Source: a virus. From it: DNA of 64,000 nucleotides. The position numbers were made by a program, and so were the translations under genes. Positions 1 through 64,000 of the stretch are shown here, in pieces; position 1 is the first letter of the stretch; each line of letters starts with the position of its first letter. The notes beneath the pieces are model-generated. The model ran no database searches, was not told where the DNA came from, and saw nothing but the letters and a program-made list of their open reading frames with translations. The DNA is taken from the IMG/VR virus record IMGVR_UViG_3300025012_000085, positions 1-64,000 of that record, one strand, 5' to 3'.

Positions 1-1197
1 GCTTGCATTGCAGCTATAGCAGCAATGCAAGCGACATCCAATCAACAGGCAGAGGCAACGGCAGCGAGAGAGGCGGCATCAGAAGCAGCGAGACAGGCAG
101 AAGCAGAGGCAATAAGAATACGCCAAGCTCAGGCGCTTGCAAACCTAAAGACTACGATGGAAGGTCAATTAGCCGCACAAGTCGGAACATATAACACAGA
201 GCGAGCAAAGATACCGGGGCAAACGGAAACCGCGAATAATACGGCATCCTCCACAGGAATGGTGAACGCTCAACATATTCGCAATGCCTTATCACAAATG
301 GGGCTACTGCAATCAGGGGAATCGGCAACGCAACAATTGGCCAACAACTCTAATACCGCCAATAATATCAATGCCAATAATCTCGCGGGACAACAACTCG
401 ACGCAAGTTTTGCCGATAAGATAGTTGCTGCTCAGGCTCAGGCTGCTGTTGATTACAATACGGCTGCTTATCAATACGGCAGGGATGCTGTAGCTGATAA
501 CCAGTGGCTAGTGACATCAGGACAAGCTCAACAGCAAATCGATAATCAATCGTCACAATTCGCCCAGTCGCTTGGATTATCTCAACAGCAATTAGCAGCA
601 CAAATAGCTCAGAATGGGGCGCAGAACTCTCTAGCTGCCGCAGGGTTAGCGCAGAACGCTAGTCAGTTCGCAGCACAACTTGGATTGAGCACACAGCAAT
701 ACTACTCAGGGTTACAACAATGGGCACTGAACTATAACGCTTCGGTGGGTCAACAAGAGTTTGAGAACGGTATCGCAGTTGGAAATACAACGGGTAACTA
801 TCCTGGCGATGTTAGTACCGGGACAGATAGGGTTGTTGTTAATCCGGACGGGACTATCGGAATTGTTCCTGTAGAAGCTACTGACCCTGTTGAAGAAACT
901 CCAACCACTGATGTTATTGACGCATCAGGGAATATAACTCCTGACCTTGAAGGAACTACTACCGGTAAGACGGGTACTGAGTGGAAGAACTATGCCATAG
1001 TAGGGCCGGGAACTAATGCTCCTGCCACCAATGCTGGAGGGTATGCCCTGACTGGTTATAGATTGACGTACACCTCTCATGGCAAGAAATATTACGCTCC
1101 TATTTATGCCGACCAGTTGCCCGCGGGTGTTGTTCCGGCCGGATCGACAAAAATTGGGACAAGGGATGATGGGATACCTCAGTACAAGAATGTTTAA
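1..1197 (+). CDS. Gln/Ala-rich putative internal virion (ejection) protein, 5' end outside window
   Basis: The frame is open back to base 1 and reads ACIAAIAA before the first ATG at 25, so the gene almost certainly begins upstream of the window. The N-terminal third is Ala/Glu/Arg-rich and likely helical. The middle carries imperfect repeats of the type SQFAQSLGLSQQQ and SQFAAQLGLSTQQ. The last 130 residues are Thr/Gly/Pro-rich and probably beta-structured. It precedes two further structural-looking genes and a 1405-aa protein, a layout typical of ejected internal proteins in short-tailed phages. The virion assignment is inference from position and composition; no catalytic motif is visible. 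Confidence 0.6.
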   Translation, partial: ACIAAIAAMQATSNQQAEATAAREAASEAARQAEAEAIRIRQAQALANLKTTMEGQLAAQVGTYNTERAKIPGQTETANNTASSTGMVNAQHIRNALSQMGLLQSGESATQQLANNSNTANNINANNLAGQQLDASFADKIVAAQAQAAVDYNTAAYQYGRDAVADNQWLVTSGQAQQQIDNQSSQFAQSLGLSQQQLAAQIAQNGAQNSLAAAGLAQNASQFAAQLGLSTQQYYSGLQQWALNYNASVGQQEFENGIAVGNTTGNYPGDVSTGTDRVVVNPDGTIGIVPVEATDPVEETPTTDVIDASGNITPDLEGTTTGKTGTEWKNYAIVGPGTNAPATNAGGYALTGYRLTYTSHGKKYYAPIYADQLPAGVVPAGSTKIGTRDDGIPQYKNV

Positions 1198-1212
1198 GGA
1201 AGGATGATTAGT

Positions 1213-1866
1213 ATGCCTACGATTGATCCAAATAGGCCAGGATACTACACGGACGGAACACCTATACCAGGGGCTCCCGGACAAGCTCCTCAAGCAGGGT
1301 ATCCTATCGGAACGAATATAAGTGGCTCTGCTCCTGCTCAAGATCCTGCTGTAGCTCAAAGGGCTGACGAGATAAGGAGTGTATCTGGAAATGTACAGCC
1401 TATTAGTAGGCCGGGAAATCCTTATAATACTCAGGGGTCTAAGGTGACTCATATAACTGCTGACAATAAGACGGTTGATAGCGGAAGAGGGGCTTACGAT
1501 TATTACGGGGTTCCTACCTTAGCGTCAAGGGCGCAAGGTAACGAGCAGTATGAGTTTCAAGAGAAGTTGAAGCAGTGGGAGAAGGAATTTGAGGAAATGA
1601 AGAGGCAGAACAAGTTCGGGAATGCGGTGTCTGCTGCAGAAATAACTAGGTGGGCACCGAGCGCCATAACTGATATGTATCCTGGGTGGTCAAATGGTGG
1701 TAGCCAATCCAGAAATACTAATACCGCTAATCAAGCTACTCTTCCTGCGACTATCGCAAATCTATACCCAGGAGCAACTAATGTTGTTCGGGATGCAAGT
1801 GGAGGATATACCTTCACTTCTGCTTCAGGAGTAAGGCAGCGTTATTATGGTGGTATGATTTCGTGA
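1213..1866 (+). CDS. Pro/Gly-rich putative virion protein
   Basis: Two in-frame ATGs exist. The AAGGAAGG at 1196-1203 lies 9 bases before the ATG at 1213 but directly abuts the one at 1204, so 1213 is preferred (217 aa). The N-terminal 90 residues are rich in Pro, Gly and Asn (PNRPGYYTDGTPIPGAPGQ). A charged helix follows (EFQEKLKQWEKEFEEMKRQ), then a Gly/Asn-rich C-terminus. It lies between two other structural-looking genes with short spacers and is probably co-transcribed with them. Function not recognised; a minor structural protein is the likeliest reading. Confidence 0.6.
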   Translation: MPTIDPNRPGYYTDGTPIPGAPGQAPQAGYPIGTNISGSAPAQDPAVAQRADEIRSVSGNVQPISRPGNPYNTQGSKVTHITADNKTVDSGRGAYDYYGVPTLASRAQGNEQYEFQEKLKQWEKEFEEMKRQNKFGNAVSAAEITRWAPSAITDMYPGWSNGGSQSRNTNTANQATLPATIANLYPGATNVVRDASGGYTFTSASGVRQRYYGGMIS

Positions 1867-1892
1867 TTACTACCGGAAAGGGGCTGATATAA

Positions 1893-2759
1893 TTGGTGGT
1901 TTATGCGTTACAAACTGATATGGACAGGAATCAAGGGAAAGGTGTCCAACTGTTTATACCCGGCCAGACAAAACTTAATGAAGATGATGTGTTTTTAGGA
2001 GGGCCGGGAACTGGAGTAACTGACGATATGCTGGGCGGAGGCACCCGAATATTTGGTGATGATGCCAATGGCACAGTTAAGGCCTTTGACTCTTTTCAGA
2101 AAAGCAACCAATCGCCATTCGAGACAAACGATATAGCAGCACAAATAAAGGCTGTAACAGCCGCCAATAGTGCTCCCCGTTCAGACTCATACATGGGGAT
2201 GCCGACGGGTGCTAGGTTGGATATGGAACAGAAGCAAATTCAGGATGCAGTAACAAATGCCTATAACCAGAACAAATTCACTTACGATAAAGGTCAAGAT
2301 GCAATATCCAATAAGTACAAGCAGGACACTCTCGACCACACCGTTAGTCAAGATAATTTCTCCAACGAATACGACGTTGGTAGGATGATGGGAAATTACA
2401 AGGGGCAGGATACTTATGAGAAGACTGCTGATGCGATTAAGAATGCTCAGTTTGATGCAGAGATGGGGTACAGGTATAATGCGCTGGCTGCTAGTCAGGC
2501 TAGGTCAAGTGGTGGGGGTAGTCCTAGTGTTAGCGAATTAAATTACCAAGACAAGCAAAATTCGCAACAGGTAACAGCGCAAGCCATGTCCAAGCTGCAA
2601 GAAAAAGCTAATCTTGGATGGACGAGGGATCAGGTTCTTAATTGGATGTACTCCAATTCCAACGCGTTTATGAGTGCTGGCGTAGATATGGATAATCTAG
2701 CGAAGTTGGCAAGCTCGGCGTACACATGGAACGGCGATGACGAATCTCGGTATAAGTAA
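1893..2759 (+). CDS. putative virion/internal protein
   Basis: Starts at TTG 1893, nine bases after GGAAAGGGG; 288 aa. It is polar and Asn/Gln/Asp-rich with no membrane segment. A long central stretch of short alternating polar residues (around residues 110-190) looks helical. The C-terminal 70 residues include LNWMYSNSNAFMSAG. It ends 12 bases before the large 1405-aa gene, so the two are probably translated from one message. Ejection or internal virion role is inferred from neighbourhood only. Confidence 0.6.
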   Translation: MVVYALQTDMDRNQGKGVQLFIPGQTKLNEDDVFLGGPGTGVTDDMLGGGTRIFGDDANGTVKAFDSFQKSNQSPFETNDIAAQIKAVTAANSAPRSDSYMGMPTGARLDMEQKQIQDAVTNAYNQNKFTYDKGQDAISNKYKQDTLDHTVSQDNFSNEYDVGRMMGNYKGQDTYEKTADAIKNAQFDAEMGYRYNALAASQARSSGGGSPSVSELNYQDKQNSQQVTAQAMSKLQEKANLGWTRDQVLNWMYSNSNAFMSAGVDMDNLAKLASSAYTWNGDDESRYK

Positions 2760-2771
2760 GGCGGTGATAAT

Positions 2772-5700
2772 ATGGCGAATATATTCGATTACTTAGACGA
2801 GGAAGACGAAGGGAATAAATCAATAAGCGTTATCACCCCTACTGCTGGAAATAGCTCGTCCGGTGGAAACATATTTGATTTCCTGGACGAGCTTCCGGAT
2901 ACCACAACGCCCACTACTCGACGTGAACCTCTAATCAGTATGGATAATTTGCGTTCGTCTCATGCGTCAACCGATGCACCAATTCAGCAAGACGAGCCAA
3001 ACTACAAGGCAGCATGGATAAAGGGAACGCTCGGTTCGTTAGCTGGCCGGGCGTTAACCCCTTTGGCTGAAAAGATAACAGGGAAGGAGGTAGATTTATC
3101 GACCCTTCCTGAGCAGAAAACACTGGGGGAGGAAGCAGTATCCTTTGCCGGGAACATGGGGTCAGACTTGCCCCTCTGGCTGTCCGGGGATGCTGTATTA
3201 GCTAAACCTTTGGCGGCATTGTCTAAAACTGCACCGATTGCAAAGGCTACCAGTTTTCTTCCTAAAGCGTTAACTCCTGCACTATCTACCGGAGTGAGGG
3301 CCGGAGCTACCTATGGAGGGGTTATTGCTCCTGTTGAAACCGCAATGGAGGGCGATGGGTTACAGGGATTAATTGAGAGGGAAAAGAAAGTTCCTGTAAT
3401 GGCGTTAGGCGGCTCGTTGCTTCATGGCGGTGGTCAATTAGCTGGAAAGGGTATCGGTGAAGTGGGTAACATCCTTGCTGACCGTAGACTTGGACAAATA
3501 GCTCAACCATTAGATGAGGCTGTGCAAAATGCCTTTAAGAAACCTTCTCTTCGCGATGCGAAAACTCAGCAGTATGAGAATATCTTCGCTGATACGTCGA
3601 AGCCGATAACTACAGAACAACCCGTAAATATTAGACAACCTCTCTCAAGCCAAGGCTTAACCGATGCCGAATTAATTTCACAAAAGCAATCTGACTACCA
3701 AAGCGTTTTCGGAGATCCATTAAACAACTACAAAATAAAACAAACCATAAAGCCTGGTCAACGAGCACATGAAGTTAGGCAAGCTGAGCTAGAAAGCACA
3801 TTCAAGGATCTTCCTATAGGCTCCACGGAAACCCCTGCGACTCTCAATACCTTGCAGGGTAACATCGACAAGAGTTTAGGGATTAACAACCCTACCGGTT
3901 CATACGATGGGCTAGAAGCGTTTATGAAGTCTGGAGAGTCTATGAAATTTAACCTGACCGCAAATGAGCAAAAGGCGTTTAATGAGCTAGAACAAGGGAT
4001 TAAAGATGCTCAAGAATTCCTCGGAAGCGACAAGCTTATCAATGAATTCTCTGGCTCGAATTTTACTAAAGAAGCTCAGTTCGATAACATCAAACACTAC
4101 ACAGGCATTGACCTACCTAAACTTATTACCAATTGGGAGAAATCTCAGATTAAACCCAAATCCTCATTAACGCCTGAAACATTGAGAATGGGTAGGGCGG
4201 CAGGGGTAATACCGCCACTTAAGCCAAGGGAATACCTCCAATCAACCGTCGAGCAGCAACCACAAAGAATGGGGCTTTCTGGTAATCTTCCTGTTGATAA
4301 TCCACCACCGATAAGGCCTAACATCTCGCTTAAACCGAGAGAGCTAAAGGGGCCTCAAACAATGGAGTCGATTCCAACGGAGAGGATATTACCCGAGCGA
4401 CCAGAACCGTTGACTTGGACTAATAGAGAGGGGATACCTTCGGTTAGTAATGCCGATCCCATTCGCGCTCAGTTAAGGGATGCTCCTGCTAAAATCCCAA
4501 CACTTGGGGATTCTGTTGCGCCGATCGGGGAACCTATTAATTCTTTGGGCAATAGAAGTGCTGCGACTTCGATAGAGAGTCCTACGTCTACGATGAGGCT
4601 TAAAGGGCCGGATACCGTTAAGGATTTCCCCCAAGGTGATATTCCTGCTGGCCTAAAGGAACGGGGGGTATCGGAAAATATCAGAACTGATGCTAACCGT
4701 CCTGATGCGTTGAGGGATAGTTATTCCGTCGACCCTTTAGTTTATAAACAACTAGGAAACAAGGAAACCTTAGCCAAAGCGCAGAGCATCTTTGACAAAG
4801 GACTTGAACCTGCAATTTCTGAGCTAGATACCTTAATCAAAGATCTCAAGCCAGAAGCCGCGCCATTGGTTAAGATGTTGGCTGACAAATTGACGAACGA
4901 AGGAAATGTTGTAAGAGCGAGGGAATTAATGTCCAACGCTGCTAACCGGGCTACTGAATCCGGCCAATTCGGACAGGCATTTAGAATACTGAGGGATGCT
5001 GACCCTGAAACATTCCTGATGAGCTTTGACAAGATGTTAAAGAAGCTCAATAAGGAAGGGCTAGATACCTATGGTAAGAAGTGGAAAGAAGTTGACTTGA
5101 CTCCTGATGAACTGACTATGGTTGGAAATATTGAGCGTGGAAATCAAGCATCTTATGATTCTGCTTTTGAGCAGATACAGGCAAGGATAGCTGACGAAAT
5201 GCCAGCAACCTCAATGGAGAAGATTAACGCTTGGCGTCATATATCGATGCTTTTAAATGTGAAATCAAATGTTCGTAACGTCGGCGGCAATGCGATTATG
5301 ATGGCGATGAGAAAGGCGGCACAAAGAACATCCGGTGTAATTCAGAAGACATTCCTTAAGGAATCAGATAGGACTCAATCAGTTCTAGTCAATAAGGAAT
5401 ATAAGGATTTGGCAAAGGAGTATTTTTCGTCCAATAGCAAGGAGTTACTAGGTGGAGAAAATAAATTCCAAGAGGGAATAAGCTTGAACATGCCCGACAA
5501 GAGGGTATTTAGAAAGAGCCGTATTGGTGAAGTATTGGGCAAGGACGTTGATATTCTCGAAAAGACTCGTAAATTCAACTATGCCTTACTGCAAAAAGGT
5601 GATACTCCGTTCTTTCGTAAAGCATACGAGGATCGCCTTGCTTCATATGCTCAGGCAAAAAAGATAAAGGACTTCTCCGAATTACCGCAAGAAGCCTTTG

Positions 5701-6989
5701 ATATTGCGAAAAAAGAAGCCATGGAGGCCACGTATAAAGACAGTAGTATTATCGCTGATTTCCTCAACAAAGCAAAACGTCCTGATAAAGACGCAGGGAT
5801 AGCAAGAAAGGCCGGGGCGGTATTAACGGAGGCTGTTATTCCATTTGCAAAGACTCCCCTAAACGTGTTAAAGCGTGGCTTACAATTTTCGCCTATCGGG
5901 GTGGCTAACGGGCTAGGGAGTATAAAATCTTCCAAGGGTGCCGCGGCCGCAATTGACGAACTTGCTAAGGGATTAACGGGAACGAGTGTATTGGGTCTAG
6001 GGTATTTACTGGCTAGTAAAGGCGTGTTAACTGGTAAGGTTTCCAAGGATGCCGACGTGAGGGCTTACGATAGCAGTACTGGGCATTCTCCATTTTCCGT
6101 GATGGGGAAATACAGCTTCGACTGGGGGGCTCCTTTGTCAATCCCACTGTCTGTAGGTGTTCAGATTTATAATGCGGTCAAGGATAATCCAGAAGATAAG
6201 GCCAAAATGGATAGCGTTGTGCAAGGTAATAACCTTGACAAGCTAGGTAAATTGGCGGCCAATGCATCTGAGGCTATACTGGATGGAATGAACGCATCTG
6301 GAGATACCGTCTTTAATATGTCTGTATTTAAGGGAGTTAAGTTATTACTTGGGAGTCAGCAAGGGGTAATGGAGGGACTTTCTCAACTTCCACAAAACTA
6401 TGCTACCCAATTTATCCCTACGGCACTGAATCAGATAGCAGGTTCAGTTGATCCCCTTGTTAGGCAAGCATATGTTAAAGGTGATATACCTCAATCGTTT
6501 AAAAATGCATTGATATCCAGAGTTCCATTGGCAAGTAAAAAGCTACCAGCCAAGCAAACCCCATTCGGCGAAGATGTGAAGAAAATCGAGAATCCAATCG
6601 GCAGGGCATTCTCTCAATTTCTTAGCCCTGGTATTATTACTAAGGATCAAGGCATTGACCCAAAAATTGATGCTGAGTTAAGAAGATTGAACGATGTAGA
6701 GGGGCTTAAAACTCAATTTCCAACGATGGTCCCTAATTATATTGAGAAAACGCAAACTCATCCAAGGATCACATTGACCCCCGAAGAAGCTATCCAGTAT
6801 CAAAAACGTGTGGGAGAATTAACTTTAAATTCTTTCAAGAAGATCATGAATAATAGCTCATACGTTGGTGCCAGAAAGACGAAGTTGCAATCACCGGATG
6901 AAGTGAAGGCAAAATTACTAGCAGATGCAATATCTGAATCGAAAGCATTAGCAAAGAAGGAAATATTAAAAGGCAAGGGACTAAAATAA
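2772..6989 (+). CDS. 1405-aa large multidomain internal virion protein
   Basis: The largest gene in the window, with start ATG 2772 after AAGGCGGTGA. The extreme N-terminus contains a duplicated short motif, NIFDYLDEEDE (residues 3-13) and NIFDFLDELPD (about residues 34-44), which may be a docking peptide. Ala/Gly-rich helices follow around residues 115-230, then a long Pro-rich linker. The C-terminal half is largely helical, including NVKSNVRNVGGNAIMMAMRK and several Ala/Gly-rich amphipathic stretches such as KGLTGTSVLGLGYLLASKG. This resembles polyvalent internal proteins of short-tailed phages that are injected with DNA. No protease or lysozyme motif is visible. The role is inferred. Confidence 0.65.
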   Translation: MANIFDYLDEEDEGNKSISVITPTAGNSSSGGNIFDFLDELPDTTTPTTRREPLISMDNLRSSHASTDAPIQQDEPNYKAAWIKGTLGSLAGRALTPLAEKITGKEVDLSTLPEQKTLGEEAVSFAGNMGSDLPLWLSGDAVLAKPLAALSKTAPIAKATSFLPKALTPALSTGVRAGATYGGVIAPVETAMEGDGLQGLIEREKKVPVMALGGSLLHGGGQLAGKGIGEVGNILADRRLGQIAQPLDEAVQNAFKKPSLRDAKTQQYENIFADTSKPITTEQPVNIRQPLSSQGLTDAELISQKQSDYQSVFGDPLNNYKIKQTIKPGQRAHEVRQAELESTFKDLPIGSTETPATLNTLQGNIDKSLGINNPTGSYDGLEAFMKSGESMKFNLTANEQKAFNELEQGIKDAQEFLGSDKLINEFSGSNFTKEAQFDNIKHYTGIDLPKLITNWEKSQIKPKSSLTPETLRMGRAAGVIPPLKPREYLQSTVEQQPQRMGLSGNLPVDNPPPIRPNISLKPRELKGPQTMESIPTERILPERPEPLTWTNREGIPSVSNADPIRAQLRDAPAKIPTLGDSVAPIGEPINSLGNRSAATSIESPTSTMRLKGPDTVKDFPQGDIPAGLKERGVSENIRTDANRPDALRDSYSVDPLVYKQLGNKETLAKAQSIFDKGLEPAISELDTLIKDLKPEAAPLVKMLADKLTNEGNVVRARELMSNAANRATESGQFGQAFRILRDADPETFLMSFDKMLKKLNKEGLDTYGKKWKEVDLTPDELTMVGNIERGNQASYDSAFEQIQARIADEMPATSMEKINAWRHISMLLNVKSNVRNVGGNAIMMAMRKAAQRTSGVIQKTFLKESDRTQSVLVNKEYKDLAKEYFSSNSKELLGGENKFQEGISLNMPDKRVFRKSRIGEVLGKDVDILEKTRKFNYALLQKGDTPFFRKAYEDRLASYAQAKKIKDFSELPQEAFDIAKKEAMEATYKDSSIIADFLNKAKRPDKDAGIARKAGAVLTEAVIPFAKTPLNVLKRGLQFSPIGVANGLGSIKSSKGAAAAIDELAKGLTGTSVLGLGYLLASKGVLTGKVSKDADVRAYDSSTGHSPFSVMGKYSFDWGAPLSIPLSVGVQIYNAVKDNPEDKAKMDSVVQGNNLDKLGKLAANASEAILDGMNASGDTVFNMSVFKGVKLLLGSQQGVMEGLSQLPQNYATQFIPTALNQIAGSVDPLVRQAYVKGDIPQSFKNALISRVPLASKKLPAKQTPFGEDVKKIENPIGRAFSQFLSPGIITKDQGIDPKIDAELRRLNDVEGLKTQFPTMVPNYIEKTQTHPRITLTPEEAIQYQKRVGELTLNSFKKIMNNSSYVGARKTKLQSPDEVKAKLLADAISESKALAKKEILKGKGLK

Positions 6990-7008
6990 ATAGCCCTTGC
7001 CTAATTTT
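6971..7008 (+). terminator. intrinsic terminator after the 1405-aa gene
   Basis: A nine-base stem AGGCAAGGG (6971-6979) pairs with CCCTTGCCT (6994-7002), followed by AATTTTCC. It overlaps the 3' end of the large virion gene and would end the structural transcript before the oppositely oriented small gene. Confidence 0.75.
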
Positions 7009-7017
7009 CCTTTATTA

Positions 7018-7233
7018 TCATTTTGGTATACGGCTTTTCTTGGAGTAGTGATCTCTAATAAAATCACCCATATTCGCTAATATCCCGGTAGTCGCAAGCG
7101 TTCCGAATACAATTATGGGTATAATGGCTAACAAACTCGACCCACCATCCGCGATATAACTTACGGAGAAAAGAAATATTACAAAAAATATAAATATTCC
7201 TATTTCCTCAACGTCTTGTCGAAAAATCTTCAT
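7018..7233 (-). CDS. small two-helix membrane protein
   Basis: Seventy-one residues from the ATG at 7233, which follows AAGGAG at a rather long spacing of about 12. An in-frame ATG nine codons upstream (7260) has no ribosome binding site. Two hydrophobic segments (IGIFIFFVIFLFSVSYI and LLAIIPIIVFGTLATTGI) are flanked by charged ends, and the C-terminus is basic (HYSKKSRIPK). It stands alone on the minus strand between the virion block and a divergent HTH gene. It could be a superinfection-exclusion or accessory membrane protein; unrecognised. Confidence 0.55.
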   Translation of the reverse strand: MKIFRQDVEEIGIFIFFVIFLFSVSYIADGGSSLLAIIPIIVFGTLATTGILANMGDFIRDHYSKKSRIPK

Positions 7234-7253
7234 TTCATTTTCCGTCTCCTTTC

Positions 7254-7282
7254 TTGACAAATGTCTAGCGTAGGCTTACAAT
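7254..7282 (+). promoter_or_regulatory. consensus sigma-A promoter
   Basis: TTGACA (7254-7259), a 17-base spacer, then TACAAT (7277-7282). It lies 41 bases before the ATG of the small HTH gene at 7324 and is one of the best promoter matches in the window. Confidence 0.8.
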
Positions 7283-7323
7283 GACATCGTAAGGTTATTA
7301 CAGACTATGTTAGGAGATGGGAA

Positions 7324-7500
7324 ATGGACGAGGATGAGATTTTGACAAAAGAGGAACTTTCTAAACTATTGAAGGTTGGTATTCGAACTATCGATAGGAT
7401 GCGCGACGAGGGTATGCCATATTTCAAAATTGGCACCGCGGTCCGTTTCCGCAAGGAGAAAGTCTTGCAATGGATTGAGGGGAATCAGTCTAAGAATTAA
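7324..7500 (+). CDS. small excisionase/MerR-like HTH protein
   Basis: Fifty-eight residues with TAGGAG seven bases before the ATG. The sequence ILTKEELSKLLKVGIRTIDR, then MPYFKIGTAVRFRKEKVLQW, matches the HTH_17/excisionase winged-helix pattern (helix-turn-helix, then a beta wing ending in an Arg-rich strand). Driven by a consensus promoter and followed by an inverted repeat. Such proteins bend DNA in excision or act as small repressors; no integrase is visible nearby, so a regulatory role is as likely. Confidence 0.75.
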   Translation: MDEDEILTKEELSKLLKVGIRTIDRMRDEGMPYFKIGTAVRFRKEKVLQWIEGNQSKN

Positions 7501-7503
7501 ATC

Positions 7504-7541
7504 AGGAAGTCTGCTCCACGACTAAGAGTTACAGACTTCCT
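7504..7541 (+). repeat. 10-bp inverted repeat after the HTH gene
   Basis: AGGAAGTCTG (7504-7513) is the exact reverse complement of CAGACTTCCT (7532-7541) with an 18-base loop, starting four bases after the HTH stop codon. There is no T-run, so it is either an mRNA 3' stabilising hairpin, a weak terminator, or a DNA site for the HTH protein. Confidence 0.55.
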
Positions 7542-7634
7542 CACGAAAACAGCCCTCCGAAAAGGAACGTCTCACTCATCATATTAACAGGGATTCTTCT
7601 TTCGGGCAAGGGCAAAATAAAGGAGGATTTTGCC

Positions 7635-7805
7635 ATGGATTTTCCAGAAACAATCACAATGGATGGAGAAGTAAAGTTAGTTTCGCCGTATGACATGAAA
7701 GGCCATTTTAAGTGGGTGGTTACTCAAGATGTTGTCTTAGTGGATCAAAGCTATTTAAGTGAACTTTTCTCCTACATACCGCCGGGGGTGGTTGCTTGTG
7801 TGTGA
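7635..7805 (+). CDS. 56-aa protein of a small two-member family
   Basis: AAAGGAGG lies nine bases before ATG 7635. The core GHFKWVVTQDVVLVDQSYL resembles that of a second small gene at 21061-21174 (minus strand, GFFKWIVVDDELTILDPLY), so this is a paralogous family. It overlaps the start of the downstream HNH gene by 8 bases, so HNH translation may be coupled to it. Function unknown; no membrane segment or metal motif. Confidence 0.6.
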   Translation: MDFPETITMDGEVKLVSPYDMKGHFKWVVTQDVVLVDQSYLSELFSYIPPGVVACV

Positions 7806-8715
7806 AATTAAGACGTGCAGTCGGTGTGGGAGAAATTTGCCAGCAGACAGGCTTCATTTTTATGTATCAAAAGGAACCAGGGGTGGGTTATATTCTTCTT
7901 GTCGAGAGTGTGGAGGGCGTGAGTTCCTAAAGCCTGAACCATTTATAAAAGATGGTCATAAGATATGCACCAAGTGCAAGCGAGAGCTTCCGGCCACCAC
8001 ATATTACTTTAGCAAGGATAAGGAATGCAGATTTGGCGTTTGCTCTATATGCAAGGAGTGTCGAGGGTATAAATTCATGGAGGTTATGAAGGTGGTTGAT
8101 GGATACAAAGAGTGTATCGTATGCCACAAGAAACTACCCTTCACTAGAGAGTATTTTTATAGCACCGGCTATACTTTAAGGGCAGATTGCAAGGAATGCG
8201 CTAGCAAGCAATCAAAAACGAAATATGATGAAAATAATCAACATAAGAGGCAATACGCAAGGGATTGGTATCAAAAGCATTGTTCCAACAATAAGGAATA
8301 TTTAGCAAAAGCAGTTATTAGGAGTACGCAGTATTCCATTGCTAATCGCCATCGTCAAAGTTATAAGACATCGTTAGCACTAAGGTCCCAAAGAAGAAGG
8401 GCGCTGGCGCATGACTTGCCAAGCACATTAACGGTTGAACAATGGAACTCCATCAAGGAACACTTTGCCCACAAATGTGCTTATTGTGGCAAGGATAAAA
8501 ACCTTACTTACGACCACTTTATTCCCTTAAAGAAAGGGGGTGGATTCACATATAATAATGTGATACCTGCTTGTAGGAATTGCAATAGTCAAAAGAGTGC
8601 GAAAGATTTTACTTCGTGGTTCAGGGGATTCAAGCACTACTCCCCCGAACGAGAAGCAAAAATCCTTTCCTACCTCGGTTATGTCAACGGCATCCAACAG
8701 CTCTCCCTAGTGTAA
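7798..8715 (+). CDS. HNH endonuclease with N-terminal zinc-ribbon repeats (copy 1)
   Basis: Free-standing homing-type nuclease of 305 aa from GTG 7798, chosen because GGGGGTGG precedes it and it then aligns with the starts of the two other copies. Three N-terminal zinc modules are visible: CSRCGRNLP with CRECGG, CTKCKRELP with CKECRG, CIVCHKKLP with CKECAS. A basic helical linker follows, then a C-terminal HNH domain (CAYCGKDKNLTYDHFIPL, CRNCNS) and a shared tail (ILSYLGYVNGIQQLSLV). It likely cuts a specific DNA site and promotes its own spread. The neighbours are unrelated, as expected for a mobile gene, and it is followed by a strong terminator. Confidence 0.88.
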   Translation: MCEIKTCSRCGRNLPADRLHFYVSKGTRGGLYSSCRECGGREFLKPEPFIKDGHKICTKCKRELPATTYYFSKDKECRFGVCSICKECRGYKFMEVMKVVDGYKECIVCHKKLPFTREYFYSTGYTLRADCKECASKQSKTKYDENNQHKRQYARDWYQKHCSNNKEYLAKAVIRSTQYSIANRHRQSYKTSLALRSQRRRALAHDLPSTLTVEQWNSIKEHFAHKCAYCGKDKNLTYDHFIPLKKGGGFTYNNVIPACRNCNSQKSAKDFTSWFRGFKHYSPEREAKILSYLGYVNGIQQLSLV

Positions 8716-8752
8716 ACAAAAGAGCAGGGTTTATTACCTGCTCTTTTGTCCC
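8716..8752 (+). terminator. terminator of HNH copy 1
   Basis: ACAAAAGAGCAGG (8716-8728) pairs perfectly with CCTGCTCTTTTGT (8737-8749), 13 bp, with A and T tracts on both sides, so it can work in either direction. Confidence 0.85.
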
Positions 8753-8792
8753 ACTTCTAAGTATTTATAGTTTTTTAACTCCCCTTGATGGC

Positions 8793-8818
8793 AAACAAAA
8801 ACCCGGCATTACACCGGG
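8793..8818 (-). terminator. terminator of the secreted repeat protein gene
   Basis: Read on the minus strand, CCCGG, a 7-base loop and CCGGG are followed by TTTTTGTTTG. It lies just after the minus-strand gene that ends at 8828. Confidence 0.7.
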
Positions 8819-8827
8819 CTAAATGTC

Positions 8828-9205
8828 TTACCTGCCATTATAATAGTAAGTATTCCCGATCCAGTAGCCTGTTCCGGTACTACCGTTGCTGTCGCGGTAA
8901 TAATCATAGCTGCCCACTCTGGTTCTTGTACTATAATCTCCGTTACTGTAGTTAGTGTAATAGCTGTTGCCTATATTGCTGCTAGTAGAGTTTAGTCCGT
9001 TGTTCCAGTTTGTGTAGTTGTAGTTGCCTACTCTGGAACTGGTAGACGATAGGCCATTATCCCAATTGGTGTAGTAACTGTTGCCGACGCTATAGCCGGT
9101 TCCGGTATTGCCGCCGTAATCATAGTAGGTGTAGGCACAAGCTGGCGCGGCGAAAGCCATAAGCATTAAACCTGCAAGTAGCAACGCTAAAAATCTTTTC
9201 TTCAT
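8828..9205 (-). CDS. secreted Tyr/Asn/Gly-rich tandem-repeat protein
   Basis: From ATG 9205 (AAAGGAGG upstream) the protein begins with a clear signal peptide, KKRFLALLLAGLMLMAFA followed by APACA. The rest is built of roughly 21-residue repeats of the type VGNSYYTNWDNGLSSTSS, about five copies, ending YYYNGR. A second in-frame ATG at 9238 also has a good AGGAGGTG site, giving an 11-residue N-terminal extension. It is monocistronic on the minus strand with its own terminator, the arrangement expected of a gene expressed from the prophage state (a morON). A cell-surface or lysogenic conversion role is inferred. Confidence 0.7.
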   Translation of the reverse strand: MKKRFLALLLAGLMLMAFAAPACAYTYYDYGGNTGTGYSVGNSYYTNWDNGLSSTSSRVGNYNYTNWNNGLNSTSSNIGNSYYTNYSNGDYSTRTRVGSYDYYRDSNGSTGTGYWIGNTYYYNGR

Positions 9206-9341
9206 TTTTCCTTCCTCCTTTCGTGAAAAATTATTCATTTATTCACCTCCTCTAAATTTTCTCATAATCATACCATTTGTCTCTTGCAAAATTTACTGTA
9301 ATTTGTTGCAAAATAATAAAATCACTTTACAGTAATTGTCT

Positions 9342-9369
9342 TTGCGTAAATCGACATCCGTGGTACACT
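9342..9369 (+). promoter_or_regulatory. extended -10 promoter of structured RNA element A
   Basis: TTGCGT (9342-9347), 16-base spacer, TACACT (9364-9369) with a TGG extension (9361-9363). It places the transcription start at or just before the first stem of RNA element A at 9377. Confidence 0.55.
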
Positions 9370-9376
9370 ATTAAAA

Positions 9377-9448
9377 CTAAGGCTTGGCTAAACTGATCAT
9401 TTAGCGACGCACGCTCCTTGTCCGAGCAGCCTTAGTATTACTGGACAA
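9377..9448 (+). ncRNA. structured RNA element A (three-helix junction plus pseudoknot)
   Basis: Outer stem CTAAGGCT (9377-9384) pairs with AGCCTTAG (9428-9435). Hairpin GCTAAA (9387-9392) pairs with TTTAGC (9400-9405). Hairpin GCTC (9413-9416) pairs with GAGC (9424-9427). The loop bases TTGTCC (9418-9423) pair with downstream GGACAA (9443-9448), forming a pseudoknot. The same architecture occurs at 19443-19512 and 58598-58673 with different sequences. Here it is followed by a hairpin (GGTGC/GCACC) and a strong terminator, so the product is either a roughly 140-nt RNA or an attenuator leader for the lysis genes. Confidence 0.65.
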
Positions 9449-9484
9449 ATCCCAATGACAAGGGGTGCTGATATATCGCACCTA

Positions 9485-9519
9485 AAAAGACAGGTATCGA
9501 ATTGATGCCTGTCTTTTCC
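9485..9519 (+). terminator. terminator between RNA element A and the lysis cassette
   Basis: AAAAGACAGG (9485-9494) pairs perfectly with CCTGTCTTTT (9508-9517). It lies 25 bases before the start codon of the first lysis-cassette gene, so it could act as a regulated attenuator. Confidence 0.8.
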
Positions 9520-9543
9520 TATTCCCAAAAGGAGGGTGCAACT

Positions 9544-9948
9544 ATGTGGGTTAAGCTATGCAACTGGCTCAAAGAAAAAGAACGACTTCCACCGGACAAC
9601 CACAACGAAAGCACTAAACTATGGAGCAAGGGCTACAGAAAAGCATTTCAAGAGACAAGCGAGTATGTAGCAGACATTAAACCAAATAAACCGCTAATCA
9701 TCGGCGTATTAACCGTAGTCCTTTTGTCTATGTCCTTCCTCGCCCTTTACATCGAATACTCCAAAATAAATATAAATTCTGCAAGCATTGAGTCTTTAGA
9801 ATCTCTTCCTGACATCGGCCCAGTATTAGCAAGGAGAATCGTTGAAGGTAGGCCTTATGAAGACGTTTGGGCACTGGATCGGGTTAGCGGGATAGGCCCA
9901 GAAACCATAAAGGCAATCGAGGATAAAGTTAAAACGAGGGGGTTGTAA
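9544..9948 (+). CDS. membrane protein with ComEA-like helix-hairpin-helix domain
   Basis: AAAAGGAGGG precedes ATG 9544; an upstream in-frame ATG at 9502 lies inside the terminator hairpin and is rejected. The protein (134 aa) has a charged N-terminus and one transmembrane helix (about residues 60-80, LIIGVLTVVLLSMSFLALYI). A C-terminal ComEA-type HhH domain follows: NINSASIESLESLPDIGPVL with RIVEGRPYEDVW and VSGIGPETI. HhH modules bind DNA non-specifically. Its place at the head of the lysis cassette is odd; it may tether DNA or assist genome entry at the membrane. Confidence 0.8.
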   Translation: MWVKLCNWLKEKERLPPDNHNESTKLWSKGYRKAFQETSEYVADIKPNKPLIIGVLTVVLLSMSFLALYIEYSKININSASIESLESLPDIGPVLARRIVEGRPYEDVWALDRVSGIGPETIKAIEDKVKTRGL

Positions 9949-9949
9949 T

Positions 9950-10177
9950 TTGGAAAGTTTGATAAAGTACGGAATTGATAACAATATTATCTTCCTATCC
10001 CTGTTTGTATTGTCAATAGGTGGATTATCATGGCTTATTAAATGGATACTCCAGACCAATGATGAGAGGGAAGGACGATATATTACGACAATCGAAAAAC
10101 TATCCGACAACCTAGAGGTTATCAAGGATGTCCAAACGTCTGTTGAGAGAATCGAGAGAAAGTTAGAGGCTAGATAG
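9950..10177 (+). CDS. BhlA/UviB-like holin-associated protein
   Basis: Starts at TTG 9950, two bases after the preceding stop, with GAGGGGG upstream. The 75-aa protein has one N-terminal transmembrane helix (IIFLSLFVLSIGGLSWLIKW) followed by a charged coiled-coil (IEKLSDNLEVIKDVQTSVER), the BhlA/UviB layout. Located between the HhH protein and the amidase, it is probably a holin accessory. Confidence 0.65.
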   Translation: MESLIKYGIDNNIIFLSLFVLSIGGLSWLIKWILQTNDEREGRYITTIEKLSDNLEVIKDVQTSVERIERKLEAR

Positions 10178-10187
10178 GAGGGCAATT

Positions 10188-10889
10188 ATGCCAATATGCT
10201 GTGTGGATGCAGGTCATAATTCAAATTCAGTAGACTCCGGTGCACAGGGCAACGGACTATTCGAGCAAGACATAACCCTTGATATCGCGCTCCGGCTTAA
10301 ACCACTCCTGGAGGAAAACGGCATCCAAGTCGTTATGACTCGCACATCCGGTAGAGTTCAGGGAGGGTATACGACGGTCAACGGCTCACTTCAAACTCGT
10401 TGCGATATTTCAGATAGTGCCAAGGCGGATCTATTTGTTTCTATCCATTGTAACGCTGGTAGAGGGACAGGCTCAGAGGTTTGGGTAGTGTCGGTAGGGG
10501 GAAGGGCCGAGAAGGCTGCAAAGGCTGTTCTGGTTCGCCTGATAGAGTCTTGCGGTTGGGCTAATCGTGGGGTTAAAACTGCAAACGATTATGTGCTGGT
10601 TAATACTGATGCCCCGGCAATCCTAACCGAAAATGGATTCATCGACACAATTGAGGATGCGGTTAAGTTGAGTAGCCCGAGTTTTAGACAGGAAATAGCG
10701 GCGGCTCATGCTAAGGGGATTTGTGATTACTTTGGCATTCGGTATAAGGGCGGAGTGAGTAAGGTGGCAGAAGTTAAGCCGGACAAGGACGGATACTTAC
10801 TGGTGAGAGTTTTAGATTCAAAGTCGTCTGAAGTACAAGCGCAGATTATCAAGATGGGCTATGCCTGTAAGCCTATGATATTGCCATAA
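10188..10889 (+). CDS. N-acetylmuramoyl-L-alanine amidase (endolysin)
   Basis: Amidase_3 family, zinc-dependent hydrolysis of the MurNAc-L-Ala bond in peptidoglycan. Zinc ligands are visible in order: His in CVDAGHNSNS, Glu in NGLFEQD, His in LFVSIHCNAG; the catalytic Glu lies in AILTENGFID. The catalytic domain covers about residues 1-180. A linker and a roughly 50-residue C-terminal part (GYLLVRVLDSKSSEVQAQII) are the likely cell-wall-binding region. Good ribosome binding site (AGGAGGG). Adjacent holin-like genes on both sides support an endolysin role. Confidence 0.93.
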   Translation: MPICCVDAGHNSNSVDSGAQGNGLFEQDITLDIALRLKPLLEENGIQVVMTRTSGRVQGGYTTVNGSLQTRCDISDSAKADLFVSIHCNAGRGTGSEVWVVSVGGRAEKAAKAVLVRLIESCGWANRGVKTANDYVLVNTDAPAILTENGFIDTIEDAVKLSSPSFRQEIAAAHAKGICDYFGIRYKGGVSKVAEVKPDKDGYLLVRVLDSKSSEVQAQIIKMGYACKPMILP

Positions 10890-10905
10890 GAAAGGATTGA
10901 TTCGC

Positions 10906-11085
10906 ATGTTGGAGAAATTTCGCAAGCCAACGCTCGTTGTAGCTATTTTAGGAGCCATTAAATTAGTTTTAGACGTGTCAGGTGTTCCGGTTCTCACGGA
11001 CGATAATATCAATGCTATTGCCAATGGTATTGCTGCGATCGCTACTATCGTCGGGATTTTGATTAATAGGGATGCAGTTCAGTAG
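10906..11085 (+). CDS. phage holin
   Basis: Fifty-nine residues from ATG 10906, placed ten bases after AAAGGA; a TTG nine bases upstream sits too close to that site. Two hydrophobic helices (PTLVVAILGAIKLVLDVSG and IANGIAAIATIVGILI) flank a short acidic loop (VLTDDNIN), the layout of small Bacillota phage holins that sit next to amidases. It would permeabilise the membrane to release the endolysin. Confidence 0.85.
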   Translation: MLEKFRKPTLVVAILGAIKLVLDVSGVPVLTDDNINAIANGIAAIATIVGILINRDAVQ

Positions 11086-11091
11086 AAAGCG

Positions 11092-11100
11092 TGATATAAT
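11092..11100 (+). promoter_or_regulatory. extended -10 promoter of the tRNA-like RNA
   Basis: TGATATAAT: a perfect TATAAT (11095-11100) preceded by the TGN extension. No good -35 is seen. The predicted start, about 11107, falls at the boundary of the tRNA 3' half. Confidence 0.6.
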
Positions 11101-11106
11101 GTAAAC

Positions 11107-11292
11107 AATAGATGATCGTCGGTTCGAATCCGACCTGCTCACAATGCTATTTAGTTGGTCATAGTCTTGACTGTGAGACTAAATAAACAGGCTAGTGTTA
11201 CTATCTAGTTGGCGTGAGTGGTAGCCAAGTGGTAAGGCGGTCTAATTATTAATACAAATCCCCTGCCTTTTATTAGGTGGGGGCTTATTTTT
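11107..11292 (+). ncRNA. circularly permuted tRNA-like RNA (3' half before 5' half)
   Basis: 3' half: anticodon stem TAGAT (11109-11113), variable GATC, T-stem GTCGG, T-loop TTCGAAT, CCGAC, acceptor CTGCTCA (11135-11141), C73. A 72-base linker with hairpin-forming repeats follows. 5' half: acceptor TGAGTGG (11215-11221), TA, D-stem GCC, loop AAGTGGTAA, GGC, G26, anticodon stem GTCTA (11240-11244). The halves pair as a full cloverleaf: seven acceptor pairs (two wobbles) or eight with G-1:C73, three D pairs, five anticodon-stem pairs with one wobble. U8, A14, G18, G19, A21, U54, U55, C56 and A58 are all in place. The anticodon loop is the break, so identity cannot be read. CCA is not encoded. 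Confidence 0.65.
11260..11292 (+). terminator. terminator of the tRNA-like RNA and lysis operon
   Basis: CCCCTGCC (11260-11267) pairs with GGTGGGGG (11276-11283; two central wobbles), followed by CTTATTTTT. Confidence 0.8.
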
Positions 11293-11348
11293 ATGCCCTG
11301 ATTTTGTATATGTGTCTTTTATTTTGCGTCTGTGTCGGAATAAATGGT

Positions 11349-11377
11349 TTGTACTTGTGCGTAAAATATCGTATAAT
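11349..11377 (+). promoter_or_regulatory. sigma-A promoter of the accessory operon
   Basis: TTGTAC (11349-11354), 17-base spacer, TATAAT (11372-11377), followed by AAAGGAGG and the GTG start at 11404. It probably drives the plus-strand run from 11404 onward. Confidence 0.75.
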
Positions 11378-11403
11378 TAACGTATAGAAAAGGAGGTTGC
11401 TTG

Positions 11404-11532
11404 GTGAAAAGAATAGACTTAACAATTACAGATTCGCAGCGGGAATGGTTGGAAAAGATGGCTGAGAAATTAGGAATAAGTAAGTCTGAGATTGTGAGAA
11501 GAGTTTTAGACAAGGAGATGAAGAAGAAGTGA
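11404..11532 (+). CDS. ribbon-helix-helix (CopG/Arc-type) protein
   Basis: Forty-two residues from GTG 11404. The sequence KRIDLTITDSQREWLEKMAE then LGISKSEIVRRVLDKE fits the ribbon-helix-helix pattern: one beta strand for the major groove, then two helices. Directly behind a strong promoter, so probably an autoregulator. It overlaps the next gene by four bases (GTGA), implying coupling. Confidence 0.75.
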   Translation: MKRIDLTITDSQREWLEKMAEKLGISKSEIVRRVLDKEMKKK

Positions 11533-11999
11533 TCAAGCTGTGCGAACTATTTAATTCGGATGATAACATTATTGTAGACAGGGAAATGATAAGGAAAATT
11601 GGAATGAGGGAAGCCGTAACGCTACAGACCATCAAGGATATGATGAATGATGATAAATTTATAACCTATGAAGCATTGAGAAATGAACTAACATTCTTTG
11701 GCGAAAAAGCTTTAAGGACATTACTAAACCACCTAGTTAATTCTTCGTATATAACAATGAGCAAGTTGGGGCCATCGGAGAAGTTGGAAATGCTAAAACT
11801 AAAGGATTTAAAAGGGAAGGGGATAGGAAACTCTGTTTGCCCATGCTGTAATTGCAGGACATTAACACTGCATAACCACCACTATCCTATACCTAGACAT
11901 CTCAATGGCACTGAAACAATTCCGCTATGTCCGAGCTGTCACTATGAATACCACTACTTAGGTGCGGTGGATATTATAAAACTAAGGCAGGAAATATGA
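11529..11999 (+). CDS. winged-helix plus HNH-like zinc domain protein
   Basis: 156 aa from GTG 11529. The N-terminal 90 residues look like a winged helix (ALRTLLNHLVNSSYITMSKL). The C-terminal 55 carry an HNH-type zinc cluster: CPCCNCRTLTLHNHHYPIPR, then LCPSCHYEYHYL. The HxHH core and paired CxxC suggest an HNH fold. It is translationally coupled to the upstream RHH gene. It could be a nuclease or a DNA-binding regulator; the usual HNH Asn is not obvious. Confidence 0.6.
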   Translation: MIKLCELFNSDDNIIVDREMIRKIGMREAVTLQTIKDMMNDDKFITYEALRNELTFFGEKALRTLLNHLVNSSYITMSKLGPSEKLEMLKLKDLKGKGIGNSVCPCCNCRTLTLHNHHYPIPRHLNGTETIPLCPSCHYEYHYLGAVDIIKLRQEI

Positions 12000-12794
12000 A
12001 TGGAGCAAAGTATTTTCAGGATACAGAAGGACAGGGATAATCCCTATGTCATGGTAAATAAGCAATTATTGAATAATGCGGAGCTGAGTTGGAAGGCGAA
12101 AGGCTTGCTTACGTATTTACTTAGCCTACCTGACAACTGGCAAATTTACGAAGATGAAATAGTCAAACATGCTAAAGATGGCAAGGATAGCCTAAGGAGC
12201 GCCATTAAAGAATTAATAGCGAACGGCTACATAGAAAGGGAGAGAATAAGAAATTCATCCGGACAATTAAAGGGCTACGGTTATTGTGTTTACGAGATTC
12301 ATAACCAGAGCGGAAAATCCAATGATGGTAAAACCATTAAGGGTAAATCCGCTACTAATAATACTAACTCCACAAATAATAACGTAAGTAATAATAAGAT
12401 TAACATGGGAATCACATCTAACGATGTAAATTCGTGTGTAAAAGAAAAGGCTATATCTTTTTCTGAATACAAACTTAGATATGTTGTTGGTGATTTTGAG
12501 GAAGAAAGTATTGATTATTACTTAAAATCATTTAAGCGATATAGGAAAAAGGAACATTCAAAGCTAACGAGCAAGAAGTGGGCTTATGTTGTGGATACAT
12601 GGTTCCATCTTTGGGATAGCCAAAGGAATACATCGGTTGATAATGATATCTACACAATGGAGAATATAATCGATGCTCATTTTAAAACTAAGTACACATC
12701 AGGAGACCACAGCATCATTCATTTTTTATCAGGAGAGATAAGGATTAACCGTTATTATGAAACTAAGTATGACGAGAGACGAGAGATTAATTAA
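12000..12794 (+). CDS. winged-helix replication-initiator-like protein
   Basis: 264 aa; its ATG directly abuts the previous stop. The N-terminus (NPYVMVNKQLLNNAELSWKA, then GLLTYLLSLPDNW, then LRSAIKELIANGYIERERI) is the helix-turn-helix replication-protein domain common in Bacillota phages and plasmids. A low-complexity Asn/Thr linker follows (around residues 115-135). The C-terminal half is DnaD-like or unknown. The related minus-strand gene at 20369-20878 shares the winged-helix type. Replication or transcription regulator; a DNA target is not visible. Confidence 0.7.
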   Translation: MEQSIFRIQKDRDNPYVMVNKQLLNNAELSWKAKGLLTYLLSLPDNWQIYEDEIVKHAKDGKDSLRSAIKELIANGYIERERIRNSSGQLKGYGYCVYEIHNQSGKSNDGKTIKGKSATNNTNSTNNNVSNNKINMGITSNDVNSCVKEKAISFSEYKLRYVVGDFEEESIDYYLKSFKRYRKKEHSKLTSKKWAYVVDTWFHLWDSQRNTSVDNDIYTMENIIDAHFKTKYTSGDHSIIHFLSGEIRINRYYETKYDERREIN

Positions 12795-12871
12795 TAATAC
12801 TTATCAGCTAGTGCTTGGTTTAGGATTTGGGCTATTCGGGAGATTAGGAAGAAGAAGGGTGGTAAATAAGG

Positions 12872-13291
12872 GTGGGAATAACAATAAGTTCAAAAAGGCA
12901 TAGTTGTGACATGGGGTATGGCGGTTTTGGTAGATTCAGAAATATGGTATCCGAAAAAGTTGGCGTTAAATTTCATGAGCATTACACGAGTATGGATGTT
13001 CCAGAAGTTATATTTTCAAGTGGAGATAAAAGAACAGAGTTTTTTGAAAAGTACAACGCTGCTACCGAGGAACTTAATGAACAAGGGGAAGTAACTATAG
13101 AAGTTGCTAATTTTCTATATCAAAGCGATTGCAATGGAAAGGTAGATAGAAAACAGGCAAAGCAGATATACGAATTAATTAAAGGGTGTGACGATAACAT
13201 TAGTTTTGGTTATTCTGGTAGAAAAGATTGTGCCAAAATGTCAGATTTGAAGAGTATATTTTCGGATAAAACAGGGGTTGAATGGAGTTAA
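12872..13291 (+). CDS. hypothetical protein
   Basis: 139 aa from GTG 12872, with GGTGG upstream. Soluble and slightly acidic. Notable segments are SKRHSCDMGYGGFGRFRNMV and FLYQSDCNGKVDRKQAKQIY. The N-terminal pattern HSCDMGYGGFGRFR recalls small phage proteins of unknown role. No catalytic motif is seen. Confidence 0.65.
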   Translation: MGITISSKRHSCDMGYGGFGRFRNMVSEKVGVKFHEHYTSMDVPEVIFSSGDKRTEFFEKYNAATEELNEQGEVTIEVANFLYQSDCNGKVDRKQAKQIYELIKGCDDNISFGYSGRKDCAKMSDLKSIFSDKTGVEWS

Positions 13292-13328
13292 TTGAAACCG
13301 ATGGATTAGCGAGGGAGGAAGAAATAGG

Positions 13329-13619
13329 ATGAGAGTCTATAGAATGTGCCACACCGACCACGACTACGGGCCAATAACAACCAATTCAGGTGATGTGATT
13401 ATAGAGCTAAAAACCGAACTAGATGAATCGGGAGAAGATCAAGAGTGCGGATTCACTAGGGATAATTTACCTAAGCTGAAGAAATCACTAGAATCATTGC
13501 CAATAACGGGAGATATTAACGACGCAACCGCAATCGCTGTATTTGGCCCATATATGATACAGGCTGAAGAAATGACTCAAGAGGAATATGATAGCTTGCC
13601 TGAATTTGATGGGTATTAA
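13329..13619 (+). CDS. hypothetical acidic protein
   Basis: 96 aa, strongly acidic, with AGGGAGGAAG upstream of ATG 13329. It starts RVYRMCHTDHDYGPITT and ends YDSLPEFDGY. Unrecognised; no domain seen. It lies in a run of small accessory genes. Confidence 0.65.
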   Translation: MRVYRMCHTDHDYGPITTNSGDVIIELKTELDESGEDQECGFTRDNLPKLKKSLESLPITGDINDATAIAVFGPYMIQAEEMTQEEYDSLPEFDGY

Positions 13620-13645
13620 TTATTAAGGAGGAATAAGTAAGTAGG

Positions 13646-13771
13646 ATGAAAACAGATTGGTTTGCAATATTTATAATTGTTAGCGGTGTTTTGTATTATG
13701 GAACTTTTTGTTTCTATCGTCAGTGGATGATAAGAAAGGAAGAGATTGAGAAGGAAGGTAAAGATGAATAA
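13646..13771 (+). CDS. 41-aa single-pass membrane protein
   Basis: One transmembrane helix (FAIFIIVSGVLYYGTFCFY) and a charged cytoplasmic tail. ATG 13646 follows AAGGAGGAA at a longer than usual distance. It overlaps the next start by eight bases. Confidence 0.5.
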   Translation: MKTDWFAIFIIVSGVLYYGTFCFYRQWMIRKEEIEKEGKDE

Positions 13772-13913
13772 GCAATCAGCTAAAGACTTAATTGAAGAAA
13801 AATTTATCGACATTATGGCTGCCCAATTTGGCGTATCTGATGATGACGAAGCGAGGGGGATACTTAGGGATATTATTTTTAAGGGCGGAGGAGAGATTGG
13901 GGAGGAGAAATAA
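13764..13913 (+). CDS. 49-aa acidic hypothetical protein
   Basis: Starts ATG 13764 inside the previous gene's end, with GAAGGTAAAG upstream. Helical and acidic (SAKDLIEEKFIDIMAAQFG), ending FKGGGEIGEEK. Unknown function. Confidence 0.5.
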   Translation: MNKQSAKDLIEEKFIDIMAAQFGVSDDDEARGILRDIIFKGGGEIGEEK

Positions 13914-13915
13914 CT

Positions 13916-14062
13916 ATGAATAAGTATGAAAAATGCAAAGAATGTACATGGGGAACAAAGTCCGGGAACTGCGTACTAGTGGGAGATGTTAGGATAACAT
14001 GCAGGGCGAATGAATTTGGTGAGTTTTCTCAGGTGGTAGAGATTGGGGAGGAGGGGGAATAA
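13916..14062 (+). CDS. 48-aa Cys-containing hypothetical protein
   Basis: GGGGAGGAG precedes ATG 13916. It contains CKECTW then two further Cys (NCVLVG, ITCRA), a probable zinc ribbon. Part of the small accessory gene run. Confidence 0.55.
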   Translation: MNKYEKCKECTWGTKSGNCVLVGDVRITCRANEFGEFSQVVEIGEEGE

Positions 14063-14066
14063 GCGA

Positions 14067-14252
14067 ATGGGTATCGGTTACATTTCTAAGGAATATACAT
14101 TCTGGTGCGGAAATGAAGAATGTGGAGAATGGGAGCAATTTAGTGGAAATAATAAAAAGGACACAATCGAATTCGCAAGGAAACATGGTTGGAGAAACAC
14201 TACGCTATATGGCTGGATATGCCCCAAATGTTCTAAGGTTAGTAGGGGTTGA
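14067..14252 (+). CDS. small zinc-ribbon protein
   Basis: 61 aa from ATG 14067 (GGAGGGGG upstream; an earlier in-frame ATG at 14043 lacks a site). Zinc ligands FWCGNEECGEW and GWICPKCSKV flank a helical core. Probable DNA-, RNA- or protein-binding zinc ribbon. Confidence 0.65.
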   Translation: MGIGYISKEYTFWCGNEECGEWEQFSGNNKKDTIEFARKHGWRNTTLYGWICPKCSKVSRG

Positions 14253-14269
14253 GAAGGAGGTGAAACAAG

Positions 14270-14437
14270 ATGATTAACTGCGAAGGTTGCTCAATGCCTA
14301 TACATGAAGGTGATGAAGTCCTAATTATTCAATGGCATGATGATTTGCCGGAAATGATTATTCATAAGAGTTTCTATTGTCTACTAAAGCTTGAGGAGAT
14401 CAATGAGGGTATTGGGAGTTTTGAGGAGGGGAAGTAA
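14270..14437 (+). CDS. 55-aa Cys-containing hypothetical protein
   Basis: Strong AAGGAGGTG before ATG 14270. It begins MINCEGCSMPIHEGDEVLII with a CxxC and a later Cys (FYCLL), reminiscent of a half LIM/zinc-knuckle. Unknown role. Confidence 0.6.
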   Translation: MINCEGCSMPIHEGDEVLIIQWHDDLPEMIIHKSFYCLLKLEEINEGIGSFEEGK

Positions 14438-14438
14438 G

Positions 14439-14675
14439 TTGAGTGATAATCCATATGTAAAGCAGCAAATGCAATCAATCCGGAACTTAATGGAGGTTCC
14501 CATAACTAACGGATGTAACTACTGCATGAAGGGTAAACAATTAATTAGTCATACCGTGCATAATAGATGGTATGTGGATGACGTAAAGTGTGAGTTACGA
14601 GCTAACAATGATTTGGTTTCCTCGGAACGCATCTATATAAATTTTTGTCCTATGTGTGGTAGGAGGTTAAAGTAA
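14439..14675 (+). CDS. zinc-ribbon phage protein
   Basis: 78 aa from TTG 14439, eight bases after GAGGAGGGG; upstream in-frame ATGs lie within the previous gene. Paired zinc knuckles NYCMKGKQL and CPMCGRRL near the two ends, with a beta-rich middle, match a common class of small phage zinc-ribbon proteins. Confidence 0.7.
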   Translation: MSDNPYVKQQMQSIRNLMEVPITNGCNYCMKGKQLISHTVHNRWYVDDVKCELRANNDLVSSERIYINFCPMCGRRLK

Positions 14676-14677
14676 TT

Positions 14678-15139
14678 ATGACTAAATACCAGCACTACAA
14701 AGGTGGCATCTATACTCTTATATCGGCATCGGCATACCACACAGAGACGGATGAGCGACTTGCGATATATCAGAACAAAGGTGGAGAAGTATTCGCAAGA
14801 CCTCACGCCATGTTCTTTGAGTATATTTTAGTCGATGGGGAGACGGTTCAGAGGTTTAAGGAGATAGATTCAGCTCCAAGGGAATATCCAATAATCAAAG
14901 GCAAGGATGCAGAAAAATTCGTGAAAAGACAAGAAAACTACATGAACAATCTATTGAAAAAGTATGGGAGGGTGAACAGGAATGAAGCAACACATAACTC
15001 CATCCCAAGCAAAAGAGATAACCGAAGAACAATTCTACTCTCTATTCAAAAATCAACATTGGGGAAGTGTAAGGCGCAAAGATTACGCCAATTATCATCA
15101 CAAAAAGGTTACTATCGGGAAGTGTATCGAGGTACTTGA
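14678..15139 (+). CDS. DUF1653-like protein reading 158 nt into the next gene
   Basis: The N-terminus YQHYKGGIYTLISASAYHTE then ETDERLAIYQNKGGEVFARP matches DUF1653 (a small beta domain). The last roughly 50 residues overlap the following gene in another frame, are Arg/Ser/Gln-rich and look unlike a natural domain. The original stop was therefore probably lost by a small indel, or the overlap is genuine. Start ATG 14678 is preceded by GGAGG. Confidence 0.65.
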   Translation: MTKYQHYKGGIYTLISASAYHTETDERLAIYQNKGGEVFARPHAMFFEYILVDGETVQRFKEIDSAPREYPIIKGKDAEKFVKRQENYMNNLLKKYGRVNRNEATHNSIPSKRDNRRTILLSIQKSTLGKCKAQRLRQLSSQKGYYREVYRGT

Positions 15140-15296
15140 AGAACACGACAGATGCATTAATATAACAAATGCTGTATTCGGAGTAGAATACGATAATAAA
15201 TTTACTTGGGAAGTGAGACTTCGCCATCTTGATAAATTAAATTATGAGGCTGAGCTTATAGATGCACTATGGCAAGCAGTTAAATCAATATTGTAG
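14982..15296 (+). CDS. hypothetical protein
   Basis: 104 aa with GGGAGGG upstream of ATG 14982. Mixed alpha/beta composition, rich in Tyr, Lys and Glu (QAKEITEEQFYSLFKNQHWG, IGKCIEVLEEHDRCINIT). No recognised family. Overlaps the previous gene by 158 bases. Confidence 0.65.
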   Translation: MKQHITPSQAKEITEEQFYSLFKNQHWGSVRRKDYANYHHKKVTIGKCIEVLEEHDRCINITNAVFGVEYDNKFTWEVRLRHLDKLNYEAELIDALWQAVKSIL

Positions 15297-15309
15297 GGAG
15301 TGAAGAGGG

Positions 15310-15429
15310 ATGGGAGAAAAGGAAATTCTCTTAAAAATAAACGAACTTATCAGAAAGGCTGAAGATGGAGACATAACGATAAAGGACGTTTATTATGCCA
15401 TAAAAGTTATAATGCCTAGTGACCAATAG
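15310..15429 (+). CDS. 39-aa hypothetical protein
   Basis: GGGAGTGAAGAGGG precedes ATG 15310. A short helical peptide (KEILLKINELIRKAEDGDIT). Last gene of the plus-strand accessory run, before a bidirectional terminator. Confidence 0.5.
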   Translation: MGEKEILLKINELIRKAEDGDITIKDVYYAIKVIMPSDQ

Positions 15430-15464
15430 ATTAAGGAATATTTCACATACTAATAGCACAAACA

Positions 15465-15489
15465 AATGCCATCCAGCTCGGATGGCATT
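15465..15489. terminator. bidirectional terminator between convergent genes
   Basis: AATGCCATCC (15465-15474) pairs perfectly with GGATGGCATT (15480-15489); loop AGCTC. It separates the plus accessory run from the minus-strand module. Confidence 0.8.
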
Positions 15490-15491
15490 AT

Positions 15492-15767
15492 CTATTTCAA
15501 GGGAATGAACCGATTAAACATTCCTAAAGTAGTTACCTTCCTCTCGCCATAGTACGTAGTGTAAATAGTTCCAAAGTAAATATCCTTAGATGTCGTGGCT
15601 GAACTTATTAATGGCCCGCCAAAGAAAGAGACTAATCCACTCTCTAAGCCAGGTGCGCTGCGCTCTATCACCTTATCCTTTGCCCATGCTACATAATCGC
15701 TTCTAGGTGGGTTTGTGGCCGCCATCGCAACTAACACCACAGCTAATATAGCTAATCTTTTCATCAT
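15492..15767 (-). CDS. DUF4359-like exported/membrane-anchored protein
   Basis: 91 aa. The start is one of two adjacent ATGs after AGGAGA. It begins with a hydrophobic signal segment (RLAILAVVLVAMAAT) followed by NPPRSDYVAWA. The pattern SFFGGPLISSATT and the ending GMFNRFIPLK match DUF4359. Last gene of the minus module and separated from it by a strong terminator, so it probably has its own promoter. Function unknown. Confidence 0.7.
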   Translation of the reverse strand: MMKRLAILAVVLVAMAATNPPRSDYVAWAKDKVIERSAPGLESGLVSFFGGPLISSATTSKDIYFGTIYTTYYGERKVTTLGMFNRFIPLK

Positions 15768-15821
15768 CCATCTCTCCTTTGCTCAAAATTATTATTACCT
15801 GAAAAACGAACAATTATGCAA

Positions 15822-15860
15822 AACAAATCCCTCTAATCATTGCGAATAGAGGGATTTGTT
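15822..15860. terminator. strong bidirectional terminator
   Basis: AACAAATCCCTCTA (15822-15835) is the exact reverse complement of TAGAGGGATTTGTT (15847-15860), a 14-bp stem. Confidence 0.8.
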
Positions 15861-15870
15861 ATCATGTCTA

Positions 15871-15933
15871 ATCGGTCACTATATCGGTCGTTCTTTATAT
15901 CAGTCACTGCATCGGTCGCCATAAACGACTGAT
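15871..15933. repeat. iteron-like direct repeats (ATCGGTC)
   Basis: ATCGGTCA at 15871, ATCGGTCG at 15883, ATCAGTCA at 15899 and ATCGGTCG at 15911, with an inverted CGACTGAT at 15926. Spacings are 12, 16 and 12 bases. They lie in a 260-base non-coding gap at the end of the plasmid-like minus module. Candidate Rep or partition protein binding sites; a short minus-strand reading frame without a ribosome binding site covers them and is not considered real. Confidence 0.45.
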
Positions 15934-16029
15934 GTACAAGCCAAAATACGCTAAATACCTATGATTTTTCTAGGAAAAAGAGGGTTAAGGGGGAATGATT
16001 AAGGATTCCAAAGGACAAGCAAGGGGGAT

Positions 16030-16614
16030 TTACTTTAAGTACCTCACAGGGTCAACAGCAACCCCCTCCTTCCTGACCTCAAAGTGTAGGTGTGGGCCTG
16101 TTGATCTACCCGTACTTCCACAATTACCAATCCTAGAACCTGCGATTACAGGATAGCCAACTTTCACAGATAACCCACTTAAGTGACCATATAAAGTTTC
16201 GACTCCATTTCCATGATTCACGATAATCATATTTCCATAAATATCATCCCAACATACCTTGGTTACATCTCCCTCCCAATACGAAGTTACGGGAGTTCCT
16301 TCGTTGGCAGCTATATCAATTCCGTGATGGTCCACGCCGTTGAAGTATTTCGTTATCTTACCTTTCATTGGCAACTCATTACTACCTTGACCAATATTTG
16401 AAACTCTTTCTACTGTACCTTGGATAGAGTCTATCCTTGCGTTCAACCTTTTCAGGGTCGGAGCAAGATCCTGTATAGTAGTTAGTAGGCCCAACATGAT
16501 AGCCACCATCGCAACCAAGTTAGCGAGTTGTTTTCTCTCTACAGCGATAAGAATTACATAGGCTATAAATGATGCTACCGCAATAAATACTATGTGGAAA
16601 ATCCATAAAGCCAC
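16030..16614 (-). CDS. membrane-anchored M23 peptidase (LytM-type)
   Basis: 194 aa. Two N-terminal transmembrane helices (IFHIVFIAVASFIAYVILI and LVAMVAIMLGLLTTI), a short coiled-coil, then an M23 zinc endopeptidase domain. Ligands: HHGIDIAA (H-x3-D) and GPHLHFEV (HxH). It would cut peptidoglycan cross-bridges outside the membrane. It is in an operon with an FtsK-type ATPase and a replication-relaxation protein, not with virion or lysis genes. A local wall-opening role in DNA transfer, like conjugative wall hydrolases, is therefore inferred. Confidence 0.85.
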   Translation of the reverse strand: MALWIFHIVFIAVASFIAYVILIAVERKQLANLVAMVAIMLGLLTTIQDLAPTLKRLNARIDSIQGTVERVSNIGQGSNELPMKGKITKYFNGVDHHGIDIAANEGTPVTSYWEGDVTKVCWDDIYGNMIIVNHGNGVETLYGHLSGLSVKVGYPVIAGSRIGNCGSTGRSTGPHLHFEVRKEGVAVDPVRYLK

Positions 16615-16615
16615 A

Positions 16616-16852
16616 TTACATCACGCCTGTCGTAAAGTCGAAGAACTTCTTGAGCAACTGCCACGCTACGGCTACTACCGAAAGGATAGCAACAATTGTA
16701 GTTGCCGTTCTTAGCATTCCTGCGACCTGACCCTTATTCAATGCTCCTAAAATTAATTCCCCTAACCAAGATCCCACACCAAGCATAACTAAGATGATAA
16801 TTACGAATCCAGGCTTACCTGGTCCGAATACCTCCCTTGCTGCTTCTGCCAT
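16616..16852 (-). CDS. 78-aa two-helix membrane protein (VirB2/TrbC-like layout)
   Basis: A short amphipathic N-terminus (MAEAAREVFGPGKPG) and two long hydrophobic helices (FVIIILVMLGVGSWLGELIL and ATTIVAILSVVAVAWQLL) joined by a polar turn (NKGQVAG). This is the topology of small conjugative pilin or channel subunits; it could also be holin-like. It overlaps the replication-relaxation gene by 38 bases and ends two bases before the M23 gene start, so it belongs to that operon. Confidence 0.65.
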   Translation of the reverse strand: MAEAAREVFGPGKPGFVIIILVMLGVGSWLGELILGALNKGQVAGMLRTATTIVAILSVVAVAWQLLKKFFDFTTGVM

Positions 16853-17501
16853 TTAAGCATTCCTCCTTTATTTGATCTAATGAATAAACACGAAATTCAA
16901 GATTATGGGCATTCTCTTTATCAATTTTCTCCTTGATAGGTTTAACTCTTCCAGTAGTCACAACGATAATAGCAGGGAATCGCTTGGACAAGGGAACCCA
17001 CCATTGATCCATATAGGTTCCTGAATTAAAAAGCTCGTTGTATTTTTTAACTTTCTTTGCAAAGTCGTTACCACTTCTATTAATATCCATTTCGACGAAA
17101 TAGAAATACATAGCATCTTGCCATAGATTTTTTATCCCCACAAAAGCATCCGGCCGAATAGTCTTGTAGTCCTTAATCTCCCGGTCGAAGCAATGAAGTT
17201 TTTCCATATTGGAGAGAGTTGCGGTTATCCAAGTGAAGACCCACGACACGCCTAGAACATGCTCTAGCTGCCCCGGCCTACGATCTAGGTAGTAATGATA
17301 TGGTTCACCTAGCCTTAGTCTATAACGATTGACTTTAGCGTGTGGTGGAGATGAAAGGATGGCAAGGCGGCGTTGAACTATGCGGAGACAATTACCTTTG
17401 AATAAGAGTAGGTGAATCATATCCGTAGTTAGTGCTGTTTGAGATTCTAGGAGGTCAACTATTGCCCTATCGCGGCGATAACATTTTTGGTGATTGCTCA
17501 A
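16815..17501 (-). CDS. replication-relaxation family protein
   Basis: 228 aa. The N-terminal winged helix (RDRAIVDLLESQTALTTDMI then RIVQRRLAIL), a central EHVLGVSWVFTWI motif, an acidic/His cluster around IRPDAFVGIKNLWQDAMYFY and EMDINRS match the Replic_Relax family. That family is encoded beside FtsK-like genes on Gram-positive plasmids. Predicted role: initiator or relaxation protein in plasmid replication or mobilisation. It overlaps the FtsK-like gene by 35 bases. Confidence 0.75.
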   Translation of the reverse strand: MSNHQKCYRRDRAIVDLLESQTALTTDMIHLLLFKGNCLRIVQRRLAILSSPPHAKVNRYRLRLGEPYHYYLDRRPGQLEHVLGVSWVFTWITATLSNMEKLHCFDREIKDYKTIRPDAFVGIKNLWQDAMYFYFVEMDINRSGNDFAKKVKKYNELFNSGTYMDQWWVPLSKRFPAIIVVTTGRVKPIKEKIDKENAHNLEFRVYSLDQIKEECLNGRSSKGGIRTR

Positions 17502-18600
17502 TCTTTATCAACTCGCTTCGTACAATCATTGGCCTATTGTTATAGAGTTTTATCGCTTCGTCGGGTTCTAATAACAATGTTTGAACCTCTAATTTCTCAA
17601 GACCACATTTATAGATAGCTCTGCCTTTTATTGCTGGAAGGTGTGCCGCCTCATCACTGTCCAAGATCATCCTGGAGTTAATTATATCGGCCACAACAAA
17701 ACATATCCTTCCGAGAAACATTGCTTTTAGATCACCAAACTTTTCAAACACTTTGGAGGATGGCCTCTGTGTGGCTGCAATCACATGTACTCCAACAAAT
17801 CTCCCCATCCTCAGAAGCCTCCATAAGCTGTCTTGTGCATCTTCTGGCAAGTCTGCCCACTCGTCTATAATTAGGACTATATAGGGCATCTGGTGGCCTT
17901 TCTTGTGGTATTTCTTGATCTTAGCGCATGATGCTGACTTTAGAATCTTCTTTCGCTTATCCATCTCTTTATTCAGTGACTCGAACAAACCCTTAACTTG
18001 ACTCATTTCGTCTACTACCAAAGCCATTTCATTAAGATAATCAAACTCAGTCGATTTAGGGTCGATGATAATCAAGTTGGTGTCCGGCCTGTAAAGGAGG
18101 ATTGAGTTCGCGATAACATGGAGTTGATTCGATTTTCCATAGTTCGTTTCCCCGGCTGTTAGTAGGTGCGGATAATCCACAAGGTCCCTAACTATTAATC
18201 CTTTAGCGGATACACCTAATGGTAGTGGTAATTCCATCTTGGAATATTTAGTGTGGTCATAGAGAGAGTATGGGTACTTCTTTTTAAGTTCCTCGGTCAT
18301 AACCTCCATGGTGACTAATTTTCCGTGCTTTTCGATATGGACTGAACCACCTGTTGCATCTGCAAATAGTTGAGTCTTTTTCTGAAAATCAGAGAATCCA
18401 GTTCCAGGAGGAAGGAAGATTCTAAACGTCCATACTTCACCATCTTTTGATTTATGGATAATTAAAGGTTTTAGTTCACCCTTGGAGTACAGGGCATCTA
18501 CGCAATCCTGAACTGCTGCATGGGCATCATTGCCCTTACGATGGAGCCAAAGCGATTTAAGCTGGTCCCTGACTTCTTCTATTACGTTTTGCTGCTTCAT
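17467..18600 (-). CDS. FtsK/SpoIIIE-type DNA translocase ATPase
   Basis: 377 aa, a soluble FtsK/HerA motor without the N-terminal membrane domain. Walker A TAGETNYGKSNQLH, Walker B PYIVLIIDEWADL, and the FtsK-type HVIAATQRPSS motif are present. The C-terminal gamma DNA-reading domain of chromosomal FtsK is missing. Such short motors act as coupling or translocating ATPases in conjugative and mobilisable plasmids. It is in an operon with a replication-relaxation protein and an M23 hydrolase. Confidence 0.88.
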   Translation of the reverse strand: MKQQNVIEEVRDQLKSLWLHRKGNDAHAAVQDCVDALYSKGELKPLIIHKSKDGEVWTFRIFLPPGTGFSDFQKKTQLFADATGGSVHIEKHGKLVTMEVMTEELKKKYPYSLYDHTKYSKMELPLPLGVSAKGLIVRDLVDYPHLLTAGETNYGKSNQLHVIANSILLYRPDTNLIIIDPKSTEFDYLNEMALVVDEMSQVKGLFESLNKEMDKRKKILKSASCAKIKKYHKKGHQMPYIVLIIDEWADLPEDAQDSLWRLLRMGRFVGVHVIAATQRPSSKVFEKFGDLKAMFLGRICFVVADIINSRMILDSDEAAHLPAIKGRAIYKCGLEKLEVQTLLLEPDEAIKLYNNRPMIVRSELIKIEQSPKMLSPR

Positions 18601-18751
18601 CCATCAATCCCCTTTCAATCAATACTTTCCTCAGTCCGTCCCTAATCATGTCGGCTAGTTCTCCTTCTTCAAGGCTGAGACACATAATAGCTTGCCGAAT
18701 ATCCTTATCCCTTTTCCTTAACCTAGCCCTAAGAATTGATATATCGTCCAT
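18557..18751 (-). CDS. 64-aa charged hypothetical protein
   Basis: AGGAGGT lies six bases before ATG 18751. Helical and highly charged (SILRARLRKRDKDIRQAIMC, LIERGLMDEAAKRNRRSQG). Overlaps the FtsK-like gene start by 44 bases, indicating coupling. Could be a partner or regulator of the translocase; unrecognised. Confidence 0.65.
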   Translation of the reverse strand: MDDISILRARLRKRDKDIRQAIMCLSLEEGELADMIRDGLRKVLIERGLMDEAAKRNRRSQGPA

Positions 18752-18828
18752 TTGTGTACCTCCTGGGTAATCGTTGTGTTACATGAAGGTATGGGATACT
18801 GTTTGTACTATATTCCTGTTAAATTTAG

Positions 18829-18859
18829 GCAAAAGAAAAACCAGACATATCATGTCCGG
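18829..18859 (-). terminator. terminator of the MerR/coiled-coil gene
   Basis: On the minus strand CCGGACA, five-base loop and TGTCTGG (one G-T wobble) are followed by TTTTTCTTTT. Confidence 0.75.
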
Positions 18860-19386
18860 CTAAATAGCTTTCTCCACCAAGGATTATTGCGTTGTTGTGC
18901 TTCTTTTATTTCCGTCAGGCGTTGTAATACCTCATTATCTCTCTCCTCTACGCTCCTAGACCTATCCTCTGCTCTCTTATTGTGATCTGTTAGGGTTTGC
19001 CTTATACCCTCTATTTCCTCTTGTAATTCAAGGATTAGCTCGTCCCTCCTGCTTAACTCCTGCTGAAGCATAACTCTTAAACTATGCACTAAATCTTCTT
19101 GTTGCGTTGCCTCGGTGTTGTTGTCCGGTTCTTGCGTAACAATATCGGTTGTTATATTAACTCCATACCTTTTATCTAGCACCTCTACTATTTGATCATG
19201 GTCTAATTTCTTGACATATGATGCCTTGATAACATTCAATATCTCCACAGTGGAGGACTTTTCGAACTTAGTAGTTTTTCCTTCTCCTTGAGTGCGAAAA
19301 TATTGGAGGTAAGTATCCTTGTAATAACGACAGGTGCTTATGTTTATGTCCGTAAGTTCGGAGCATTGTTTAAGGGTTAAGTACAT
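18850..19386 (-). CDS. MerR-type HTH, coiled coil and amphipathic tail protein (plasmid segregation type)
   Basis: 178 aa. The N-terminal MerR-like winged HTH (LTLKQCSELTDINISTCRYY) is followed by an acidic linker, a coiled coil of about 70 residues (LQQELSRRDELILELQEEIE) and an amphipathic end (NPWWRKLFSRT). The same order is seen in RacA/KfrA-like and DUF3967 proteins of Bacillus plasmids, where the tail is thought to touch the membrane. A role in anchoring or segregating an extrachromosomal phage genome is inferred. Own terminator; monocistronic. Confidence 0.7.
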   Translation of the reverse strand: MYLTLKQCSELTDINISTCRYYKDTYLQYFRTQGEGKTTKFEKSSTVEILNVIKASYVKKLDHDQIVEVLDKRYGVNITTDIVTQEPDNNTEATQQEDLVHSLRVMLQQELSRRDELILELQEEIEGIRQTLTDHNKRAEDRSRSVEERDNEVLQRLTEIKEAQQRNNPWWRKLFSRT

Positions 19387-19427
19387 GATTTATTCCTCCT
19401 TCGATAGTATAAATATGGTCCAATTTA

Positions 19428-19512
19428 TGGTATAATGTAAGTGTGGGATAGTGAATGCATCACGACAAGCGAGTTTCCTAGCTCGTTTCCCACTCTAAAC
19501 AAAACTAGGAAA
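19428..19512 (+). ncRNA. structured RNA element B with extended -10 promoter, leader of HNH copy 2
   Basis: TGGTATAAT (19428-19436) starts transcription at about 19443. Outer stem GTGGGA (19443-19448) pairs with TCCCAC (19488-19493). Hairpin GTGA (19451-19454) pairs with TCAC (19460-19463). Hairpin CGAG (19470-19473) pairs with CTCG (19482-19485), with loop TTTCCTAG (19474-19481). The loop pairs over eight bases with CTAGGAAA (19505-19512). AGGAGGG follows 14 bases later, then the HNH start. Confidence 0.7.
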
Positions 19513-19541
19513 AAGAAAAACCTTTAGGAGGGTTAATTTTT

Positions 19542-20357
19542 ATGCCCGAAACCAAGGTATGTAGTAGGTGTAAGCGTAGTCTTCCGGCTGATAAACTTCA
19601 TTTTTATCCCGCAAGCAATACCAAGGACAAGTTTCATTCTGCGTGCAAAGAGTGTGAAGGTCACAGATTTACGCAACCAAGGGTTATGAAGAATGGCTAT
19701 ATGATATGTTGTAAATGTGGGAAAGGGTTTCCATCGACAAGTGAATATTTTTCTAAGAAGAAAACTGCGAAAAGTGGTCTTAATGGCCGGTGCAAAAGCT
19801 GCGAGTCCAGCGCGCATAAAGCATACTACGAGAATAATAAGTCGTATATCTTAGCATCTGTCAAGAGGTATCGGGAGATAAATAAAGAAGAGAGAAGGGA
19901 ATACTATAGGGCTAATAAGCAGAGAAAATTAATAATGGTCAAGCAATGGCAAAGGAAAAATAAGGTACGCAGGGCAACTAATAATAGATTGTGGAAAGCG
20001 GCCAATATGGAGAAGATGCGCGTATACAGACAAACTAGGAGGGCAAGGAAAGAAAATTTACCATCTTCCTTAACGGTCGAGGAATGGATAAATATAAAAG
20101 CGGAATTTGAAAACAGATGTGCTTATTGCGGAAAAGACACACCACTAACCCAGGATCACTTTATCCCCTTATCTAAGCACGGGGAGTACACTCGTGATAA
20201 TATAATTCCGGCTTGCCCAAGTTGTAATAATGGCAAAAATGCAAGTAATCCATTCGAGTGGTATCCGATGCAATCGTTCTATAGCAAAGGTAGGGAATCT
20301 AAAATATTAAAGCATCTAGGATATAAGAATAACAAGCAACAACTGAGCTTGTTTTAG
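19542..20357 (+). CDS. HNH endonuclease with zinc-ribbon repeats (copy 2)
   Basis: 271 aa, plus strand within a minus-strand module, so an inserted mobile gene. Two N-terminal zinc modules (CSRCKRSLP with CKECEG; CCKCGKGFP with CKSCES), a basic helical linker, and a C-terminal HNH domain (CAYCGKDTPLTQDHFIPL, CPSCNN). The tail ILKHLGYKNNKQQLSLF matches the other two copies. Its leader is structured RNA element B and its stop overlaps a terminator, forming a self-contained cassette. Predicted site-specific homing nuclease. Confidence 0.88.
   Translation: MPETKVCSRCKRSLPADKLHFYPASNTKDKFHSACKECEGHRFTQPRVMKNGYMICCKCGKGFPSTSEYFSKKKTAKSGLNGRCKSCESSAHKAYYENNKSYILASVKRYREINKEERREYYRANKQRKLIMVKQWQRKNKVRRATNNRLWKAANMEKMRVYRQTRRARKENLPSSLTVEEWINIKAEFENRCAYCGKDTPLTQDHFIPLSKHGEYTRDNIIPACPSCNNGKNASNPFEWYPMQSFYSKGRESKILKHLGYKNNKQQLSLF
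20331..20356 (+). terminator. terminator overlapping the HNH copy 2 stop codon
   Basis: AACAAGC (20331-20337) pairs with GCTTGTT (20347-20353), followed by TTTAG. Confidence 0.6.
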
Positions 20358-20368
20358 CGCGACTCGCT

Positions 20369-20878
20369 TCATAGATAGAATTTCTCATACTTATCTTTCT
20401 TAGCTGTTTTTCCAGTTTCCTTTTCTTTCTTTTTATATTTTCTTTTATTAATACTGTTAGTATTGGAATTGTTAGTATTAGTGTCCTCATTTACCGTATC
20501 CCCATTTACTGTATCCCCAAATTTAGGACATGGTTCCGTGTCCTCATTTCTAGGACGCGGTTCTATTTTAGTGTTCAGAATGTAGATATTGTGGCTGAAT
20601 TTACCAGACTCCTTAACGCGCTCAACCGTTATGTATCCATGCTCATCTAATAACTTAAAGTGTTTGTAATAGCGAGTTTTACACATGCAAAGATCGTAGA
20701 TGATCTTGGATACGCTTGGAAAAGCACTGCTCCCTGCCCCGGCATAGCTTGCGAAATAAGCATAGATGCACTTTGCCTCCGGTGTTATCCTACGATCCTG
20801 CATGAGTAACTTAGGGATATTTCCAAATCCTTTAGAGTTGATACCTACTACTTTTAGTATGTCCTTATCTTTTTGCAC
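20369..20878 (-). CDS. Rep-like winged-helix protein
   Basis: 169 aa from GTG 20878. The N-terminus (FGNIPKLLMQDRRITPEAKC, then AFPSVSKIIYDL, YYKHFKLLDEHGYITVERV) is the winged-helix replication-initiator type found in plasmid Rep and phage initiation proteins of Bacillota. A repetitive linker (NGDTVNEDTNTNNSNTNS) and a Lys-rich tail follow. Placed at the start of the plasmid-like minus module behind two strong hairpins, one of which buries its GGGGGG ribosome binding site. Likely initiator for a plasmid-like prophage; could instead be a transcription regulator. Confidence 0.7.
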   Translation of the reverse strand: MQKDKDILKVVGINSKGFGNIPKLLMQDRRITPEAKCIYAYFASYAGAGSSAFPSVSKIIYDLCMCKTRYYKHFKLLDEHGYITVERVKESGKFSHNIYILNTKIEPRPRNEDTEPCPKFGDTVNGDTVNEDTNTNNSNTNSINKRKYKKKEKETGKTAKKDKYEKFYL

Positions 20879-20887
20879 GACAAAACC

Positions 20888-20918
20888 CCCCGTCTAATCA
20901 AAATCATACTAGACGGGG
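20888..20918. promoter_or_regulatory. hairpin sequestering the Rep-like ribosome binding site
   Basis: CCCCGTCTA (20888-20896) pairs with TAGACGGGG (20910-20918). On the minus-strand message the GGGGGG directly before the GTG start lies partly in this stem. Candidate translational or attenuation control of the Rep-like gene. Confidence 0.6.
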
Positions 20919-20968
20919 TTCCTATCTTGTGTTAGATTATTACTAACAGCATAGAGAACCCCTTGTGG

Positions 20969-21007
20969 CCCCCTGAACGAAATCTTTGGTCGGATGCGTT
21001 CAGGGGG
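20969..21007. repeat. 11-bp inverted repeat upstream of the Rep-like gene
   Basis: CCCCCTGAACG (20969-20979) is the reverse complement of CGTTCAGGGGG (20997-21007), 17-base loop. Together with the neighbouring hairpin it gives the Rep-like gene a highly structured leader; it may also terminate transcripts arriving from the 21-kb side. Confidence 0.6.
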
Positions 21008-21060
21008 TTCTAGTATTTCTCCCTAATTCGACAGGTTCAACAAATTATCCTTCAAAATAA

Positions 21061-21174
21061 TCACCCGAAAAAATAAGTAACAAACTCATAGAGGTAAAGC
21101 GGGTCGAGTATAGTTAGTTCGTCATCCACTACTATCCACTTAAAGAATCCTGCTAAATCGCGTTCAACAATCAT
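21061..21174 (-). CDS. 37-aa paralog of the 7635 small protein
   Basis: AAAGGAAG lies before the ATG at 21174. The sequence DLAGFFKWIVVDDELTILDP, then YLYEFVTYFFG, aligns with the 56-aa protein at 7635 (GHFKWVVTQDVVLVDQSYL then SELFSYIPPG). Conservation of such a short protein in two places supports that both are translated. Function unknown. Confidence 0.55.
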   Translation of the reverse strand: MIVERDLAGFFKWIVVDDELTILDPLYLYEFVTYFFG

Positions 21175-21290
21175 TTGCAAAACTTCCTTTCTTACCCTAT
21201 AATACAATACATTTCCCCTGCCTTCAGGGGGTCTTTATGACCATAATTACGACTAGATATCCTCCTATATCTAAAAATGCGCAAAAAAAA

Positions 21291-21324
21291 GTGAGCATCC
21301 GATGTATTGCGATTGGATGCTCAC
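21291..21324 (-). terminator. terminator of the repressor gene
   Basis: On the minus strand GTGAGCATCC pairs with GGATGCTCAC (10 bp), followed by eight T residues. Confidence 0.85.
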
Positions 21325-21332
21325 AAAAATAT

Positions 21333-21716
21333 TCACTTAGACTTCATTTTTTTGATCGACTCCAGAAGATCACGAAGAAATTCGGGGTCTATTTTTTCGT
21401 TGTAAAGCTGTCTGGCTAACATAGCGTAAGGTAGACTCTCTTGTTTAGCAAAAAACTCAACCAGATCCTCCGGAAGGTCAACATTGTTAAGCTCAACCAA
21501 CTTACGAAGAGACATAATATTATTGTCTAACAGATATGCCGAGTCAACACCCAATGCCTTGGCTACCTTCTCTAAGGCTCTGATTGACATGTTGCATTTA
21601 CCGTTTTCCGTGTCTGATAGATAAGACAAGGAAAGACCTGTTCTTTTGTGCAGCTCAGTCAAGGATATATCCCTTATCTTTTCTCTAACATACTTTATCT
21701 TGTGGCCGTAGTCCAT
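21333..21716 (-). CDS. CI-like XRE repressor
   Basis: 127 aa from ATG 21716. The N-terminal XRE HTH reads YVREKIRDISLTELHKRTGL, SLSYLSDTENGKCNMSIRAL, EKVAKALGVDSAYLL. The C-terminal 60 residues are helical without an autoprotease Ser-Lys dyad, so induction by RecA-type self-cleavage is not evident. It is divergent from a Cro-like gene across a 209-base operator region and ends in a strong terminator, the classic immunity layout. Confidence 0.85.
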   Translation of the reverse strand: MDYGHKIKYVREKIRDISLTELHKRTGLSLSYLSDTENGKCNMSIRALEKVAKALGVDSAYLLDNNIMSLRKLVELNNVDLPEDLVEFFAKQESLPYAMLARQLYNEKIDPEFLRDLLESIKKMKSK

Positions 21717-21775
21717 CAATCATCATCCTATCTAAAATAAGTTGTAAGATTGTAGTTTCTCCTTTTATACATTCG

Positions 21776-21855
21776 TTATTCTCGAATAAACATATTACAT
21801 AATAACTAATATTTATGAAACAAAGCTTGATTATTCGAGATATTCGAAGTATACT
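21776..21855 (+). promoter_or_regulatory. immunity operator region with early promoter
   Basis: TTGATT (21827-21832), 17-base spacer, TATACT (21850-21855) forms the rightward promoter. TTCGAGATATTCGAA lies inside the spacer and TTATTCTCGAATAA at 21776-21789; both are dyads sharing the TTCGA core. Repressor bound there would block the promoter. Confidence 0.7.
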
Positions 21856-21925
21856 ATATATATGTTATGGAATAGCTTACCAGAACTACTCCATAACAAT
21901 TATTTCGTATAAGGAGGTGAAGACG

Positions 21926-22123
21926 TTGACAATCGGCAGCCAAATTCGAAAATGTAGAAATATGAAAAAATGGACACTAAGTCAGCTTGGAGAACGCGCA
22001 AAGCTGAGAGAAAGCACTCTGAGTGAAATAGAGAACGGAAAGCACGGCCCGAGCGTGAAGTCGCTCAAACGGGTTGCCGAAGCTCTTGAGGTCGAAGTTG
22101 GGTATCTATTTCAGGCAGAGTAA
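21926..22123 (+). CDS. Cro-like XRE regulator
   Basis: 65 aa from TTG 21926 with AAGGAGGTG upstream. A single HTH domain: IGSQIRKCRNMKKWTLSQLG, ERAKLRESTLSEIENGKHGP, SVKSLKRVAEALEVEVGYLF. It is divergent from the repressor and first gene of the rightward early transcript, so it most likely antagonises the repressor. Confidence 0.85.
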   Translation: MTIGSQIRKCRNMKKWTLSQLGERAKLRESTLSEIENGKHGPSVKSLKRVAEALEVEVGYLFQAE

Positions 22124-22486
22124 TATTTTTTATTTCTTTCAAAAAGTTCTTTAACCTTAAACAAGCCTTCCAATTGCACTTACCACGCAAGCAGAAGGTA
22201 AACATTATTGAGGTTATAGCGTTTTGACGCACTTCCAGTCCATCAATATTACCAGTATTGATAAGCCGAAAGTACGTCGATTGAGCAACCACGCTCTAAT
22301 TAATTTCTCGTCCCACCACAGAACGATTAGCCATTTCCAGTGGCTAGATCAAACACTACCGTAGTCCAAAGGGCTTGTTTGCTACGCTCTTGTTTAACTG
22401 TGTTTAATATACATCATTCGGACTAGCTTTACAAGAGGTTTTTCAATTAATTTATGACATTTTTGCAAAAAAGTATTAGAAAATGA
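22124..22486. other. 363-base region with no convincing gene
   Basis: No ORF with a ribosome binding site. On the minus strand a reading frame from 22334 to about 22124 contains an HTH-like stretch (VVAQSTYFRLINTGNIDGLE) but is interrupted by TAG at 22296-22298 and lacks a good start; it could be a decayed excisionase-like gene. Promoter-like AT-rich sequence precedes 22487. Confidence 0.4.
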
Positions 22487-22792
22487 ATGTTTTGGAATCG
22501 TTTCGTCAAGGAGGTGAAGACAACGGAGAGGGAATTAGTAAGCGAATTCAAACGACTGACGGGTTTCAATGGAGGAAGTATTGCCGAAAGGTACGGAGTT
22601 AGTAGGCAGTTCGTTCATCAAGTGCTCAATAATCACTCGTTGACGCATAAGGCGAGTTCAGCTTTCTTCTTAAATGCGATGATCGGAGAAAAAATTTCAA
22701 CGCTGAAAAAGCAGGTGCAGGACTTAGAGTTTTTGCAAATCAGTATCGAGGGCAGCGTAAATAACGTAATGGCTAAGGAGGATTTAGATTGA
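22487..22792 (+). CDS. small HTH regulator with unclear start codon
   Basis: Up to 101 aa. HTH at ERELVSEFKRLTGFNGGSIA then ERYGVSRQFVHQVLNN, followed by a helical C-terminus (KISTLKKQVQDLEFLQISIE). The only strong site, AAGGAGGTGAAGACA (22508-22522), is followed by ACG at 22523 in frame, not a normal start. ATG 22487 has no site and GTG 22514 overlaps it. The Cro-like gene has the same leader but with TTG at that position. The 3' end overlaps the antirepressor start (TTGA). Confidence 0.65.
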   Translation: MFWNRFVKEVKTTERELVSEFKRLTGFNGGSIAERYGVSRQFVHQVLNNHSLTHKASSAFFLNAMIGEKISTLKKQVQDLEFLQISIEGSVNNVMAKEDLD

Positions 22793-23406
22793 GCATTCGT
22801 ACTGAAAATTGGCTAGGCCATGAAATTAGATTCGTAGAAAAGAACCCTAGTGATTGGTGGGCGGTACTAGCCGACGTAACGACAGCTGTGGAATTATCAG
22901 CCAAGGGAGTTAAACAGAGATTACCAAAGGAGGTAATTTCAAATTACCCCATCCTCGATACCCTCGGAAGAATTCAAGACATGATCATCGTCAACGAATA
23001 CGGAATTTACGAGACAGTATTTGAAAGCCGCAAAAAGGAAGCCAAGGAATTCAAGCGATGGGTTTTTGAAATGCTCAAGCAGCTTCGTCAAGCTACCAAT
23101 CTAGAAGGCTTCCAAATCTTCCGTATGCTCGACAAGGAACACCAACGCGAAGCCATGACTCAACTTAAGGTTAATTTATCTCAACCTATCAAAGTTGACT
23201 ACATCAAAGCCAACACCGTTGCCAATAAAACGGTATCAACAATGTTTGGTTATCCAAAGATGATCAAGAAGGATGAAATGACTCCTGAAATGTTAGTACA
23301 ACGTCAAGAAGTCCTTGGCGAAACCGTAAACCTTATGGGAGTTAACGAAAAGTTTAATTTGGATCTTTCAATTAGCAAGACGGTTCAGGGAAAGTATTTG
23401 AATTAG
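22789..23406 (+). CDS. BRO-N family antirepressor
   Basis: 205 aa from TTG 22789 after AAGGAGG. The N-terminal 105 residues are a BRO-N domain: WWAVLADVTTAVELSAKGVK, then IIVNEYGIYETVFESRKKEA, then KEFKRWVFEMLKQLR. The C-terminal half is helical and different from the KilA/ANT domains. BRO-N proteins bind DNA and in phages commonly act as antirepressors during induction. It is coupled to the preceding HTH gene. Confidence 0.85.
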   Translation: MSIRTENWLGHEIRFVEKNPSDWWAVLADVTTAVELSAKGVKQRLPKEVISNYPILDTLGRIQDMIIVNEYGIYETVFESRKKEAKEFKRWVFEMLKQLRQATNLEGFQIFRMLDKEHQREAMTQLKVNLSQPIKVDYIKANTVANKTVSTMFGYPKMIKKDEMTPEMLVQRQEVLGETVNLMGVNEKFNLDLSISKTVQGKYLN

Positions 23407-23694
23407 GTGGACAAGCCTAAACAGGAAGTGATTAGAATCGAAATTAACCTTGACGACGAAAAACCCTTATCCGAAGAAAGCAGAATCAATCTAATAGATG
23501 GCGCAGTAAAACACAGGACGGAAACCGAAAACATACCAAACCTAAAGGGATTCACGGATTATTTACTTAGGACAGTCATGAATGACGAATGCCTAAAGTG
23601 CATACGAAGTAAACCAAACTTTGGAAAGTGTTATGGGAAAGTAGGCGGTAATCCCTGCTTGGTATTCAAAGAAACAAAGGTAGTTCATTTTTAA
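23407..23694 (+). CDS. hypothetical Cys-containing protein
   Basis: 95 aa from GTG 23407, immediately after the antirepressor stop. Acidic N-terminus (EVIRIEINLDDEKPLSEES) and a C-terminal cysteine cluster (NDECLKCIRSKPNFGKCYGK, NPCLVF) that could bind metal. Unknown. Confidence 0.6.
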   Translation: MDKPKQEVIRIEINLDDEKPLSEESRINLIDGAVKHRTETENIPNLKGFTDYLLRTVMNDECLKCIRSKPNFGKCYGKVGGNPCLVFKETKVVHF

Positions 23695-23713
23695 GAGAAA
23701 GAAGGTAATCAAA

Positions 23714-23965
23714 TTGAAATCTAATAATCCAGCAAACCAAATCAGTCAATCCGCTAAAGCTTGGGGACAATCTTATTGGGAGTACATGGAGATCAAGTTC
23801 CCTGGTTGCGTTCGTACCTATGTTTGGGGTGGCAAGAAGGAAACGCGCAAGGAGAAGCGCGAGACTGAGAACAAGATCATTTCATTTCTCGGTAGCTCGG
23901 GTAACCCCATGGCGAGGTTGTTCTCTCAAATGCGGAACTTGATTGGGAAGAGGAGTGCTTATTGA
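23714..23965 (+). CDS. hypothetical basic protein
   Basis: 83 aa from TTG 23714 (GAAGGTAA upstream). Basic, with KKETRKEKRETENKIISFLG. It overlaps the next gene by four bases. No domain recognised. Confidence 0.55.
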   Translation: MKSNNPANQISQSAKAWGQSYWEYMEIKFPGCVRTYVWGGKKETRKEKRETENKIISFLGSSGNPMARLFSQMRNLIGKRSAY

Positions 23966-24297
23966 TGATGTTTCCGTCCGACTCATGGGGTAAGCTCGGT
24001 GCTACATGGACATCTAGTAGGCCAGTTATGGTTCCAGTAAAGCCAAACCGCAAGAAGAACCGCAAGTTGGCTAGGCAAATGCGAAGAATAAAGGGAGGCA
24101 CGAAGCAAGCAGAGCAAGTAAAATCTTCCAAACTAACATTGTGCATCCCTAGATTTAATTTAGTTATCGGAAATGGCGACGTTAGGTTTTGTTGTAATTG
24201 CGCCAATACCTGGAACCCGAATGAATTTCCTTGCAAAAAGTGCTTTGAACTAAGACCTTTCGACACCGGAACGAGCTATTTCTTGCCAAAGGAGTGA
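23962..24297 (+). CDS. basic protein with C-terminal zinc ribbon
   Basis: 111 aa. Arg/Lys-rich first half (KPNRKKNRKLARQMRRIKGG). Second half has CCNCANTWNPNEFPCKKCFE, a four-Cys zinc ribbon. Probably nucleic-acid binding. Overlaps neighbours on both sides by four bases. Confidence 0.6.
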   Translation: MMMFPSDSWGKLGATWTSSRPVMVPVKPNRKKNRKLARQMRRIKGGTKQAEQVKSSKLTLCIPRFNLVIGNGDVRFCCNCANTWNPNEFPCKKCFELRPFDTGTSYFLPKE

Positions 24298-24476
24298 TAG
24301 CCATTCACCACCAGAAAGGGGCAAGTCTATTGCGTAAAGATCAAGCCAGAAGGCTAAGGTATCAGGAAGCTCAGCGCATCAACTCGAAGTCCATTCCAAA
24401 TTTTAAGGATGTTCTGAAGTCGGTGCAGTTAACCGAGGGCCAGTTGAAGATTTTTACTAGTAAGTTGATTAAGTAG
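24294..24476 (+). CDS. 60-aa basic hypothetical protein
   Basis: Starts GTG 24294 overlapping the previous stop. Basic N-terminal half, then FKDVLKSVQLTEGQLKIFTS. Unknown; support comes from the tight overlap with neighbours. Confidence 0.5.
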   Translation: MIAIHHQKGASLLRKDQARRLRYQEAQRINSKSIPNFKDVLKSVQLTEGQLKIFTSKLIK

Positions 24477-24489
24477 GAGGGACAAGCTA

Positions 24490-24849
24490 ATGAAAAAATA
24501 TGATTTTCAAAAAGCAAAGGCGATAATAGCTAAACTTGGTGGCGATATTGTAACTGCTAGTTTAGGCATGAATGAGGATGCGTTCTGGACCATGGAGACT
24601 GTTTACGAAAACGGAAAATATACGCGCGAGTTAAACGAAGGCGACGAAATAGCTGGAATATCCGGTTCATCTTGGGCAACTCCGGTGTTAGAGGTTGAGC
24701 TTAAAGATGGGAGAACAGAAGTATACGCATGTTTCAGTGGGGAGAGTTTAGGTTCAATAAGAAAAGATTTCTCGTCAAGCTTAGGTTGCCTGTCTGGTCC
24801 ATGTCAGGTGGAGAGAGAAGGAGTCGAGATAAAGGAGTTCGCTCTTTAA
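24490..24849 (+). CDS. hypothetical protein
   Basis: 119 aa with AGGAGGG before ATG 24490. Alpha/beta composition: a helix (FQKAKAIIAKLGGDIVTAS), then strand-rich segments (ATPVLEVELKDGRTEVYACF). No family recognised. Confidence 0.65.
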   Translation: MKKYDFQKAKAIIAKLGGDIVTASLGMNEDAFWTMETVYENGKYTRELNEGDEIAGISGSSWATPVLEVELKDGRTEVYACFSGESLGSIRKDFSSSLGCLSGPCQVEREGVEIKEFAL

Positions 24850-24868
24850 AACTAAGGAGGGATGCCAA

Positions 24869-25108
24869 ATGACTAGACAGAAAGCCCAAACTTGTCTTTG
24901 CGGAAAAGAAGTCAACCTACCCGATGGTGAGGTAAAAACAACCTGCTCATGCGGTCGTTCATGGGAAATTAGCACAGGAGGAGTTTTGTTCACAAATCTG
25001 ATGTTCCCATTTTGCCAGGGAGAATGTTCCAGGCAGACGAATGTGCCTATTGTGGCAAAGGCTGAGCGAGTTAGAAATAAGCGGAAGAGGAAGGCGATGA
25101 GAGGGTGA
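24869..25108 (+). CDS. Cys-rich zinc-binding hypothetical protein
   Basis: 79 aa, AAGGAGGG upstream of ATG 24869. Cys motifs TCLCGKEV and TTCSCGRSW form a likely zinc ribbon at the N-terminus; the C-terminus is basic (RVRNKRKRKAMRG). Confidence 0.6.
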   Translation: MTRQKAQTCLCGKEVNLPDGEVKTTCSCGRSWEISTGGVLFTNLMFPFCQGECSRQTNVPIVAKAERVRNKRKRKAMRG

Positions 25109-25114
25109 TTTAAC

Positions 25115-25567
25115 TTGAAACGCATATTAGATGCGTGCTGTGGGAGCAGAATGTTTTGGTTCAATAAATCCAACGACGATGTGGTTTATATGGATAATCG
25201 CCAAGTAAGCGACACGTTATGCGATGGAAGAAAGTTGGAAGTTAATCCTGATATAGTAGCTGATTTCAGAAATATGCCATTTGACGATAACTCGTTTTAC
25301 TTAGTTGTTTTTGATCCGCCACATTTGCTAAAGGCTGGGGAAAATTCATGGCTTGGTAAAAAATATGGAATACTTGGCCAAGATTGGAGAAGTGATATAG
25401 CACAAGGTTTTAGAGAGTGTATGCGAGTGTTAAAACCAAATGGGACACTTATATTCAAGTGGAATGAAGACCAAATTCCATTGAAAGACGTAATGAAGTG
25501 CTTAAACGAAAAGCCTCTTTTTGGAAATAGGAGAAGCAAGACCCATTGGTTAGTTTTTATGAAGTAA
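25115..25567 (+). CDS. class I SAM-dependent methyltransferase (DPPH type)
   Basis: 150 aa from TTG 25115. SAM-binding motif I is ILDACCGSRMFWF, acidic motif II around VVYMDNR, and the catalytic DPPH in LVVFDPPHLL corresponds to the DPPY of amino-methyltransferases. ECMRVLKPNGTLIFKWNE matches motif VI. It is short and has no target-recognition domain, so the substrate (DNA adenine, RNA or protein) is open. It lies near a C5-type methyltransferase gene at 26211. Confidence 0.8.
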   Translation: MKRILDACCGSRMFWFNKSNDDVVYMDNRQVSDTLCDGRKLEVNPDIVADFRNMPFDDNSFYLVVFDPPHLLKAGENSWLGKKYGILGQDWRSDIAQGFRECMRVLKPNGTLIFKWNEDQIPLKDVMKCLNEKPLFGNRRSKTHWLVFMK

Positions 25568-25580
25568 GGAAGGCGATGAA

Positions 25581-25886
25581 ATGCTAAAAAGAATCTGGAA
25601 CCAACTCCTTAAATTCAAGTGGTTCAATCGCGAAGTCCAAGCCTATAAAATCGAGCAAGAAAAGAAGCTCATCAAGGAGCGTATCGAACGCAACAAGGCT
25701 GATTTTACCGAGCTGATGCGGTGTGGAAATACGGTTCGGAGCGAGGATAAGGACGATGAGAGAATGTCTGCTGTCGTGGTTGATTACGTTGGCCGGGGGA
25801 GAGTTGGGGAGCCGTTTAATCCGGTGTTCTCCAGGATGGACTGTGTAAATTGGGCAGAAAGGAGCAATCACCATGACAACATTTGA
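25581..25886 (+). CDS. hypothetical charged protein
   Basis: 101 aa, AAGGAAGG upstream. Basic coiled-coil-like N-terminal half (QAYKIEQEKKLIKERIERNK), less regular C-terminus. Overlaps the next gene by 14 bases. Unknown. Confidence 0.55.
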   Translation: MLKRIWNQLLKFKWFNREVQAYKIEQEKKLIKERIERNKADFTELMRCGNTVRSEDKDDERMSAVVVDYVGRGRVGEPFNPVFSRMDCVNWAERSNHHDNI

Positions 25887-26223
25887 CCAAGAACTATCCT
25901 CATCCCTCCAAACTCTCCAAATCCCTACTCACATGAAGGGTTACGCCATGATCACGACCGCGATGAATCTCATCAACTCCAAGCCATCCTATATTCAAAG
26001 CATAGTCAAGCTGTACACCAAAACTGGCGAACTTCACAAAGCTTCTCCGCGCTGTGTAGAGGGAAATATCCGTAACGCTCTGCAATGTGCCAAGTCTGAT
26101 TTTCATGTACAGTTCGATGTTTTAGGCACGAATAGGGAGCTTTGCACGATTGAGTTTCTGGCGACATTGTATCGGGCGGTAACGATTAAGGCGGCAGATA
26201 GGGAGGAATTATGTCCAAGATAA
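25873..26223 (+). CDS. Spo0A C-terminal-domain-like DNA-binding protein
   Basis: 116 aa. The pattern LQTLQIPTHMKGYAMITTAM, then SIVKLYTKTGELHKAS, then RCVEGNIRNALQCA, and TIEFLATLYRAVT tracks the Spo0A effector domain (compare IPAHIKGY, a PSRVERAIRHAI-like recognition helix, and EFIAMVADKL-type ending). No receiver domain is present, so it would bind DNA without phosphorylation control. In a sporulating host it could compete at or mimic Spo0A boxes. Assignment is from remembered family pattern. Confidence 0.7.
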   Translation: MTTFDQELSSSLQTLQIPTHMKGYAMITTAMNLINSKPSYIQSIVKLYTKTGELHKASPRCVEGNIRNALQCAKSDFHVQFDVLGTNRELCTIEFLATLYRAVTIKAADREELCPR

Positions 26224-26780
26224 TTCTGGATTTATGTGGGGGAACCGGTAGCTGGTCTAAGCCGTACAGAGACGCAGGGTATGACGTGCGAATAATTACT
26301 TTCCCGGAACACGATGTGAGGGATTACGCGCCTCCTGAAAATGTATACGGGATATTAGCTGCTCCACCATGCGATCATTTTAGCGTTATGAGGTGCAATA
26401 CAGCCAAGATTCCAAGGGACATAGACGGAGCATTATCAGTTGTAAAAGGATGCCTAGATATCATATTTCAGTGCAAACCGGTCTTTTGGGCATTAGAAAA
26501 CCCACAAGGAATGCTAAGAAGATTCTTAGGCAGACCACCTTGGCAGTTTCAACCCTTTGAATTCGGGGATCAGGCAAGTAAAAAGACCGATATTTGGGGT
26601 TACTATAATATTCCTAAAAAGAACCCTGTGGAACTAACTAGCAAAACGATTGAGCATCAGAAAAAGCACCATATTCATATTTTCCCTACCGCAAAGGAAT
26701 ATCCAGGTGTTAGTCGCGCTGGTAGGAGAGCAATCACGCCACCCGGTTTCGCTCAAGCATTTTTCAAGGCTAATCAATAA
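26211..26780 (+). CDS. DNA C5-cytosine methyltransferase-like protein
   Basis: 189 aa. SAM motif IILDLCGGTGSWSKPYRDAG at the N-terminus, catalytic APPCDHFSV (PC motif IV) and WALENPQG (motif VI-like) follow the Dcm order. A late SRAGRRAITPPGFAQAFFKA matches the terminal SAM-site motif. Much shorter than bacterial Dcm, lacking a large target-recognition region, but typical in size for phage members. Likely modifies phage DNA against host restriction. Start overlaps the previous gene. Confidence 0.8.
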   Translation: MSKIILDLCGGTGSWSKPYRDAGYDVRIITFPEHDVRDYAPPENVYGILAAPPCDHFSVMRCNTAKIPRDIDGALSVVKGCLDIIFQCKPVFWALENPQGMLRRFLGRPPWQFQPFEFGDQASKKTDIWGYYNIPKKNPVELTSKTIEHQKKHHIHIFPTAKEYPGVSRAGRRAITPPGFAQAFFKANQ

Positions 26781-26794
26781 AAAGGAGGAAGCAA

Positions 26795-27181
26795 ATGGAA
26801 AAGCTGACAAAAGATCAACTCTCTGCAATTCAAAACTTAACCGACAGCCCATTAATCTCTCAGGCGAGCTACGACCGTCATTCTAACACTCTAATGCGCG
26901 TCACGGTCATATCATCCATAGATGCCGATTGGAATGGCGTAGATGCCCTGCTGAATGCGATATTTCCCGACTTAGAATATCGCGGAAAGGCTGGGGTTGA
27001 GGTTAAGGATGGAATTATGTCGGAGTATTATTCCATTGATGTTGATGGGGAAACCCTCATAAATCTGTGCATGAAAAAGACTCTCGTTGGCGCGAGAGCC
27101 GAAAAGGAAACTACTCAAGGCTATATTACTATAAAAATTGATGAATTGGAACTGACTGGGCCGTGTGAATCTTTTGTTTAA
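26795..27181 (+). CDS. hypothetical protein
   Basis: 128 aa with AAAGGAGG before ATG 26795. Beta-rich middle (TLMRVTVISSIDADWNGVDA) and a C-terminus of ITIKIDELELTGPC. No recognised domain; located just before the recombination block. Confidence 0.6.
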   Translation: MEKLTKDQLSAIQNLTDSPLISQASYDRHSNTLMRVTVISSIDADWNGVDALLNAIFPDLEYRGKAGVEVKDGIMSEYYSIDVDGETLINLCMKKTLVGARAEKETTQGYITIKIDELELTGPCESFV

Positions 27182-27314
27182 AGGGAGAGAGTGGTTTAGG
27201 GAGTTCAAAGAACAAGATCATGAGCATGGTGAAATATTAGAAGAGTTCGAGGACGAAGAGGAACCAGAGGAGGAAAGCAATGAAAATTATTACACTCCAA
27301 TCACTATCCCTTAA
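27165..27314 (+). CDS. possible 49-aa acidic protein
   Basis: Reading frame from GTG 27165: N-terminus NLLFKGREWFREFKEQD, then a very acidic stretch (EILEEFEDEEEPEEESNEN). Overlaps both neighbours and has no clear ribosome binding site. Kept because it fills a 98-base gap with coherent composition; may be spurious. Confidence 0.3.
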   Translation: MNLLFKGREWFREFKEQDHEHGEILEEFEDEEEPEEESNENYYTPITIP

Positions 27315-29274
27315 AAACTTCAAAGGCGTAGAGGATTTTACTCTTGAGTTGAACAGTAAAAACGCTGACATTTTCGGCAAGAACGCAACAGGTAAAAGTA
27401 CGCTTTTTGACTCTAGCCAGTGGTTACTTTTTGGGAAAGATTCATCAGGTCGCACAGATTATCAGATTAAGCCGCAGGATGAAGATGGGAACGAACTACA
27501 TCACCTGGATTGCATTGTCGAGGGAATTTTCCTTGTCGATGGCAACAAGCTCAAACTCAAGCGTCAACTCTCTGAAAAATGGGTGAAGAAACAGGGAACC
27601 CAAGTAAAAGAGTTTACTGGCAATGAAACAAAGTATTGGGTCAACGATGTCCCGGTAAAAGCCAAGGACTACGTTCTAGAAATCAACCTTCTCGTAAAGG
27701 AAAACATCTTCAAACTCCTAACGAACCCCCTCTATTTCAACACGAATGAGAAGGGTTTTGGATGGCAAGAACGGCGCAAAATCCTATTTGAGATATGCGG
27801 AAATATATCCGATTCGGATGTTATTGACTCGTTAGTTACTATTGGCGATAAAAGTATGCTAGACCTGCAAATGGTCATCAACTCCGGCAGAACAATTGAG
27901 CAACACAAGTTGGTCGTTGCCGAGAAGATTAAAAGCACTAAATCCCAAACGGATGGGATACCAAGTCGGATCAACGAACAACAACGCAATATCACGGAAG
28001 ATGTCACTGATTATGTGGCTATAGAAACCTCACTACAGGAGCGGAAAGCCGCCTTACAGGCTATTGAACTAGAACTAGCTACGAACTTACAGGGAGCTAG
28101 TTTATACCGCCAGAAACAGCAACAGGCGTATAAGCTGCAAGGCGAGTTGGATGCTCGAAAGAAGGAATTAGATACCGATACAGGGGCTGGGCTAAAGAAG
28201 TTGGTTGATGAAAAATCTAGCCTCGTTAATGAAAAATATTCCATTTCCAATGAGGTTGCGCACCTTGGTTCTCGATCACTTCTGAGAATTTCGGAGTTAG
28301 ATACGCTTGAGGGTAAAATCATTAAACTTCGCAATAAATGGAAAGAGGAAAGTAAAAAACAATTTGTTCTCCCTGATGGATTCTTTTGCTCAATTTGCGA
28401 ACAACCTTTACCGGAAGATCAAGCCCAGGAAAAAACCAGCAAGATGAAAGATAACTTCAATAAGAGTAAGGAACAAATATTATCCTCTATTAGTGGGGAG
28501 GGAAAAAGCTATGCAGATAGGGTAGAAGTTCTTAATAAAGAAAAGGAATCGGATGCCGCAAGCCTTACCGCGCTAGAAGAATCACTAAAACGAATCAATG
28601 ACCGCCTTGCCGGACTTGAAACCCTAATTGAAACTGAACAAAGGCCCTGCGAGGAACCTAATTACTATCTTGATGAACAATACAGAGTCCTCTTTGACCG
28701 ACTTAATGAGCTTAGAACCGAACTGGACAAGCCCATCGAGGACACAACTACCGAACTTCTAGCTAAAAAACAAGAAGCAACTTCCTTGACCGAGTCCCTG
28801 AACAAAACTCTCAATCAGAAGGAAGTAGCCGAGAAATCCAAGATTCGTATTAATGAACTCAAGGCCGAAGAAAGCAAATTGGCTGGGGAACTAAACAGCT
28901 ACGAGCGTCAAGACTATCTAATTAAACAGTTCACAACTGCCAAGGTGGAGATGCTTGAGGATAGCATAAACAACCGATTCAAGACGGTTAAATTCAAACT
29001 GTTCGACACACTGAATGATGGAACTGAAAAAGAAGTTTGCCGGACGTTGGTTAATACGAACGGGGTTTTGGTTGAGTTTGATGGGGCTAATAATGGTGGC
29101 AAGATTAATGCCGGGATCGATATTATCAATCTTCTGTCAGAGTTTTACGAAGTATCATTGCCGTTATTTATTGACAATGCGGAGTCGTTGACAAGCTTTG
29201 TTGGTACAAATTCACAGGTTATCAAGTTAATTGTGAGTGAATCTGATCCTATTTTGAGAGTGGAGGTTGCTTGA
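27280..29274 (+). CDS. SbcC/Rad50-like ATPase with zinc hook
   Basis: 664 aa. N-terminal Walker A GKNATGKSTLFDS (around residue 34), two long coiled-coil arms, and a central CxxC hook FFCSICEQPLPED (around residue 367). C-terminal Walker B reads SLPLFIDNAESLTSF. This is the Rad50/SbcC plan in a compact form. It is followed by a 95-aa gene, RecT and an MBL-fold protein, so it probably works in phage recombination or end processing, with the nuclease partner perhaps the MBL protein. AGGAGG precedes ATG 27280. Confidence 0.85.
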   Translation: MKIITLQSLSLKNFKGVEDFTLELNSKNADIFGKNATGKSTLFDSSQWLLFGKDSSGRTDYQIKPQDEDGNELHHLDCIVEGIFLVDGNKLKLKRQLSEKWVKKQGTQVKEFTGNETKYWVNDVPVKAKDYVLEINLLVKENIFKLLTNPLYFNTNEKGFGWQERRKILFEICGNISDSDVIDSLVTIGDKSMLDLQMVINSGRTIEQHKLVVAEKIKSTKSQTDGIPSRINEQQRNITEDVTDYVAIETSLQERKAALQAIELELATNLQGASLYRQKQQQAYKLQGELDARKKELDTDTGAGLKKLVDEKSSLVNEKYSISNEVAHLGSRSLLRISELDTLEGKIIKLRNKWKEESKKQFVLPDGFFCSICEQPLPEDQAQEKTSKMKDNFNKSKEQILSSISGEGKSYADRVEVLNKEKESDAASLTALEESLKRINDRLAGLETLIETEQRPCEEPNYYLDEQYRVLFDRLNELRTELDKPIEDTTTELLAKKQEATSLTESLNKTLNQKEVAEKSKIRINELKAEESKLAGELNSYERQDYLIKQFTTAKVEMLEDSINNRFKTVKFKLFDTLNDGTEKEVCRTLVNTNGVLVEFDGANNGGKINAGIDIINLLSEFYEVSLPLFIDNAESLTSFVGTNSQVIKLIVSESDPILRVEVA

Positions 29275-29562
29275 ATGAAAAAGTTTTTAACAGTTGTAAC
29301 ACAACGGAATGATTACAGAACCAAGCAGGTTCTTTATATTGACACCGATGAACAGCTAGGGGTTTATGACTTATCTGAATGCCCCGAGGACGCAATTATT
29401 GGACGCGACCTAGTGGACTGTGACGATATTGCTAAGTATATCAAGATGGGCGCAATGTTTGCGAGAGAAGGATTCAGGTTAGTAATTAATTCGGAAAAAG
29501 TAGATGACTTAGAAGAATTCGACATTGAAGAGTATTTAAAGAAAGTGGAGGCACAACAATAA
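29275..29562 (+). CDS. hypothetical acidic protein in recombination operon
   Basis: 95 aa. Starts immediately after the ATPase stop and overlaps the RecT start by one base. Acidic, alpha/beta (LTVVTQRNDYRTKQVLYIDT, FDIEEYLKKVEAQ). Tight spacing suggests a partner protein of the recombination system; unrecognised. Confidence 0.65.
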   Translation: MKKFLTVVTQRNDYRTKQVLYIDTDEQLGVYDLSECPEDAIIGRDLVDCDDIAKYIKMGAMFAREGFRLVINSEKVDDLEEFDIEEYLKKVEAQQ

Positions 29563-30620
29563 TGACAACAGATATAGCGGTAAAAGAACAACCCATGTCA
29601 GAGCGGTTCATGCTTAAGGTAACGGCATTATTTAACACAAATGTTGGTGATATAGCCTTGACTAATTTCCAGAAACGCTTAGCTCAAAACTATTTCATCG
29701 TTGCGGATAACGTCCTGAAAAAAGCAGAAGAAAAGCGGATGAAGAAGTCGGAGGATTACAGAGATCCACTTCCTTATACATGGGCGAATGTCAATATGGA
29801 GGAACTTGCCGAGAGTGTTGTGGCGGCAGCTAGGGTTGGATGGGACCCCACGCAAGACAATCACGTTAGCCTTATTCCATTTAAACAAAACGGGGTCAAC
29901 AAGTACGGAATAACCTTCATGCCTGGATATAAAGGTCGTCAACTAAAAGCCGTAAAATATGGTCTAGATGTACCGGATAGCGTCATTGTTGAGCTTGTTT
30001 ATTCCACCGACAAGTTCAAGTCCCATAAAAAGGACCACAAAAACACGATAGAACATTATGAATTTGATATCCTAAATGACTTTGAGCGCGGTGAGATTGT
30101 CGGCGGATTCTACTATCATATTTTCTTTGATCATCCTGAGAAAAACAAACTCGTTGTTTTCTCACTGAAAGACATCCTGAAAAGAAAGCCGGACAAGGCA
30201 TCGGCAGAGTTTTGGGGTGGAGAAAAAACGGTTTATGAAGATGTTTTAAAGGATGGGAAAGTGGTATGGAAGGATGGAAAAAAAGTTCAAAAGAGGGTAC
30301 AGATACAATCTGAGGGCTGGTATGAAAAAATGTGCTACAAGACGGTGTTTATTGCCGCCTACAAAGATATTACCATCGATAGCCAGAAGATTGACGACGA
30401 TTTCCTCAGACTTAATCAACTTGAAAACGACTTTAAAGAAGTTGAGGTTGAGCGCGAGATCGCCGAAAACGCTAACGGTAATGTAATCGACATCGTATCC
30501 GAGGATGTTCCAAATGACCACGAATCAAGGGAAGGTATTACCGATGCCGAGATAGTTGAGATGGATAAGAAGGCCGAGGAAGAACGAGCTGGAAAACCAT
30601 CCGATGGCCCGGGGTTTTAG
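29562..30620 (+). CDS. RecT-family single-strand annealing protein
   Basis: 352 aa. RecT core signatures: LAQNYFIVADNVLKKAEEKR, then WDPTQDNHVSLIPF, ITFMPGYKGRQLKAVKYG and a GWYEKMCYKTVFIAA region. The C-terminus is acidic and variable, as usual for RecT. Anneals complementary single strands for phage recombination. Flanked by a Rad50-like ATPase and an MBL-fold hydrolase. Confidence 0.9.
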   Translation: MTTDIAVKEQPMSERFMLKVTALFNTNVGDIALTNFQKRLAQNYFIVADNVLKKAEEKRMKKSEDYRDPLPYTWANVNMEELAESVVAAARVGWDPTQDNHVSLIPFKQNGVNKYGITFMPGYKGRQLKAVKYGLDVPDSVIVELVYSTDKFKSHKKDHKNTIEHYEFDILNDFERGEIVGGFYYHIFFDHPEKNKLVVFSLKDILKRKPDKASAEFWGGEKTVYEDVLKDGKVVWKDGKKVQKRVQIQSEGWYEKMCYKTVFIAAYKDITIDSQKIDDDFLRLNQLENDFKEVEVEREIAENANGNVIDIVSEDVPNDHESREGITDAEIVEMDKKAEEERAGKPSDGPGF

Positions 30621-30623
30621 GGT

Positions 30624-31367
30624 ATGAATCTGAAGGTTATCGGAAGTTCTAGTAAGGGAAATGCCTATATTCTGGAAACACCAACCGGAAAACTTCTCCT
30701 AGAGTGTGGATTTTCAAACTTTAGAATCATCAAAGAGGCATTGAATTACGACTTAAAAAGTGTACAAGCATGTCTACTCACACACTCTCATTCCGACCAT
30801 TCCGCATCTATATACTATGTCTGCAGAAATGGTATTGATATCTATATGACACAAGAAACGGCAGATACAACCGGTTCGAAAGGTCATCGTGTAAATATTA
30901 TCGAGGTAGGTAAGCAGTTTGAGGTGGGGGACTTCATCGTCCTCCCCTTCCCCACCGAGCATGACTGCCCAGGCGCGGTAGGTTATCTAATCCAGTACAA
31001 GCCAACTGGCGAGAAAATGCTCTTCGCAACTGACACGTACTTTATAAGAAATCGTTTCAATGGATTAAATTATGTCTTAATAGAATGTAACTACTGTAAA
31101 GACACGCTAGATGCAAATATTGAAGCAGGATACATTCAATCTAGTATGAAAAACAGATTATTAGAGAGTCATTTTTCACTGGAACATGTCAAAGAATTCT
31201 TATCTGCTAACGATTTGTCGCAAGTTAGGAAGATTGTCTTATTACATTTGTCCTACAACAACTCGGATGCAGAAAGAATGGTCAAGGAAATAACAGAGTT
31301 GACTGGTAAGGATACAGAGATTGCGGAGGCCGGTAAAAATATACCATTGGAACTTTATCCATTTTAA
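30624..31367 (+). CDS. MBL-fold metallo-hydrolase
   Basis: 247 aa. The metallo-beta-lactamase HxHxDH motif is THSHSDHSASI (around residues 53-63); a later metal His/Asp pair lies in FPTEHDCPGAVGY and LLFATDTYF. Similar to phage YycJ-type MBL proteins that accompany RecT. Proposed nuclease partner in end resection; the substrate is inference. Confidence 0.85.
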   Translation: MNLKVIGSSSKGNAYILETPTGKLLLECGFSNFRIIKEALNYDLKSVQACLLTHSHSDHSASIYYVCRNGIDIYMTQETADTTGSKGHRVNIIEVGKQFEVGDFIVLPFPTEHDCPGAVGYLIQYKPTGEKMLFATDTYFIRNRFNGLNYVLIECNYCKDTLDANIEAGYIQSSMKNRLLESHFSLEHVKEFLSANDLSQVRKIVLLHLSYNNSDAERMVKEITELTGKDTEIAEAGKNIPLELYPF

Positions 31368-31411
31368 AAATAAAGGGCAACTAACCCCCGCCAACCAAAG
31401 GAGGAAGGAAA

Positions 31412-31642
31412 ATGCAAAGTACAGTAAAACTCATAATTGATCCAGCTATTTTCGAAAAACTCTACATGTCCGGAAAGACTGATGACGCAATAGCAAGAGT
31501 TATCAACTGCAGTAACGTCAGGATACACAAAGAGCGAATTAATTTGAAGTGGCCTAGCAATCAGGGGTTATTCAGTTGGCAGAGGAAGCTAAGAAGAAGC
31601 GAGTTCGAGCGAATCCCGGCGAAGTATCGGTATGAGAATTAA
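31412..31642 (+). CDS. small HTH protein (family member 1 of 3)
   Basis: 76 aa, AAAGGAGG upstream. LYMSGKTDDAIARVINCSNV then RINLKWPSNQGLFSWQRK resembles two other genes in the window (36123 and 37445) that share an LY/LWxxGxxDxxIGxxxG pattern, a resolvase-like HTH, and an LPxNxG or LFSW tail. Probable DNA-binding regulators; targets unknown. Confidence 0.65.
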   Translation: MQSTVKLIIDPAIFEKLYMSGKTDDAIARVINCSNVRIHKERINLKWPSNQGLFSWQRKLRRSEFERIPAKYRYEN

Positions 31643-31654
31643 GGAGGTAAATGC

Positions 31655-32215
31655 ATGAAAATAAACTTTCTCAAAATTAAAGGATCATGGCAAGAGGTTA
31701 AAGATGCTGCGATGACCACTATCGACAAGGATGCAGGAGCAAACCCTACAAGCGAATGGAAAAGGAGAATGTTGCTTTGCGAACACTCTCCGATAAGAAA
31801 AATACTTATCAAGTGGAAATGGGATAATCTCCTGTGGTGGGTTCAGACGCATTTTACTAGGCATCATGTCGGAATAGAATGGCACGTAAGCACCAGCAGG
31901 ACGGATAGGACAGGCATAAGCAGGGATGAGGTAGGTTCGCAAGCTAATCTTATTTCTGTCGAAGGAGAGGCTAACGCACAGGCTATTATTAATATATCAA
32001 GAAAACGTCTATGTAATTTGGCAAGTTCGGAAACAAGAGTCGCATGGAGAACATTTTTATGGGAACTGGCAAGAGATGAACCGGAGCTAGAAATGGTAAG
32101 CGTTCCCGATTGCGTTTACCGAGGTTATTGCTACGAATACAAGAGTTGTGGATACCACAAGACTCCTGATTATCAAGTTGAGTTAGCGAGATATAGAAAG
32201 GGGATAAATCAATGA
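31655..32215 (+). CDS. ThyX-like FAD-dependent thymidylate synthase homolog (divergent)
   Basis: 186 aa. WVQTHFTRHHVGIEWHVSTS with RTDRTG parallels the ThyX RHR-x7-8-S signature region. HSPIRKILIKWKWDNLLW at residues 47-64 recalls the HxSxxxH/F N-terminal segment. The end is compact (CVYRGYCYEYKSCGYHKTPD). Without the canonical ThyX motif it may be an inactive or altered homolog. Context fits: dCMP deaminase and dUTPase in the same transcript supply dUMP. Confidence 0.55.
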   Translation: MKINFLKIKGSWQEVKDAAMTTIDKDAGANPTSEWKRRMLLCEHSPIRKILIKWKWDNLLWWVQTHFTRHHVGIEWHVSTSRTDRTGISRDEVGSQANLISVEGEANAQAIINISRKRLCNLASSETRVAWRTFLWELARDEPELEMVSVPDCVYRGYCYEYKSCGYHKTPDYQVELARYRKGINQ

Positions 32216-32478
32216 AACAACTAGGGATTTCAGTAACAATGGACAGTTTCGGAAGAATCACAATACCAAAATCACTAAGGATTTCAATGGGATACGAGCC
32301 GACCACACCCTTAGAAATGTTATCGGATGGAAAAGAATTGCGTATTCGCAAGCATTTTACCGGCTGCATGTTTTGCGGATCTGACGATAAGGTTGTGGCA
32401 TGGCATGGGGATAAGGTTTGCAGGGCATGCGCGAGTGATATTTTAGCGAAGAGTGTGAAGGAGAGTGTTGAGGGATGA
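32212..32478 (+). CDS. AbrB-like regulator with zinc ribbon
   Basis: 88 aa. SpoVT/AbrB swapped-hairpin domain (MDSFGRITIPKSLRISMGY, then PLEMLSDGKELRIRK) followed by a four-Cys zinc element (CMFCGSDDKVV, VCRACAS). The same fusion occurs in many Bacillota phages and chromosomes. Likely transition-state type transcription regulator. Overlaps the preceding gene by four bases. Confidence 0.85.
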   Translation: MKQLGISVTMDSFGRITIPKSLRISMGYEPTTPLEMLSDGKELRIRKHFTGCMFCGSDDKVVAWHGDKVCRACASDILAKSVKESVEG

Positions 32479-32810
32479 AGACTTGGAAAATGATCAAGGA
32501 GTTAACTGAAAATCCAAAACTTAAATTTCATTGCATAAATAAAAATGGCGTTGGTGGGTATGACGTTTAGTTGGACGAACGTGGGAAATTATCAATAGAG
32601 AGTGGTGCTTATACTGTCTATGTATTTGACAGGAACGGCGAGGATGTTGAATGGGAGATAGTCAGAAAATCTGTCGATTTCATGACCGCTGCAAATAGCG
32701 GGAAGAGAATACGTCCAGATGATGAGCCGGCAAAAATTCACGGCTTTAATGAACTAGGTTACTGGTCGTTAAACATTGATAGGATCAATGGTAAATGGCT
32801 AGTCGAGTAG
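32475..32810 (+). pseudogene. small phage gene interrupted by an in-frame TAG
   Basis: ATG 32475 opens KTWKMIKELTENPKLKFHC, a start typical of a family of about 100-residue phage proteins, but stops at TAG 32568-32570. The same frame continues for 80 codons as LDERGKLSIESGAYTVYVF and ends NIDRINGKWLVE. The second part has only a TTG directly after the TAG and no good ribosome binding site. Read together it is one 111-codon gene broken by a nonsense codon, or one translated by readthrough. Confidence 0.6.
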
Positions 32811-32820
32811 TAAAAAAATA

Positions 32821-32850
32821 AGCCAGACGATGATTATCTCTGGCTTTCCT
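32821..32850. terminator. bidirectional terminator between convergent genes
   Basis: AGCCAGA (32821-32827) pairs with TCTGGCT (32839-32845), with an A tract on one side and TTCCTTC on the other. Confidence 0.65.
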
Positions 32851-33004
32851 TCTCCTTATTATATTTCCTTAAAAAATCCTTCAAAATATTGTTTAACTGC
32901 TGACTAAATGAACGGTCCTGCTCCTCCGCAATCTGTGCAATCTTATCGTTTATATCCTTGTCGATGGAAATAGAAGTCTTAACCTTTTCTGATTTATCAG
33001 ACAT
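32834..33004 (-). CDS. ribbon-helix-helix regulator, divergent pair member
   Basis: 56 aa, minus strand inside a long plus-strand block. KVKTSISIDKDINDKIAQIA then EEQDRSFSQQLNNILKDFL is an Arc/MetJ-type ribbon-helix-helix. GGAGTGG precedes ATG 33004. It is divergent from a similar protein at 33132 across 127 bases, suggesting mutual control. Confidence 0.75.
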   Translation of the reverse strand: MSDKSEKVKTSISIDKDINDKIAQIAEEQDRSFSQQLNNILKDFLRKYNKEKESQR

Positions 33005-33091
33005 AAAACCACTCCTTTTATATTTAATTGTAACATAGTATGTCCATTGCGACCATTAATATATTCAGGAGTAGCTAAAAGTATTCATATG

Positions 33092-33100
33092 TGGTATAAT
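33092..33100 (+). promoter_or_regulatory. extended -10 promoter for the plus-strand RHH gene
   Basis: TGGTATAAT at 33092-33100, identical to the promoters of RNA elements B and C; no clear -35. The RHH start is 32 bases downstream. Confidence 0.6.
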
Positions 33101-33131
33101 TATAAGGTAGTAAATAGGGAGGTGACAAGAA

Positions 33132-33299
33132 ATGGCTAAGGTAAAAACATCAATATCGTTAGAGGAAGAGGTCTTCAGAAAGCTGTCCGACATGTCCACG
33201 AGGGGAGATAGGTCAATATCCGGTCAAGTTTCGCATTTAATAAAGAATAGCGAAGAAGAACAAGATTACAAAAAGGAAGAGGTTCAAATTGGCGATTGA
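33132..33299 (+). CDS. ribbon-helix-helix regulator
   Basis: 55 aa with AGGGAGGTG upstream. KVKTSISLEEEVFRKLSDMS then TRGDRSISGQVSHLIKN is a ribbon-helix-helix domain; its beta strand KVKTSIS is shared with the divergent minus-strand gene at 33004. Overlaps the next gene by 11 bases. Probably controls the replication genes that follow. Confidence 0.75.
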   Translation: MAKVKTSISLEEEVFRKLSDMSTRGDRSISGQVSHLIKNSEEEQDYKKEEVQIGD

Positions 33300-34065
33300 T
33301 GCGTACTACTTCTCTCATGATTCAAATGCTAAGGATGATCCTAAATGCGTCCTCTTGATAGAGCAGTTGGGACTCGAGGGATACGGAATTTATTGGGTAT
33401 TAATCGAAATGTTAAGGGACCAGCCGGGGTACAAATATCCGTTAGCCCTAATTCCCGCAATATCAAGAAGATATAACACAACAAGCGAAAAGATGAAGAC
33501 TGTCATTAGTAATTATGGGTTATTTGAAATTGACGAGAATGACTTCTTTAGTATTTCGCTCCTTAAAAGAATGGAACATTTAGATAACAAAAGGATTCAA
33601 GCGTCTATAGCTGGTAAGGCATCTGCTCAAGCTTGGAGAAGGGCCAACGGACGCTCAACGGACGTTCAACAGGAGTCGGACGATGGTTCAACTATTAAAC
33701 CTAACGTAACTACACCAAATGAAATTAATACTTCTTGTCCGACAAACAAGTTTGCAGACGAGTCGATTGAATTTATCTTAGCCTGTGAGCTTTATAATTT
33801 AATGTTATCCAATAACCCTAAACTCAAAGAACCAAACTTTCAGGCATGGGCAAAAACATTTGACTTAATAATCAGGAGAGACAAAAAAAGCGTTGAGGAT
33901 ATTAGGTTAATTATGAATTGGAGCCAGAAGGATGCCTTTTGGTGTACCAATATACTTTCTCCAGACAAATTAAGGAAACAGTTTGAGCAACTAACACTAA
34001 AGAGAAAAGCGGAAAGCAAAAAACAAATAGTAACAGACAGGGATTATAGCAAGGTTAAATTATAA
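33289..34065 (+). CDS. Lin1244/DUF4373-type replication protein (DnaD-like)
   Basis: 258 aa from TTG 33289. The N-terminal DUF4373 (Lin1244/Lin1753) signature reads YFSHDSNAKDDPKCVLLIEQ, LGLEGYGIYWVLIEMLRDQ. A polar linker and a C-terminal DnaD-like region (FQAWAKTFDLIIRRDKKSVE, DAFWCTNILSPDKLRKQF) follow. Acts as helicase loader or initiator in related phages; directly upstream of the primase-helicase. Confidence 0.85.
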   Translation: MAIDAYYFSHDSNAKDDPKCVLLIEQLGLEGYGIYWVLIEMLRDQPGYKYPLALIPAISRRYNTTSEKMKTVISNYGLFEIDENDFFSISLLKRMEHLDNKRIQASIAGKASAQAWRRANGRSTDVQQESDDGSTIKPNVTTPNEINTSCPTNKFADESIEFILACELYNLMLSNNPKLKEPNFQAWAKTFDLIIRRDKKSVEDIRLIMNWSQKDAFWCTNILSPDKLRKQFEQLTLKRKAESKKQIVTDRDYSKVKL

Positions 34066-34080
34066 GGATGTGGTGAAAAG

Positions 34081-35847
34081 TTGGAGCCTTTAGAGTTTGC
34101 CAGAAGATACTTAGGTGAATTTAAGCAACACGGAAACGAGATTATTCCAACTTACTGTCCCCATTGTCACGGCGGGGTGCACAAGGATAAGTTTTCATGG
34201 GCCTTAAACGTGGACAAGCTCACATATAACTGCAAAAGGGGAAGTTGCGGAAAGCAAGGTCACTTCTCCCAATTGTGCAAGGAGTTTGGGGAATCTTACA
34301 CAAATACGAATTACGAAATGAGAAAGCCACTAAAAAAGTCATTCAAGAAGCCCATAACCATCGTAGATCCTGCAAAGAAGAAGATTGAGGACTATTTATC
34401 ACTCAGAGGGTTTACGAAGCCTACATGGGAACGTAGGGGATTAGGCGAAGTAAATGGGGCTATAGCATTTCCGTACTACGTCGATGGCGAATTGGTCCTG
34501 ATGAAATTCCGCAAGCCAGAGAAGTACGATGGCAATGGTCAAAAGGCATGGAGGGAAGAAGGTGGTCAATCAGTACTATGGGGAATGGACTTATGTGCCT
34601 TTGATAAACCATTGGTCATTGTAGAAGGGGAAATGGATGCGCTCGCACTCGATGAAGCAGGGGTGCAAAATGTGGTCAGTGTGCCGAGTGGGGCCAATGA
34701 TTTAAGTTGGGTTGAGAATTGCTGGGATTGGCTGGATAAGTTCGGCAAGGTAATCATTTGGGGAGATAACGACGATCCCGGGCGCAAGATGGTCAGGGAT
34801 ATAATACCTAAAATTGGAGCATGGAAATGTTTTGTGGTCGATACTACGCACCAGGACGCAAATGTCAGTTTAGCTAAGGATGGAAAAGATAAAACGGCTG
34901 AATGCGTGAGGAACGCAAGAGGGATACCCATAAACGGATTAATAGATATGGCTGACATAGTTCCAATTGATCTTACTAATTTAGAACGGGCTAGCTCCGG
35001 GATACCTGCAATAGCTCATGCCATAGGTGATTTCCTGATGGGTGAAGTTTCGGTATGGACAGGAAGAAGCGGTCAGGGCAAGTCAACATTTTTGGGTCAA
35101 GTGATGATTGAGGCAATTAACGAAGGAAGGTCAGTATGCGCCTACAGTGGGGAACTTAGGGCGGATCGCTTTCAGTATTGGATTAATCTTCAGGCAGCAG
35201 GGCGAAAGAATATTGAATACTTCTTTGACAGAGTGAAGGATAAAAAGGTCGGGTTTCTTACATCGGAAGTAAATAACAGGATTAAGGAATGGTATCGAGG
35301 TAAGTTTTGGCTTTATGACAATAATGTGAATGCTGAGAATAGCGAAGAGGCAGGAATAATTAAACTCTTCACGTATGCAGCCCGAAAGTATGATTGCAAA
35401 GTTTTCTTAGTTGATAATCTCATGACCTCTAAATTTGACACCGGAAAGTCGGAAAATGACTATTACCGGGCGCAATCTAACTTCGTTGGAGAACTGCTTC
35501 ATTTTGCCAAAACATATAACGTGCATGTTCACTTGGTAGCGCACCCTAATAAGGGTAAGGGAAAGCTAGAAAAAGAATCGGTATCAGGGACAGGGGATAT
35601 TACAAACCGAGCCGATAATGCTTTTTCTGTAGAGAGGGTAACTGATCCAACGTTGGGGTGTGATGCAATTATAAACATAATGAAAAACCGTTCAGACGGG
35701 GTGCAAGACTTGGAAATAGGATTAAGCTTTGATCCTGACAGTAAAAGGTTTTGGCAACCATCAGACCCGATTGGATTTATGAAAAAGTATGGATGGGAAA
35801 ATAATCATGTACTCGGAACAATTGTAGAAGAAAATGCAACCTGGTAA
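34081..35847 (+). CDS. bifunctional primase-helicase (T7 gp4/Twinkle type)
   Basis: 588 aa from TTG 34081. N-terminal zinc motif TYCPHCHGGVHKDKF with CKRGSCGKQGHF (residues 20-65). Toprim domain VIVEGEMDALALDEAG and WGDNDDPGRKM (around 180-240). RecA-like helicase with Walker A TGRSGQGKSTFLGQ (about 328), Walker B KVFLVDNLMT and HLVAHPNKGKG. Gene order after a DnaD-like protein is the standard replication pair. Confidence 0.93.
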   Translation: MEPLEFARRYLGEFKQHGNEIIPTYCPHCHGGVHKDKFSWALNVDKLTYNCKRGSCGKQGHFSQLCKEFGESYTNTNYEMRKPLKKSFKKPITIVDPAKKKIEDYLSLRGFTKPTWERRGLGEVNGAIAFPYYVDGELVLMKFRKPEKYDGNGQKAWREEGGQSVLWGMDLCAFDKPLVIVEGEMDALALDEAGVQNVVSVPSGANDLSWVENCWDWLDKFGKVIIWGDNDDPGRKMVRDIIPKIGAWKCFVVDTTHQDANVSLAKDGKDKTAECVRNARGIPINGLIDMADIVPIDLTNLERASSGIPAIAHAIGDFLMGEVSVWTGRSGQGKSTFLGQVMIEAINEGRSVCAYSGELRADRFQYWINLQAAGRKNIEYFFDRVKDKKVGFLTSEVNNRIKEWYRGKFWLYDNNVNAENSEEAGIIKLFTYAARKYDCKVFLVDNLMTSKFDTGKSENDYYRAQSNFVGELLHFAKTYNVHVHLVAHPNKGKGKLEKESVSGTGDITNRADNAFSVERVTDPTLGCDAIINIMKNRSDGVQDLEIGLSFDPDSKRFWQPSDPIGFMKKYGWENNHVLGTIVEENATW

Positions 35848-35863
35848 TAAAGGGGTAATCGAA

Positions 35864-36040
35864 ATGACAGAACCGGAAAACTTATGGTCAACCCTGGATA
35901 ATGACAGAGATAAAGAACTTTACATGACAGCGTTTTGGTTTGGCGTTAATGCTGGCAAGGACTTGGAAAACAGAATAAGGGAGATGGAAACCGGATGGAT
36001 AAAAGAAAGGCTTGAAGGAGTGGTAAATCGTGAAGGATGA
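35864..36040 (+). CDS. 58-aa acidic hypothetical protein
   Basis: ATG 35864 follows AAAGGGG; the frame also runs 10 codons upstream into the helicase gene but without a site. Helical, acidic, with LYMTAFWFGVNAGKDLENRI. Unknown function. Confidence 0.6.
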   Translation: MTEPENLWSTLDNDRDKELYMTAFWFGVNAGKDLENRIREMETGWIKERLEGVVNREG

Positions 36041-36110
36041 GGAATTCGAGGAGATCATGAAGGATATAGCGAGATTGGTCGGCGTGCTGAAGAAAGCTGA
36101 GAAGAAATAA
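36030..36110 (+). CDS. 26-aa charged peptide
   Basis: GTG 36030 overlaps the previous stop; GAAGGAGTGG lies upstream. KDEEFEEIMKDIARLVGVLK is a helical, charged peptide. Small but in phase with the operon's overlapping style. Confidence 0.4.
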   Translation: MKDEEFEEIMKDIARLVGVLKKAEKK

Positions 36111-36122
36111 GGAGGAACCCAA

Positions 36123-36497
36123 ATGCGAACAACCTTCAACGAAAAAATAGCCTTACAACTCTACAACTCTGGCAAAAACGATACCCAAATAGGTGAAGTT
36201 GTAGGAAAAGCCTCTAACACTATTGCACAGTGGAGGCATAGGAAGAAGCTTCCTGTCAACATTGGTAACTTGGCTGACGGGACATACCAAACCGGGGTGA
36301 ATTATCGCGATGTACTGGAACCGGGACAGGTGGATGATATGAGCACGTTTCTTATTCACTTGCTCAGGGCCGGAAAACAAGCTGTGAGGGCAGGGGTTAA
36401 ACCGGATGTCATGGGATTTATGGAGGTTTATGCTGGCAGAACTAAGATGTGGTCAGAGGAAAGACGGAGCGAGAAGAGGGGGATGGTGGCGAGATGA
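36123..36497 (+). CDS. HTH protein (family member 2 of 3)
   Basis: 124 aa, AAGGAGG upstream. KIALQLYNSGKNDTQIGEVV then ASNTIAQWRHRKKLPVNIG is the resolvase-like HTH shared with genes at 31412 and 37445. A longer helical C-terminus follows (HLLRAGKQAVRAGVKPDV). Regulatory role inferred. Confidence 0.65.
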   Translation: MRTTFNEKIALQLYNSGKNDTQIGEVVGKASNTIAQWRHRKKLPVNIGNLADGTYQTGVNYRDVLEPGQVDDMSTFLIHLLRAGKQAVRAGVKPDVMGFMEVYAGRTKMWSEERRSEKRGMVAR

Positions 36498-36880
36498 GTA
36501 AATTAACTAGGGATGAGATTATGGCTAGATGGGATGCGTCCACATCGAGGGAACGCGATGCTTGGGTGGCTAAAAAGGTAATGGGATTAACGATGTCCGA
36601 ACTGTCCATGAATTCGTATCCCAAGGTGGTTAACCCGAACAATGAGGCATATATAATGGCGGTTGATTATTACTCAACCGAGATATCCGCAGCCATGGAA
36701 ATAGTTGAAAAGCTAAAACATACTGAAGGGTTTAAATACTTCTGCGTTTCCATGATGGAAGGTGGAAAATTAACCGTTGGATTTATTTTAGGAGAAAAAA
36801 CAAGCGGAACGGAACCGATGTTGTCTTTATCTGAGGGAATATGTAAGGCTGCGCTATTGGTTATGGAGGGTAAGGGATGA
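36494..36880 (+). CDS. phage ABA-sandwich (BC1872-like) protein
   Basis: 128 aa from ATG 36494, overlapping the previous stop (ATGA). EIMARWDASTSRERDAWVAK then KVMGLTMSE and STEISAAMEIVEKLKHTEGF fit the BC1872-type phage ABA-sandwich fold. Common in Bacillota phages, role unknown. Confidence 0.75.
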   Translation: MSKLTRDEIMARWDASTSRERDAWVAKKVMGLTMSELSMNSYPKVVNPNNEAYIMAVDYYSTEISAAMEIVEKLKHTEGFKYFCVSMMEGGKLTVGFILGEKTSGTEPMLSLSEGICKAALLVMEGKG

Positions 36881-37494
36881 AAATAGAGTGCATCAAGGAT
36901 GTAATTATGAATATTACTTCGGACAAGGCATTTACCGCTGGTTTAACGTACGAAGGATACCGCCACACAAACCCTGATTCTTTCGACGAAACTCTTTGTG
37001 CTAAGAATAATTTCGGAATGGGGCATCATATCAAGGATTATCCAGACTTAGGGGATAACGAATTTTTTGATAAACATTTTAAGATAGTCAGTGAACCAAA
37101 CTACTTCGACGAAGCCCGAAAACTCCTCCCCCTCTCAAACTGCCTAAAACGTCACTACGCCTGTGTAATTGTTAGGGGTGGCCACATTATAGCCAAGGGG
37201 TACAATAAGTCGCTTACAGGCTGTACTACGTGCGCTAGGGAAGATATTGAGCATAATGTTGGAGACTATGCGGAGTGCAAATCAATCCACGCAGAGCAAA
37301 TGGCCATGATTGGGACGGAAGAGAGCCTTTATGGTGCTGAGTTATACCTAGTATGCTCGGATGAGGTTGATCCTATACCATGTCCGACTTGCCGGAAGAT
37401 GATGGATTTCGCGGTGGTAATACAGATCAAAGAGGTGAAATGGTGTGGCAAGAAGTCATTTGGACAAAGAAAAGGCACTACAACTTTGGCTTAA
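36877..37494 (+). CDS. dCMP deaminase fused to an N-terminal accessory domain
   Basis: 205 aa. Residues 1-73 form a beta-rich domain (MKIECIKDVIMNITSDKAFT, ending FFDKHFKIVS) also found on the dUTPase at 40612. Residues 78-190 are a zinc deaminase: CKSIHAEQMAM supplies His and Glu, PCPTCRKMM the two Cys ligands. It converts dCMP to dUMP. The fusion of an accessory domain to two enzymes of the same route is unusual. Confidence 0.88.
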   Translation: MKIECIKDVIMNITSDKAFTAGLTYEGYRHTNPDSFDETLCAKNNFGMGHHIKDYPDLGDNEFFDKHFKIVSEPNYFDEARKLLPLSNCLKRHYACVIVRGGHIIAKGYNKSLTGCTTCAREDIEHNVGDYAECKSIHAEQMAMIGTEESLYGAELYLVCSDEVDPIPCPTCRKMMDFAVVIQIKEVKWCGKKSFGQRKGTTTLA

Positions 37495-37648
37495 CGGATT
37501 GCTCGACAAAGAAATTGGCAAAGAGTTAGGATGCAGCGCAAACACTATATGGGCATGGCGAGATAAAAACGATTTGCCGAGTAATGTAGGTATTTTTAGC
37601 TGGGATAAAGGCTATCGTGAGGGGGTTGAGAGGGTATGTAATGGATAG
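37445..37648 (+). CDS. HTH protein (family member 3 of 3)
   Basis: 67 aa from GTG 37445 (AAAGAGGTG upstream), overlapping the deaminase by 50 bases. KALQLWLNGLLDKEIGKELG then SANTIWAWRDKNDLPSNVG and IFSWDKGY, a resolvase-like HTH with the family tail. Confidence 0.65.
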   Translation: MARSHLDKEKALQLWLNGLLDKEIGKELGCSANTIWAWRDKNDLPSNVGIFSWDKGYREGVERVCNG

Positions 37649-39077
37649 GAATCCATACTTGGACGGAACACCGGATGAATTTATCGAAAAGAATCTTGGA
37701 TTAGCTCGACATATTGCTTGGAAATACGTTAAATCTCGTAAAGATCGTGACCCTGATGATATCCTGAGTGTCGCCAATCTTGGGCTAGTTAAGGCATATC
37801 AAGGATTTAATCCAGAGGGAAGAACTGGTCAAGATGGCAAAGAGATTACATTTGCGGCATACGCAGGGAGTACAATTCACGGATTCATCATGACATTCCT
37901 TCGCGTTGACCGTCCTATCCACCTCGGGAGAAGAGCTATTGACCTAATCGCTAAGCTAAATTCCGCAGGATTAATCGGGAATGAAACCATTGAGGAAATT
38001 GCAATAAAAGCAGGGATTAGCACCAAAGAAGCCACTGAGGCGGTTATGGCAAGTGTTGCGGTTAACACCGATAGCATGGATCGTGAAATAGTCACAGAGG
38101 ATGGAAATATTACCCTTGGGGATATGTTTGGAAAATGTGACGAGATAAACGAAAGTCAGGAAATAGTTGATGATTTTGTTACACAATTACCACCTAAACT
38201 TAAAGAAATATACAGACTACGCATAGTTGGAGAAAAAACGCAAAGAGAAATAGCGGATATCATGGGACTTAGTCAATCGTATATCACTAGGCTTGAAGAA
38301 AAACTAATGAAAACAGCGCGTCAATATGGAGATGTGCAAAAAAGATTGGAGGATGAAGCTATGGGAAGAGAAATATCACCTGAGACAAAACTAATGCGCG
38401 AGGAAATTGATACCTTCGCTAAATTTGGCGTAATCGGAACTTATGAGGATGTCGCGAATAAGTATGGAGTCGGAAAAAGCACGGCCTATGCTTGGATGAA
38501 AAAACTTATGAGTGAAGGGGAGGTGAAGAGGGTGGAGGCAGTTACTGAGGTAAAAGAAATGAAGATGGAAGAGACGACTTTTTTCGAAATACCCAATACA
38601 CCGGAGAGCTATCAAGCGATAAATGAGGCCGTAGGGGTCACAGAAGGGGTTGTCTTGCCGTTGAAGGTTGAGGGGGTGGAGGAATGTATTGAGGAGGTGA
38701 AAGTCGAGCCGGAAAGGGGATATACAGATTGCTTTGGACAATACGATGCTTCCTGCGAATTAACTCCTTGCGGAAGAATTAGTGAATGTAGTTTTGTTAA
38801 GGAAAATCCTATTAAGGAAACCAAGGATGATCTCGAAGGATTGGCGGAACCGGAACCGAAGTGGACTCCTGGGTATGCAGGACGTATACCGAGAAGGATG
38901 AGCGACGAAGAAGAGAGAAAATTATTAGATGCAATTACAGGTTTAGATACCGAAGAATTGGATGAAGAATTATGGATAACGGTTACTGATGACCTCAAGG
39001 GGTTACGCGAACGAATGATTAGGCGAGCTGAAATTAAGTTTAATGAGAGAATTAATCAAATTTTGGGAGGAAAATAA
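37641..39077 (+). CDS. sigma-70-like factor with extra C-terminal HTH and Cys domain
   Basis: 478 aa from ATG 37641. Region 2: LARHIAWKYVKSRKDRDPDD, ILSVANLGLVKAYQGFNPEG, ITFAAYAGSTIHGFIMTFLR. Region 4: LPPKLKEIYRLRIVGEKTQR, EIADIMGLSQSYITRLEEKL. A second HTH follows (FGVIGTYEDVANKYGVGKST), then an acidic linker and a Cys cluster (YTDCFGQYDASCELTPCGRI). About 240 extra residues beyond a normal flagellar/sporulation-type sigma. It would direct host RNA polymerase to phage promoters, probably late ones. Confidence 0.88.
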   Translation: MDRNPYLDGTPDEFIEKNLGLARHIAWKYVKSRKDRDPDDILSVANLGLVKAYQGFNPEGRTGQDGKEITFAAYAGSTIHGFIMTFLRVDRPIHLGRRAIDLIAKLNSAGLIGNETIEEIAIKAGISTKEATEAVMASVAVNTDSMDREIVTEDGNITLGDMFGKCDEINESQEIVDDFVTQLPPKLKEIYRLRIVGEKTQREIADIMGLSQSYITRLEEKLMKTARQYGDVQKRLEDEAMGREISPETKLMREEIDTFAKFGVIGTYEDVANKYGVGKSTAYAWMKKLMSEGEVKRVEAVTEVKEMKMEETTFFEIPNTPESYQAINEAVGVTEGVVLPLKVEGVEECIEEVKVEPERGYTDCFGQYDASCELTPCGRISECSFVKENPIKETKDDLEGLAEPEPKWTPGYAGRIPRRMSDEEERKLLDAITGLDTEELDEELWITVTDDLKGLRERMIRRAEIKFNERINQILGGK

Positions 39078-39078
39078 G

Positions 39079-39243
39079 ATGTTGAATGAGTGCGGAACCT
39101 GCTGCCATTGGATGATAAAAAGAGTTTGTCCGAGAGAAGCCAAAGGAATTATGGTACATGCAGGTATGCCAGCTTGCGATAAATATTCTGAGCAAGCTTG
39201 GTTTACGAAATTAAAACTAGAAAGAGGAATGAAAAATGTATAA
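39079..39243 (+). CDS. 54-aa Cys-rich protein
   Basis: GGAGGAAA precedes ATG 39079. NECGTCCHWMIKRVCPREAK and PACDKYS give four to five Cys for a zinc knuckle. Overlaps SSB by eight bases. Confidence 0.6.
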   Translation: MLNECGTCCHWMIKRVCPREAKGIMVHAGMPACDKYSEQAWFTKLKLERGMKNV

Positions 39244-39655
39244 CAAGGTAGTAGTTGTGGGCCGGCTGACTAAATCGCCTGAGTTAAGGTATACGACAAA
39301 TGGAAATGCGACATGCAATTTTACTTTAGCGTGCGACCGACAAATGAAGGGTGCAGATGGAAATAAGGAGGTTGACTTCCTGAATGTCTCAGTCCCTCCA
39401 TTCCGAGGTAAGCTGGCTGAGTTGTGCGCGGAATACCTAGATAAGGGAAAATTGGCATTAGTGGACGGTGCTATGCAGGTTAGAAATTATACCGACAACG
39501 ATGGTAAAAAACACTACATTACCGAGATTTGCGCGGAAAGCGTGAGGTTCTTGAGTCCCAAGGGTGAGCAATCAAACAATAACAACGCAACAAGTGGAAA
39601 TCCTTCATACGGCACAGAGGTTAGTATGGACGATGGGGATTCTATCCCGTTCTGA
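39236..39655 (+). CDS. ssb: single-stranded DNA-binding protein
   Basis: 139 aa. OB-fold SSB: YNKVVVVGRLTKSPELRYTT, FTLACDRQ, VDFLNVSVPPFRGKLAELCA. The acidic C-terminal tip DDGDSIPF matches the conserved DDxIPF partner-binding tail. Protects single-stranded DNA in replication and recombination together with RecT and RusA. Confidence 0.95.
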   Translation: MYNKVVVVGRLTKSPELRYTTNGNATCNFTLACDRQMKGADGNKEVDFLNVSVPPFRGKLAELCAEYLDKGKLALVDGAMQVRNYTDNDGKKHYITEICAESVRFLSPKGEQSNNNNATSGNPSYGTEVSMDDGDSIPF

Positions 39656-39666
39656 TCTAACGAAAT

Positions 39667-39691
39667 AGGGGTGCGCGAAATGTCCACCCCT
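39667..39691 (+). other. hairpin after ssb
   Basis: AGGGGTG (39667-39673) pairs with CACCCCT (39685-39691), followed by TAAAAAG. No T-run, so more likely an mRNA processing or stabilising hairpin than a terminator. Confidence 0.5.
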
Positions 39692-39712
39692 TAAAAAGAG
39701 GAGGAAGCTGGA

Positions 39713-40177
39713 ATGAGTGGAAGAGAGATTAAGTTCCGTGGTAAGCGAATTGATAACGGCGAGTGGATTTATGGGAGCTACCTACATCAGTATTATTCGA
39801 TTAAAAATCAAGGACTTATTGACGCGATTGCCTACACGGATAGAAATCAGACGTTTCGACCTCAAATAGACCCTAGGGCAGTCAGTCAATTCATTGGCCT
39901 ACGCGACAACAAGCGAACCGAGGAATATCCAGAGGGACAGGAAGTATACGAGGGAGATATTTTCCGGCATCAGTTCAGCGACAAGATTCGTGGCATCGTA
40001 AAGTTTGGCGAATACCAGAACCCCAACGACGATGGGCATGGCGGCCATGTTGGTTTTTATGTTGACTGGAAAGGGGATAACGGATTGTACCGGAAGGATT
40101 TAGCTTATTGGGTGAAAGTGTCGCGTGTGATCGGTAATATTTATGAGAATCATGAGCTTATGGGTGGTAAGGGATGA
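39713..40177 (+). CDS. YopX-family protein
   Basis: 154 aa, AGGAGGAAG upstream. REIKFRGKRIDNGEWIYGSY, then SQFIGLRDNKRTEEYPEGQE, VYEGDIFRHQF and VKVSRVIGNIYENHEL are the YopX signature elements. Common in Bacillota phages; role unknown. Confidence 0.9.
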   Translation: MSGREIKFRGKRIDNGEWIYGSYLHQYYSIKNQGLIDAIAYTDRNQTFRPQIDPRAVSQFIGLRDNKRTEEYPEGQEVYEGDIFRHQFSDKIRGIVKFGEYQNPNDDGHGGHVGFYVDWKGDNGLYRKDLAYWVKVSRVIGNIYENHELMGGKG

Positions 40178-40551
40178 TATTAACTATCCCCGGTCGCCCA
40201 ATACCTGCTGTTCGCATGACTCAGAAAACCAAGTGGAATAAAGCGTCCAAGAGGTATCTTTCTTACAAGGATGCAATCGGTGATATCGCAAGGTTACATT
40301 GCAGGGAACCGACGGACAAGCAGGTTAGCGTAAGGGTGATAGTATATTTGTCGGGCAAGAAAACACCAATGGGGATACAGGGCGATTCGGATAACTACGC
40401 TAAGTCTGCACTTGATGGTTGTAATAAAATTGCGTATATAGATGACCGTCAGGTTTTTGAGTTATATGTGCGTAAAATACCATGCCAAAGCGATGAAGAA
40501 AGAATGGAAATCGAAATAAACGAAGTGGAAAACTGGACATTAATATTGTAA
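40174..40551 (+). CDS. rusA: RusA-type Holliday junction resolvase
   Basis: 125 aa, overlapping YopX by four bases. TIPGRPIPAVRMTQKTKWNK, then IQGDSDNYAKSALDGCNKIA and YIDDRQVFELYVRKI contain the conserved acidic residues (D in GDSDN, DG, and DDRQV) that bind metal in RusA. Cuts Holliday junctions; partners with RecT recombination. Confidence 0.92.
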   Translation: MILTIPGRPIPAVRMTQKTKWNKASKRYLSYKDAIGDIARLHCREPTDKQVSVRVIVYLSGKKTPMGIQGDSDNYAKSALDGCNKIAYIDDRQVFELYVRKIPCQSDEERMEIEINEVENWTLIL

Positions 40552-40611
40552 TTTGAAGTTTAACCATAACTACAAGCGTTTTAATTTAAAGTTAAAAAGG
40601 TGGTAAATGAA

Positions 40612-41253
40612 ATGAAAATTAAGTGCATCAAAGATGTTGTGATGAGTAGTGGCGATATCGTATTTACGAAAGGTAACGTATATGCTACTTACTATAATAT
40701 ATATGGATTGTGTGCAACAAATGACCTAGGGATCAGGGATCATGCTATCAAAAACGATAATCTAGAATCATTTTACGTAGAACATTTTAGCGGGGATTTA
40801 GGTAAAATCGTATCTAGCACAATCCCAACAAAACTAATGCACACCAATGACCCCATATTCCTACCGTACCGCAAACACGTTAATGATGCAGGGGCAGACC
40901 TGCGAGCGCGGATAGACTCTTCAATACGGTTACATTCGGGGCAGATCACGAAGATACCAACGGGCATTGCAATCTCCATACCCGAAGGCTATGTTGGGAT
41001 AATACAGCCAAGAAGTGGAGCATCATCGGAGGGTAAGCTTGTTATTACTGGAACCATAGATTCGGGGTATGTCGGTGAAATGTCGATGAGCGTGTTTAAC
41101 CCGGTGGATAGTAATTATGTGGTGATCCAAGCAAAAGAGAGAATTGCTCAACTGGTAGTAGTGCCATATTTGCAGGCTGAGTTTGTGCAGGTGGATGAGT
41201 TGGGAAAGGGCGACCGGGGAACCGAGGGGTTTGGAAGTACGGGGAGGGAATGA
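40612..41253 (+). CDS. dut: dUTPase fused to an N-terminal accessory domain
   Basis: 213 aa from ATG 40612 (AAAAAGGTGG upstream). Residues 1-65 (MKIKCIKDVVMSSGDIVFTK, YATYYNIYGLC, SFYVEHFSG) match the N-terminus of the dCMP deaminase at 36877. The trimeric dUTPase domain follows: DAGADLRA (motif 1), IIQPRSGASSEGK (motif 2), GTIDSGYVGEM (motif 3), and GKGDRGTEGFGSTG (motif 5). Hydrolyses dUTP to dUMP. The shared domain may tether both enzymes. Confidence 0.92.
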   Translation: MKIKCIKDVVMSSGDIVFTKGNVYATYYNIYGLCATNDLGIRDHAIKNDNLESFYVEHFSGDLGKIVSSTIPTKLMHTNDPIFLPYRKHVNDAGADLRARIDSSIRLHSGQITKIPTGIAISIPEGYVGIIQPRSGASSEGKLVITGTIDSGYVGEMSMSVFNPVDSNYVVIQAKERIAQLVVVPYLQAEFVQVDELGKGDRGTEGFGSTGRE

Positions 41254-41360
41254 GTCTAAGCATTGAAACTATCCGAACCTGGCTGAAGATCCTAAATGAA
41301 AAGTATCTAGCACTTGCTAATGTGAATGATCAAAAGAAGAACGAGGAAAAGATTAAATGA
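41250..41360 (+). CDS. 36-aa hypothetical peptide
   Basis: ATG 41250 overlaps the dUTPase stop (ATGA) after GGGGAGGG. SLSIETIRTWLKILNEKYLA is helical. Ends overlapping the next start. Confidence 0.45.
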   Translation: MSLSIETIRTWLKILNEKYLALANVNDQKKNEEKIK

Positions 41361-41494
41361 TAAGAGAAATGCGAAACAACTTAAGTATTATCCTAATCGT
41401 ACTAAGTGTTGGACTGTGGGCTACTAATAATTTTACTGATGCCATATTCGCCGGGGTAATGGCGTTGTGCGTTAGAGAAGAGAGAGGGGAATAA
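41357..41494 (+). CDS. 45-aa membrane protein
   Basis: Hydrophobic segment LSIILIVLSVGLWATNNF followed by TDAIFAGVMALCVREERGE. Starts in a four-base overlap; possible small membrane peptide. Confidence 0.45.
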   Translation: MIREMRNNLSIILIVLSVGLWATNNFTDAIFAGVMALCVREERGE

Positions 41495-41497
41495 GAA

Positions 41498-41920
41498 GTG
41501 AATATCTACGAAATACGAAAAGCAGGACGCGAATACTGCCAAACCGAGGGTTCTGAACATTACAAAGCGGTGGACAAGCTGGAGCCTATTGACCTTATTA
41601 TCGCCAAAGGGCTTGCAGAGGATTTTTGCCTTGCGAATATCATCAAGTATGCGAGCAGGTTTAAGCAGACACAGAACTTAGAGGACTTGAAAAAGGTTAG
41701 CGATTACAGCCATATTTTGTGCGGGGTTAAGTTGGATGAATCGCACGGAATAGAGGCCCCCGATCCGCAGAGGGTAAAATGCAATGGAGGATATTGCTCC
41801 AGCTCATCGGTAATAACTGTTCAGGATGTTATTGATTGCCAGAGAGAATCAACAATGAGGGGTATTGAGTGGGCTTCGTTTTGCCCGAACAGAACAGTGA
41901 ATCAGAGGAGGTTATGTTAA
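41498..41920 (+). CDS. DUF3310-type protein
   Basis: 140 aa from GTG 41498. GSEHYKAVDKLEPIDLIIAK then LANIIKYASRFKQTQNLEDL contains the DUF3310 pattern (HY, PID, a KY..R stretch, NxxDL). Often called a phage nucleotide kinase-like or SaV-type protein; function unproven. The C-terminal 60 residues are less typical (GYCSSSSVITVQDVID). Confidence 0.75.
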   Translation: MNIYEIRKAGREYCQTEGSEHYKAVDKLEPIDLIIAKGLAEDFCLANIIKYASRFKQTQNLEDLKKVSDYSHILCGVKLDESHGIEAPDPQRVKCNGGYCSSSSVITVQDVIDCQRESTMRGIEWASFCPNRTVNQRRLC

Positions 41921-42178
41921 ATGCAAATAACTAAAATTCGCGCCAAACTGGACAAGCGATATAACACGGATTTAACGGTAAAGCTGGTTGATATGGGGTT
42001 TACTCCTACGACTTATCATAGGCTGAGACGCGCAGGAATAGGGGTTGTGGGGGATTTAGTTAGTATGTCGTGGAGGGAACTTTCTGGGCGCAGGAATGTA
42101 ACGAGGGCCACCTGTCAAGAGGTCAGCGATAAGTTGGATGATATGGGGTTGGGGTTGAGGAAGGAAGGGGTTAAATGA
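41921..42178 (+). CDS. RNA polymerase alpha-CTD-like HhH protein
   Basis: 85 aa, AGGAGG upstream. LVDMGFTPTTYHRLRRAGIG, VVGDLVSMSWRELSGRRNVT, EVSDKLDDMGLGLR resembles the alpha C-terminal domain of RNA polymerase (two HhH-like turns, ending in a DxLxxMGLxL pattern). It may mimic alpha-CTD in binding DNA or activators, or bind DNA for other reasons. Confidence 0.7.
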   Translation: MQITKIRAKLDKRYNTDLTVKLVDMGFTPTTYHRLRRAGIGVVGDLVSMSWRELSGRRNVTRATCQEVSDKLDDMGLGLRKEGVK

Positions 42179-42477
42179 TTTACGAAAACGATAAGCAGAT
42201 AACCGCTGTGTTAGGAGAAGGGGACATCGCATTAGGAGTTTCCATGGGTGATGGGAATCCGTACGGAATATCTATTCAACAGTTAAATGAAAAACATGAA
42301 ATTAACTCTGACTTAGGAACAGACGACATAAAGGAGGGCGTTAAGTGGATAAATATCCTGTTTGCGAATAAGGGAGGAATTGAATCATTGGTCAGGGCAC
42401 TAGAAAGATTTGCGAAGGCTGTTTCCGATAAACGACAGGAGGAAAACTATGAACCTAAAACTACGCCTAAAGTTTAG
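42175..42477 (+). CDS. hypothetical protein
   Basis: 100 aa, ATGA overlap with the previous gene. Acidic; IYENDKQITAVLGEGDIALG, then IESLVRALERFAKAVSDKR. Unrecognised. Confidence 0.6.
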   Translation: MIYENDKQITAVLGEGDIALGVSMGDGNPYGISIQQLNEKHEINSDLGTDDIKEGVKWINILFANKGGIESLVRALERFAKAVSDKRQEENYEPKTTPKV

Positions 42478-42586
42478 CGACATTCTGAAGCTGATATTCG
42501 GTGCCGATGTGATGGTATTGGACCCGTACTCAGGCAGTATCTACAGGGTGCAAAAGGGTGAGGATACTTATATTTGTAAGGGGTGA
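42449..42586 (+). CDS. 45-aa hypothetical protein
   Basis: AGGAGGAAA before ATG 42449. KLRLKFSDILKLIFGADVMV then SGSIYRVQKGEDTYICKG. Small beta-rich phage protein; overlaps the previous gene by 29 bases. Confidence 0.55.
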   Translation: MNLKLRLKFSDILKLIFGADVMVLDPYSGSIYRVQKGEDTYICKG

Positions 42587-42589
42587 AAA

Positions 42590-43060
42590 ATGATAAAAGG
42601 ATTTATCCTTTACAGGATATTTTACGAATCTCAGATGGTATATCTCGGAAGAACAAAACAATCGTTACAGGATCGCATTCGTGGGCATATCTTTAAGCGT
42701 CCCATGCACAGAGACATTGACATAAATTTTGTGACCAAAATTGAGTATGCCGAATTCAAAACGGAAGCCGATATGGATGTTTATGAAATTTACTTTATAA
42801 ACGAATTTAAGCCAACCTTAAACCGAGATGATAAGGCACAAGATAAATTAAGCTTTTCATTACCGTGCGTAGAGTGGAGGCCATTTGATACTCATCTATG
42901 GGGCAAGTGGAAAGAAAAGATTAACGCTGATATTGCCAAAGAAGAAATGAAGCATAAGGCGAAAATTGAGAATAGCAATCAACGTCGAATTATGCGCGGT
43001 AAATGGCATAGTGGGGAAATTAGCGAGAAGGAATACTATGAGTTTTTAGAGAGGGGATAA
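42590..43060 (+). CDS. GIY-YIG nuclease-like protein
   Basis: 156 aa. FILYRIFYESQMVYLGRTKQ contains the GIY-YIG pair in divergent form (ILYRIF, MVYLGRT). SLQDRIRGHIFKRPMH carries the Arg/His and VYEIYFINEFKPTLNRDDKA the Glu and Asn of the fold. Probable nuclease, either homing or nucleotide processing. Confidence 0.75.
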   Translation: MIKGFILYRIFYESQMVYLGRTKQSLQDRIRGHIFKRPMHRDIDINFVTKIEYAEFKTEADMDVYEIYFINEFKPTLNRDDKAQDKLSFSLPCVEWRPFDTHLWGKWKEKINADIAKEEMKHKAKIENSNQRRIMRGKWHSGEISEKEYYEFLERG

Positions 43061-43064
43061 AATA

Positions 43065-43469
43065 ATGACAATACAGGAATTTGCGAAGATGCTGGATGGT
43101 CGGGAAATGGGCAATGAAACAACAGGAGAAGAAAGAAAACAAGCTAGGGAGCTAGGATTCGTCATAGTATTTGGGTATTCGGACGACAACGCAATGTTTC
43201 AGGGGGCCATAAGTGATACTGTAGGTTGCCCCGATGGAGACGTAATCTATGTCAACGAAGAAGGGGTATTCCGCGAGTGTGATTGTGGATGCAAGTATTC
43301 CGGCAAGGAAAAGGATAAGTGCAAAACGATTGAAGCAGTTTGGCATAACGAAGGTGAATATTGCTGGAGTTATGAAGCAGATATTCCATACGCCGTATTC
43401 AATATCATGGAAGATGGAACGGGTTACTGTAAGGGAATTGTGTTCGATATTAAGAGTTTGGGGGAATGA
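43065..43469 (+). CDS. hypothetical protein with central Cys cluster
   Basis: 134 aa. EFAKMLDGREMGNETTGEER at the N-terminus resembles small phage proteins; central CDCGCKYSGKEKDKCK may bind metal. Overlaps the next gene's upstream region. Unknown. Confidence 0.65.
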   Translation: MTIQEFAKMLDGREMGNETTGEERKQARELGFVIVFGYSDDNAMFQGAISDTVGCPDGDVIYVNEEGVFRECDCGCKYSGKEKDKCKTIEAVWHNEGEYCWSYEADIPYAVFNIMEDGTGYCKGIVFDIKSLGE

Positions 43470-43471
43470 GT

Positions 43472-43867
43472 ATGAATTATCCTACAAGTCCAGAGTTGCT
43501 TGAGGAAGTTAATTTTAAGGGCTATGAGAATGCAGGTTTATATTTAACGAGGTTCGTTGAAAAAGATTTACCCGTGTTATTTATCGGAAATGCTAACGAA
43601 GAAGCGATTTATGTTATCTGTAATATTAACCCTGATGATAGTTACAACTTGTGTGAATTTGAATTTGCCATTAAAAATTACAGCGAAAATGAAGGTATGG
43701 TAGATTGGTTAGTTGAAAATGGATTTGTTAAAATTCCTTATTCCGGATATACAAGTGGATGGGTGAATATCCCGGTGTGCAAGGCAACGGATAAACTAAA
43801 GAATCTTATTATTGGAAAGTGTCACCAAGGAGGTTTGAACCTTGCAACAAACAGAAAAAAAGCTTAG
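43472..43867 (+). CDS. hypothetical protein
   Basis: 131 aa from ATG 43472, seven bases after GGGGG. NYPTSPELLEEVNFKGYENA, and GMVDWLVENGFVKIPYSG; beta-rich, no Cys motif. Overlaps the next gene by 26 bases. Confidence 0.6.
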   Translation: MNYPTSPELLEEVNFKGYENAGLYLTRFVEKDLPVLFIGNANEEAIYVICNINPDDSYNLCEFEFAIKNYSENEGMVDWLVENGFVKIPYSGYTSGWVNIPVCKATDKLKNLIIGKCHQGGLNLATNRKKA

Positions 43868-44291
43868 ACATCCTCTGTATTATTACGCTGTGATAGCTCG
43901 CCTAACGCGCTACAAGCCCAATCAGGACAGGATAGCGTACTTGCTTAGGGAACTATCCATGATGGGAGTTAAGACAACGCAGGTGTGTAGTGACATGCCG
44001 CATGGGAGTGGTACGTCGGATAGTACAGGGGATTTAGCATCTAGGATATCTGACCGCAAAAGGGAGCTTGTGCAGTTACAAAATGAGGTTGAGTTGATTG
44101 ATTTAGCGGTTGGATTATTAGGAGAAGCAAAGAAGCTCATAATAGACGTAAAGTATTTGCAGGAAAACAAGGATGATTATACCCAAAGGGTGCTACAAAA
44201 GAACCATGGGTTAAGGAGTAGGGACAGTTATTATCGCCTGAAGGATGAGGCTGTAGGGGAATTAGCCAAGACGATGGGAGAGAAGTGTTAA
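43842..44291 (+). CDS. DUF1492/ArpU-like putative late regulator
   Basis: 149 aa from TTG 43842 (AAGGAGG upstream). Two long helices (DLASRISDRKRELVQLQNEV) and a C-terminal HTH-like end (HGLRSRDSYYRLKDEAVGEL). This organisation and its place just before TerS match DUF1492/ArpU-type proteins that control late genes. Confidence 0.65.
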   Translation: MQQTEKKLRHPLYYYAVIARLTRYKPNQDRIAYLLRELSMMGVKTTQVCSDMPHGSGTSDSTGDLASRISDRKRELVQLQNEVELIDLAVGLLGEAKKLIIDVKYLQENKDDYTQRVLQKNHGLRSRDSYYRLKDEAVGELAKTMGEKC

Positions 44292-44292
44292 A

Positions 44293-44466
44293 ATGGATAG
44301 CGGATGGATTATAAATTTTAAAAATGGGACAAGGATTATCCTTACTGAAAATAGTTACAAGAGATACGAAAATGAAACGCCTAAGGAAGATGTAGTAAGT
44401 GAGGAACACTGGTTTAGTTTAGACGGGGCAATAAGTAAAAATCCAGAACTAGACCTTATCGAATAA
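44293..44466 (+). CDS. 57-aa hypothetical protein
   Basis: ATG 44293, close behind the previous stop with GAGAAGTG upstream. SGWIINFKNGTRIILTENSY, beta-rich then acidic. Last gene before a terminator. Confidence 0.55.
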   Translation: MDSGWIINFKNGTRIILTENSYKRYENETPKEDVVSEEHWFSLDGAISKNPELDLIE

Positions 44467-44500
44467 CTAATAGTACAAATATCAAACAATATTCATAACT

Positions 44501-44523
44501 AAAACCATTGGAATAGTACGGAT
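44501..44523 (+). repeat. 23-base intergenic repeat, copy 1
   Basis: AAAACCATTGG, then AATAGTACGGAT, matches 19 of 23 bases with 45791-45813. Both copies are in non-coding DNA on either side of the TerS gene. Confidence 0.5.
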
Positions 44524-44567
44524 TAAGATGTTACACTCTAAGGGACAAAATAACTACAATCATAAAT

Positions 44568-44610
44568 AAAGACGCGCATGGCTTAATTATAGCCTTGACG
44601 CGTCTTTTCT
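44568..44610 (+). terminator. terminator ending the early/middle transcript
   Basis: AAAGACGCG (44568-44576) pairs with CGCGTCTTT (44599-44607); inner GGCT/AGCC extends the stem; T tract follows. Confidence 0.85.
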
Positions 44611-44629
44611 AATTTTTAGGGGGTGTAAT

Positions 44630-44788
44630 ATGGGATGCAAATATTGCGCTCGCCAAAAGACTTGTTGGCAGAGGGATAAGCCACCGAAGGATTGTGCAAG
44701 GTTTGAGAGATTCGAGGATTCGAAAAGGTTTGATGTGCTTGATAAGGCGATGAGGCACAACAAAGGGGTTTGGATTGCGCCGGGGTAA
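44630..44788 (+). CDS. 52-aa Cys-rich protein
   Basis: GGGGGTG before ATG 44630. GCKYCARQKTCWQRDKPPKD plus a further Cys (DCARF) suggest a zinc knuckle. Isolated between a terminator and a minus-strand gene. Confidence 0.6.
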   Translation: MGCKYCARQKTCWQRDKPPKDCARFERFEDSKRFDVLDKAMRHNKGVWIAPG

Positions 44789-44804
44789 AAAGGGGGCCCT
44801 ATTG

Positions 44805-45089
44805 CTAGGACTCCACGATATTAAACAGATAACCGGATAAAACTTCTTTTATTTCTTGCAGCTTGGATAATACCTTATCCCCATCCATCCAAGAATCATC
44901 ACTGTAGTAGGAATTGACAGAGTAAATCTTGTGTACGTTTTGGGTATGCTCCTCTGATTTTGATGGGAATACTCTGACGTCTATCGACTTGACATGGCCG
45001 GAGAAGTCAACGAACGTACATAGTTCGGTGTTTTCGTTGACCAGGATAGCTAGAGACATGATCTCCATTACGAGTTTGTAGTTTTTCAT
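44805..45089 (-). CDS. hypothetical minus-strand protein
   Basis: 94 aa, alone on the minus strand just upstream of TerS. YKLVMEIMSLAILVNENTEL, then HVKSIDVRVFPSKSEEHTQN, alpha/beta. GGAGGA lies nine bases upstream. Similar small host-derived or phage proteins are uncharacterised. Confidence 0.6.
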   Translation of the reverse strand: MKNYKLVMEIMSLAILVNENTELCTFVDFSGHVKSIDVRVFPSKSEEHTQNVHKIYSVNSYYSDDSWMDGDKVLSKLQEIKEVLSGYLFNIVES

Positions 45090-45172
45090 TCTCCAAGCAC
45101 ATCCTCCGGATCAACTACACTGTACAGTGTATCGTATGGCTTAAATGGATTGGATATTAAGGAGGTGTACTG

Positions 45173-45715
45173 ATGGTGGCAGAAGTAGTGGAGAAGAAGA
45201 ATGTTGGAGGTAGACCTCTGAAGTATACTCCTGATGATTTTAGCAAGAGGATAAATAGATACTTTAATTCTATTAGCTACTATGAGGATGTACTGAATGA
45301 TGCTGGGGAACCTGCAATAGATATAGATGGAGAAAAGATAATTAAGGTTGTCTACGCTGCTCCTCCTAGTATCCTGGGAATGTGTTTGTTTATTGGGATA
45401 AGCAGAGAAACATTGTTGGAATATAGTAATAGAGAGCAGTTCGCGGACACCATAAAAGAGGCCAAGGCAAAAGTGGAGCAATATCTCGCCGATCAACTCA
45501 ATAGGACAACGCAGGTTGCTGGCATTATCTTTAACCTAAAAAACAACTTTGGCTGGAAAGATGTCCAAACAGTCGAAAACACTGGCCCAAATGGCGGCCC
45601 TCTACTCATCCAGGCTGTCTCTGCCTACTCTGACGAGGATTTACGACTTATGGCAGAGATTATGGAGAGGGCACAGATCCAGGGTGAGGTAGTCGATATT
45701 GAGGCTGAGGATTAA
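45173..45715 (+). CDS. terS: terminase small subunit
   Basis: 180 aa, AAGGAGGTG upstream. GGRPLKYTPDDFSKRINRYF, PPSILGMCLFIGISRETLLE, AGIIFNLKNNFGWKDVQTVE and an acidic C-terminus match the DNA-binding TerS type with an N-terminal HTH. It recognises the packaging site and regulates TerL. TerL is separated by 4.3 kb of inserted genes. Confidence 0.88.
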   Translation: MVAEVVEKKNVGGRPLKYTPDDFSKRINRYFNSISYYEDVLNDAGEPAIDIDGEKIIKVVYAAPPSILGMCLFIGISRETLLEYSNREQFADTIKEAKAKVEQYLADQLNRTTQVAGIIFNLKNNFGWKDVQTVENTGPNGGPLLIQAVSAYSDEDLRLMAEIMERAQIQGEVVDIEAED

Positions 45716-46375
45716 CATATTATGTATGCTATTCTCAATTAGAGTGGCATCCTAAATGATAATGAAATCACTGATAATGAGTAAATCGCTGAAACCATTG
45801 GGAGAGTAGGGATGTAGGGTTTTGGCGAATGTGTCACAAAGTGAATGAGTATCATTATAATGTGCTAATATGGTTTGTGGCGTAGTGCTGATAGCTTGCC
45901 GGGTGATGGCTGTTGTCTTGGCTGGCTGGCATCGGCTGTGCTGTGCTACTTTGGCTTATGCTCTTTCTCTGCTGTCTGGCTCTGATGTGACATGGTTGCT
46001 GTGCTGATCCGGGTAGTGATGGGGATGCTGAATATTGAGATTTCGACCCTCCCCCTGGGCACGAGCTGTGAGCCGGGTAAAGGGGTGATCTGTGTATATA
46101 TCTCTATAGCTAACTAAACATGATTTACATGCGATTTACTTACAGTCTGTCGCCTACAAAGGTTTCGACTACTGTACCCGTAAGCAGTGGCTATCTTCAT
46201 GATGTGCGATGTCCGAGAATACCTCCACCCCCTCGTCAGAGGTGGCACGAGATAGGGCTTGGTGGAAGTACCGGGGTATATACTACATATCCTCAATAGA
46301 CAGCTAAGTATTCTACAAAAAAAATAAAAATAAAAAATTACAAAAAATAAAAAACTTTCCGCGAAAGGAGTCTTG
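45716..46375. other. 660-base non-coding region after TerS
   Basis: No supported gene. It holds repeat copy 2 (45791-45813), a TATAAT-like box around 45856, an A-poor GCTG-rich block (45887-46012), a possible CCCC/GGGG hairpin near 46040-46085, and a very A-rich tract (46315-46360) before the next gene. A packaging site or non-coding RNA is possible. Confidence 0.5.
45791..45813 (+). repeat. 23-base intergenic repeat, copy 2
   Basis: GAAACCATTGG, then GAGAGTAGGGAT; 19 of 23 bases match the copy at 44501. Confidence 0.5.
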
Positions 46376-46537
46376 ATGATGGATGAAGACATTAGGGAAT
46401 TCATAACCTCATTATCCTCAGCATTTGAAAGAGCTACTACAACATATCAAGTTGGAATTGGAGAATGTTATGTTATGACAAAAGAATTCAGAGATAAGTT
46501 AATAGCAGATACAGAAGAGCTTCTAACTCGTTCATAG
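46376..46537 (+). CDS. 53-aa hypothetical protein
   Basis: AAAGGAG lies five and eight bases before two adjacent ATGs. DEDIREFITSLSSAFERATT, then KEFRDKLIADTEELLTR: a small helical protein. Followed by a terminator. Confidence 0.55.
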   Translation: MMDEDIREFITSLSSAFERATTTYQVGIGECYVMTKEFRDKLIADTEELLTRS

Positions 46538-46584
46538 CCCCCTGTACCCCAAATAACTCACTAGGTACTTAAATAAAACTACCC

Positions 46585-46613
46585 ACCCCTTATATATGTT
46601 ATGAGGGGTTTTT
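46585..46613 (+). terminator. intrinsic terminator
   Basis: ACCCCT (46585-46590) pairs with AGGGGT (46604-46609), followed by TTTTT. Confidence 0.7.
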
Positions 46614-46724
46614 GGCGTTGCGTTAATGTAGAACGAAACAAAGCTAGAACGTATATATAAACGAATTACATGCAAAAAACCCTACACGCTTAGGGAGAGT
46701 AAGGCTGAGTGCCATTTTTACAAC

Positions 46725-46739
46725 GTGTCGTTTCGACAC
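46725..46739. promoter_or_regulatory. GTGTCG/CGACAC palindrome
   Basis: GTGTCGTTTCGACAC: six-base arms with TTT centre, 41 bases before the start of the following regulator-like gene. Candidate operator or small hairpin. Confidence 0.45.
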
Positions 46740-46779
46740 CTAAGTAATGCCCATTGAAAGGGCTTTTGAGGTGGTTAAT

Positions 46780-47319
46780 ATGGATAAAAAGATAGTTGAT
46801 TTTTACAATGAAACGTCTGATATTTTACCCCTTCCTCCCGGTTCGTATCTTATTCGTGAGAAGTCGCCAAATGGAACAAACTTTATGACATTGAAGATGC
46901 CTAATGGTGAAGAAGAACTTGTGGTTGATAGTTGGTGGAGTAAACTCAATAAACCTGCCAAAAAAGATAAAGACCCTCCGAAGCACACCGGAGGGAAGAA
47001 ACCTTATATCATGCTCATGGTTGAAGAGATTGAGAAGCTGAAGAAGGGTGGAGTTAAGAATGTCGAGGAATTGGCAGGGTACTTAGTTTCTTTGGGTAAA
47101 TACGTTGAGTGGAACACAGGGAGATTAATTCAGACGCGAAATAAGAATCCCCTGAATTATAAAGAGCTTCAAGCAATATTTGGATGTGGCAATAAGAAAT
47201 TAAACCGCCTATTGGGTGACATGAAGGAACACGAACTCCTTTATTCAACTGATGGCGGTTATGTTATTTCATCGCGTTTAATTAAAAAAGGAAAAATGAA
47301 TGAAGTGGGGGACAATTGA
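46780..47319 (+). CDS. putative winged-helix protein
   Basis: 179 aa from ATG 46780 (GAGGTGG upstream). KPYIMLMVEEIEKLKKGGVK, NVEELAGYLVSLGKYVEWNT, then KELQAIFGCGNKKLNRLLGD and MKEHELLYSTDGGYVISSRL form a MarR/IclR-like winged helix in the C-terminal half. Probable regulator; no effector domain identified. Confidence 0.65.
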   Translation: MDKKIVDFYNETSDILPLPPGSYLIREKSPNGTNFMTLKMPNGEEELVVDSWWSKLNKPAKKDKDPPKHTGGKKPYIMLMVEEIEKLKKGGVKNVEELAGYLVSLGKYVEWNTGRLIQTRNKNPLNYKELQAIFGCGNKKLNRLLGDMKEHELLYSTDGGYVISSRLIKKGKMNEVGDN

Positions 47320-47320
47320 T

Positions 47321-47992
47321 ATGTCTAATAGAGTCACAACCTATGCCCAAGCATTCCTTGGTGTATTAGGTATTCCAATGGATGCTAAGATTAAGGATTT
47401 TCTGAAAAAGCTAGAGAATGATGGTCATGCGGAAAAGGGAATTAGTTTTAGTATTTGGAGAAGCCAAGATAAGTTAAACGCCTTTAAGTATGACCGAAGA
47501 TTCATGAGCATCTTGGAAAACGAAATCAATAAATGGTCGTGGAGAAAAGACGACCCAAGATGGACTGAATACTGGAACAAGAAGAATGAAGCAATAAAGG
47601 CTTTGCGAATTAGAAAAGAAATAGACATGATGTCGGTAGCGAAACCGGATGCAGTAATTGAAAATGACGTACTAACTATTCTCCCTGTTGACCCGAAGGG
47701 CTATGTTTACTTTATTCAGGGCCTGTGCGGAGGAGCTATTAAGATAGGATTTTCAGTAGACCCGGTGAAGAGATTGAGAGCATTGCAAACTGGATACCCC
47801 GACACTCTCACAATTCTTTTTATGGTTCCTGGAAACGAGTCCACAGAGAGACAGGTGCATAAGGAATTTGAAGCATCGAGATTAAAGGGAGAATGGTTTA
47901 GGCCGGACGAGCATGTTATTCAGAAAATAAAAGAGTGGAAGCACGGGCTTAGTAGAATTGACGAAGCTATGCAGAAAATAGGGTTGAGGTAA
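47321..47992 (+). CDS. T5orf172/MUG113-type GIY-YIG protein
   Basis: 223 aa from ATG 47321. The C-terminal 95 residues read GYVYFIQGLCGGAIKIGFSV, VDPVKRLRALQTGYPD, TERQVHKEFEASRLKGEWFR, the MUG113/T5orf172 GIY-YIG-like signature. N-terminal 120 residues are helical and may read DNA sequence. Likely a homing-type or regulatory nuclease. Confidence 0.8.
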   Translation: MSNRVTTYAQAFLGVLGIPMDAKIKDFLKKLENDGHAEKGISFSIWRSQDKLNAFKYDRRFMSILENEINKWSWRKDDPRWTEYWNKKNEAIKALRIRKEIDMMSVAKPDAVIENDVLTILPVDPKGYVYFIQGLCGGAIKIGFSVDPVKRLRALQTGYPDTLTILFMVPGNESTERQVHKEFEASRLKGEWFRPDEHVIQKIKEWKHGLSRIDEAMQKIGLR

Positions 47993-48038
47993 ATTTACCT
48001 CATTTTTAATGTTAATAATTAAAGGAGATGTAAAACCA

Positions 48039-48359
48039 ATGGATTCAAATACAAACAATCTTATCGATCAGTTAAGCGAGAAAGTGCATGATGCATGGTG
48101 GAGAGAAAAGAAAAACCAAGGATTTCATTCTCCGAGTGAATGTGTCAGCGAGGAACATGTTGGATACTTACAATCGCATAGAGAAGCCAAGGATAGGTTT
48201 GAAGATAACCACAACCCTAAGCTTTATAAATGGTGTGCTAAGTGCCATGCTGATATGTACCCGTATGGAGAGTTATCTGAGAACATAAAGGATTACGACA
48301 GGGTTACGGTTAGAACTGTTTTGCAAGCGTTGGATTTACTTGGTAGGAAAGTAATTTAA
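48039..48359 (+). CDS. hypothetical protein with CxxC
   Basis: 106 aa from ATG 48039 with AAAGGAG upstream. DQLSEKVHDAWWREKKNQGF and YKWCAKCHADMYPYG; resembles RyR-domain-type small phage proteins (DLxxxVHxxWxxxK) followed by YxxL. Possible ligand-binding domain; uncertain. Confidence 0.6.
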   Translation: MDSNTNNLIDQLSEKVHDAWWREKKNQGFHSPSECVSEEHVGYLQSHREAKDRFEDNHNPKLYKWCAKCHADMYPYGELSENIKDYDRVTVRTVLQALDLLGRKVI

Positions 48360-48419
48360 TTATTTTTTCCCATTAACCCCTTCTTTTTAAATAAAAACCT
48401 TGATTTCATCACGTTTTAA

Positions 48420-48507
48420 CCTTGTCCATCGTTAAGGACAGGCAATGAGTTAGCGGGCGTATTACTAAACGTATTATTAATGGTTTAATGACTAGTTTAA
48501 GACAAGG
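48420..48507 (+). promoter_or_regulatory. leader with mutually exclusive pairings before the transglycosylase gene
   Basis: CCTTGTCC (48420-48427) can pair locally with GGACAGG (48436-48442; one bulge), or its first seven bases with GACAAGG (48501-48507), which is the ribosome binding site region of the next gene. This gives an on/off arrangement expected of a riboswitch or attenuator. It does not obviously match known preQ1 classes. Confidence 0.45.
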
Positions 48508-48510
48508 GAT

Positions 48511-49134
48511 GTGGACACTATCTTACTTCTGGTAAGTGGGGCAACAAAAACAATTAAAAAATACAAAGACAATCCTAATCTTGGATTTCTATTAACTCCC
48601 CGTGGTGGACACGACATAAATATAATCATCGACTACGGACTAAAATGGGCGATGGACAATGATTGCTTTACAGGTTTTAACGAGCAAGCTTTTATAAATA
48701 CCTTGAAAAGGATACAAGGAAAACAAGGTTGTCTATTCGTAAATGCACCTGACGTAGTTGGTAACGCTGAGCTAACCCTAAAGCAGTTTGAATATTGGCA
48801 GCCTATTATCAAGTCGTATGACCTTCCGGTATCCCTTGTGGCTCAAGATGGATTAGATAAATGCGATGTGCATTGGACTAAGTTTGGGGCACTTTTTATT
48901 GGGGGTACAACAGAATTCAAACTTGGTGCTTATGTTAGGGAACTTGTCAAGGAAGCGCGGTTGAGAGGTAAGTTCGTGCATATGGGTAGGGTGAACAGCA
49001 AAAAGAGGATTAATTATGCCAGACTTATTGGATGTAATTCTGTGGATGGTTCTGGATTTAGCATGTTTCCGGATACGCTAATTCCAAGGGGATTAGCAAC
49101 TCTTAATCAACAATATTGGGAGGAGTTTGCTTGA
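48511..49134 (+). CDS. dpdA: DpdA-like 7-deazaguanine DNA transglycosylase (TGT fold)
   Basis: 207 aa from GTG 48511. Expected TGT-family landmarks appear in order. WAMDND (D49, general-base region). VNAPDVVG (D81). SLVAQDG (D113). IGGTTEFKLG (G131-G132, base-binding loop). HMGRVNS. SVDGSG with D179 at the nucleophile position. The tRNA-binding PUA and zinc-binding regions of true TGT are absent, as in small phage DpdA-like proteins that exchange guanine for preQ0/preQ1 derivatives in DNA. The overlapping downstream gene is a queuosine-precursor transporter, which supports the call. Confidence 0.8.
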   Translation: MDTILLLVSGATKTIKKYKDNPNLGFLLTPRGGHDINIIIDYGLKWAMDNDCFTGFNEQAFINTLKRIQGKQGCLFVNAPDVVGNAELTLKQFEYWQPIIKSYDLPVSLVAQDGLDKCDVHWTKFGALFIGGTTEFKLGAYVRELVKEARLRGKFVHMGRVNSKKRINYARLIGCNSVDGSGFSMFPDTLIPRGLATLNQQYWEEFA

Positions 49135-49793
49135 TTGTATTTCTTTATCTAATGGCAATTATAATCGCTAATGTTTTAACTGCATCATTCGCACCATTAA
49201 TTATAGGGCCTTTTGTTATAACCTTAGGGACATTTCTAATCGGTGCTACTTTTGTCCTAAGGGATTTGGTTCAGGAAAAACACGGCAGAAGAAACACGTA
49301 TTTAATTATTATTTTGGCATTAATTTTATCCACAATATCATCCCGATTATTGGGCGACACGCTTTGGATTGTGCTTGCTAGTGCAGTTAGTTTTTTATTG
49401 AGCGAAACCACAGATACAGAAATTTATACTAGATTAAGATTACCGATGCATCTTAGAGTTATCTATAGCGGGATGGTTTCAGGTGTTTTAGATTCTTCTG
49501 TATTTGTGATGGTTGGGTTGTCTCCATTGGGAGCAGGGTTTATACCTTGGGGAGCAGTTCCGATGGCTATAATTGGTCAAATAATCGTTAAAACGGTAAT
49601 GCAGCTTATCGGAGTTGGTGACTTGGAACGATTCGGAGGAAAAACAAATAGGAACTGCGAGACATGCGGAAAAAGGATGCCGTTATCCGTAATGTCAATC
49701 TATAATCCTTCGACTAGGTGTAATAGGGCTGGGTGCAACAGTGAAAACAAATTCCCTTTGTGGGAGCCATCTTGCGGAACGCAATCTAAATAG
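49131..49793 (+). CDS. yhhQ: YhhQ/VUT-family queuosine-precursor transporter with zinc-ribbon tail
   Basis: 220 aa from TTG 49131 after GGAGGAG, overlapping the DpdA-like gene as TTGA. Six hydrophobic helices follow the VUT pattern (FLYLMAIIIANVLTASFAPL, TFLIGATFVLRDLVQEKHGR, FLLSETTDTEIYTRLR, GMVSGVLDSSVFVMVGL). The motif FVLRDLVQEKHGR is typical of the family. Imports preQ0 or preQ1. Unusually, a roughly 45-residue C-terminal tail carries CETCGKR and CNRAGCNS, a likely cytoplasmic zinc ribbon. Confidence 0.85.
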   Translation: MIVFLYLMAIIIANVLTASFAPLIIGPFVITLGTFLIGATFVLRDLVQEKHGRRNTYLIIILALILSTISSRLLGDTLWIVLASAVSFLLSETTDTEIYTRLRLPMHLRVIYSGMVSGVLDSSVFVMVGLSPLGAGFIPWGAVPMAIIGQIIVKTVMQLIGVGDLERFGGKTNRNCETCGKRMPLSVMSIYNPSTRCNRAGCNSENKFPLWEPSCGTQSK

Positions 49794-49847
49794 TTCAGAT
49801 CGGCGTTGCCCTTGCTGATTATTTTTATATCTCTAGGAGTGAAAACC

Positions 49848-50003
49848 ATGTCCGAAAATAGATCATGCTCCGAATTTAAAAGTAATGAACCTGGTATCCT
49901 AGTTAATTGCGCAAACTGCAAACGATGGAATTACAGCAAGCACAAATGCCGGGAAGAAATATGGGTTCGGCACTGGTTAACGTATCAAGTATCTTTGGGG
50001 TGA
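49848..50003 (+). CDS. 51-aa zinc-knuckle protein
   Basis: AGGAGTG before ATG 49848. NCANCKRWNYSKHKCREEIW with an earlier Cys (RSCSEF) resembles a zinc knuckle. Ends four bases before TerL. Confidence 0.6.
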   Translation: MSENRSCSEFKSNEPGILVNCANCKRWNYSKHKCREEIWVRHWLTYQVSLG

Positions 50004-50007
50004 TAGC

Positions 50008-51624
50008 ATGGTAGTTAAGAAGGAGAAGGCGAGTAAGGAAATTGTGGATGTTCCTGTTAAAGTTGATAGGCCTAAGATAAAGCAGAGTGACTTGCCATCG
50101 TTGGTGGCGATACAGGCTGAGTTAGGAAGGAGGAGTTGCCAATATTTCATAGAAAAATTCGTTAAGATAGAAGACAGGGACGCTGCTGAATTGGCAGTTC
50201 CTTTTACTTTATGGCCCGGTCAAGTTGTGGCATTAGATAGCTTCTCGAATAATAAGCTAAACATCGTATTAAAGGCTCGTCAGATGGGCCTGAGTTGGTT
50301 GGCGTTAGCTTACTCCACGTGGAGAGTAGTGCATCAAACGGGTTATTCCGTAGTCGCTATGTCAAAGCGTGAGGAAGACGCAAAGGAATTAACAAGGCGT
50401 ATCGTGTTCATTTTGAAATATCTTCCCCTAACCATGATTAGAGAGAAGAAAACAGCGGGTAAATGGGTTGGCCCAGTATGGGAAGCAACTACATTGAGTG
50501 TCACTATCTATCATCCAACTGGCGAACCAAGTATATTTAGCTCATTAACTTCTGCACAAGATTCAGGGCGTTCTCTTACGGCGAATCTAGTTGTTCTTGA
50601 TGAGTGGGCATTCCAGCAATGGGCTGATTCTATATGGCAATCTATATATCCTACTATTAACCGTCCAACCGGGGGGCAAGTAATAGGTATTTCCACAGCA
50701 AAGCGTATGACGTTATTCGAGGATTTGTGGAGAAAAGCAACACAGGGCGTAAACACATTTTCCCGCGTGTTCTTGCCATGGAATACTGACCCACGAAGAA
50801 CTCAAGAATGGTATGAACAAACTAAGAAGGATTTAGGAGAACAGAAGACAAAGGAAGAATATCCAAATACTCCTGAGGAAGCCTTCTCTGCCGCCGAGGG
50901 TGTGGCTTTCCCTGAGTTCAGCTATGATCTCCATGTGGTTACACCATTTAAGATACCTGACCACTGGCGGCGTTGGCGTTCTGCTGATAATGGTTACACA
51001 GATCCGTTCGCTTGGTATTGGGCAGCGGTTGATGAGTTCGGAACCGTATATATTTATAGAGAGTATACAAGGGATACGAGGGACCCGAAGGTTAGTTACT
51101 CGGACCAAGCTAAACAGGTTGTATTAAAGACGGGATCGGAGCGCATTGGCTTTACTGTAGTTGGTCATGATGCGTGGGCTGTACACCCTCTGACTAAAAG
51201 CACCAGTACACCACAGGGGAAGTCCATTATAGACTTCTATATTGAGGGTGGGGTTACCGATTGCATCAGAGCGGTTACCGACCGAATATTTAGAGCTGCA
51301 ACATTCCATGAATACCTTAAACCATATTGGGATGAGAATGCCGAGAAGATGACTAGTAAGGTTAAGATATTTAGTACATGCGAAAAGATTATCGAGACAT
51401 TGCCACAACTGCTTATTGATGAGCGTGACCCCGAAAAGTACATGGAATGCACATATGATCACTGGGCAGATTCCGTAGGCTATCTCTTAATTTCACATCA
51501 CAGCAACAAAACTGAGTTAGAAGTAACGCGTAACTATAAGGATTTACCAGACGACATACTAGAAGACATTGAAAGGGCTGACCCTAAAATGAGAGAGTAT
51601 ATTCTTTCCAAGATTGGCAGGTGA
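50008..51624 (+). CDS. terL: terminase large subunit
   Basis: 538 aa. The ATPase half has a Walker A-like LKARQMGLSWLALAYSTW (about residues 88-105) and Walker B NLVVLDEWAF (about 195). The C-terminal nuclease half has acidic residues in WRSADNGYTDPF, TVVGHDAWAV and ECTYDHWADSVG, spaced as in RNase H-fold terminase nucleases. Powers DNA packaging and cuts concatemers. Followed directly by the portal. Confidence 0.93.
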   Translation: MVVKKEKASKEIVDVPVKVDRPKIKQSDLPSLVAIQAELGRRSCQYFIEKFVKIEDRDAAELAVPFTLWPGQVVALDSFSNNKLNIVLKARQMGLSWLALAYSTWRVVHQTGYSVVAMSKREEDAKELTRRIVFILKYLPLTMIREKKTAGKWVGPVWEATTLSVTIYHPTGEPSIFSSLTSAQDSGRSLTANLVVLDEWAFQQWADSIWQSIYPTINRPTGGQVIGISTAKRMTLFEDLWRKATQGVNTFSRVFLPWNTDPRRTQEWYEQTKKDLGEQKTKEEYPNTPEEAFSAAEGVAFPEFSYDLHVVTPFKIPDHWRRWRSADNGYTDPFAWYWAAVDEFGTVYIYREYTRDTRDPKVSYSDQAKQVVLKTGSERIGFTVVGHDAWAVHPLTKSTSTPQGKSIIDFYIEGGVTDCIRAVTDRIFRAATFHEYLKPYWDENAEKMTSKVKIFSTCEKIIETLPQLLIDERDPEKYMECTYDHWADSVGYLLISHHSNKTELEVTRNYKDLPDDILEDIERADPKMREYILSKIGR

Positions 51625-51628
51625 TTAA

Positions 51629-53758
51629 ATGTTAAGTGGAATAAAAGACTTCGGCAAAAAGGTGGTGAAAAAGCTGAAAGATAAAAAACTCTCCATGAAA
51701 GAAGAGTCCGAACAGCAAGCTAAGTTAAAAAAGTGGCAGGATAAATTCAATGAAGCACGTACTGGCATTGATGAAGCAATCAGAGACGAGCGAGAAGCCA
51801 TCTATCTTGGCACAAAACTAGTTGATGGTAATATCAACTCTCGAAACACGGGAGGTAAGCGCAAGCAGGCCAACAACGTAGTCAACCTTGTCCTTGAGTT
51901 CATCGAAACGGGCGTTGACTCAACAATCCCACAACCCTCCGTCCGAACCAAGCTCCCTGGCTATGAAGTACAAGCCACAATGATCGAGGATTCCCTAACC
52001 TCAGACATAACAGAACTAGGCATGACAGCCATTAATGATGTTAACGAGCGCATAACCCCGGTGCAAGGCTACTCTGCTATGTTGGTGGGTTGGAATCCAG
52101 ACTTTAAGCATCACCTATACCGTGGCGAGTTGGAAATAGAGTCAGTCCATCCCAAAAGGATTATTCCGCAACCCGGCGTATTTGACCTTCAAAAAATGGA
52201 CTACTTCTTTATTTTGAGTTCAGTCACAAAGAACTACATCAAAAAACGGTATGATGTGGATCTCGAGAATGTAGGAGAACAATTTCCCAACATTAGCCTT
52301 GTCAGTAACACCACTCAGCCCAACAACCCCGACATGGTAACAGAGATCGTGTGCTGGTACAAGAATGATGATGGAGAAGTGTCAAAGCTTGTTTGGTGCG
52401 AGGATGAAATCCTTGAAGATATGGAAAACTTTTATGCAAGGCGCATCAACGGCAAGATTCAAGAGTTTGAAGAGCTAGGTACAGAAGTAACATTATCCTC
52501 GGTTAATGGGCAACCCGGCGAAGTCCTCCCTGTAGGAACAAAAGTTCCCTACTTCACTCCAACACGCTACCCTCTAATCATTCGCGAGAACATTCCCCTC
52601 AACTTCGCATTTGGTGGACAATCTGACGTAGATGTTATCCGCGACCAACAAGACGCTTATAAAAAAGTAGTCTCCACTATTGAGGAAAAGATTTTACGTG
52701 GGTCTGTTGTGGTTACAGCTTTAGACGGTCATAGGTTCAACCTATCTAATGAGTTATACGGAATTATTAGGGGCACTCAGTCCGAGTTGAACGCGCTCAA
52801 TGTAAAGAATTTGTCTGCAAATATTTCCAACGACCTTGCCTTTGCTCAACAACAATACAAGGCAGCACAGTCAACCCTCGGTATAACAAACTCATATCAA
52901 GGTAAATCAGACTCGACCGCAGTATCCGGTCTAGCAAAGCAAATCCAAGTACAGCAAGCGTCCGGTCGCCTACGCTCAAAAGAATCAAACAAATACGCCG
53001 CATTTAAGCAACTCTACGAAATCATGTTCGAGTTCAAATTAGCATTCTATGATGAACTTCGACCATTCGTAACAAAAGACGCTAATGGACAAGATTCATT
53101 CGGCGATTTCAATAAGTATGCCTTTCTTGTTCGCGATAAAGCAGGAGAACTCTACTACAACACAGACTTCATCTTTCAAGCAGACGCAGGGGCAGGGCTA
53201 CCGCGAGACAAGATGTGGCTATTTAACCAAGCGACAGAAATGCTGAAGTATGGGGCGTATAACCCGGGCCCAGCTTCTGTTGTTCTGTGGACTCAATTAG
53301 TGGCTCAGAAATTCCCTAATGCCAAAGCAATTCTCGACAGCATCAATAAGCAACTTGAAGCACAGGCAAAAGCACCACCCGCACAACCTGAATCGAAAGT
53401 ATCCATCAACTACGAGGACTTAATGCCTGATGCTCAATCTCAAATGTTAGGCAAGATGGGGATTAAGTCACAAGGAGGACAACCTGAACAGATGGGTCAA
53501 TTATTACAAATGCCACAACCCAACGCAACACCGCAACAACCTGCACAACCTCAAGAGATGTCACCACGGGCTACAGAACAGCCTATGGAACCACAACAAC
53601 CTCAACCTCAAGTAAACCCACAGGGTCAAGTTCAACAAGTTTTAGAGCAAGCCATGCAACATATGAGTGAAGAGGAGAGACAAGCGTTTGCTCAACTTCC
53701 GGATGAGAAGAAGATTGAAATCGTTCAGCAGTTAATGATGCAGGGAGGGCAACAATAA
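51629..53758 (+). CDS. portal protein
   Basis: 709 aa. Starts five bases after TerL. The N-terminal half contains typical portal segments (VDGNINSRNTGGKRKQANNV, SVHPKRIIPQPGVFDLQKMD), the central region a long helix (SDSTAVSGLAKQIQVQQASG). The last 130 residues are Pro/Gln-rich low complexity (QPEQMGQLLQMPQPNATPQQ) with a final helix SEEERQAFAQLPDEKKIEIV. Forms the dodecameric DNA gate. The long Gln-rich tail may be a crown extension. Confidence 0.88.
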   Translation: MLSGIKDFGKKVVKKLKDKKLSMKEESEQQAKLKKWQDKFNEARTGIDEAIRDEREAIYLGTKLVDGNINSRNTGGKRKQANNVVNLVLEFIETGVDSTIPQPSVRTKLPGYEVQATMIEDSLTSDITELGMTAINDVNERITPVQGYSAMLVGWNPDFKHHLYRGELEIESVHPKRIIPQPGVFDLQKMDYFFILSSVTKNYIKKRYDVDLENVGEQFPNISLVSNTTQPNNPDMVTEIVCWYKNDDGEVSKLVWCEDEILEDMENFYARRINGKIQEFEELGTEVTLSSVNGQPGEVLPVGTKVPYFTPTRYPLIIRENIPLNFAFGGQSDVDVIRDQQDAYKKVVSTIEEKILRGSVVVTALDGHRFNLSNELYGIIRGTQSELNALNVKNLSANISNDLAFAQQQYKAAQSTLGITNSYQGKSDSTAVSGLAKQIQVQQASGRLRSKESNKYAAFKQLYEIMFEFKLAFYDELRPFVTKDANGQDSFGDFNKYAFLVRDKAGELYYNTDFIFQADAGAGLPRDKMWLFNQATEMLKYGAYNPGPASVVLWTQLVAQKFPNAKAILDSINKQLEAQAKAPPAQPESKVSINYEDLMPDAQSQMLGKMGIKSQGGQPEQMGQLLQMPQPNATPQQPAQPQEMSPRATEQPMEPQQPQPQVNPQGQVQQVLEQAMQHMSEEERQAFAQLPDEKKIEIVQQLMMQGGQQ

Positions 53759-53928
53759 TGGCTAAATGTAAGAAAAATCGCGAAGAAATGGAAGAAATGA
53801 TGAAGGGGAAGTCTGGTGGAAAAAAGCCCTCTGTCAAGATCGACATTATGCTAGCGAAGGCAATGCCCGGTGTGTCTATACCGAAGAAAGGTGCCAAGAA
53901 GGTAGATAAGGGTAAGAAAAAATACTAA
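53758..53928 (+). CDS. 56-aa basic protein between portal and scaffold
   Basis: ATG 53758 overlaps the portal stop by one base (TAATG). Lys-rich (KKNREEMEEMMKGKSGGKKP, IPKKGAKKVDKGKKKY). Likely a small capsid-associated basic protein. Confidence 0.65.
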   Translation: MAKCKKNREEMEEMMKGKSGGKKPSVKIDIMLAKAMPGVSIPKKGAKKVDKGKKKY

Positions 53929-53997
53929 TAAACGCCAACCGACGAGCTGAAAATGCTCTTATTTTTTACCAATTTTTATTCAAGGAGGTGAAGCACA

Positions 53998-54120
53998 ATG
54001 GCAGAGAAACAAATGAAAATCCCTCAAAACAGCGCAGGGTACATCAAAGCAACGAACATAGACAAAAAGAATGCTGCGCCTAAGAAGTCAACAGGCAAAG
54101 ACCTTCGTTCAGGGAAATAA
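53998..54120 (+). CDS. 40-aa basic peptide
   Basis: AAGGAGGTG before ATG 53998. AEKQMKIPQNSAGYIKATNI then KSTGKDLRSGK. Small, basic; strong translation signal suggests real expression. Followed by a terminator. Confidence 0.65.
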   Translation: MAEKQMKIPQNSAGYIKATNIDKKNAAPKKSTGKDLRSGK

Positions 54121-54146
54121 GGTATTCCATTAGTAAATGGTTTACC

Positions 54147-54183
54147 AAGGTATACCTAATTACCATGGGTATACCTTTTTCTT
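54147..54183 (+). terminator. strong terminator before the scaffold gene
   Basis: AAGGTATACC (54147-54156) pairs with GGTATACCTT (54168-54177), then TTTCTT. Confidence 0.8.
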
Positions 54184-54262
54184 ATGCCTAATTTGGGGCA
54201 GGGGTTCGCTCTCCATATGAGCGCAATACGTAGGCATACGGATATGCAAAAGGAGATTTACA

Positions 54263-55165
54263 ATGTCCAAGCTTTTCAATTTGAATTTACGTCCATTTAT
54301 GGATGAGGTAGATAGCGGAAGTGGGGCAGTCGCTTCCTCACAAGATACAACTTCAACCGAATCAACCGCAGATACCTCGACCGAGACATTGACAGATTCC
54401 ACAGAGTCCACCACAGACCAAAGTGAAGGAACGACCGATAAGTCAGACGTTGAGGTAGACACCAAGCCCAAGCAAACTCCTGAGCAAGATAGGGCTTACG
54501 CAGACCTTAGACGTAAGGCTGAAGCAGCAGAACGTCGAGCGTTGGAAGCTGAGGCACAACATCAGAGGGATATCCAGATTGCCAAGAAGTTCGGTCAATA
54601 CGGTGTATATTCCGATGCTGATGTAGCAGGGAAGTACGGCAAGTCCCATGGCATCCATAACGTACAGCAGCTTGAAGAGGCTCTAAGGAGAGAGGAATAC
54701 CAAGCTAAGGGCATTGACCCGGACATGGTTAAGAAGCTCGTGGATGAGCATCCAGACCTTCAGGCAGCAAGGGAATTTAAACAAGCTGCTATCAGAGCGC
54801 AGGAGGATAACTTTCTCGTTAGCTCATTTGACGAGTTGACGAAGGAGTACCCAGAGATCAAAGGTGTTGCCGATGTTCCACCGGACGTTTGGAGGAAGTG
54901 GAAGAATGGTAGTACAGGGTTAACTCTTCCAGAGGCTTATCTTGTTGTTGAGAGAAAGAACATCGAGGCAAGGAAGGTTGAAGCGGCTAAACAGGCCACC
55001 CTCAACAACATTCAGTCGAAGGACCATGTTCGAGGGAACGGCAAGGGGTCCGAAGGGGAAACGGTGAGGATACCGGATGATGTGTTAGCGCAATACAAAG
55101 CTCTTAATCCAGGTAAGAGCATGGATGACTACAAGAAGCACTGGAAAAAGAGTCAAAACAAATAA
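54263..55165 (+). CDS. scaffolding protein
   Basis: 300 aa, AAAGGAG upstream. Acidic Ser/Thr-rich N-terminal third (DTTSTESTADTSTETLTDST), central coiled coil (AYADLRRKAEAAERRALEAE), acidic/basic C-terminal helix ending KKHWKKSQNK. Composition and position before the capsid gene are typical of scaffolds. Confidence 0.85.
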   Translation: MSKLFNLNLRPFMDEVDSGSGAVASSQDTTSTESTADTSTETLTDSTESTTDQSEGTTDKSDVEVDTKPKQTPEQDRAYADLRRKAEAAERRALEAEAQHQRDIQIAKKFGQYGVYSDADVAGKYGKSHGIHNVQQLEEALRREEYQAKGIDPDMVKKLVDEHPDLQAAREFKQAAIRAQEDNFLVSSFDELTKEYPEIKGVADVPPDVWRKWKNGSTGLTLPEAYLVVERKNIEARKVEAAKQATLNNIQSKDHVRGNGKGSEGETVRIPDDVLAQYKALNPGKSMDDYKKHWKKSQNK

Positions 55166-55178
55166 GGAGTGATTTTTA

Positions 55179-55583
55179 ATGTGTGCATTTAAGCGAGTTG
55201 GAAGCATTAGCGGGGATCAAGACCCGTTCGAGTATTATCTCTTAACCGACAATGAGGGGGCAACCTTAGGAGAGGCATTATCACAAACATCCGGCAGATT
55301 GACAAAGTGTGCCGCAACTGGGGTTCCGGAATTTATCGCGGTATGTGACCGAACTGCTGAAGCCACTTCAGTTACACCATTGGCCGTTGTGAGGGTTAAG
55401 GAAACGACTGAGTTTTCCACACAAAGCATGGCGACAGTGGCTGATACAGTGATTGGTACGAAAGTCACGTTGCATACTGACGGATTACTGGTAACTGCAA
55501 CAAGTTCCAGTGGAGTGTTCGAGATTAGCGCAACGGACGGGGCAACGACTACCTCTAATGTGAAAGGTTATTTCCGCAGGTAA
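55179..55583 (+). CDS. putative capsid decoration protein
   Basis: 134 aa, AAGGAGTG upstream. Ser/Thr/Ala-rich beta protein (TAEATSVTPLAVVRVKETTE, TKVTLHTDGLLVTATSSSG), resembling DUF2190-type or similar head-decoration proteins located between scaffold and capsid. Confidence 0.7.
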   Translation: MCAFKRVGSISGDQDPFEYYLLTDNEGATLGEALSQTSGRLTKCAATGVPEFIAVCDRTAEATSVTPLAVVRVKETTEFSTQSMATVADTVIGTKVTLHTDGLLVTATSSSGVFEISATDGATTTSNVKGYFRR

Positions 55584-55658
55584 GTTGAGTTGAATTAACG
55601 ATGGGCTTCTCGGGATGAGGGGTCCTATTTTTGTGAGCAAATTTAAGGAGTGAAAGCA

Positions 55659-56654
55659 ATGATTATTAGCAAAACAAGTGGAGTAATGGACAGCGCGTTT
55701 GGAAAGTCTCAGGAGCCAATCAGAATGATCCTAGAGGAACAGGAAGAAGCTTGGCAGAAGATGTCTATTATCGACCACATCTTCTTTAAGGATGAAACTA
55801 AGGACTTCGCCAATAAGTACACCACAGAAACATCAATGGGAGATTTCAAACCCGTCGGTGAGGCTGGTAAGTACCCTGAAACCGACTTCCAGGAAGGATA
55901 TTCCAAGGTAATTGAGCCGGAAACTTGGAAAAACTCATTTGCCATTACCCAGGAAATGATCGAGGATTCCAAGATGGGAAAGGTTCGGTCTAAAACAAAC
56001 CAATTCATGATGACCTACAACCGTACCCGTGAGCTTTTTGCTGCAAAACTCTTGAGCGTAGGTAATGCCACCACTATGAATTTTGGCGGGAAGAACTTCG
56101 ATATTAGTTGCGCTGACGGAAAGGCTATGTTCGCAACCGATCATCCGTCCATTACGGGAGGAACCGCCGCACAATCCAATCTTTATGGCGGTGCCTTTTC
56201 TTACGACAACCTCTCTTATGCAGAAGAAAAGATGCACTATTTCAAGGATGACAATGGCCAAATTCTCACGGTAACTCCCGATACGATAATTATCCCGGAC
56301 AAGGCTGCTATTAAAAAGTTAGTCTTTGAGGCAATCGGATCTGAAAATAATCCAACAACTGCAAACAATGCCACTAATTTCCATTTCGGAAGATGGAACA
56401 TTGTGTTTTCGCCATACCTTGAAGCTATTAGCGGAACGAGTGGAGATTGTTGGATGCTCATGGATAGCACGTTTAACGATGCCTATCAAGCGCTGATTTG
56501 GCTTGACCGTATTCCATTAACGCTAAGAAGCACGTTTGATGAAAATACTGACAATAACGTGTGGCGCGCCAGAGCTAGGCATGGTGCAGCTCCTAACAAT
56601 TGGAGAACAATTCTCTGCTCTGCACCTGGCTTATCCGGCGCAACAGCATTCTAA
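55659..56654 (+). CDS. major capsid protein
   Basis: 331 aa from ATG 55659 (AAGGAGTG upstream). NKYTTETSMGDFKPVGEAGK, PETWKNSFAITQEMIEDSKM, RELFAAKLLSVGNATTMNFG and GKAMFATDHPS resemble Mu gpT/HK97-fold capsid proteins. It follows scaffold and decoration genes and is followed by a hairpin terminator. Confidence 0.88.
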   Translation: MIISKTSGVMDSAFGKSQEPIRMILEEQEEAWQKMSIIDHIFFKDETKDFANKYTTETSMGDFKPVGEAGKYPETDFQEGYSKVIEPETWKNSFAITQEMIEDSKMGKVRSKTNQFMMTYNRTRELFAAKLLSVGNATTMNFGGKNFDISCADGKAMFATDHPSITGGTAAQSNLYGGAFSYDNLSYAEEKMHYFKDDNGQILTVTPDTIIIPDKAAIKKLVFEAIGSENNPTTANNATNFHFGRWNIVFSPYLEAISGTSGDCWMLMDSTFNDAYQALIWLDRIPLTLRSTFDENTDNNVWRARARHGAAPNNWRTILCSAPGLSGATAF

Positions 56655-56659
56655 TTAAC

Positions 56660-56696
56660 AGGCGGGTAGAAATACTCGCCTTACTTTATTTTTTAA
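56660..56696 (+). terminator. terminator-like hairpin after the capsid gene
   Basis: AGGCGGGT (56660-56667) pairs with ACTCGCCT (56674-56681, one wobble), then T-rich sequence. Probably partial, to raise capsid mRNA over downstream genes. Confidence 0.6.
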
Positions 56697-56708
56697 GGAG
56701 TGAATCAC

Positions 56709-57176
56709 ATGACCGAAGGAATCAGTAATTTTACCATCGTAGATGCAGATTCTTTTTCTATGGGAGGCGTAGCAATAACGGCAACCGCAACGGAACTCAA
56801 TCGTTCCATGAAGAAGGTTACCGGAGCGTTGGCGGCTGTCGATACAGGTGGCGGAATATTCGCATGGGCGAATCCAGAGGCAGGAGCGATATTAGTCCAT
56901 CATGTAGTCCTAAATGTGACTACAAAAACTACCGGAGCATGTTCAATAGACGTTGGAACTACTGCCACCAGTGCAACAACCTCCAGTGATACCTTAATCG
57001 ACGGAAAAGACATCGCTGCCGCAACAGGTATCTTCACCAATGATGAAAGCGCAGGAACAAATGGAAAACCATTCAAGCGACTGGCATCCGGTAAATGGGT
57101 AACAGGTTCGATGGTAGCGGGTGGAGCAACTGCGGGACTTGTAGGAACCTACGAAATATATTACACAGCACTATAG
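56709..57176 (+). CDS. putative virion surface protein
   Basis: 155 aa from ATG 56709 (AAGGAGTG upstream). Thr/Ala/Gly-rich beta protein (AVDTGGGIFAWANPEAGAIL, VLNVTTKTTGACSIDVGTTA) ending VGTYEIYYTAL. Located after the capsid gene with its own terminator. Likely capsid decoration or fibre. Confidence 0.7.
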   Translation: MTEGISNFTIVDADSFSMGGVAITATATELNRSMKKVTGALAAVDTGGGIFAWANPEAGAILVHHVVLNVTTKTTGACSIDVGTTATSATTSSDTLIDGKDIAAATGIFTNDESAGTNGKPFKRLASGKWVTGSMVAGGATAGLVGTYEIYYTAL

Positions 57177-57200
57177 AGGGCTTAATGCCCTCTTCTTTTT
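57175..57200 (+). terminator. terminator after the virion surface protein
   Basis: AGAGGGC (57175-57181) pairs with GCCCTCT (57187-57193), then TCTTTTT. Confidence 0.75.
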
Positions 57201-57211
57201 AGGAGGAAATA

Positions 57212-57607
57212 ATGCTAGAATCTCAAATTGACACATCGACAACCGAACGTCAACTACTCTACGATATTCGCACTGAATCACGCAAAACAAACGAACTACT
57301 CGCACAACTTATCGAAGTTCTAAACCCAATCGCGAAGGGCTTAGGGCTAGGAGAAGAATTGAAGGGGGATAGCACGAATGGCACATTGCCCATTAGCAAA
57401 AGAAGTCCTGGTTGTAACGACACTCGTTGCGACAGCCCAAAACATAGCGGTAAACGGAAGACCGTGCATGATAAGCAACACAGGAGCACAACCCCTGTAC
57501 TTTCACCCAACGGAGACGGCAACAGCGGCAAACGGGTTTCTCGTTCCAGCCGGGACTCTGCTACAAGTAAAGTTCTCGGTGAAAAACAATTTGTCAGTGA
57601 TCTCTAA
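57212..57607 (+). CDS. coiled-coil protein reading 230 nt into the next gene
   Basis: The N-terminal 55 residues are a plausible small helical virion protein (TERQLLYDIRTESRKTNELL, AQLIEVLNPIAKGLG). After about residue 56 the frame overlaps the next gene and becomes Ser/Arg/His-rich with no hydrophobic pattern. Either its natural stop was lost or the overlap is real. Confidence 0.6.
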   Translation: MLESQIDTSTTERQLLYDIRTESRKTNELLAQLIEVLNPIAKGLGLGEELKGDSTNGTLPISKRSPGCNDTRCDSPKHSGKRKTVHDKQHRSTTPVLSPNGDGNSGKRVSRSSRDSATSKVLGEKQFVSDL

Positions 57608-57650
57608 TGCGACTGGGACAAGTTGTGCTGTATTGATTTTGGATATTTAG
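57378..57650 (+). CDS. putative head or neck protein
   Basis: 90 aa with GGGGGAT before ATG 57378. Beta-rich (KEVLVVTTLVATAQNIAVNG, NGFLVPAGTLLQVKFSV), ending SCAVLILDI; typical small virion beta protein. Confidence 0.7.
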   Translation: MAHCPLAKEVLVVTTLVATAQNIAVNGRPCMISNTGAQPLYFHPTETATAANGFLVPAGTLLQVKFSVKNNLSVISNATGTSCAVLILDI

Positions 57651-57661
57651 GGGGGATTGAT

Positions 57662-58570
57662 TTGAACCTCTCTGAGATAAGGGATTTAGCGTACAAGCTT
57701 GCTAATACCTATAGTGCAGATGGGCAACTTATTCCGTTATCGGATAACGCAGATGCCCGTCTAGCCATGACTGATTTTATCAATACTGGCTATTACAAAA
57801 GCCTACAATTTACGCCTGTCGAGGCTGTCTATAGTATCACTCAAAAAAGCATACCAAACCTACTTAATATGTATTCTTCTTTTAATCTCGTTCAGCACTT
57901 GGATACGGATTACACAGTTACCGCGACAAGTGCAAAAAGTTATTATTTTGAAGTTGATAAAGATTGCGTAGTTTATATCGAGGAAATCATTTCCGGGGTA
58001 TGGACAACACTGTCTACCATTACAGTTACCGGAATAACATCCTTTACCGAATACAAGGGACTCATTACTGCATCGAATGTAGCCAATGATATCCGCATAC
58101 GCTTTTCAGGAAATTATCCCTACAATATTCGTCGAACTGCTTTGTATTATTACTCCTTTGCAAGTGCCAATGACGTGCCTAAATTCAAGCCGTATGTAAA
58201 CTACCCTTTGCCGGGAGATTATATTTCGCTTAATAAGATTGTGGTTAACGGAGATGACAGAGAACACAGTACGCTCATCGACTACGGTATTGAAAAAAAG
58301 AATTTAGTCTTGAACTACTTTTATAGCGGGTCATTTGACGTGCATTATTTTAAGAGGCCAGACCCATTGGTATTAGATACGGATATTCCCGAAACACCCA
58401 TAGAGGGTCATTCTTACTTGGCATATTTTTCAAGTGGAAGTTGGTTATTCAGTACAGGGCAACAAGCCCAAGGATTGACGCTTATTAATCAATACGACTC
58501 GTTTATGACCGAATCAACTCCGACAATAGATGAGCAGAACGGGACGATTGAAAACTTTAATAATTGGTAA
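57662..58570 (+). CDS. putative head-tail adaptor/neck protein
   Basis: 302 aa from TTG 57662 (AGGGGG upstream). N-terminal helical region (LSEIRDLAYKLANTYSADGQ, ARLAMTDFINTGYYKS), then a beta-rich body (SGVWTTLSTITVTGITSFTE) and FDVHYFKRPDPLVLDTDIPE. Layout resembles adaptor/neck proteins of short-tailed phages. Confidence 0.7.
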   Translation: MNLSEIRDLAYKLANTYSADGQLIPLSDNADARLAMTDFINTGYYKSLQFTPVEAVYSITQKSIPNLLNMYSSFNLVQHLDTDYTVTATSAKSYYFEVDKDCVVYIEEIISGVWTTLSTITVTGITSFTEYKGLITASNVANDIRIRFSGNYPYNIRRTALYYYSFASANDVPKFKPYVNYPLPGDYISLNKIVVNGDDREHSTLIDYGIEKKNLVLNYFYSGSFDVHYFKRPDPLVLDTDIPETPIEGHSYLAYFSSGSWLFSTGQQAQGLTLINQYDSFMTESTPTIDEQNGTIENFNNW

Positions 58571-58584
58571 TTAGGCATGAAAAG

Positions 58585-58673
58585 TGGTATAATATAAGTA
58601 GCGAATAGTAGGGAGTAGCTACCTTGCTATGGGGGATTTCCTAGTCCCCCGCGCTACGGAAATAGCTAGGAAA
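58585..58673 (+). ncRNA. structured RNA element C with extended -10 promoter, leader of HNH copy 3
   Basis: TGGTATAAT (58585-58593), with TTGGTA 18 bases upstream of the -10 box. Outer stem GTAGCG (58598-58603) pairs with CGCTAC (58652-58657). Hairpin ATAG (58605-58608) pairs with CTAT (58627-58630), with inner AGG/CCT. Hairpin GGGGGA (58631-58636) pairs with TCCCCC (58645-58650), with loop TTTCCTAG (58637-58644). The loop pairs with CTAGGAAA (58666-58673). AGGAGGG follows at 58688. Confidence 0.7.
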
Positions 58674-58702
58674 ATAAGAAGCCTGTAGGAGGGTGTTTTG
58701 TT

Positions 58703-59776
58703 TTGTCCGAAATGAAGATTTGTAGTAAGTGTGGGGAAGAGTTTCTGTTAACTATTGAATATTTTTACCGCAAAAAGACTTCTAAAGATGGCTATGAGGG
58801 ACAGTGTAAAAAGTGTATAGCAAAGCGTAATGCAAGTTACGTCAAGAAGCCCAAGAGGGTATTTATTAATGATACTAAGGAAAATTATCCTTCTGGTACA
58901 AAGGAATGTTCTATATGCAAACGTGAATTACCTGCTGATGAAAATCATTTCTACCTAGATAGTAATTATCCTGGGAAATTCGTTTCGGCATGCAAGGAAT
59001 GTCGAGGATATAATTTTAATAAACCGAAAGCAATCACAAGAGAAGGTCATAAGATTTGCTCAAAGTGCGAGATTGAAAAACCACTAACTAGTGATTATTT
59101 TAGCGAAAGACCCAAGGGTTCAATTGATGGATTTAGGGGAGAATGTAGAACGTGTGAGACGTCACGCATTCGGGAATGGACAAGCAGAAACAGAGTTGTG
59201 CGTAGGGAAAAACAAAGGGAGTGGAAATATTCAGACCCAAAAAGAAAAGAAAAATGGGATTCATATTACAGCAAGAATAGGGATGCAATAATAGCTAGGG
59301 CTAAGAAATGGGATACGGAACACAAGGAAAGGTCTTTACTTAGGTCTCATGAATGGTATGAAAATAACAAAGAAAGGTCAAAGGCTAATACGGTGGCTTG
59401 GCGCAAGGCTAATCCTGAGAAAAAGGCGTTGTCGCATCAAAAACGTAGATCGTTAAAAAAGAAACTTAAATCCACGCTGACCATTGAACAGTGGGAAATA
59501 ACCCTAAATCATTTTAATGGAAAATGTGCCTACTGTGGGGAAGGCCCGAAAGACGGAGATGTTCTTCAGAGGGATCATTTTCAGCCATTGGCAAAACATG
59601 GTGAATATTCTGCTATTAATGTATTGCCAGCCTGTAAGTTCTGTAATAGCAGTAAGGGGAAGAAAATATTCTCTATGTGGTATCCGCTTTTTAAGCACTA
59701 CTCACCAAAGCGTGAAAGAGATATTCTTAAATATCTAAATTACCGCAATGGGGTACAACAACTAGCACTCATATAG
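58703..59776 (+). CDS. HNH endonuclease with zinc-ribbon repeats (copy 3)
   Basis: 357 aa from TTG 58703, inserted between two virion genes. Three zinc modules (CSKCGEEFL with CKKCIA; CSICKRELP with CKECRG; CSKCEIEKP with CRTCET), a long basic helical region, then HNH (CAYCGEGPKDGD, RDHFQPLAKHG, CKFCNS). The shared tail is ILKYLNYRNGVQQLALI. Own promoter, structured leader and terminator, so independent of the late transcript. Confidence 0.88.
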   Translation: MSEMKICSKCGEEFLLTIEYFYRKKTSKDGYEGQCKKCIAKRNASYVKKPKRVFINDTKENYPSGTKECSICKRELPADENHFYLDSNYPGKFVSACKECRGYNFNKPKAITREGHKICSKCEIEKPLTSDYFSERPKGSIDGFRGECRTCETSRIREWTSRNRVVRREKQREWKYSDPKRKEKWDSYYSKNRDAIIARAKKWDTEHKERSLLRSHEWYENNKERSKANTVAWRKANPEKKALSHQKRRSLKKKLKSTLTIEQWEITLNHFNGKCAYCGEGPKDGDVLQRDHFQPLAKHGEYSAINVLPACKFCNSSKGKKIFSMWYPLFKHYSPKRERDILKYLNYRNGVQQLALI

Positions 59777-59789
59777 AGTGCTTTTCTTA
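59764..59789 (+). terminator. terminator of HNH copy 3
   Basis: AGCACTC (59764-59770) pairs with GAGTGCT (59776-59782), then TTTCTT; overlaps the stop codon region. Confidence 0.75.
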
Positions 59790-59810
59790 TGCCGAATTGG
59801 AGGTGACGAA

Positions 59811-61625
59811 TTGCAGATAAAAATTCCCAAGTTCGCAAGCACTCAGAGAGAGTTAACTTATAATGACTTCTCGTCTGGATTGAACTACATGTTGAATCCT
59901 AGCATGATATCTTCATCGCAAACGCCTGAGTGTCAAAATGTTCGCGTCCGTGATAAATCGATTGGAAAAAGACCGGGGTTTAAACGTCTGTATCCAACAA
60001 GTTTGGGCGAAGGTGCAACCAACGGCATATCCCCCTACATCAAAGCATCAGGTACAAAATTTCGCCTAATCGCATGGAGTACAAAGCTATTCACCCAAGA
60101 AGACAATGATCAACCCGTCGAAATAAAGTCAGGCCTAGCAAACGCTAAGGCTTATTTTTTTGTCCTCTCCGACACCCTGTATATACACAACGGAACCAAC
60201 TACCTGTCTTTTAACGGTACTACCTGCGCTGATGTCGCCGGTTACGTCCCCCTAGTCCTCATTGGTCGTTCACCAACCGGTTCCCCTAACTATGGAACCT
60301 CCCGGGAAGCTTTTAACATCATCTCCCCTGGCTTCCGTACCTCATTCACCGCAACAGGCACAGCAACGGCCTACACCCTCCCATACACATCCCTCGACGC
60401 AACAGCCATAACAGCCATAGTCAACGGCGTATCCATGGTCGAAACAACCAACTTCACAGTCAACCGCACAACAGGCGTAGTCACCTTTAATATCGCTCCT
60501 GCCATCGGAACAGACAACGTCATAATCACAGCGTTCAAGGCATCGCTCACCACCCCTGCGCTGATTCTTAACTGTAAATACGCCGAGGTCTACGGTGGCA
60601 AATCAGAAGCGACAGTCTTCTTCTCCGGAAACCCCAACTACCCAGACTTAATCTGGCACTCTCGCCTCTACGGAGAAAACTACAACGCCGACTATTTCCC
60701 TGATGATGCAGTACAAAAAGTACCGGGCAATGTCGCAGGACTAGCACATATCTTCGACCTTCTCTATGTCTCGCACAGCAAAGGTCACGGATATCTCTCC
60801 TACGCAGATGGAACGTCCTACCCCATATTCCCCTATGCTGACATCAATCTCGAAAAGGGTAGCGACATACCTGGCTCTATTCAAGAAGTCGATAACACAG
60901 TCATATGCGCTTCTACGAGCAACGGAGTAATGCAAGTCCTGTCCAACACCACTGTCAATAATCGCTTATCTATAAACGACATTAGCGACCTGGTAAATAA
61001 GTCTGGTTCGGGCAGAACAGACTTAGGCATCCTCCAAGAAGGTAATTTAACGAATGCAGTATCCTATAATCATGATGGATACTACGGACTTTGCATTAAC
61101 GACGTCTGCTACGTTTGGGATTACAAGCTCAACGCATGGCTATTCGACACAAACATTCCTGCATCATGCTTTGCTGTAATCGACAACACACTCTGCTTCG
61201 GTAGCAACACAGATGGCATCGTTTATCAATTCGACCCATTAATTGCGAACGATGATGGTGTGGCTATCGATTCATGGTATGACTTGCGCGAGGAATCCGC
61301 AGGAACGCCGAACATGGTCAAGGTGATTAGTAAGATAGGCTTACTCGCTAAGCCAATGAGTAGGGGTTCAACGCTCGTCTCATTCCGTTCCCGCAAAAGC
61401 AATAGCGATGTCGTATTATCCATGCAAACGAGCGCATTTAGCTTTGTTGGATTCTGCTTTGTCAATTTCACATTCAATACATCATTTTTCCCTGTGCTAA
61501 AGAGAAAAAGGATGTCCAAGCGAGCGAACTATTTTCAGTTTAGATTTTCCAATAACGTACTAGATGAGGGGATGAGCGTTATCTCTCTCAACGTGGAATA
61601 CGACAAGGGATCGGAGGTAAGATAA
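59811..61625 (+). CDS. large beta-rich tail/neck protein
   Basis: 604 aa from TTG 59811 (GGAGGTG upstream). NDFSSGLNYMLNPSMISSSQ then NVRVRDKSIGKRPGFKRLY is a common opening of stopper/tail nozzle-type proteins of short-tailed phages. Repeated beta elements follow (HIFDLLYVSHSKGHGYLSYA, AVSYNHDGYYGLCINDVCYV), suggesting a beta-propeller. A probable tail nozzle or tubular protein. Confidence 0.75.
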   Translation: MQIKIPKFASTQRELTYNDFSSGLNYMLNPSMISSSQTPECQNVRVRDKSIGKRPGFKRLYPTSLGEGATNGISPYIKASGTKFRLIAWSTKLFTQEDNDQPVEIKSGLANAKAYFFVLSDTLYIHNGTNYLSFNGTTCADVAGYVPLVLIGRSPTGSPNYGTSREAFNIISPGFRTSFTATGTATAYTLPYTSLDATAITAIVNGVSMVETTNFTVNRTTGVVTFNIAPAIGTDNVIITAFKASLTTPALILNCKYAEVYGGKSEATVFFSGNPNYPDLIWHSRLYGENYNADYFPDDAVQKVPGNVAGLAHIFDLLYVSHSKGHGYLSYADGTSYPIFPYADINLEKGSDIPGSIQEVDNTVICASTSNGVMQVLSNTTVNNRLSINDISDLVNKSGSGRTDLGILQEGNLTNAVSYNHDGYYGLCINDVCYVWDYKLNAWLFDTNIPASCFAVIDNTLCFGSNTDGIVYQFDPLIANDDGVAIDSWYDLREESAGTPNMVKVISKIGLLAKPMSRGSTLVSFRSRKSNSDVVLSMQTSAFSFVGFCFVNFTFNTSFFPVLKRKRMSKRANYFQFRFSNNVLDEGMSVISLNVEYDKGSEVR

Positions 61626-63980
61626 ATGGCATTCCCAACAAAAGATACTTTTACATTTGATTTTGAAGCGCAGACTGATTATCCGAACTGGACTCCTGCG
61701 CAGACGAAGGAGTACATGAATGCTAGGGGAGAAGAGTTAAGGGCAGCACTAAATGCGGTTGTTGATCTTCTCAATGCCACAACGAGCGATGCTAGTGGTG
61801 CTGACAATACCGGCATACCTGAAATTATAGCAGGTAGCGGAACAAACATAAGAGATAGGGCAGACTGGCTGTATGCTCAAATTGTTGCCGCAGTATTAGG
61901 GGCGATACCGGATGGTTCGCTAGCCACGATTAAGTATGCCGATGGGTCAGTAACGGCGGCTAAGGTTGCGGCAGATGTTGCGACTCAGGCTGAGTTGGAT
62001 GATTTGGCAGGGGTAGGGAGAACGACTGAAACAGTCAAGGGAAATGCTGATTCCCTTGCTATACATCAGGCAGAAGATGCGACACAAGCACATTTAGCAA
62101 AAAACATTGGACTAGAGGATACCGCAGGAAATTTTGAATCAGAACAAGTCGAAGGTGCATTGGCTGAACTCGCGGCAAGACCACAGAAAGACGTAGATAA
62201 TGGAAGGTATCAAGCGGAGTTTGGCTGGGGTGGGGCTGTTTATAGCGATACTTTACTAAGTGGTGGAGTTGTTAGTATATCAGATAGTATCGCTAGTAAT
62301 GTAGTTGTAGATAATCAGTATTTAGGGGTTTACAGCAGCTTAAATAAAGCGGCCAAAATTACAGCAATAAAAACTAGTTCAACTTCTGTGAAAGTTAGAG
62401 TTAAGATTAGTAGAGAAGGTACGTTAGCAACTAATCTTACTTTAAATGTTTATGCTTCATCTGGGGGCTTACCAGGGACAATATTGGGAACTGCCTCTAT
62501 AGCCTATGCGACCGTTTCAACGCCAGCAGCAGTAAAGGAAGTAGCTGTAACATTAAGTCAACCATTATTGGCTGGCACAAGTTATTTTGTCGGATTATTA
62601 TGTTCTGGTGGTGATGGGGGGCCTGACCTCTATACTTGGAGAGCTTTGTCACCTGCTACACCAAATGCTTATCAGTACAGCGGGGGTACTTGGACTGCAA
62701 ATACAACGATGAGTCTATATTGCGAGGTAGTTGACGCAATAGCACCACTTACTGGCACAGTTACCAAAACCACAACCCCAGCAGACCTAAAGAAGTACGG
62801 TAATAGCAAGTGGACGCAGACCACGCCAGCAGCAGGGTCTAGTGTAGTGTGTGACATTTTAGATGGTGCATATAGTAGCACGCCCGCCATGACAAGCAAT
62901 ACACTTCCAAGCGGAGTAGTGTCATCAAGTAGCGATTACAGTGGGAGCTATTTACCATATTTAGCAGTTAACCGTGTACTTTCGGATTATTGGCGTTCTA
63001 ACGCAAAAGTATGTTGGTGGAAATATCAACCTGCAACGGCAAAGGTTTACGATTACTGCGCCATTGTCGCAAATACAGGAGCAAACAATGCTCCAAAAGC
63101 ATTTACAATTGATGGTTCAAATGATAATTCTAATTGGACCACACTTCGCACGGTTTCAGATGCCGCTGCTACGCTTACTACAGGCACAAGAGCATATAAC
63201 TTAAACAATAATACGGCGTATGCTTATTATCGCGTTAATGTAACGGATAATTATAGCGGCAATGCTTATACGGAAATTATCGAAATAATACTTCTGGAAA
63301 AAATTAAGCCAGCCGTAACCTCCATCGCTGACCTATCTGACATTGACCCAATAGTATATCCAAGTATCCAACAACGTTGGACACTAATCAGACTAGCTGT
63401 AAGCGATGCAAGCCCAACGGTGAGTAATCCAAGTATTACGTGGGAAGGACAAAATTCACAAGCAGGAACATGGGTTAATATTCTGAAGGAAAATGGTTTA
63501 GGTAATAGCTTAACTCTAACTAGTGCTGTAACTAGAATTGACTTTGCCGACCTAGATTTAGACGATTATAAATACTTAAAGATAATTGGCTCAGCAGGAT
63601 GTTCCACGGCAAATAACATATTCTTACACTTAGTATTCAATGACGACGTTGCTAATAGTTACGAATGGCAACAAATAAGAGCAGATGCCACAACGGTTTC
63701 GTCACAAAGAAATTCAAATATTGACTATATACAATTAATGCAAGCACCGGAAAGCTCGAACGCTTTTTTTGGGACATGTGAGGCGATTATTGCTAATATA
63801 GCTACGAAGTATAAAGATGTTAGTATTACGGAAAATGGTTTCGGTAGTTCTCTACCGATTACGCTCTCGGTTCATGGTTGGTGGAAAAATAGTACAGCCC
63901 TGGTTACTAAAATATCGGTTATTGCTGCCACGCAAGGTATAGCAATTGGTTCAACATTTATACTTTTGGGGGTGAAATAG
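61626..63980 (+). CDS. receptor-binding tail fibre/spike protein
   Basis: 784 aa. N-terminal attachment and coiled region (AEQ-type TTETVKGNADSLAIHQAEDA), then beta-sandwich domains. One (LNVYASSGGLPGTILGTASI) resembles a jelly roll. Another (FTIDGSNDNSNWTTLRTVSD with YYRVNVTDNY) resembles a discoidin/F5-8 type C carbohydrate-binding domain. Starts four bases after the previous gene. Likely binds host surface glycans. Confidence 0.8.
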   Translation: MAFPTKDTFTFDFEAQTDYPNWTPAQTKEYMNARGEELRAALNAVVDLLNATTSDASGADNTGIPEIIAGSGTNIRDRADWLYAQIVAAVLGAIPDGSLATIKYADGSVTAAKVAADVATQAELDDLAGVGRTTETVKGNADSLAIHQAEDATQAHLAKNIGLEDTAGNFESEQVEGALAELAARPQKDVDNGRYQAEFGWGGAVYSDTLLSGGVVSISDSIASNVVVDNQYLGVYSSLNKAAKITAIKTSSTSVKVRVKISREGTLATNLTLNVYASSGGLPGTILGTASIAYATVSTPAAVKEVAVTLSQPLLAGTSYFVGLLCSGGDGGPDLYTWRALSPATPNAYQYSGGTWTANTTMSLYCEVVDAIAPLTGTVTKTTTPADLKKYGNSKWTQTTPAAGSSVVCDILDGAYSSTPAMTSNTLPSGVVSSSSDYSGSYLPYLAVNRVLSDYWRSNAKVCWWKYQPATAKVYDYCAIVANTGANNAPKAFTIDGSNDNSNWTTLRTVSDAAATLTTGTRAYNLNNNTAYAYYRVNVTDNYSGNAYTEIIEIILLEKIKPAVTSIADLSDIDPIVYPSIQQRWTLIRLAVSDASPTVSNPSITWEGQNSQAGTWVNILKENGLGNSLTLTSAVTRIDFADLDLDDYKYLKIIGSAGCSTANNIFLHLVFNDDVANSYEWQQIRADATTVSSQRNSNIDYIQLMQAPESSNAFFGTCEAIIANIATKYKDVSITENGFGSSLPITLSVHGWWKNSTALVTKISVIAATQGIAIGSTFILLGVK

Positions 63981-64000
63981 TTGCCTGATAAACTAGTCAT
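63981..64000 (+). CDS. start of a further gene, 3' end outside window
   Basis: TTG 63981 after GGGGGTGAAATAG reads PDKLV before the window ends. Presumably another tail-associated protein. Confidence 0.5.

Follow-up and report, generated by a model that had tools for sequence, protein, structure and literature searches.

Structured leaders ahead of HNH genes in the window

Why does an endonuclease gene in phage DNA begin behind a folded RNA, and what could this RNA do for the gene? The window, i.e., the whole stretch of DNA analysed here, is 64,000 bases long, out of 64,923 in the virus record, and holds three related HNH genes, with a folded leader before copies 2 and 3 (Table 1). Positions 58598-58693 are a structured 5' leader, made of three stems (P1, P2, and P3) and an 8-bp pseudoknot between the P3 loop (L3) and a downstream partner (PKb), and this leader (C) stands ahead of an HNH gene whose protein has Cx2C repeats at its N-terminus and HNH at its C-terminus. 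A second copy of the leader (B) lies at 19443-19532, and CCTnTAGGAGGG is present in both. The core of leader C had a folding energy of −32.4 kcal/mol (z = −5.2 relative to dinucleotide shuffles) and adopted the family structure by itself. A covariance model whose seed drew on other members and did not include C recovered leader C with 33.5 bits and an E value of about 1e-6 to 2e-6. When the window was scanned unfiltered with the later model (R2), whose seed included both B and C, these two were the only finds, everything else having E > 1. HNH copy 1 was without such a leader in the covariance-model scan of the window, and the start of this gene seems to be differently arranged.

The stems, loop, partner, and SD that the original prediction had named for leader C are all present at 58598-58692, but that prediction had overlooked the promoter, the role of the SD as second partner of the loop, and the P2 hairpin, whose loop is palindromic. 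The distance from the pseudoknot to the ribosome binding site had been given as 14 bases in C and 13 in B; the spacing from partner to AGGAGG is in fact 13 nt in both copies.

Table 1 Features of leaders B and C and of the HNH genes in the window
Feature	Position	Strand	Remarks
HNH gene, copy 1	7759..8715		
Member B extended −10 promoter TGGTATAAT	19428..19436	+	Consensus match
Member B, whole leader	19443..19532	+	
Member B P1	19443-19447/19489-19493	+	
Member B P2	19451-19453/19461-19463	+	
Member B P2-loop palindrome ATGCAT	19455-19460	+	
Member B P3	19467-19473/19482-19488	+	
Member B L3	19474-19481	+	
Member B PKb	19505-19512	+	
Member B SD	19526-19531	+	
HNH homing endonuclease behind member B (copy 2)	19542..20357	+	271 aa; PF01844 1.2e-11
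Leader C extended −10 promoter TGGTATAAT	58585..58593	+	Consensus match only; predicted +1 about 58600, inside or at P1
Leader C P1 5' strand GTAGCG	58598..58603	+	
Leader C P2 5' strand	58605..58613	+	Fold; P2 covariation
Leader C P2 loop AGTAGCTA	58614..58621	+	Self-complementary TAGCTA 58616-58621, proposed kissing-dimer site
Leader C P2 3' strand	58622..58630	+	Fold
Leader C P3 5' strand GGGGGA	58631..58636	+	
Leader C L3 TTTCCTAG	58637..58644	+	Pairs with PKb (8 bp) or SD (TTTCCTA/TAGGAGG, 5 Watson-Crick + 2 G-U)
Leader C P3 3' strand TCCCCC	58645..58650	+	
Leader C P1 3' strand CGCTAC	58652..58657	+	
Leader C PKb CTAGGAAA	58666..58673	+	Pseudoknot partner of L3, from compensatory L3/PKb variants
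Leader C SD TAGGAGGG	58686..58693	+	Alternative L3 partner, by loop/SD covariation; AGGAGG core at 58687-58692
HNH homing endonuclease behind leader C (copy 3)	58703..59776	+	TTG start, 357 aa; Pfam PF01844 4.3e-06, PHROG 1035 5.2e-40

Members of the leader family

The prediction that an RNA family heads endonuclease genes held up, and 28 such leaders were collected from phage DNA, 27 of them by the covariance models R1 and R2 and the last by reading contig G020. A pattern of loop, partner, and SD picked out nine true loci among the viral contigs, though some of these copies are nearly identical; patterns that were relaxed or independent of the pseudoknot gave further loci, including copies with altered pseudoknots. 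A single-protein query yielded one weak locus, and an HNH protein alignment used as query yielded 80 HNH loci, several with very divergent leaders. In the search for other HNH genes with the leader, which had been proposed with the original prediction, the model detected a leader near 11 of the 80 loci, and HNH relatives without one were common. When relatives of the GIY-YIG protein were searched, the leader was found only at the query pair and its own contig, and no significant match to the leader was obtained in Lactococcus, Staphylococcus, SPbeta-type, and f2b1 phages. Bacterial genomes searched under stricter filters gave 1/82 in the class of the MAG and 0/398 in the class of a Bacilli genome. 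Seven of the eight pattern matches among genome contigs (all except L015) were judged by eye to be unrelated, and L042-L044, L045, L046, and L048-L050 were discarded as chance pattern matches.

A −10-like hexamer (at least 5/6 matches to TATAAT) was located 3-7 nt upstream of P1 in 26 of the 27 aligned members and was extended in 23 of them. The predicted +1, which depends on the consensus match, lies on the first P1 base or no more than about 3 nt from it. The sole member without such a hexamer is the copy of Sporosarcina phage Lietuvens, which lies just after the terminase gene.

Covariation of stems and pseudoknot

Among the 27 members, 93.5% of the 399 stem cells were paired, and both-side changes occurred at all 15 pairs. 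Fitting the alignment to the structure works in favour of the stem covariation score of 0.852 (0.252 when shuffled and 0.12-0.18 with slid partners), but given the slid control and how large the effect is, there is little doubt about the stems as predicted from these sequences. Selection on structure had been claimed earlier, with leader homologues lacking paired stems named as the observation that would refute it, and the outcome favours the claim, with pairing retained in 93.5% of stem cells across the 27 members.

Every member had an L3:PKb pseudoknot, of 4-9 bp, and at least 10 distinct compensated sequences occurred among them; these pairs were counted from hand-assigned segments because the alignment based on the covariance model misplaces part of PKb. 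Changes on both sides include TTTCCTAG/CTAGGAAA, TTTCCTCAA/TTGAGGAAA, and TCTCGG/CCGAGA, among others, and further L3/PKb variants at the RNA level are UUUCCUCAA/UUGAGGAAA, UUUCCCAAA/UUUGGGAAA, UCUCGG/CCGAGA, and GCCUUA/UAAGGC, while the G020 copy has ACAUCCGA/UCGGAUGU. The loop had been described as constant, but TTTCCTAG proved to be one variant that changes together with its partner and SD. We consider the existence and structure of the leader family very secure.

The junction bases (AUA / GAC-GAA) are strongly conserved while the stems vary, and this is in keeping with a metabolite riboswitch that has the junction as its aptamer. We think such a riboswitch quite unlikely, since the gene context offers no known ligand theme and the conserved junction bases may merely set helix stacking. 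The PreQ1-I riboswitch model scored only 21.2 bits (E 6.2) on L213 1526-1575, which overlaps member B, against a gathering cut-off of 39.

Genes behind the leaders and their mobility

Most of the downstream genes encode HNH proteins. The true members found by DNA pattern, without any protein query, all precede an endonuclease gene, and the HNH share among the remaining members is biased by the protein query. That the RNA is an HNH leader is correct, but it is not specific to HNH: in L006 and L007 it heads a GIY-YIG/NUMOD3 protein without a match to a zinc-ribbon family, and in L223 it heads a zinc-ribbon protein that is a Vsr-type homing endonuclease by the annotation of its relatives. Shared by HNH, GIY-YIG, and Vsr-like enzymes, such a leader would serve selfish genes as an expression module that is interchangeable between them. 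Start codons are TTG in the window at 58703 and in L004, L047, and L053, and ATG at the same spacing in most other members.

This range of enzymes bears on autoregulation, in which the endonuclease or its zinc ribbon would bind the leader and bring about an off state. The Cx2C repeats of the HNH partners and the precedent of T4 gene 32, where autoregulation by protein and pseudoknot is known (PMC3014915), speak for such a loop of control. No single domain is common to the enzymes that share the leader, though, as a Vsr-like enzyme is among them and the GIY-YIG protein has GIY-YIG and NUMOD3 matches but none to a zinc-ribbon family, and the related E. coli RNAs described below precede an unrelated gene. 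Zinc-ribbon autoregulation, which had been put forward earlier, therefore fails as a general mechanism, and we give autoregulation in any form little credence.

In G003, leader and gene lie inside an insert of approximately 1.8 kb that is missing from the close relative G004, and in this one phage pair the two were, judged from the comparison, inserted together. The G003 insert (L254 4946-6762) lies within a long open reading frame, which is uninterrupted in the relative (L007 8256-8279). A cassette inside an open reading frame might recall a remnant of a group I intron, but Rfam found no group I intron at the G003 insert, and chance similarity is excluded by the covariation across 27 members, so that a chance resemblance or an intron remnant is extremely improbable. 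Leader and endonuclease were also found between terminase and portal in L041, L053, and phage Lietuvens, and the terminase-portal junction of the window (51624-51629) is an empty site with neither leader nor endonuclease; the junction looks like a recurrent insertion point.

Two loci show the leader ahead of something other than an intact endonuclease gene. In L029 (12436-12740, −), the HNH gene behind the leader is frameshifted, with its N- and C-terminal halves in different frames, and this decaying homing endonuclease retains its leader. The second copy in L032 (3828-3923, −) has a good pseudoknot, but the 78-aa ORF behind it does not encode an endonuclease; this copy may have been domesticated, or it may be what a lost endonuclease gene left behind.

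The loop covaries with the SD

In B and C, PKb (CTAGGAAA) and SD (TAGGAGGG) have TAGGA in common, so the loop TTTCCTA can pair with either. The same relation was seen where the SD departs from AGGAGG, as such SDs shift in step with the loop: CGAGAGG/UCUCG (Lietuvens), UCGGAGG/UCCGA (L079), AAGGCGG/GCCUU (L056), AAGGAU/AUCCU (L105), UGGGAGG/CCCA (L223), and UGAGGGG/CCUCA (L053). In L051, the loop scarcely pairs with its own SD (3 Watson-Crick pairs, −3.5 kcal/mol). All SDs are purine-rich, which produces some automatic loop/SD pairing, and this was controlled by permutation: the 19 distinct loop/SD combinations outdid 20,000 of 20,000 permutations. An exact permutation with one representative for each of nine SD classes, which were set after viewing the data and may not be fully independent by descent, gave 4/362,880 when scored by Watson-Crick run and 2/362,880 when scored by energy, and after two E. 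coli int-alpA classes were added, the figure was 0/1,000,000. The boundaries of loop, PKb, SD window, and P2 loop were placed by hand. Within these limits, the covariation of loop and SD in the aligned sequences is secure.

The two pairings of L3 lie about 1-2 kcal/mol apart in most members and a few kcal/mol at most, with L3:PKb generally the stronger. A loop that can pair with PKb or SD at similar energy implies a bistable translation switch. That the leader regulates translation, as originally supposed, is very likely on sequence grounds, and its reading as the 5'-terminal leader of the homing-endonuclease mRNA, acting in cis as such a switch, is in our judgement rather probable. The leader's own extended −10 promoter would start transcription at P1 or no more than a few bases away, and P1, P2, and P3 would then form a compact three-way junction in which P3 presents L3. 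PKb would emerge first and bind L3 slightly more strongly, leaving the SD free, and the switch would thus begin in the on state; from the masking of the SD by L3 we infer which state is off. With the two states near balance, a small bias would suffice to restrain the endonuclease. We likewise infer that switching takes place and what could trigger it, the candidate biases being translation, mRNA dimers joined at the palindromic P2 loop, a bound factor, temperature, and a read-through instead of an own-promoter transcript. The off state may be rarely populated, L3:PKb usually being the earlier and more stable pairing.

That same stability would also suit a static 5'-terminal structure that guards against 5'-end-dependent decay of the mRNA and holds the SD free of structure, with a pseudoknot that is never switched, and the predicted +1 at or near P1 means that the mRNA would start with a helix. 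This static shield is unlikely in our view, as it leaves unexplained why non-canonical SDs match their own loops, and also why intercistronic int-alpA RNAs behind integrase genes have the same loop/SD relation. The joint change of loop and downstream SD argues likewise against a trans-acting small RNA with an anti-SD loop. The resemblance of the loop to an anti-SD and the Rfam type of int-alpA (Gene; sRNA) are consistent with a small RNA, but the leaders that head endonucleases stand at near-fixed spacing before SD and start codon and have no obvious terminator-like end, and we hold a small RNA to be very improbable.

Palindromic P2 loops

A 6-nt palindrome was present in 14 of the 18 distinct P2 loops, in eight different sequences. 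Shuffling gave 1.5 such loops on average, and 14 were reached in 0 of 200,000 trials. Members without the palindrome are L011, L031, L041, L224, and the G020 copy. Because the sequence varies while self-complementarity stays constant, the comparison suggests that P2 loops form kissing-loop homodimers rather than a protein site. A bolder proposal, which we regard as doubtful, is that the bistable switch acts as a dose sensor: accumulating endonuclease mRNAs would kiss through their P2 loops, and the dimer would move L3 off PKb and onto the SD, whether in cis or on the partner molecule. The loops of B (ATGCAT) and C (TAGCTA) differ, so each copy would sense itself only. If this were true, a selfish gene would limit its own nuclease through RNA concentration alone.

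Relation to int-alpA

A search of Rfam over the whole window and at 58560-58720 (E ≤ 5) gave no match, and the int-alpA model RF02996 did not match window leaders B and C even at E 10, both staying below its gathering cut-off of 35.8 bits. Divergent members passed this cut-off (L224 with 41.8, L083 with 40.1, and L063 with 38.4 bits), and L105 remained below it with 32.0 bits. In the reverse direction, R2 weakly matched seven E. coli/Klebsiella-phage int-alpA RNAs at the Rfam position (15-24 bits, E 0.001-0.08). A three-way junction of P1, P2, and P3, with a P3 loop complementary to a segment 3' of P1, is found both in our leaders and in the Rfam consensus. Because the intermediates L224, L083, and L063 pass RF02996 and R2 matches E. 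coli int-alpA, the window leaders are, on sequence and predicted structure, a divergent new branch of int-alpA, linked to homing endonucleases and in the same superfamily through tested intermediates. The leader family thus belongs with a described RNA motif, by the same comparisons, and the original prediction is corrected in this respect.

In E. coli, int-alpA copies come immediately behind an integrase gene, and the gene that they precede is an unrelated one. At L257 896-961 and similar E. coli loci, the RNA follows right behind the integrase stop codon and is followed by an uncharacterised gene, and no promoter was noticed between integrase and RNA. The E. coli RNAs show the same loop/SD covariation as the endonuclease-linked branch (GCCUUA with AAGGU, ACCCUA with AGGGU). 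They are without the P2-loop palindrome and have GACG or GGCC-type loops there.

To our knowledge, int-alpA is a published structured-RNA candidate without an assigned function. The present analysis extends it to phage homing-endonuclease genes and offers a new, concrete candidate mechanism, one loop with two competing partners including the SD, which is backed by three-way sequence covariation. Members occur in the cultured Sporosarcina phage Lietuvens and in some E. coli strains, which makes the proposed switch directly testable.

Comparison with known systems

The endonuclease-linked leaders are like int-alpA in the P1-P2-P3 three-way junction, the (C)UA and GAAAAG junctions, and a P3 loop complementary to the 3' end. 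Unlike int-alpA, they have their own predicted promoter, palindromic P2 loops, and A-U pairs at the base of P3, and they precede homing endonuclease genes instead of following an integrase gene, and an association with integrase or alpA genes is not seen in them. HEARO (HNH Endonuclease-Associated RNA) is likewise named for an association with HNH genes, but it is much larger and is a guide-type RNA of IscB-like enzymes; neither HEARO nor omega RNA was matched by Rfam over the window or at 58560-58720 (E ≤ 5).

In ColIb-P9 repZ, the conformations reportedly exclude each other, the one with the pseudoknot being active in translation. For repZ, as for timP, we know of no evidence of a loop that is the common partner of a decoy and the SD, and both differ from our leaders in their unrelated sequences and in regulation by antisense RNA. 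The likeness of the timP mRNA pseudoknot to our leaders is again in the mutually exclusive conformers, of which the pseudoknot form is translationally active (PMC11228461). The T4 gene 32 leader is also a phage pseudoknot upstream of a ribosome binding site that controls translation, but it is a two-stem pseudoknot bound by gp32, and an alternative loop/SD pairing is not described there (PMC3014915).

RNA control of homing endonucleases is already known from T4-type hairpins (PMC2988022, PMC3014915), and hairpins that sequester the ribosome binding site are found in I-TevI, I-TevII, I-TevIII, segB, and Aeh1 mobE (PMC2988022). Like our leaders, these are leader RNAs that control homing endonuclease translation with a promoter right beside them (PMC2988022). 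They differ in being simple hairpins that sequester the site directly, in the case of I-TevI only on read-through transcripts, and neither a pseudoknot or competing partner nor a sequence family across endonuclease types is described for them (PMC2988022). In the leaders reported here, the SD is located beyond P1-P3, where it can pair with L3, and the transcript predicted from the leader's own promoter includes the structure.
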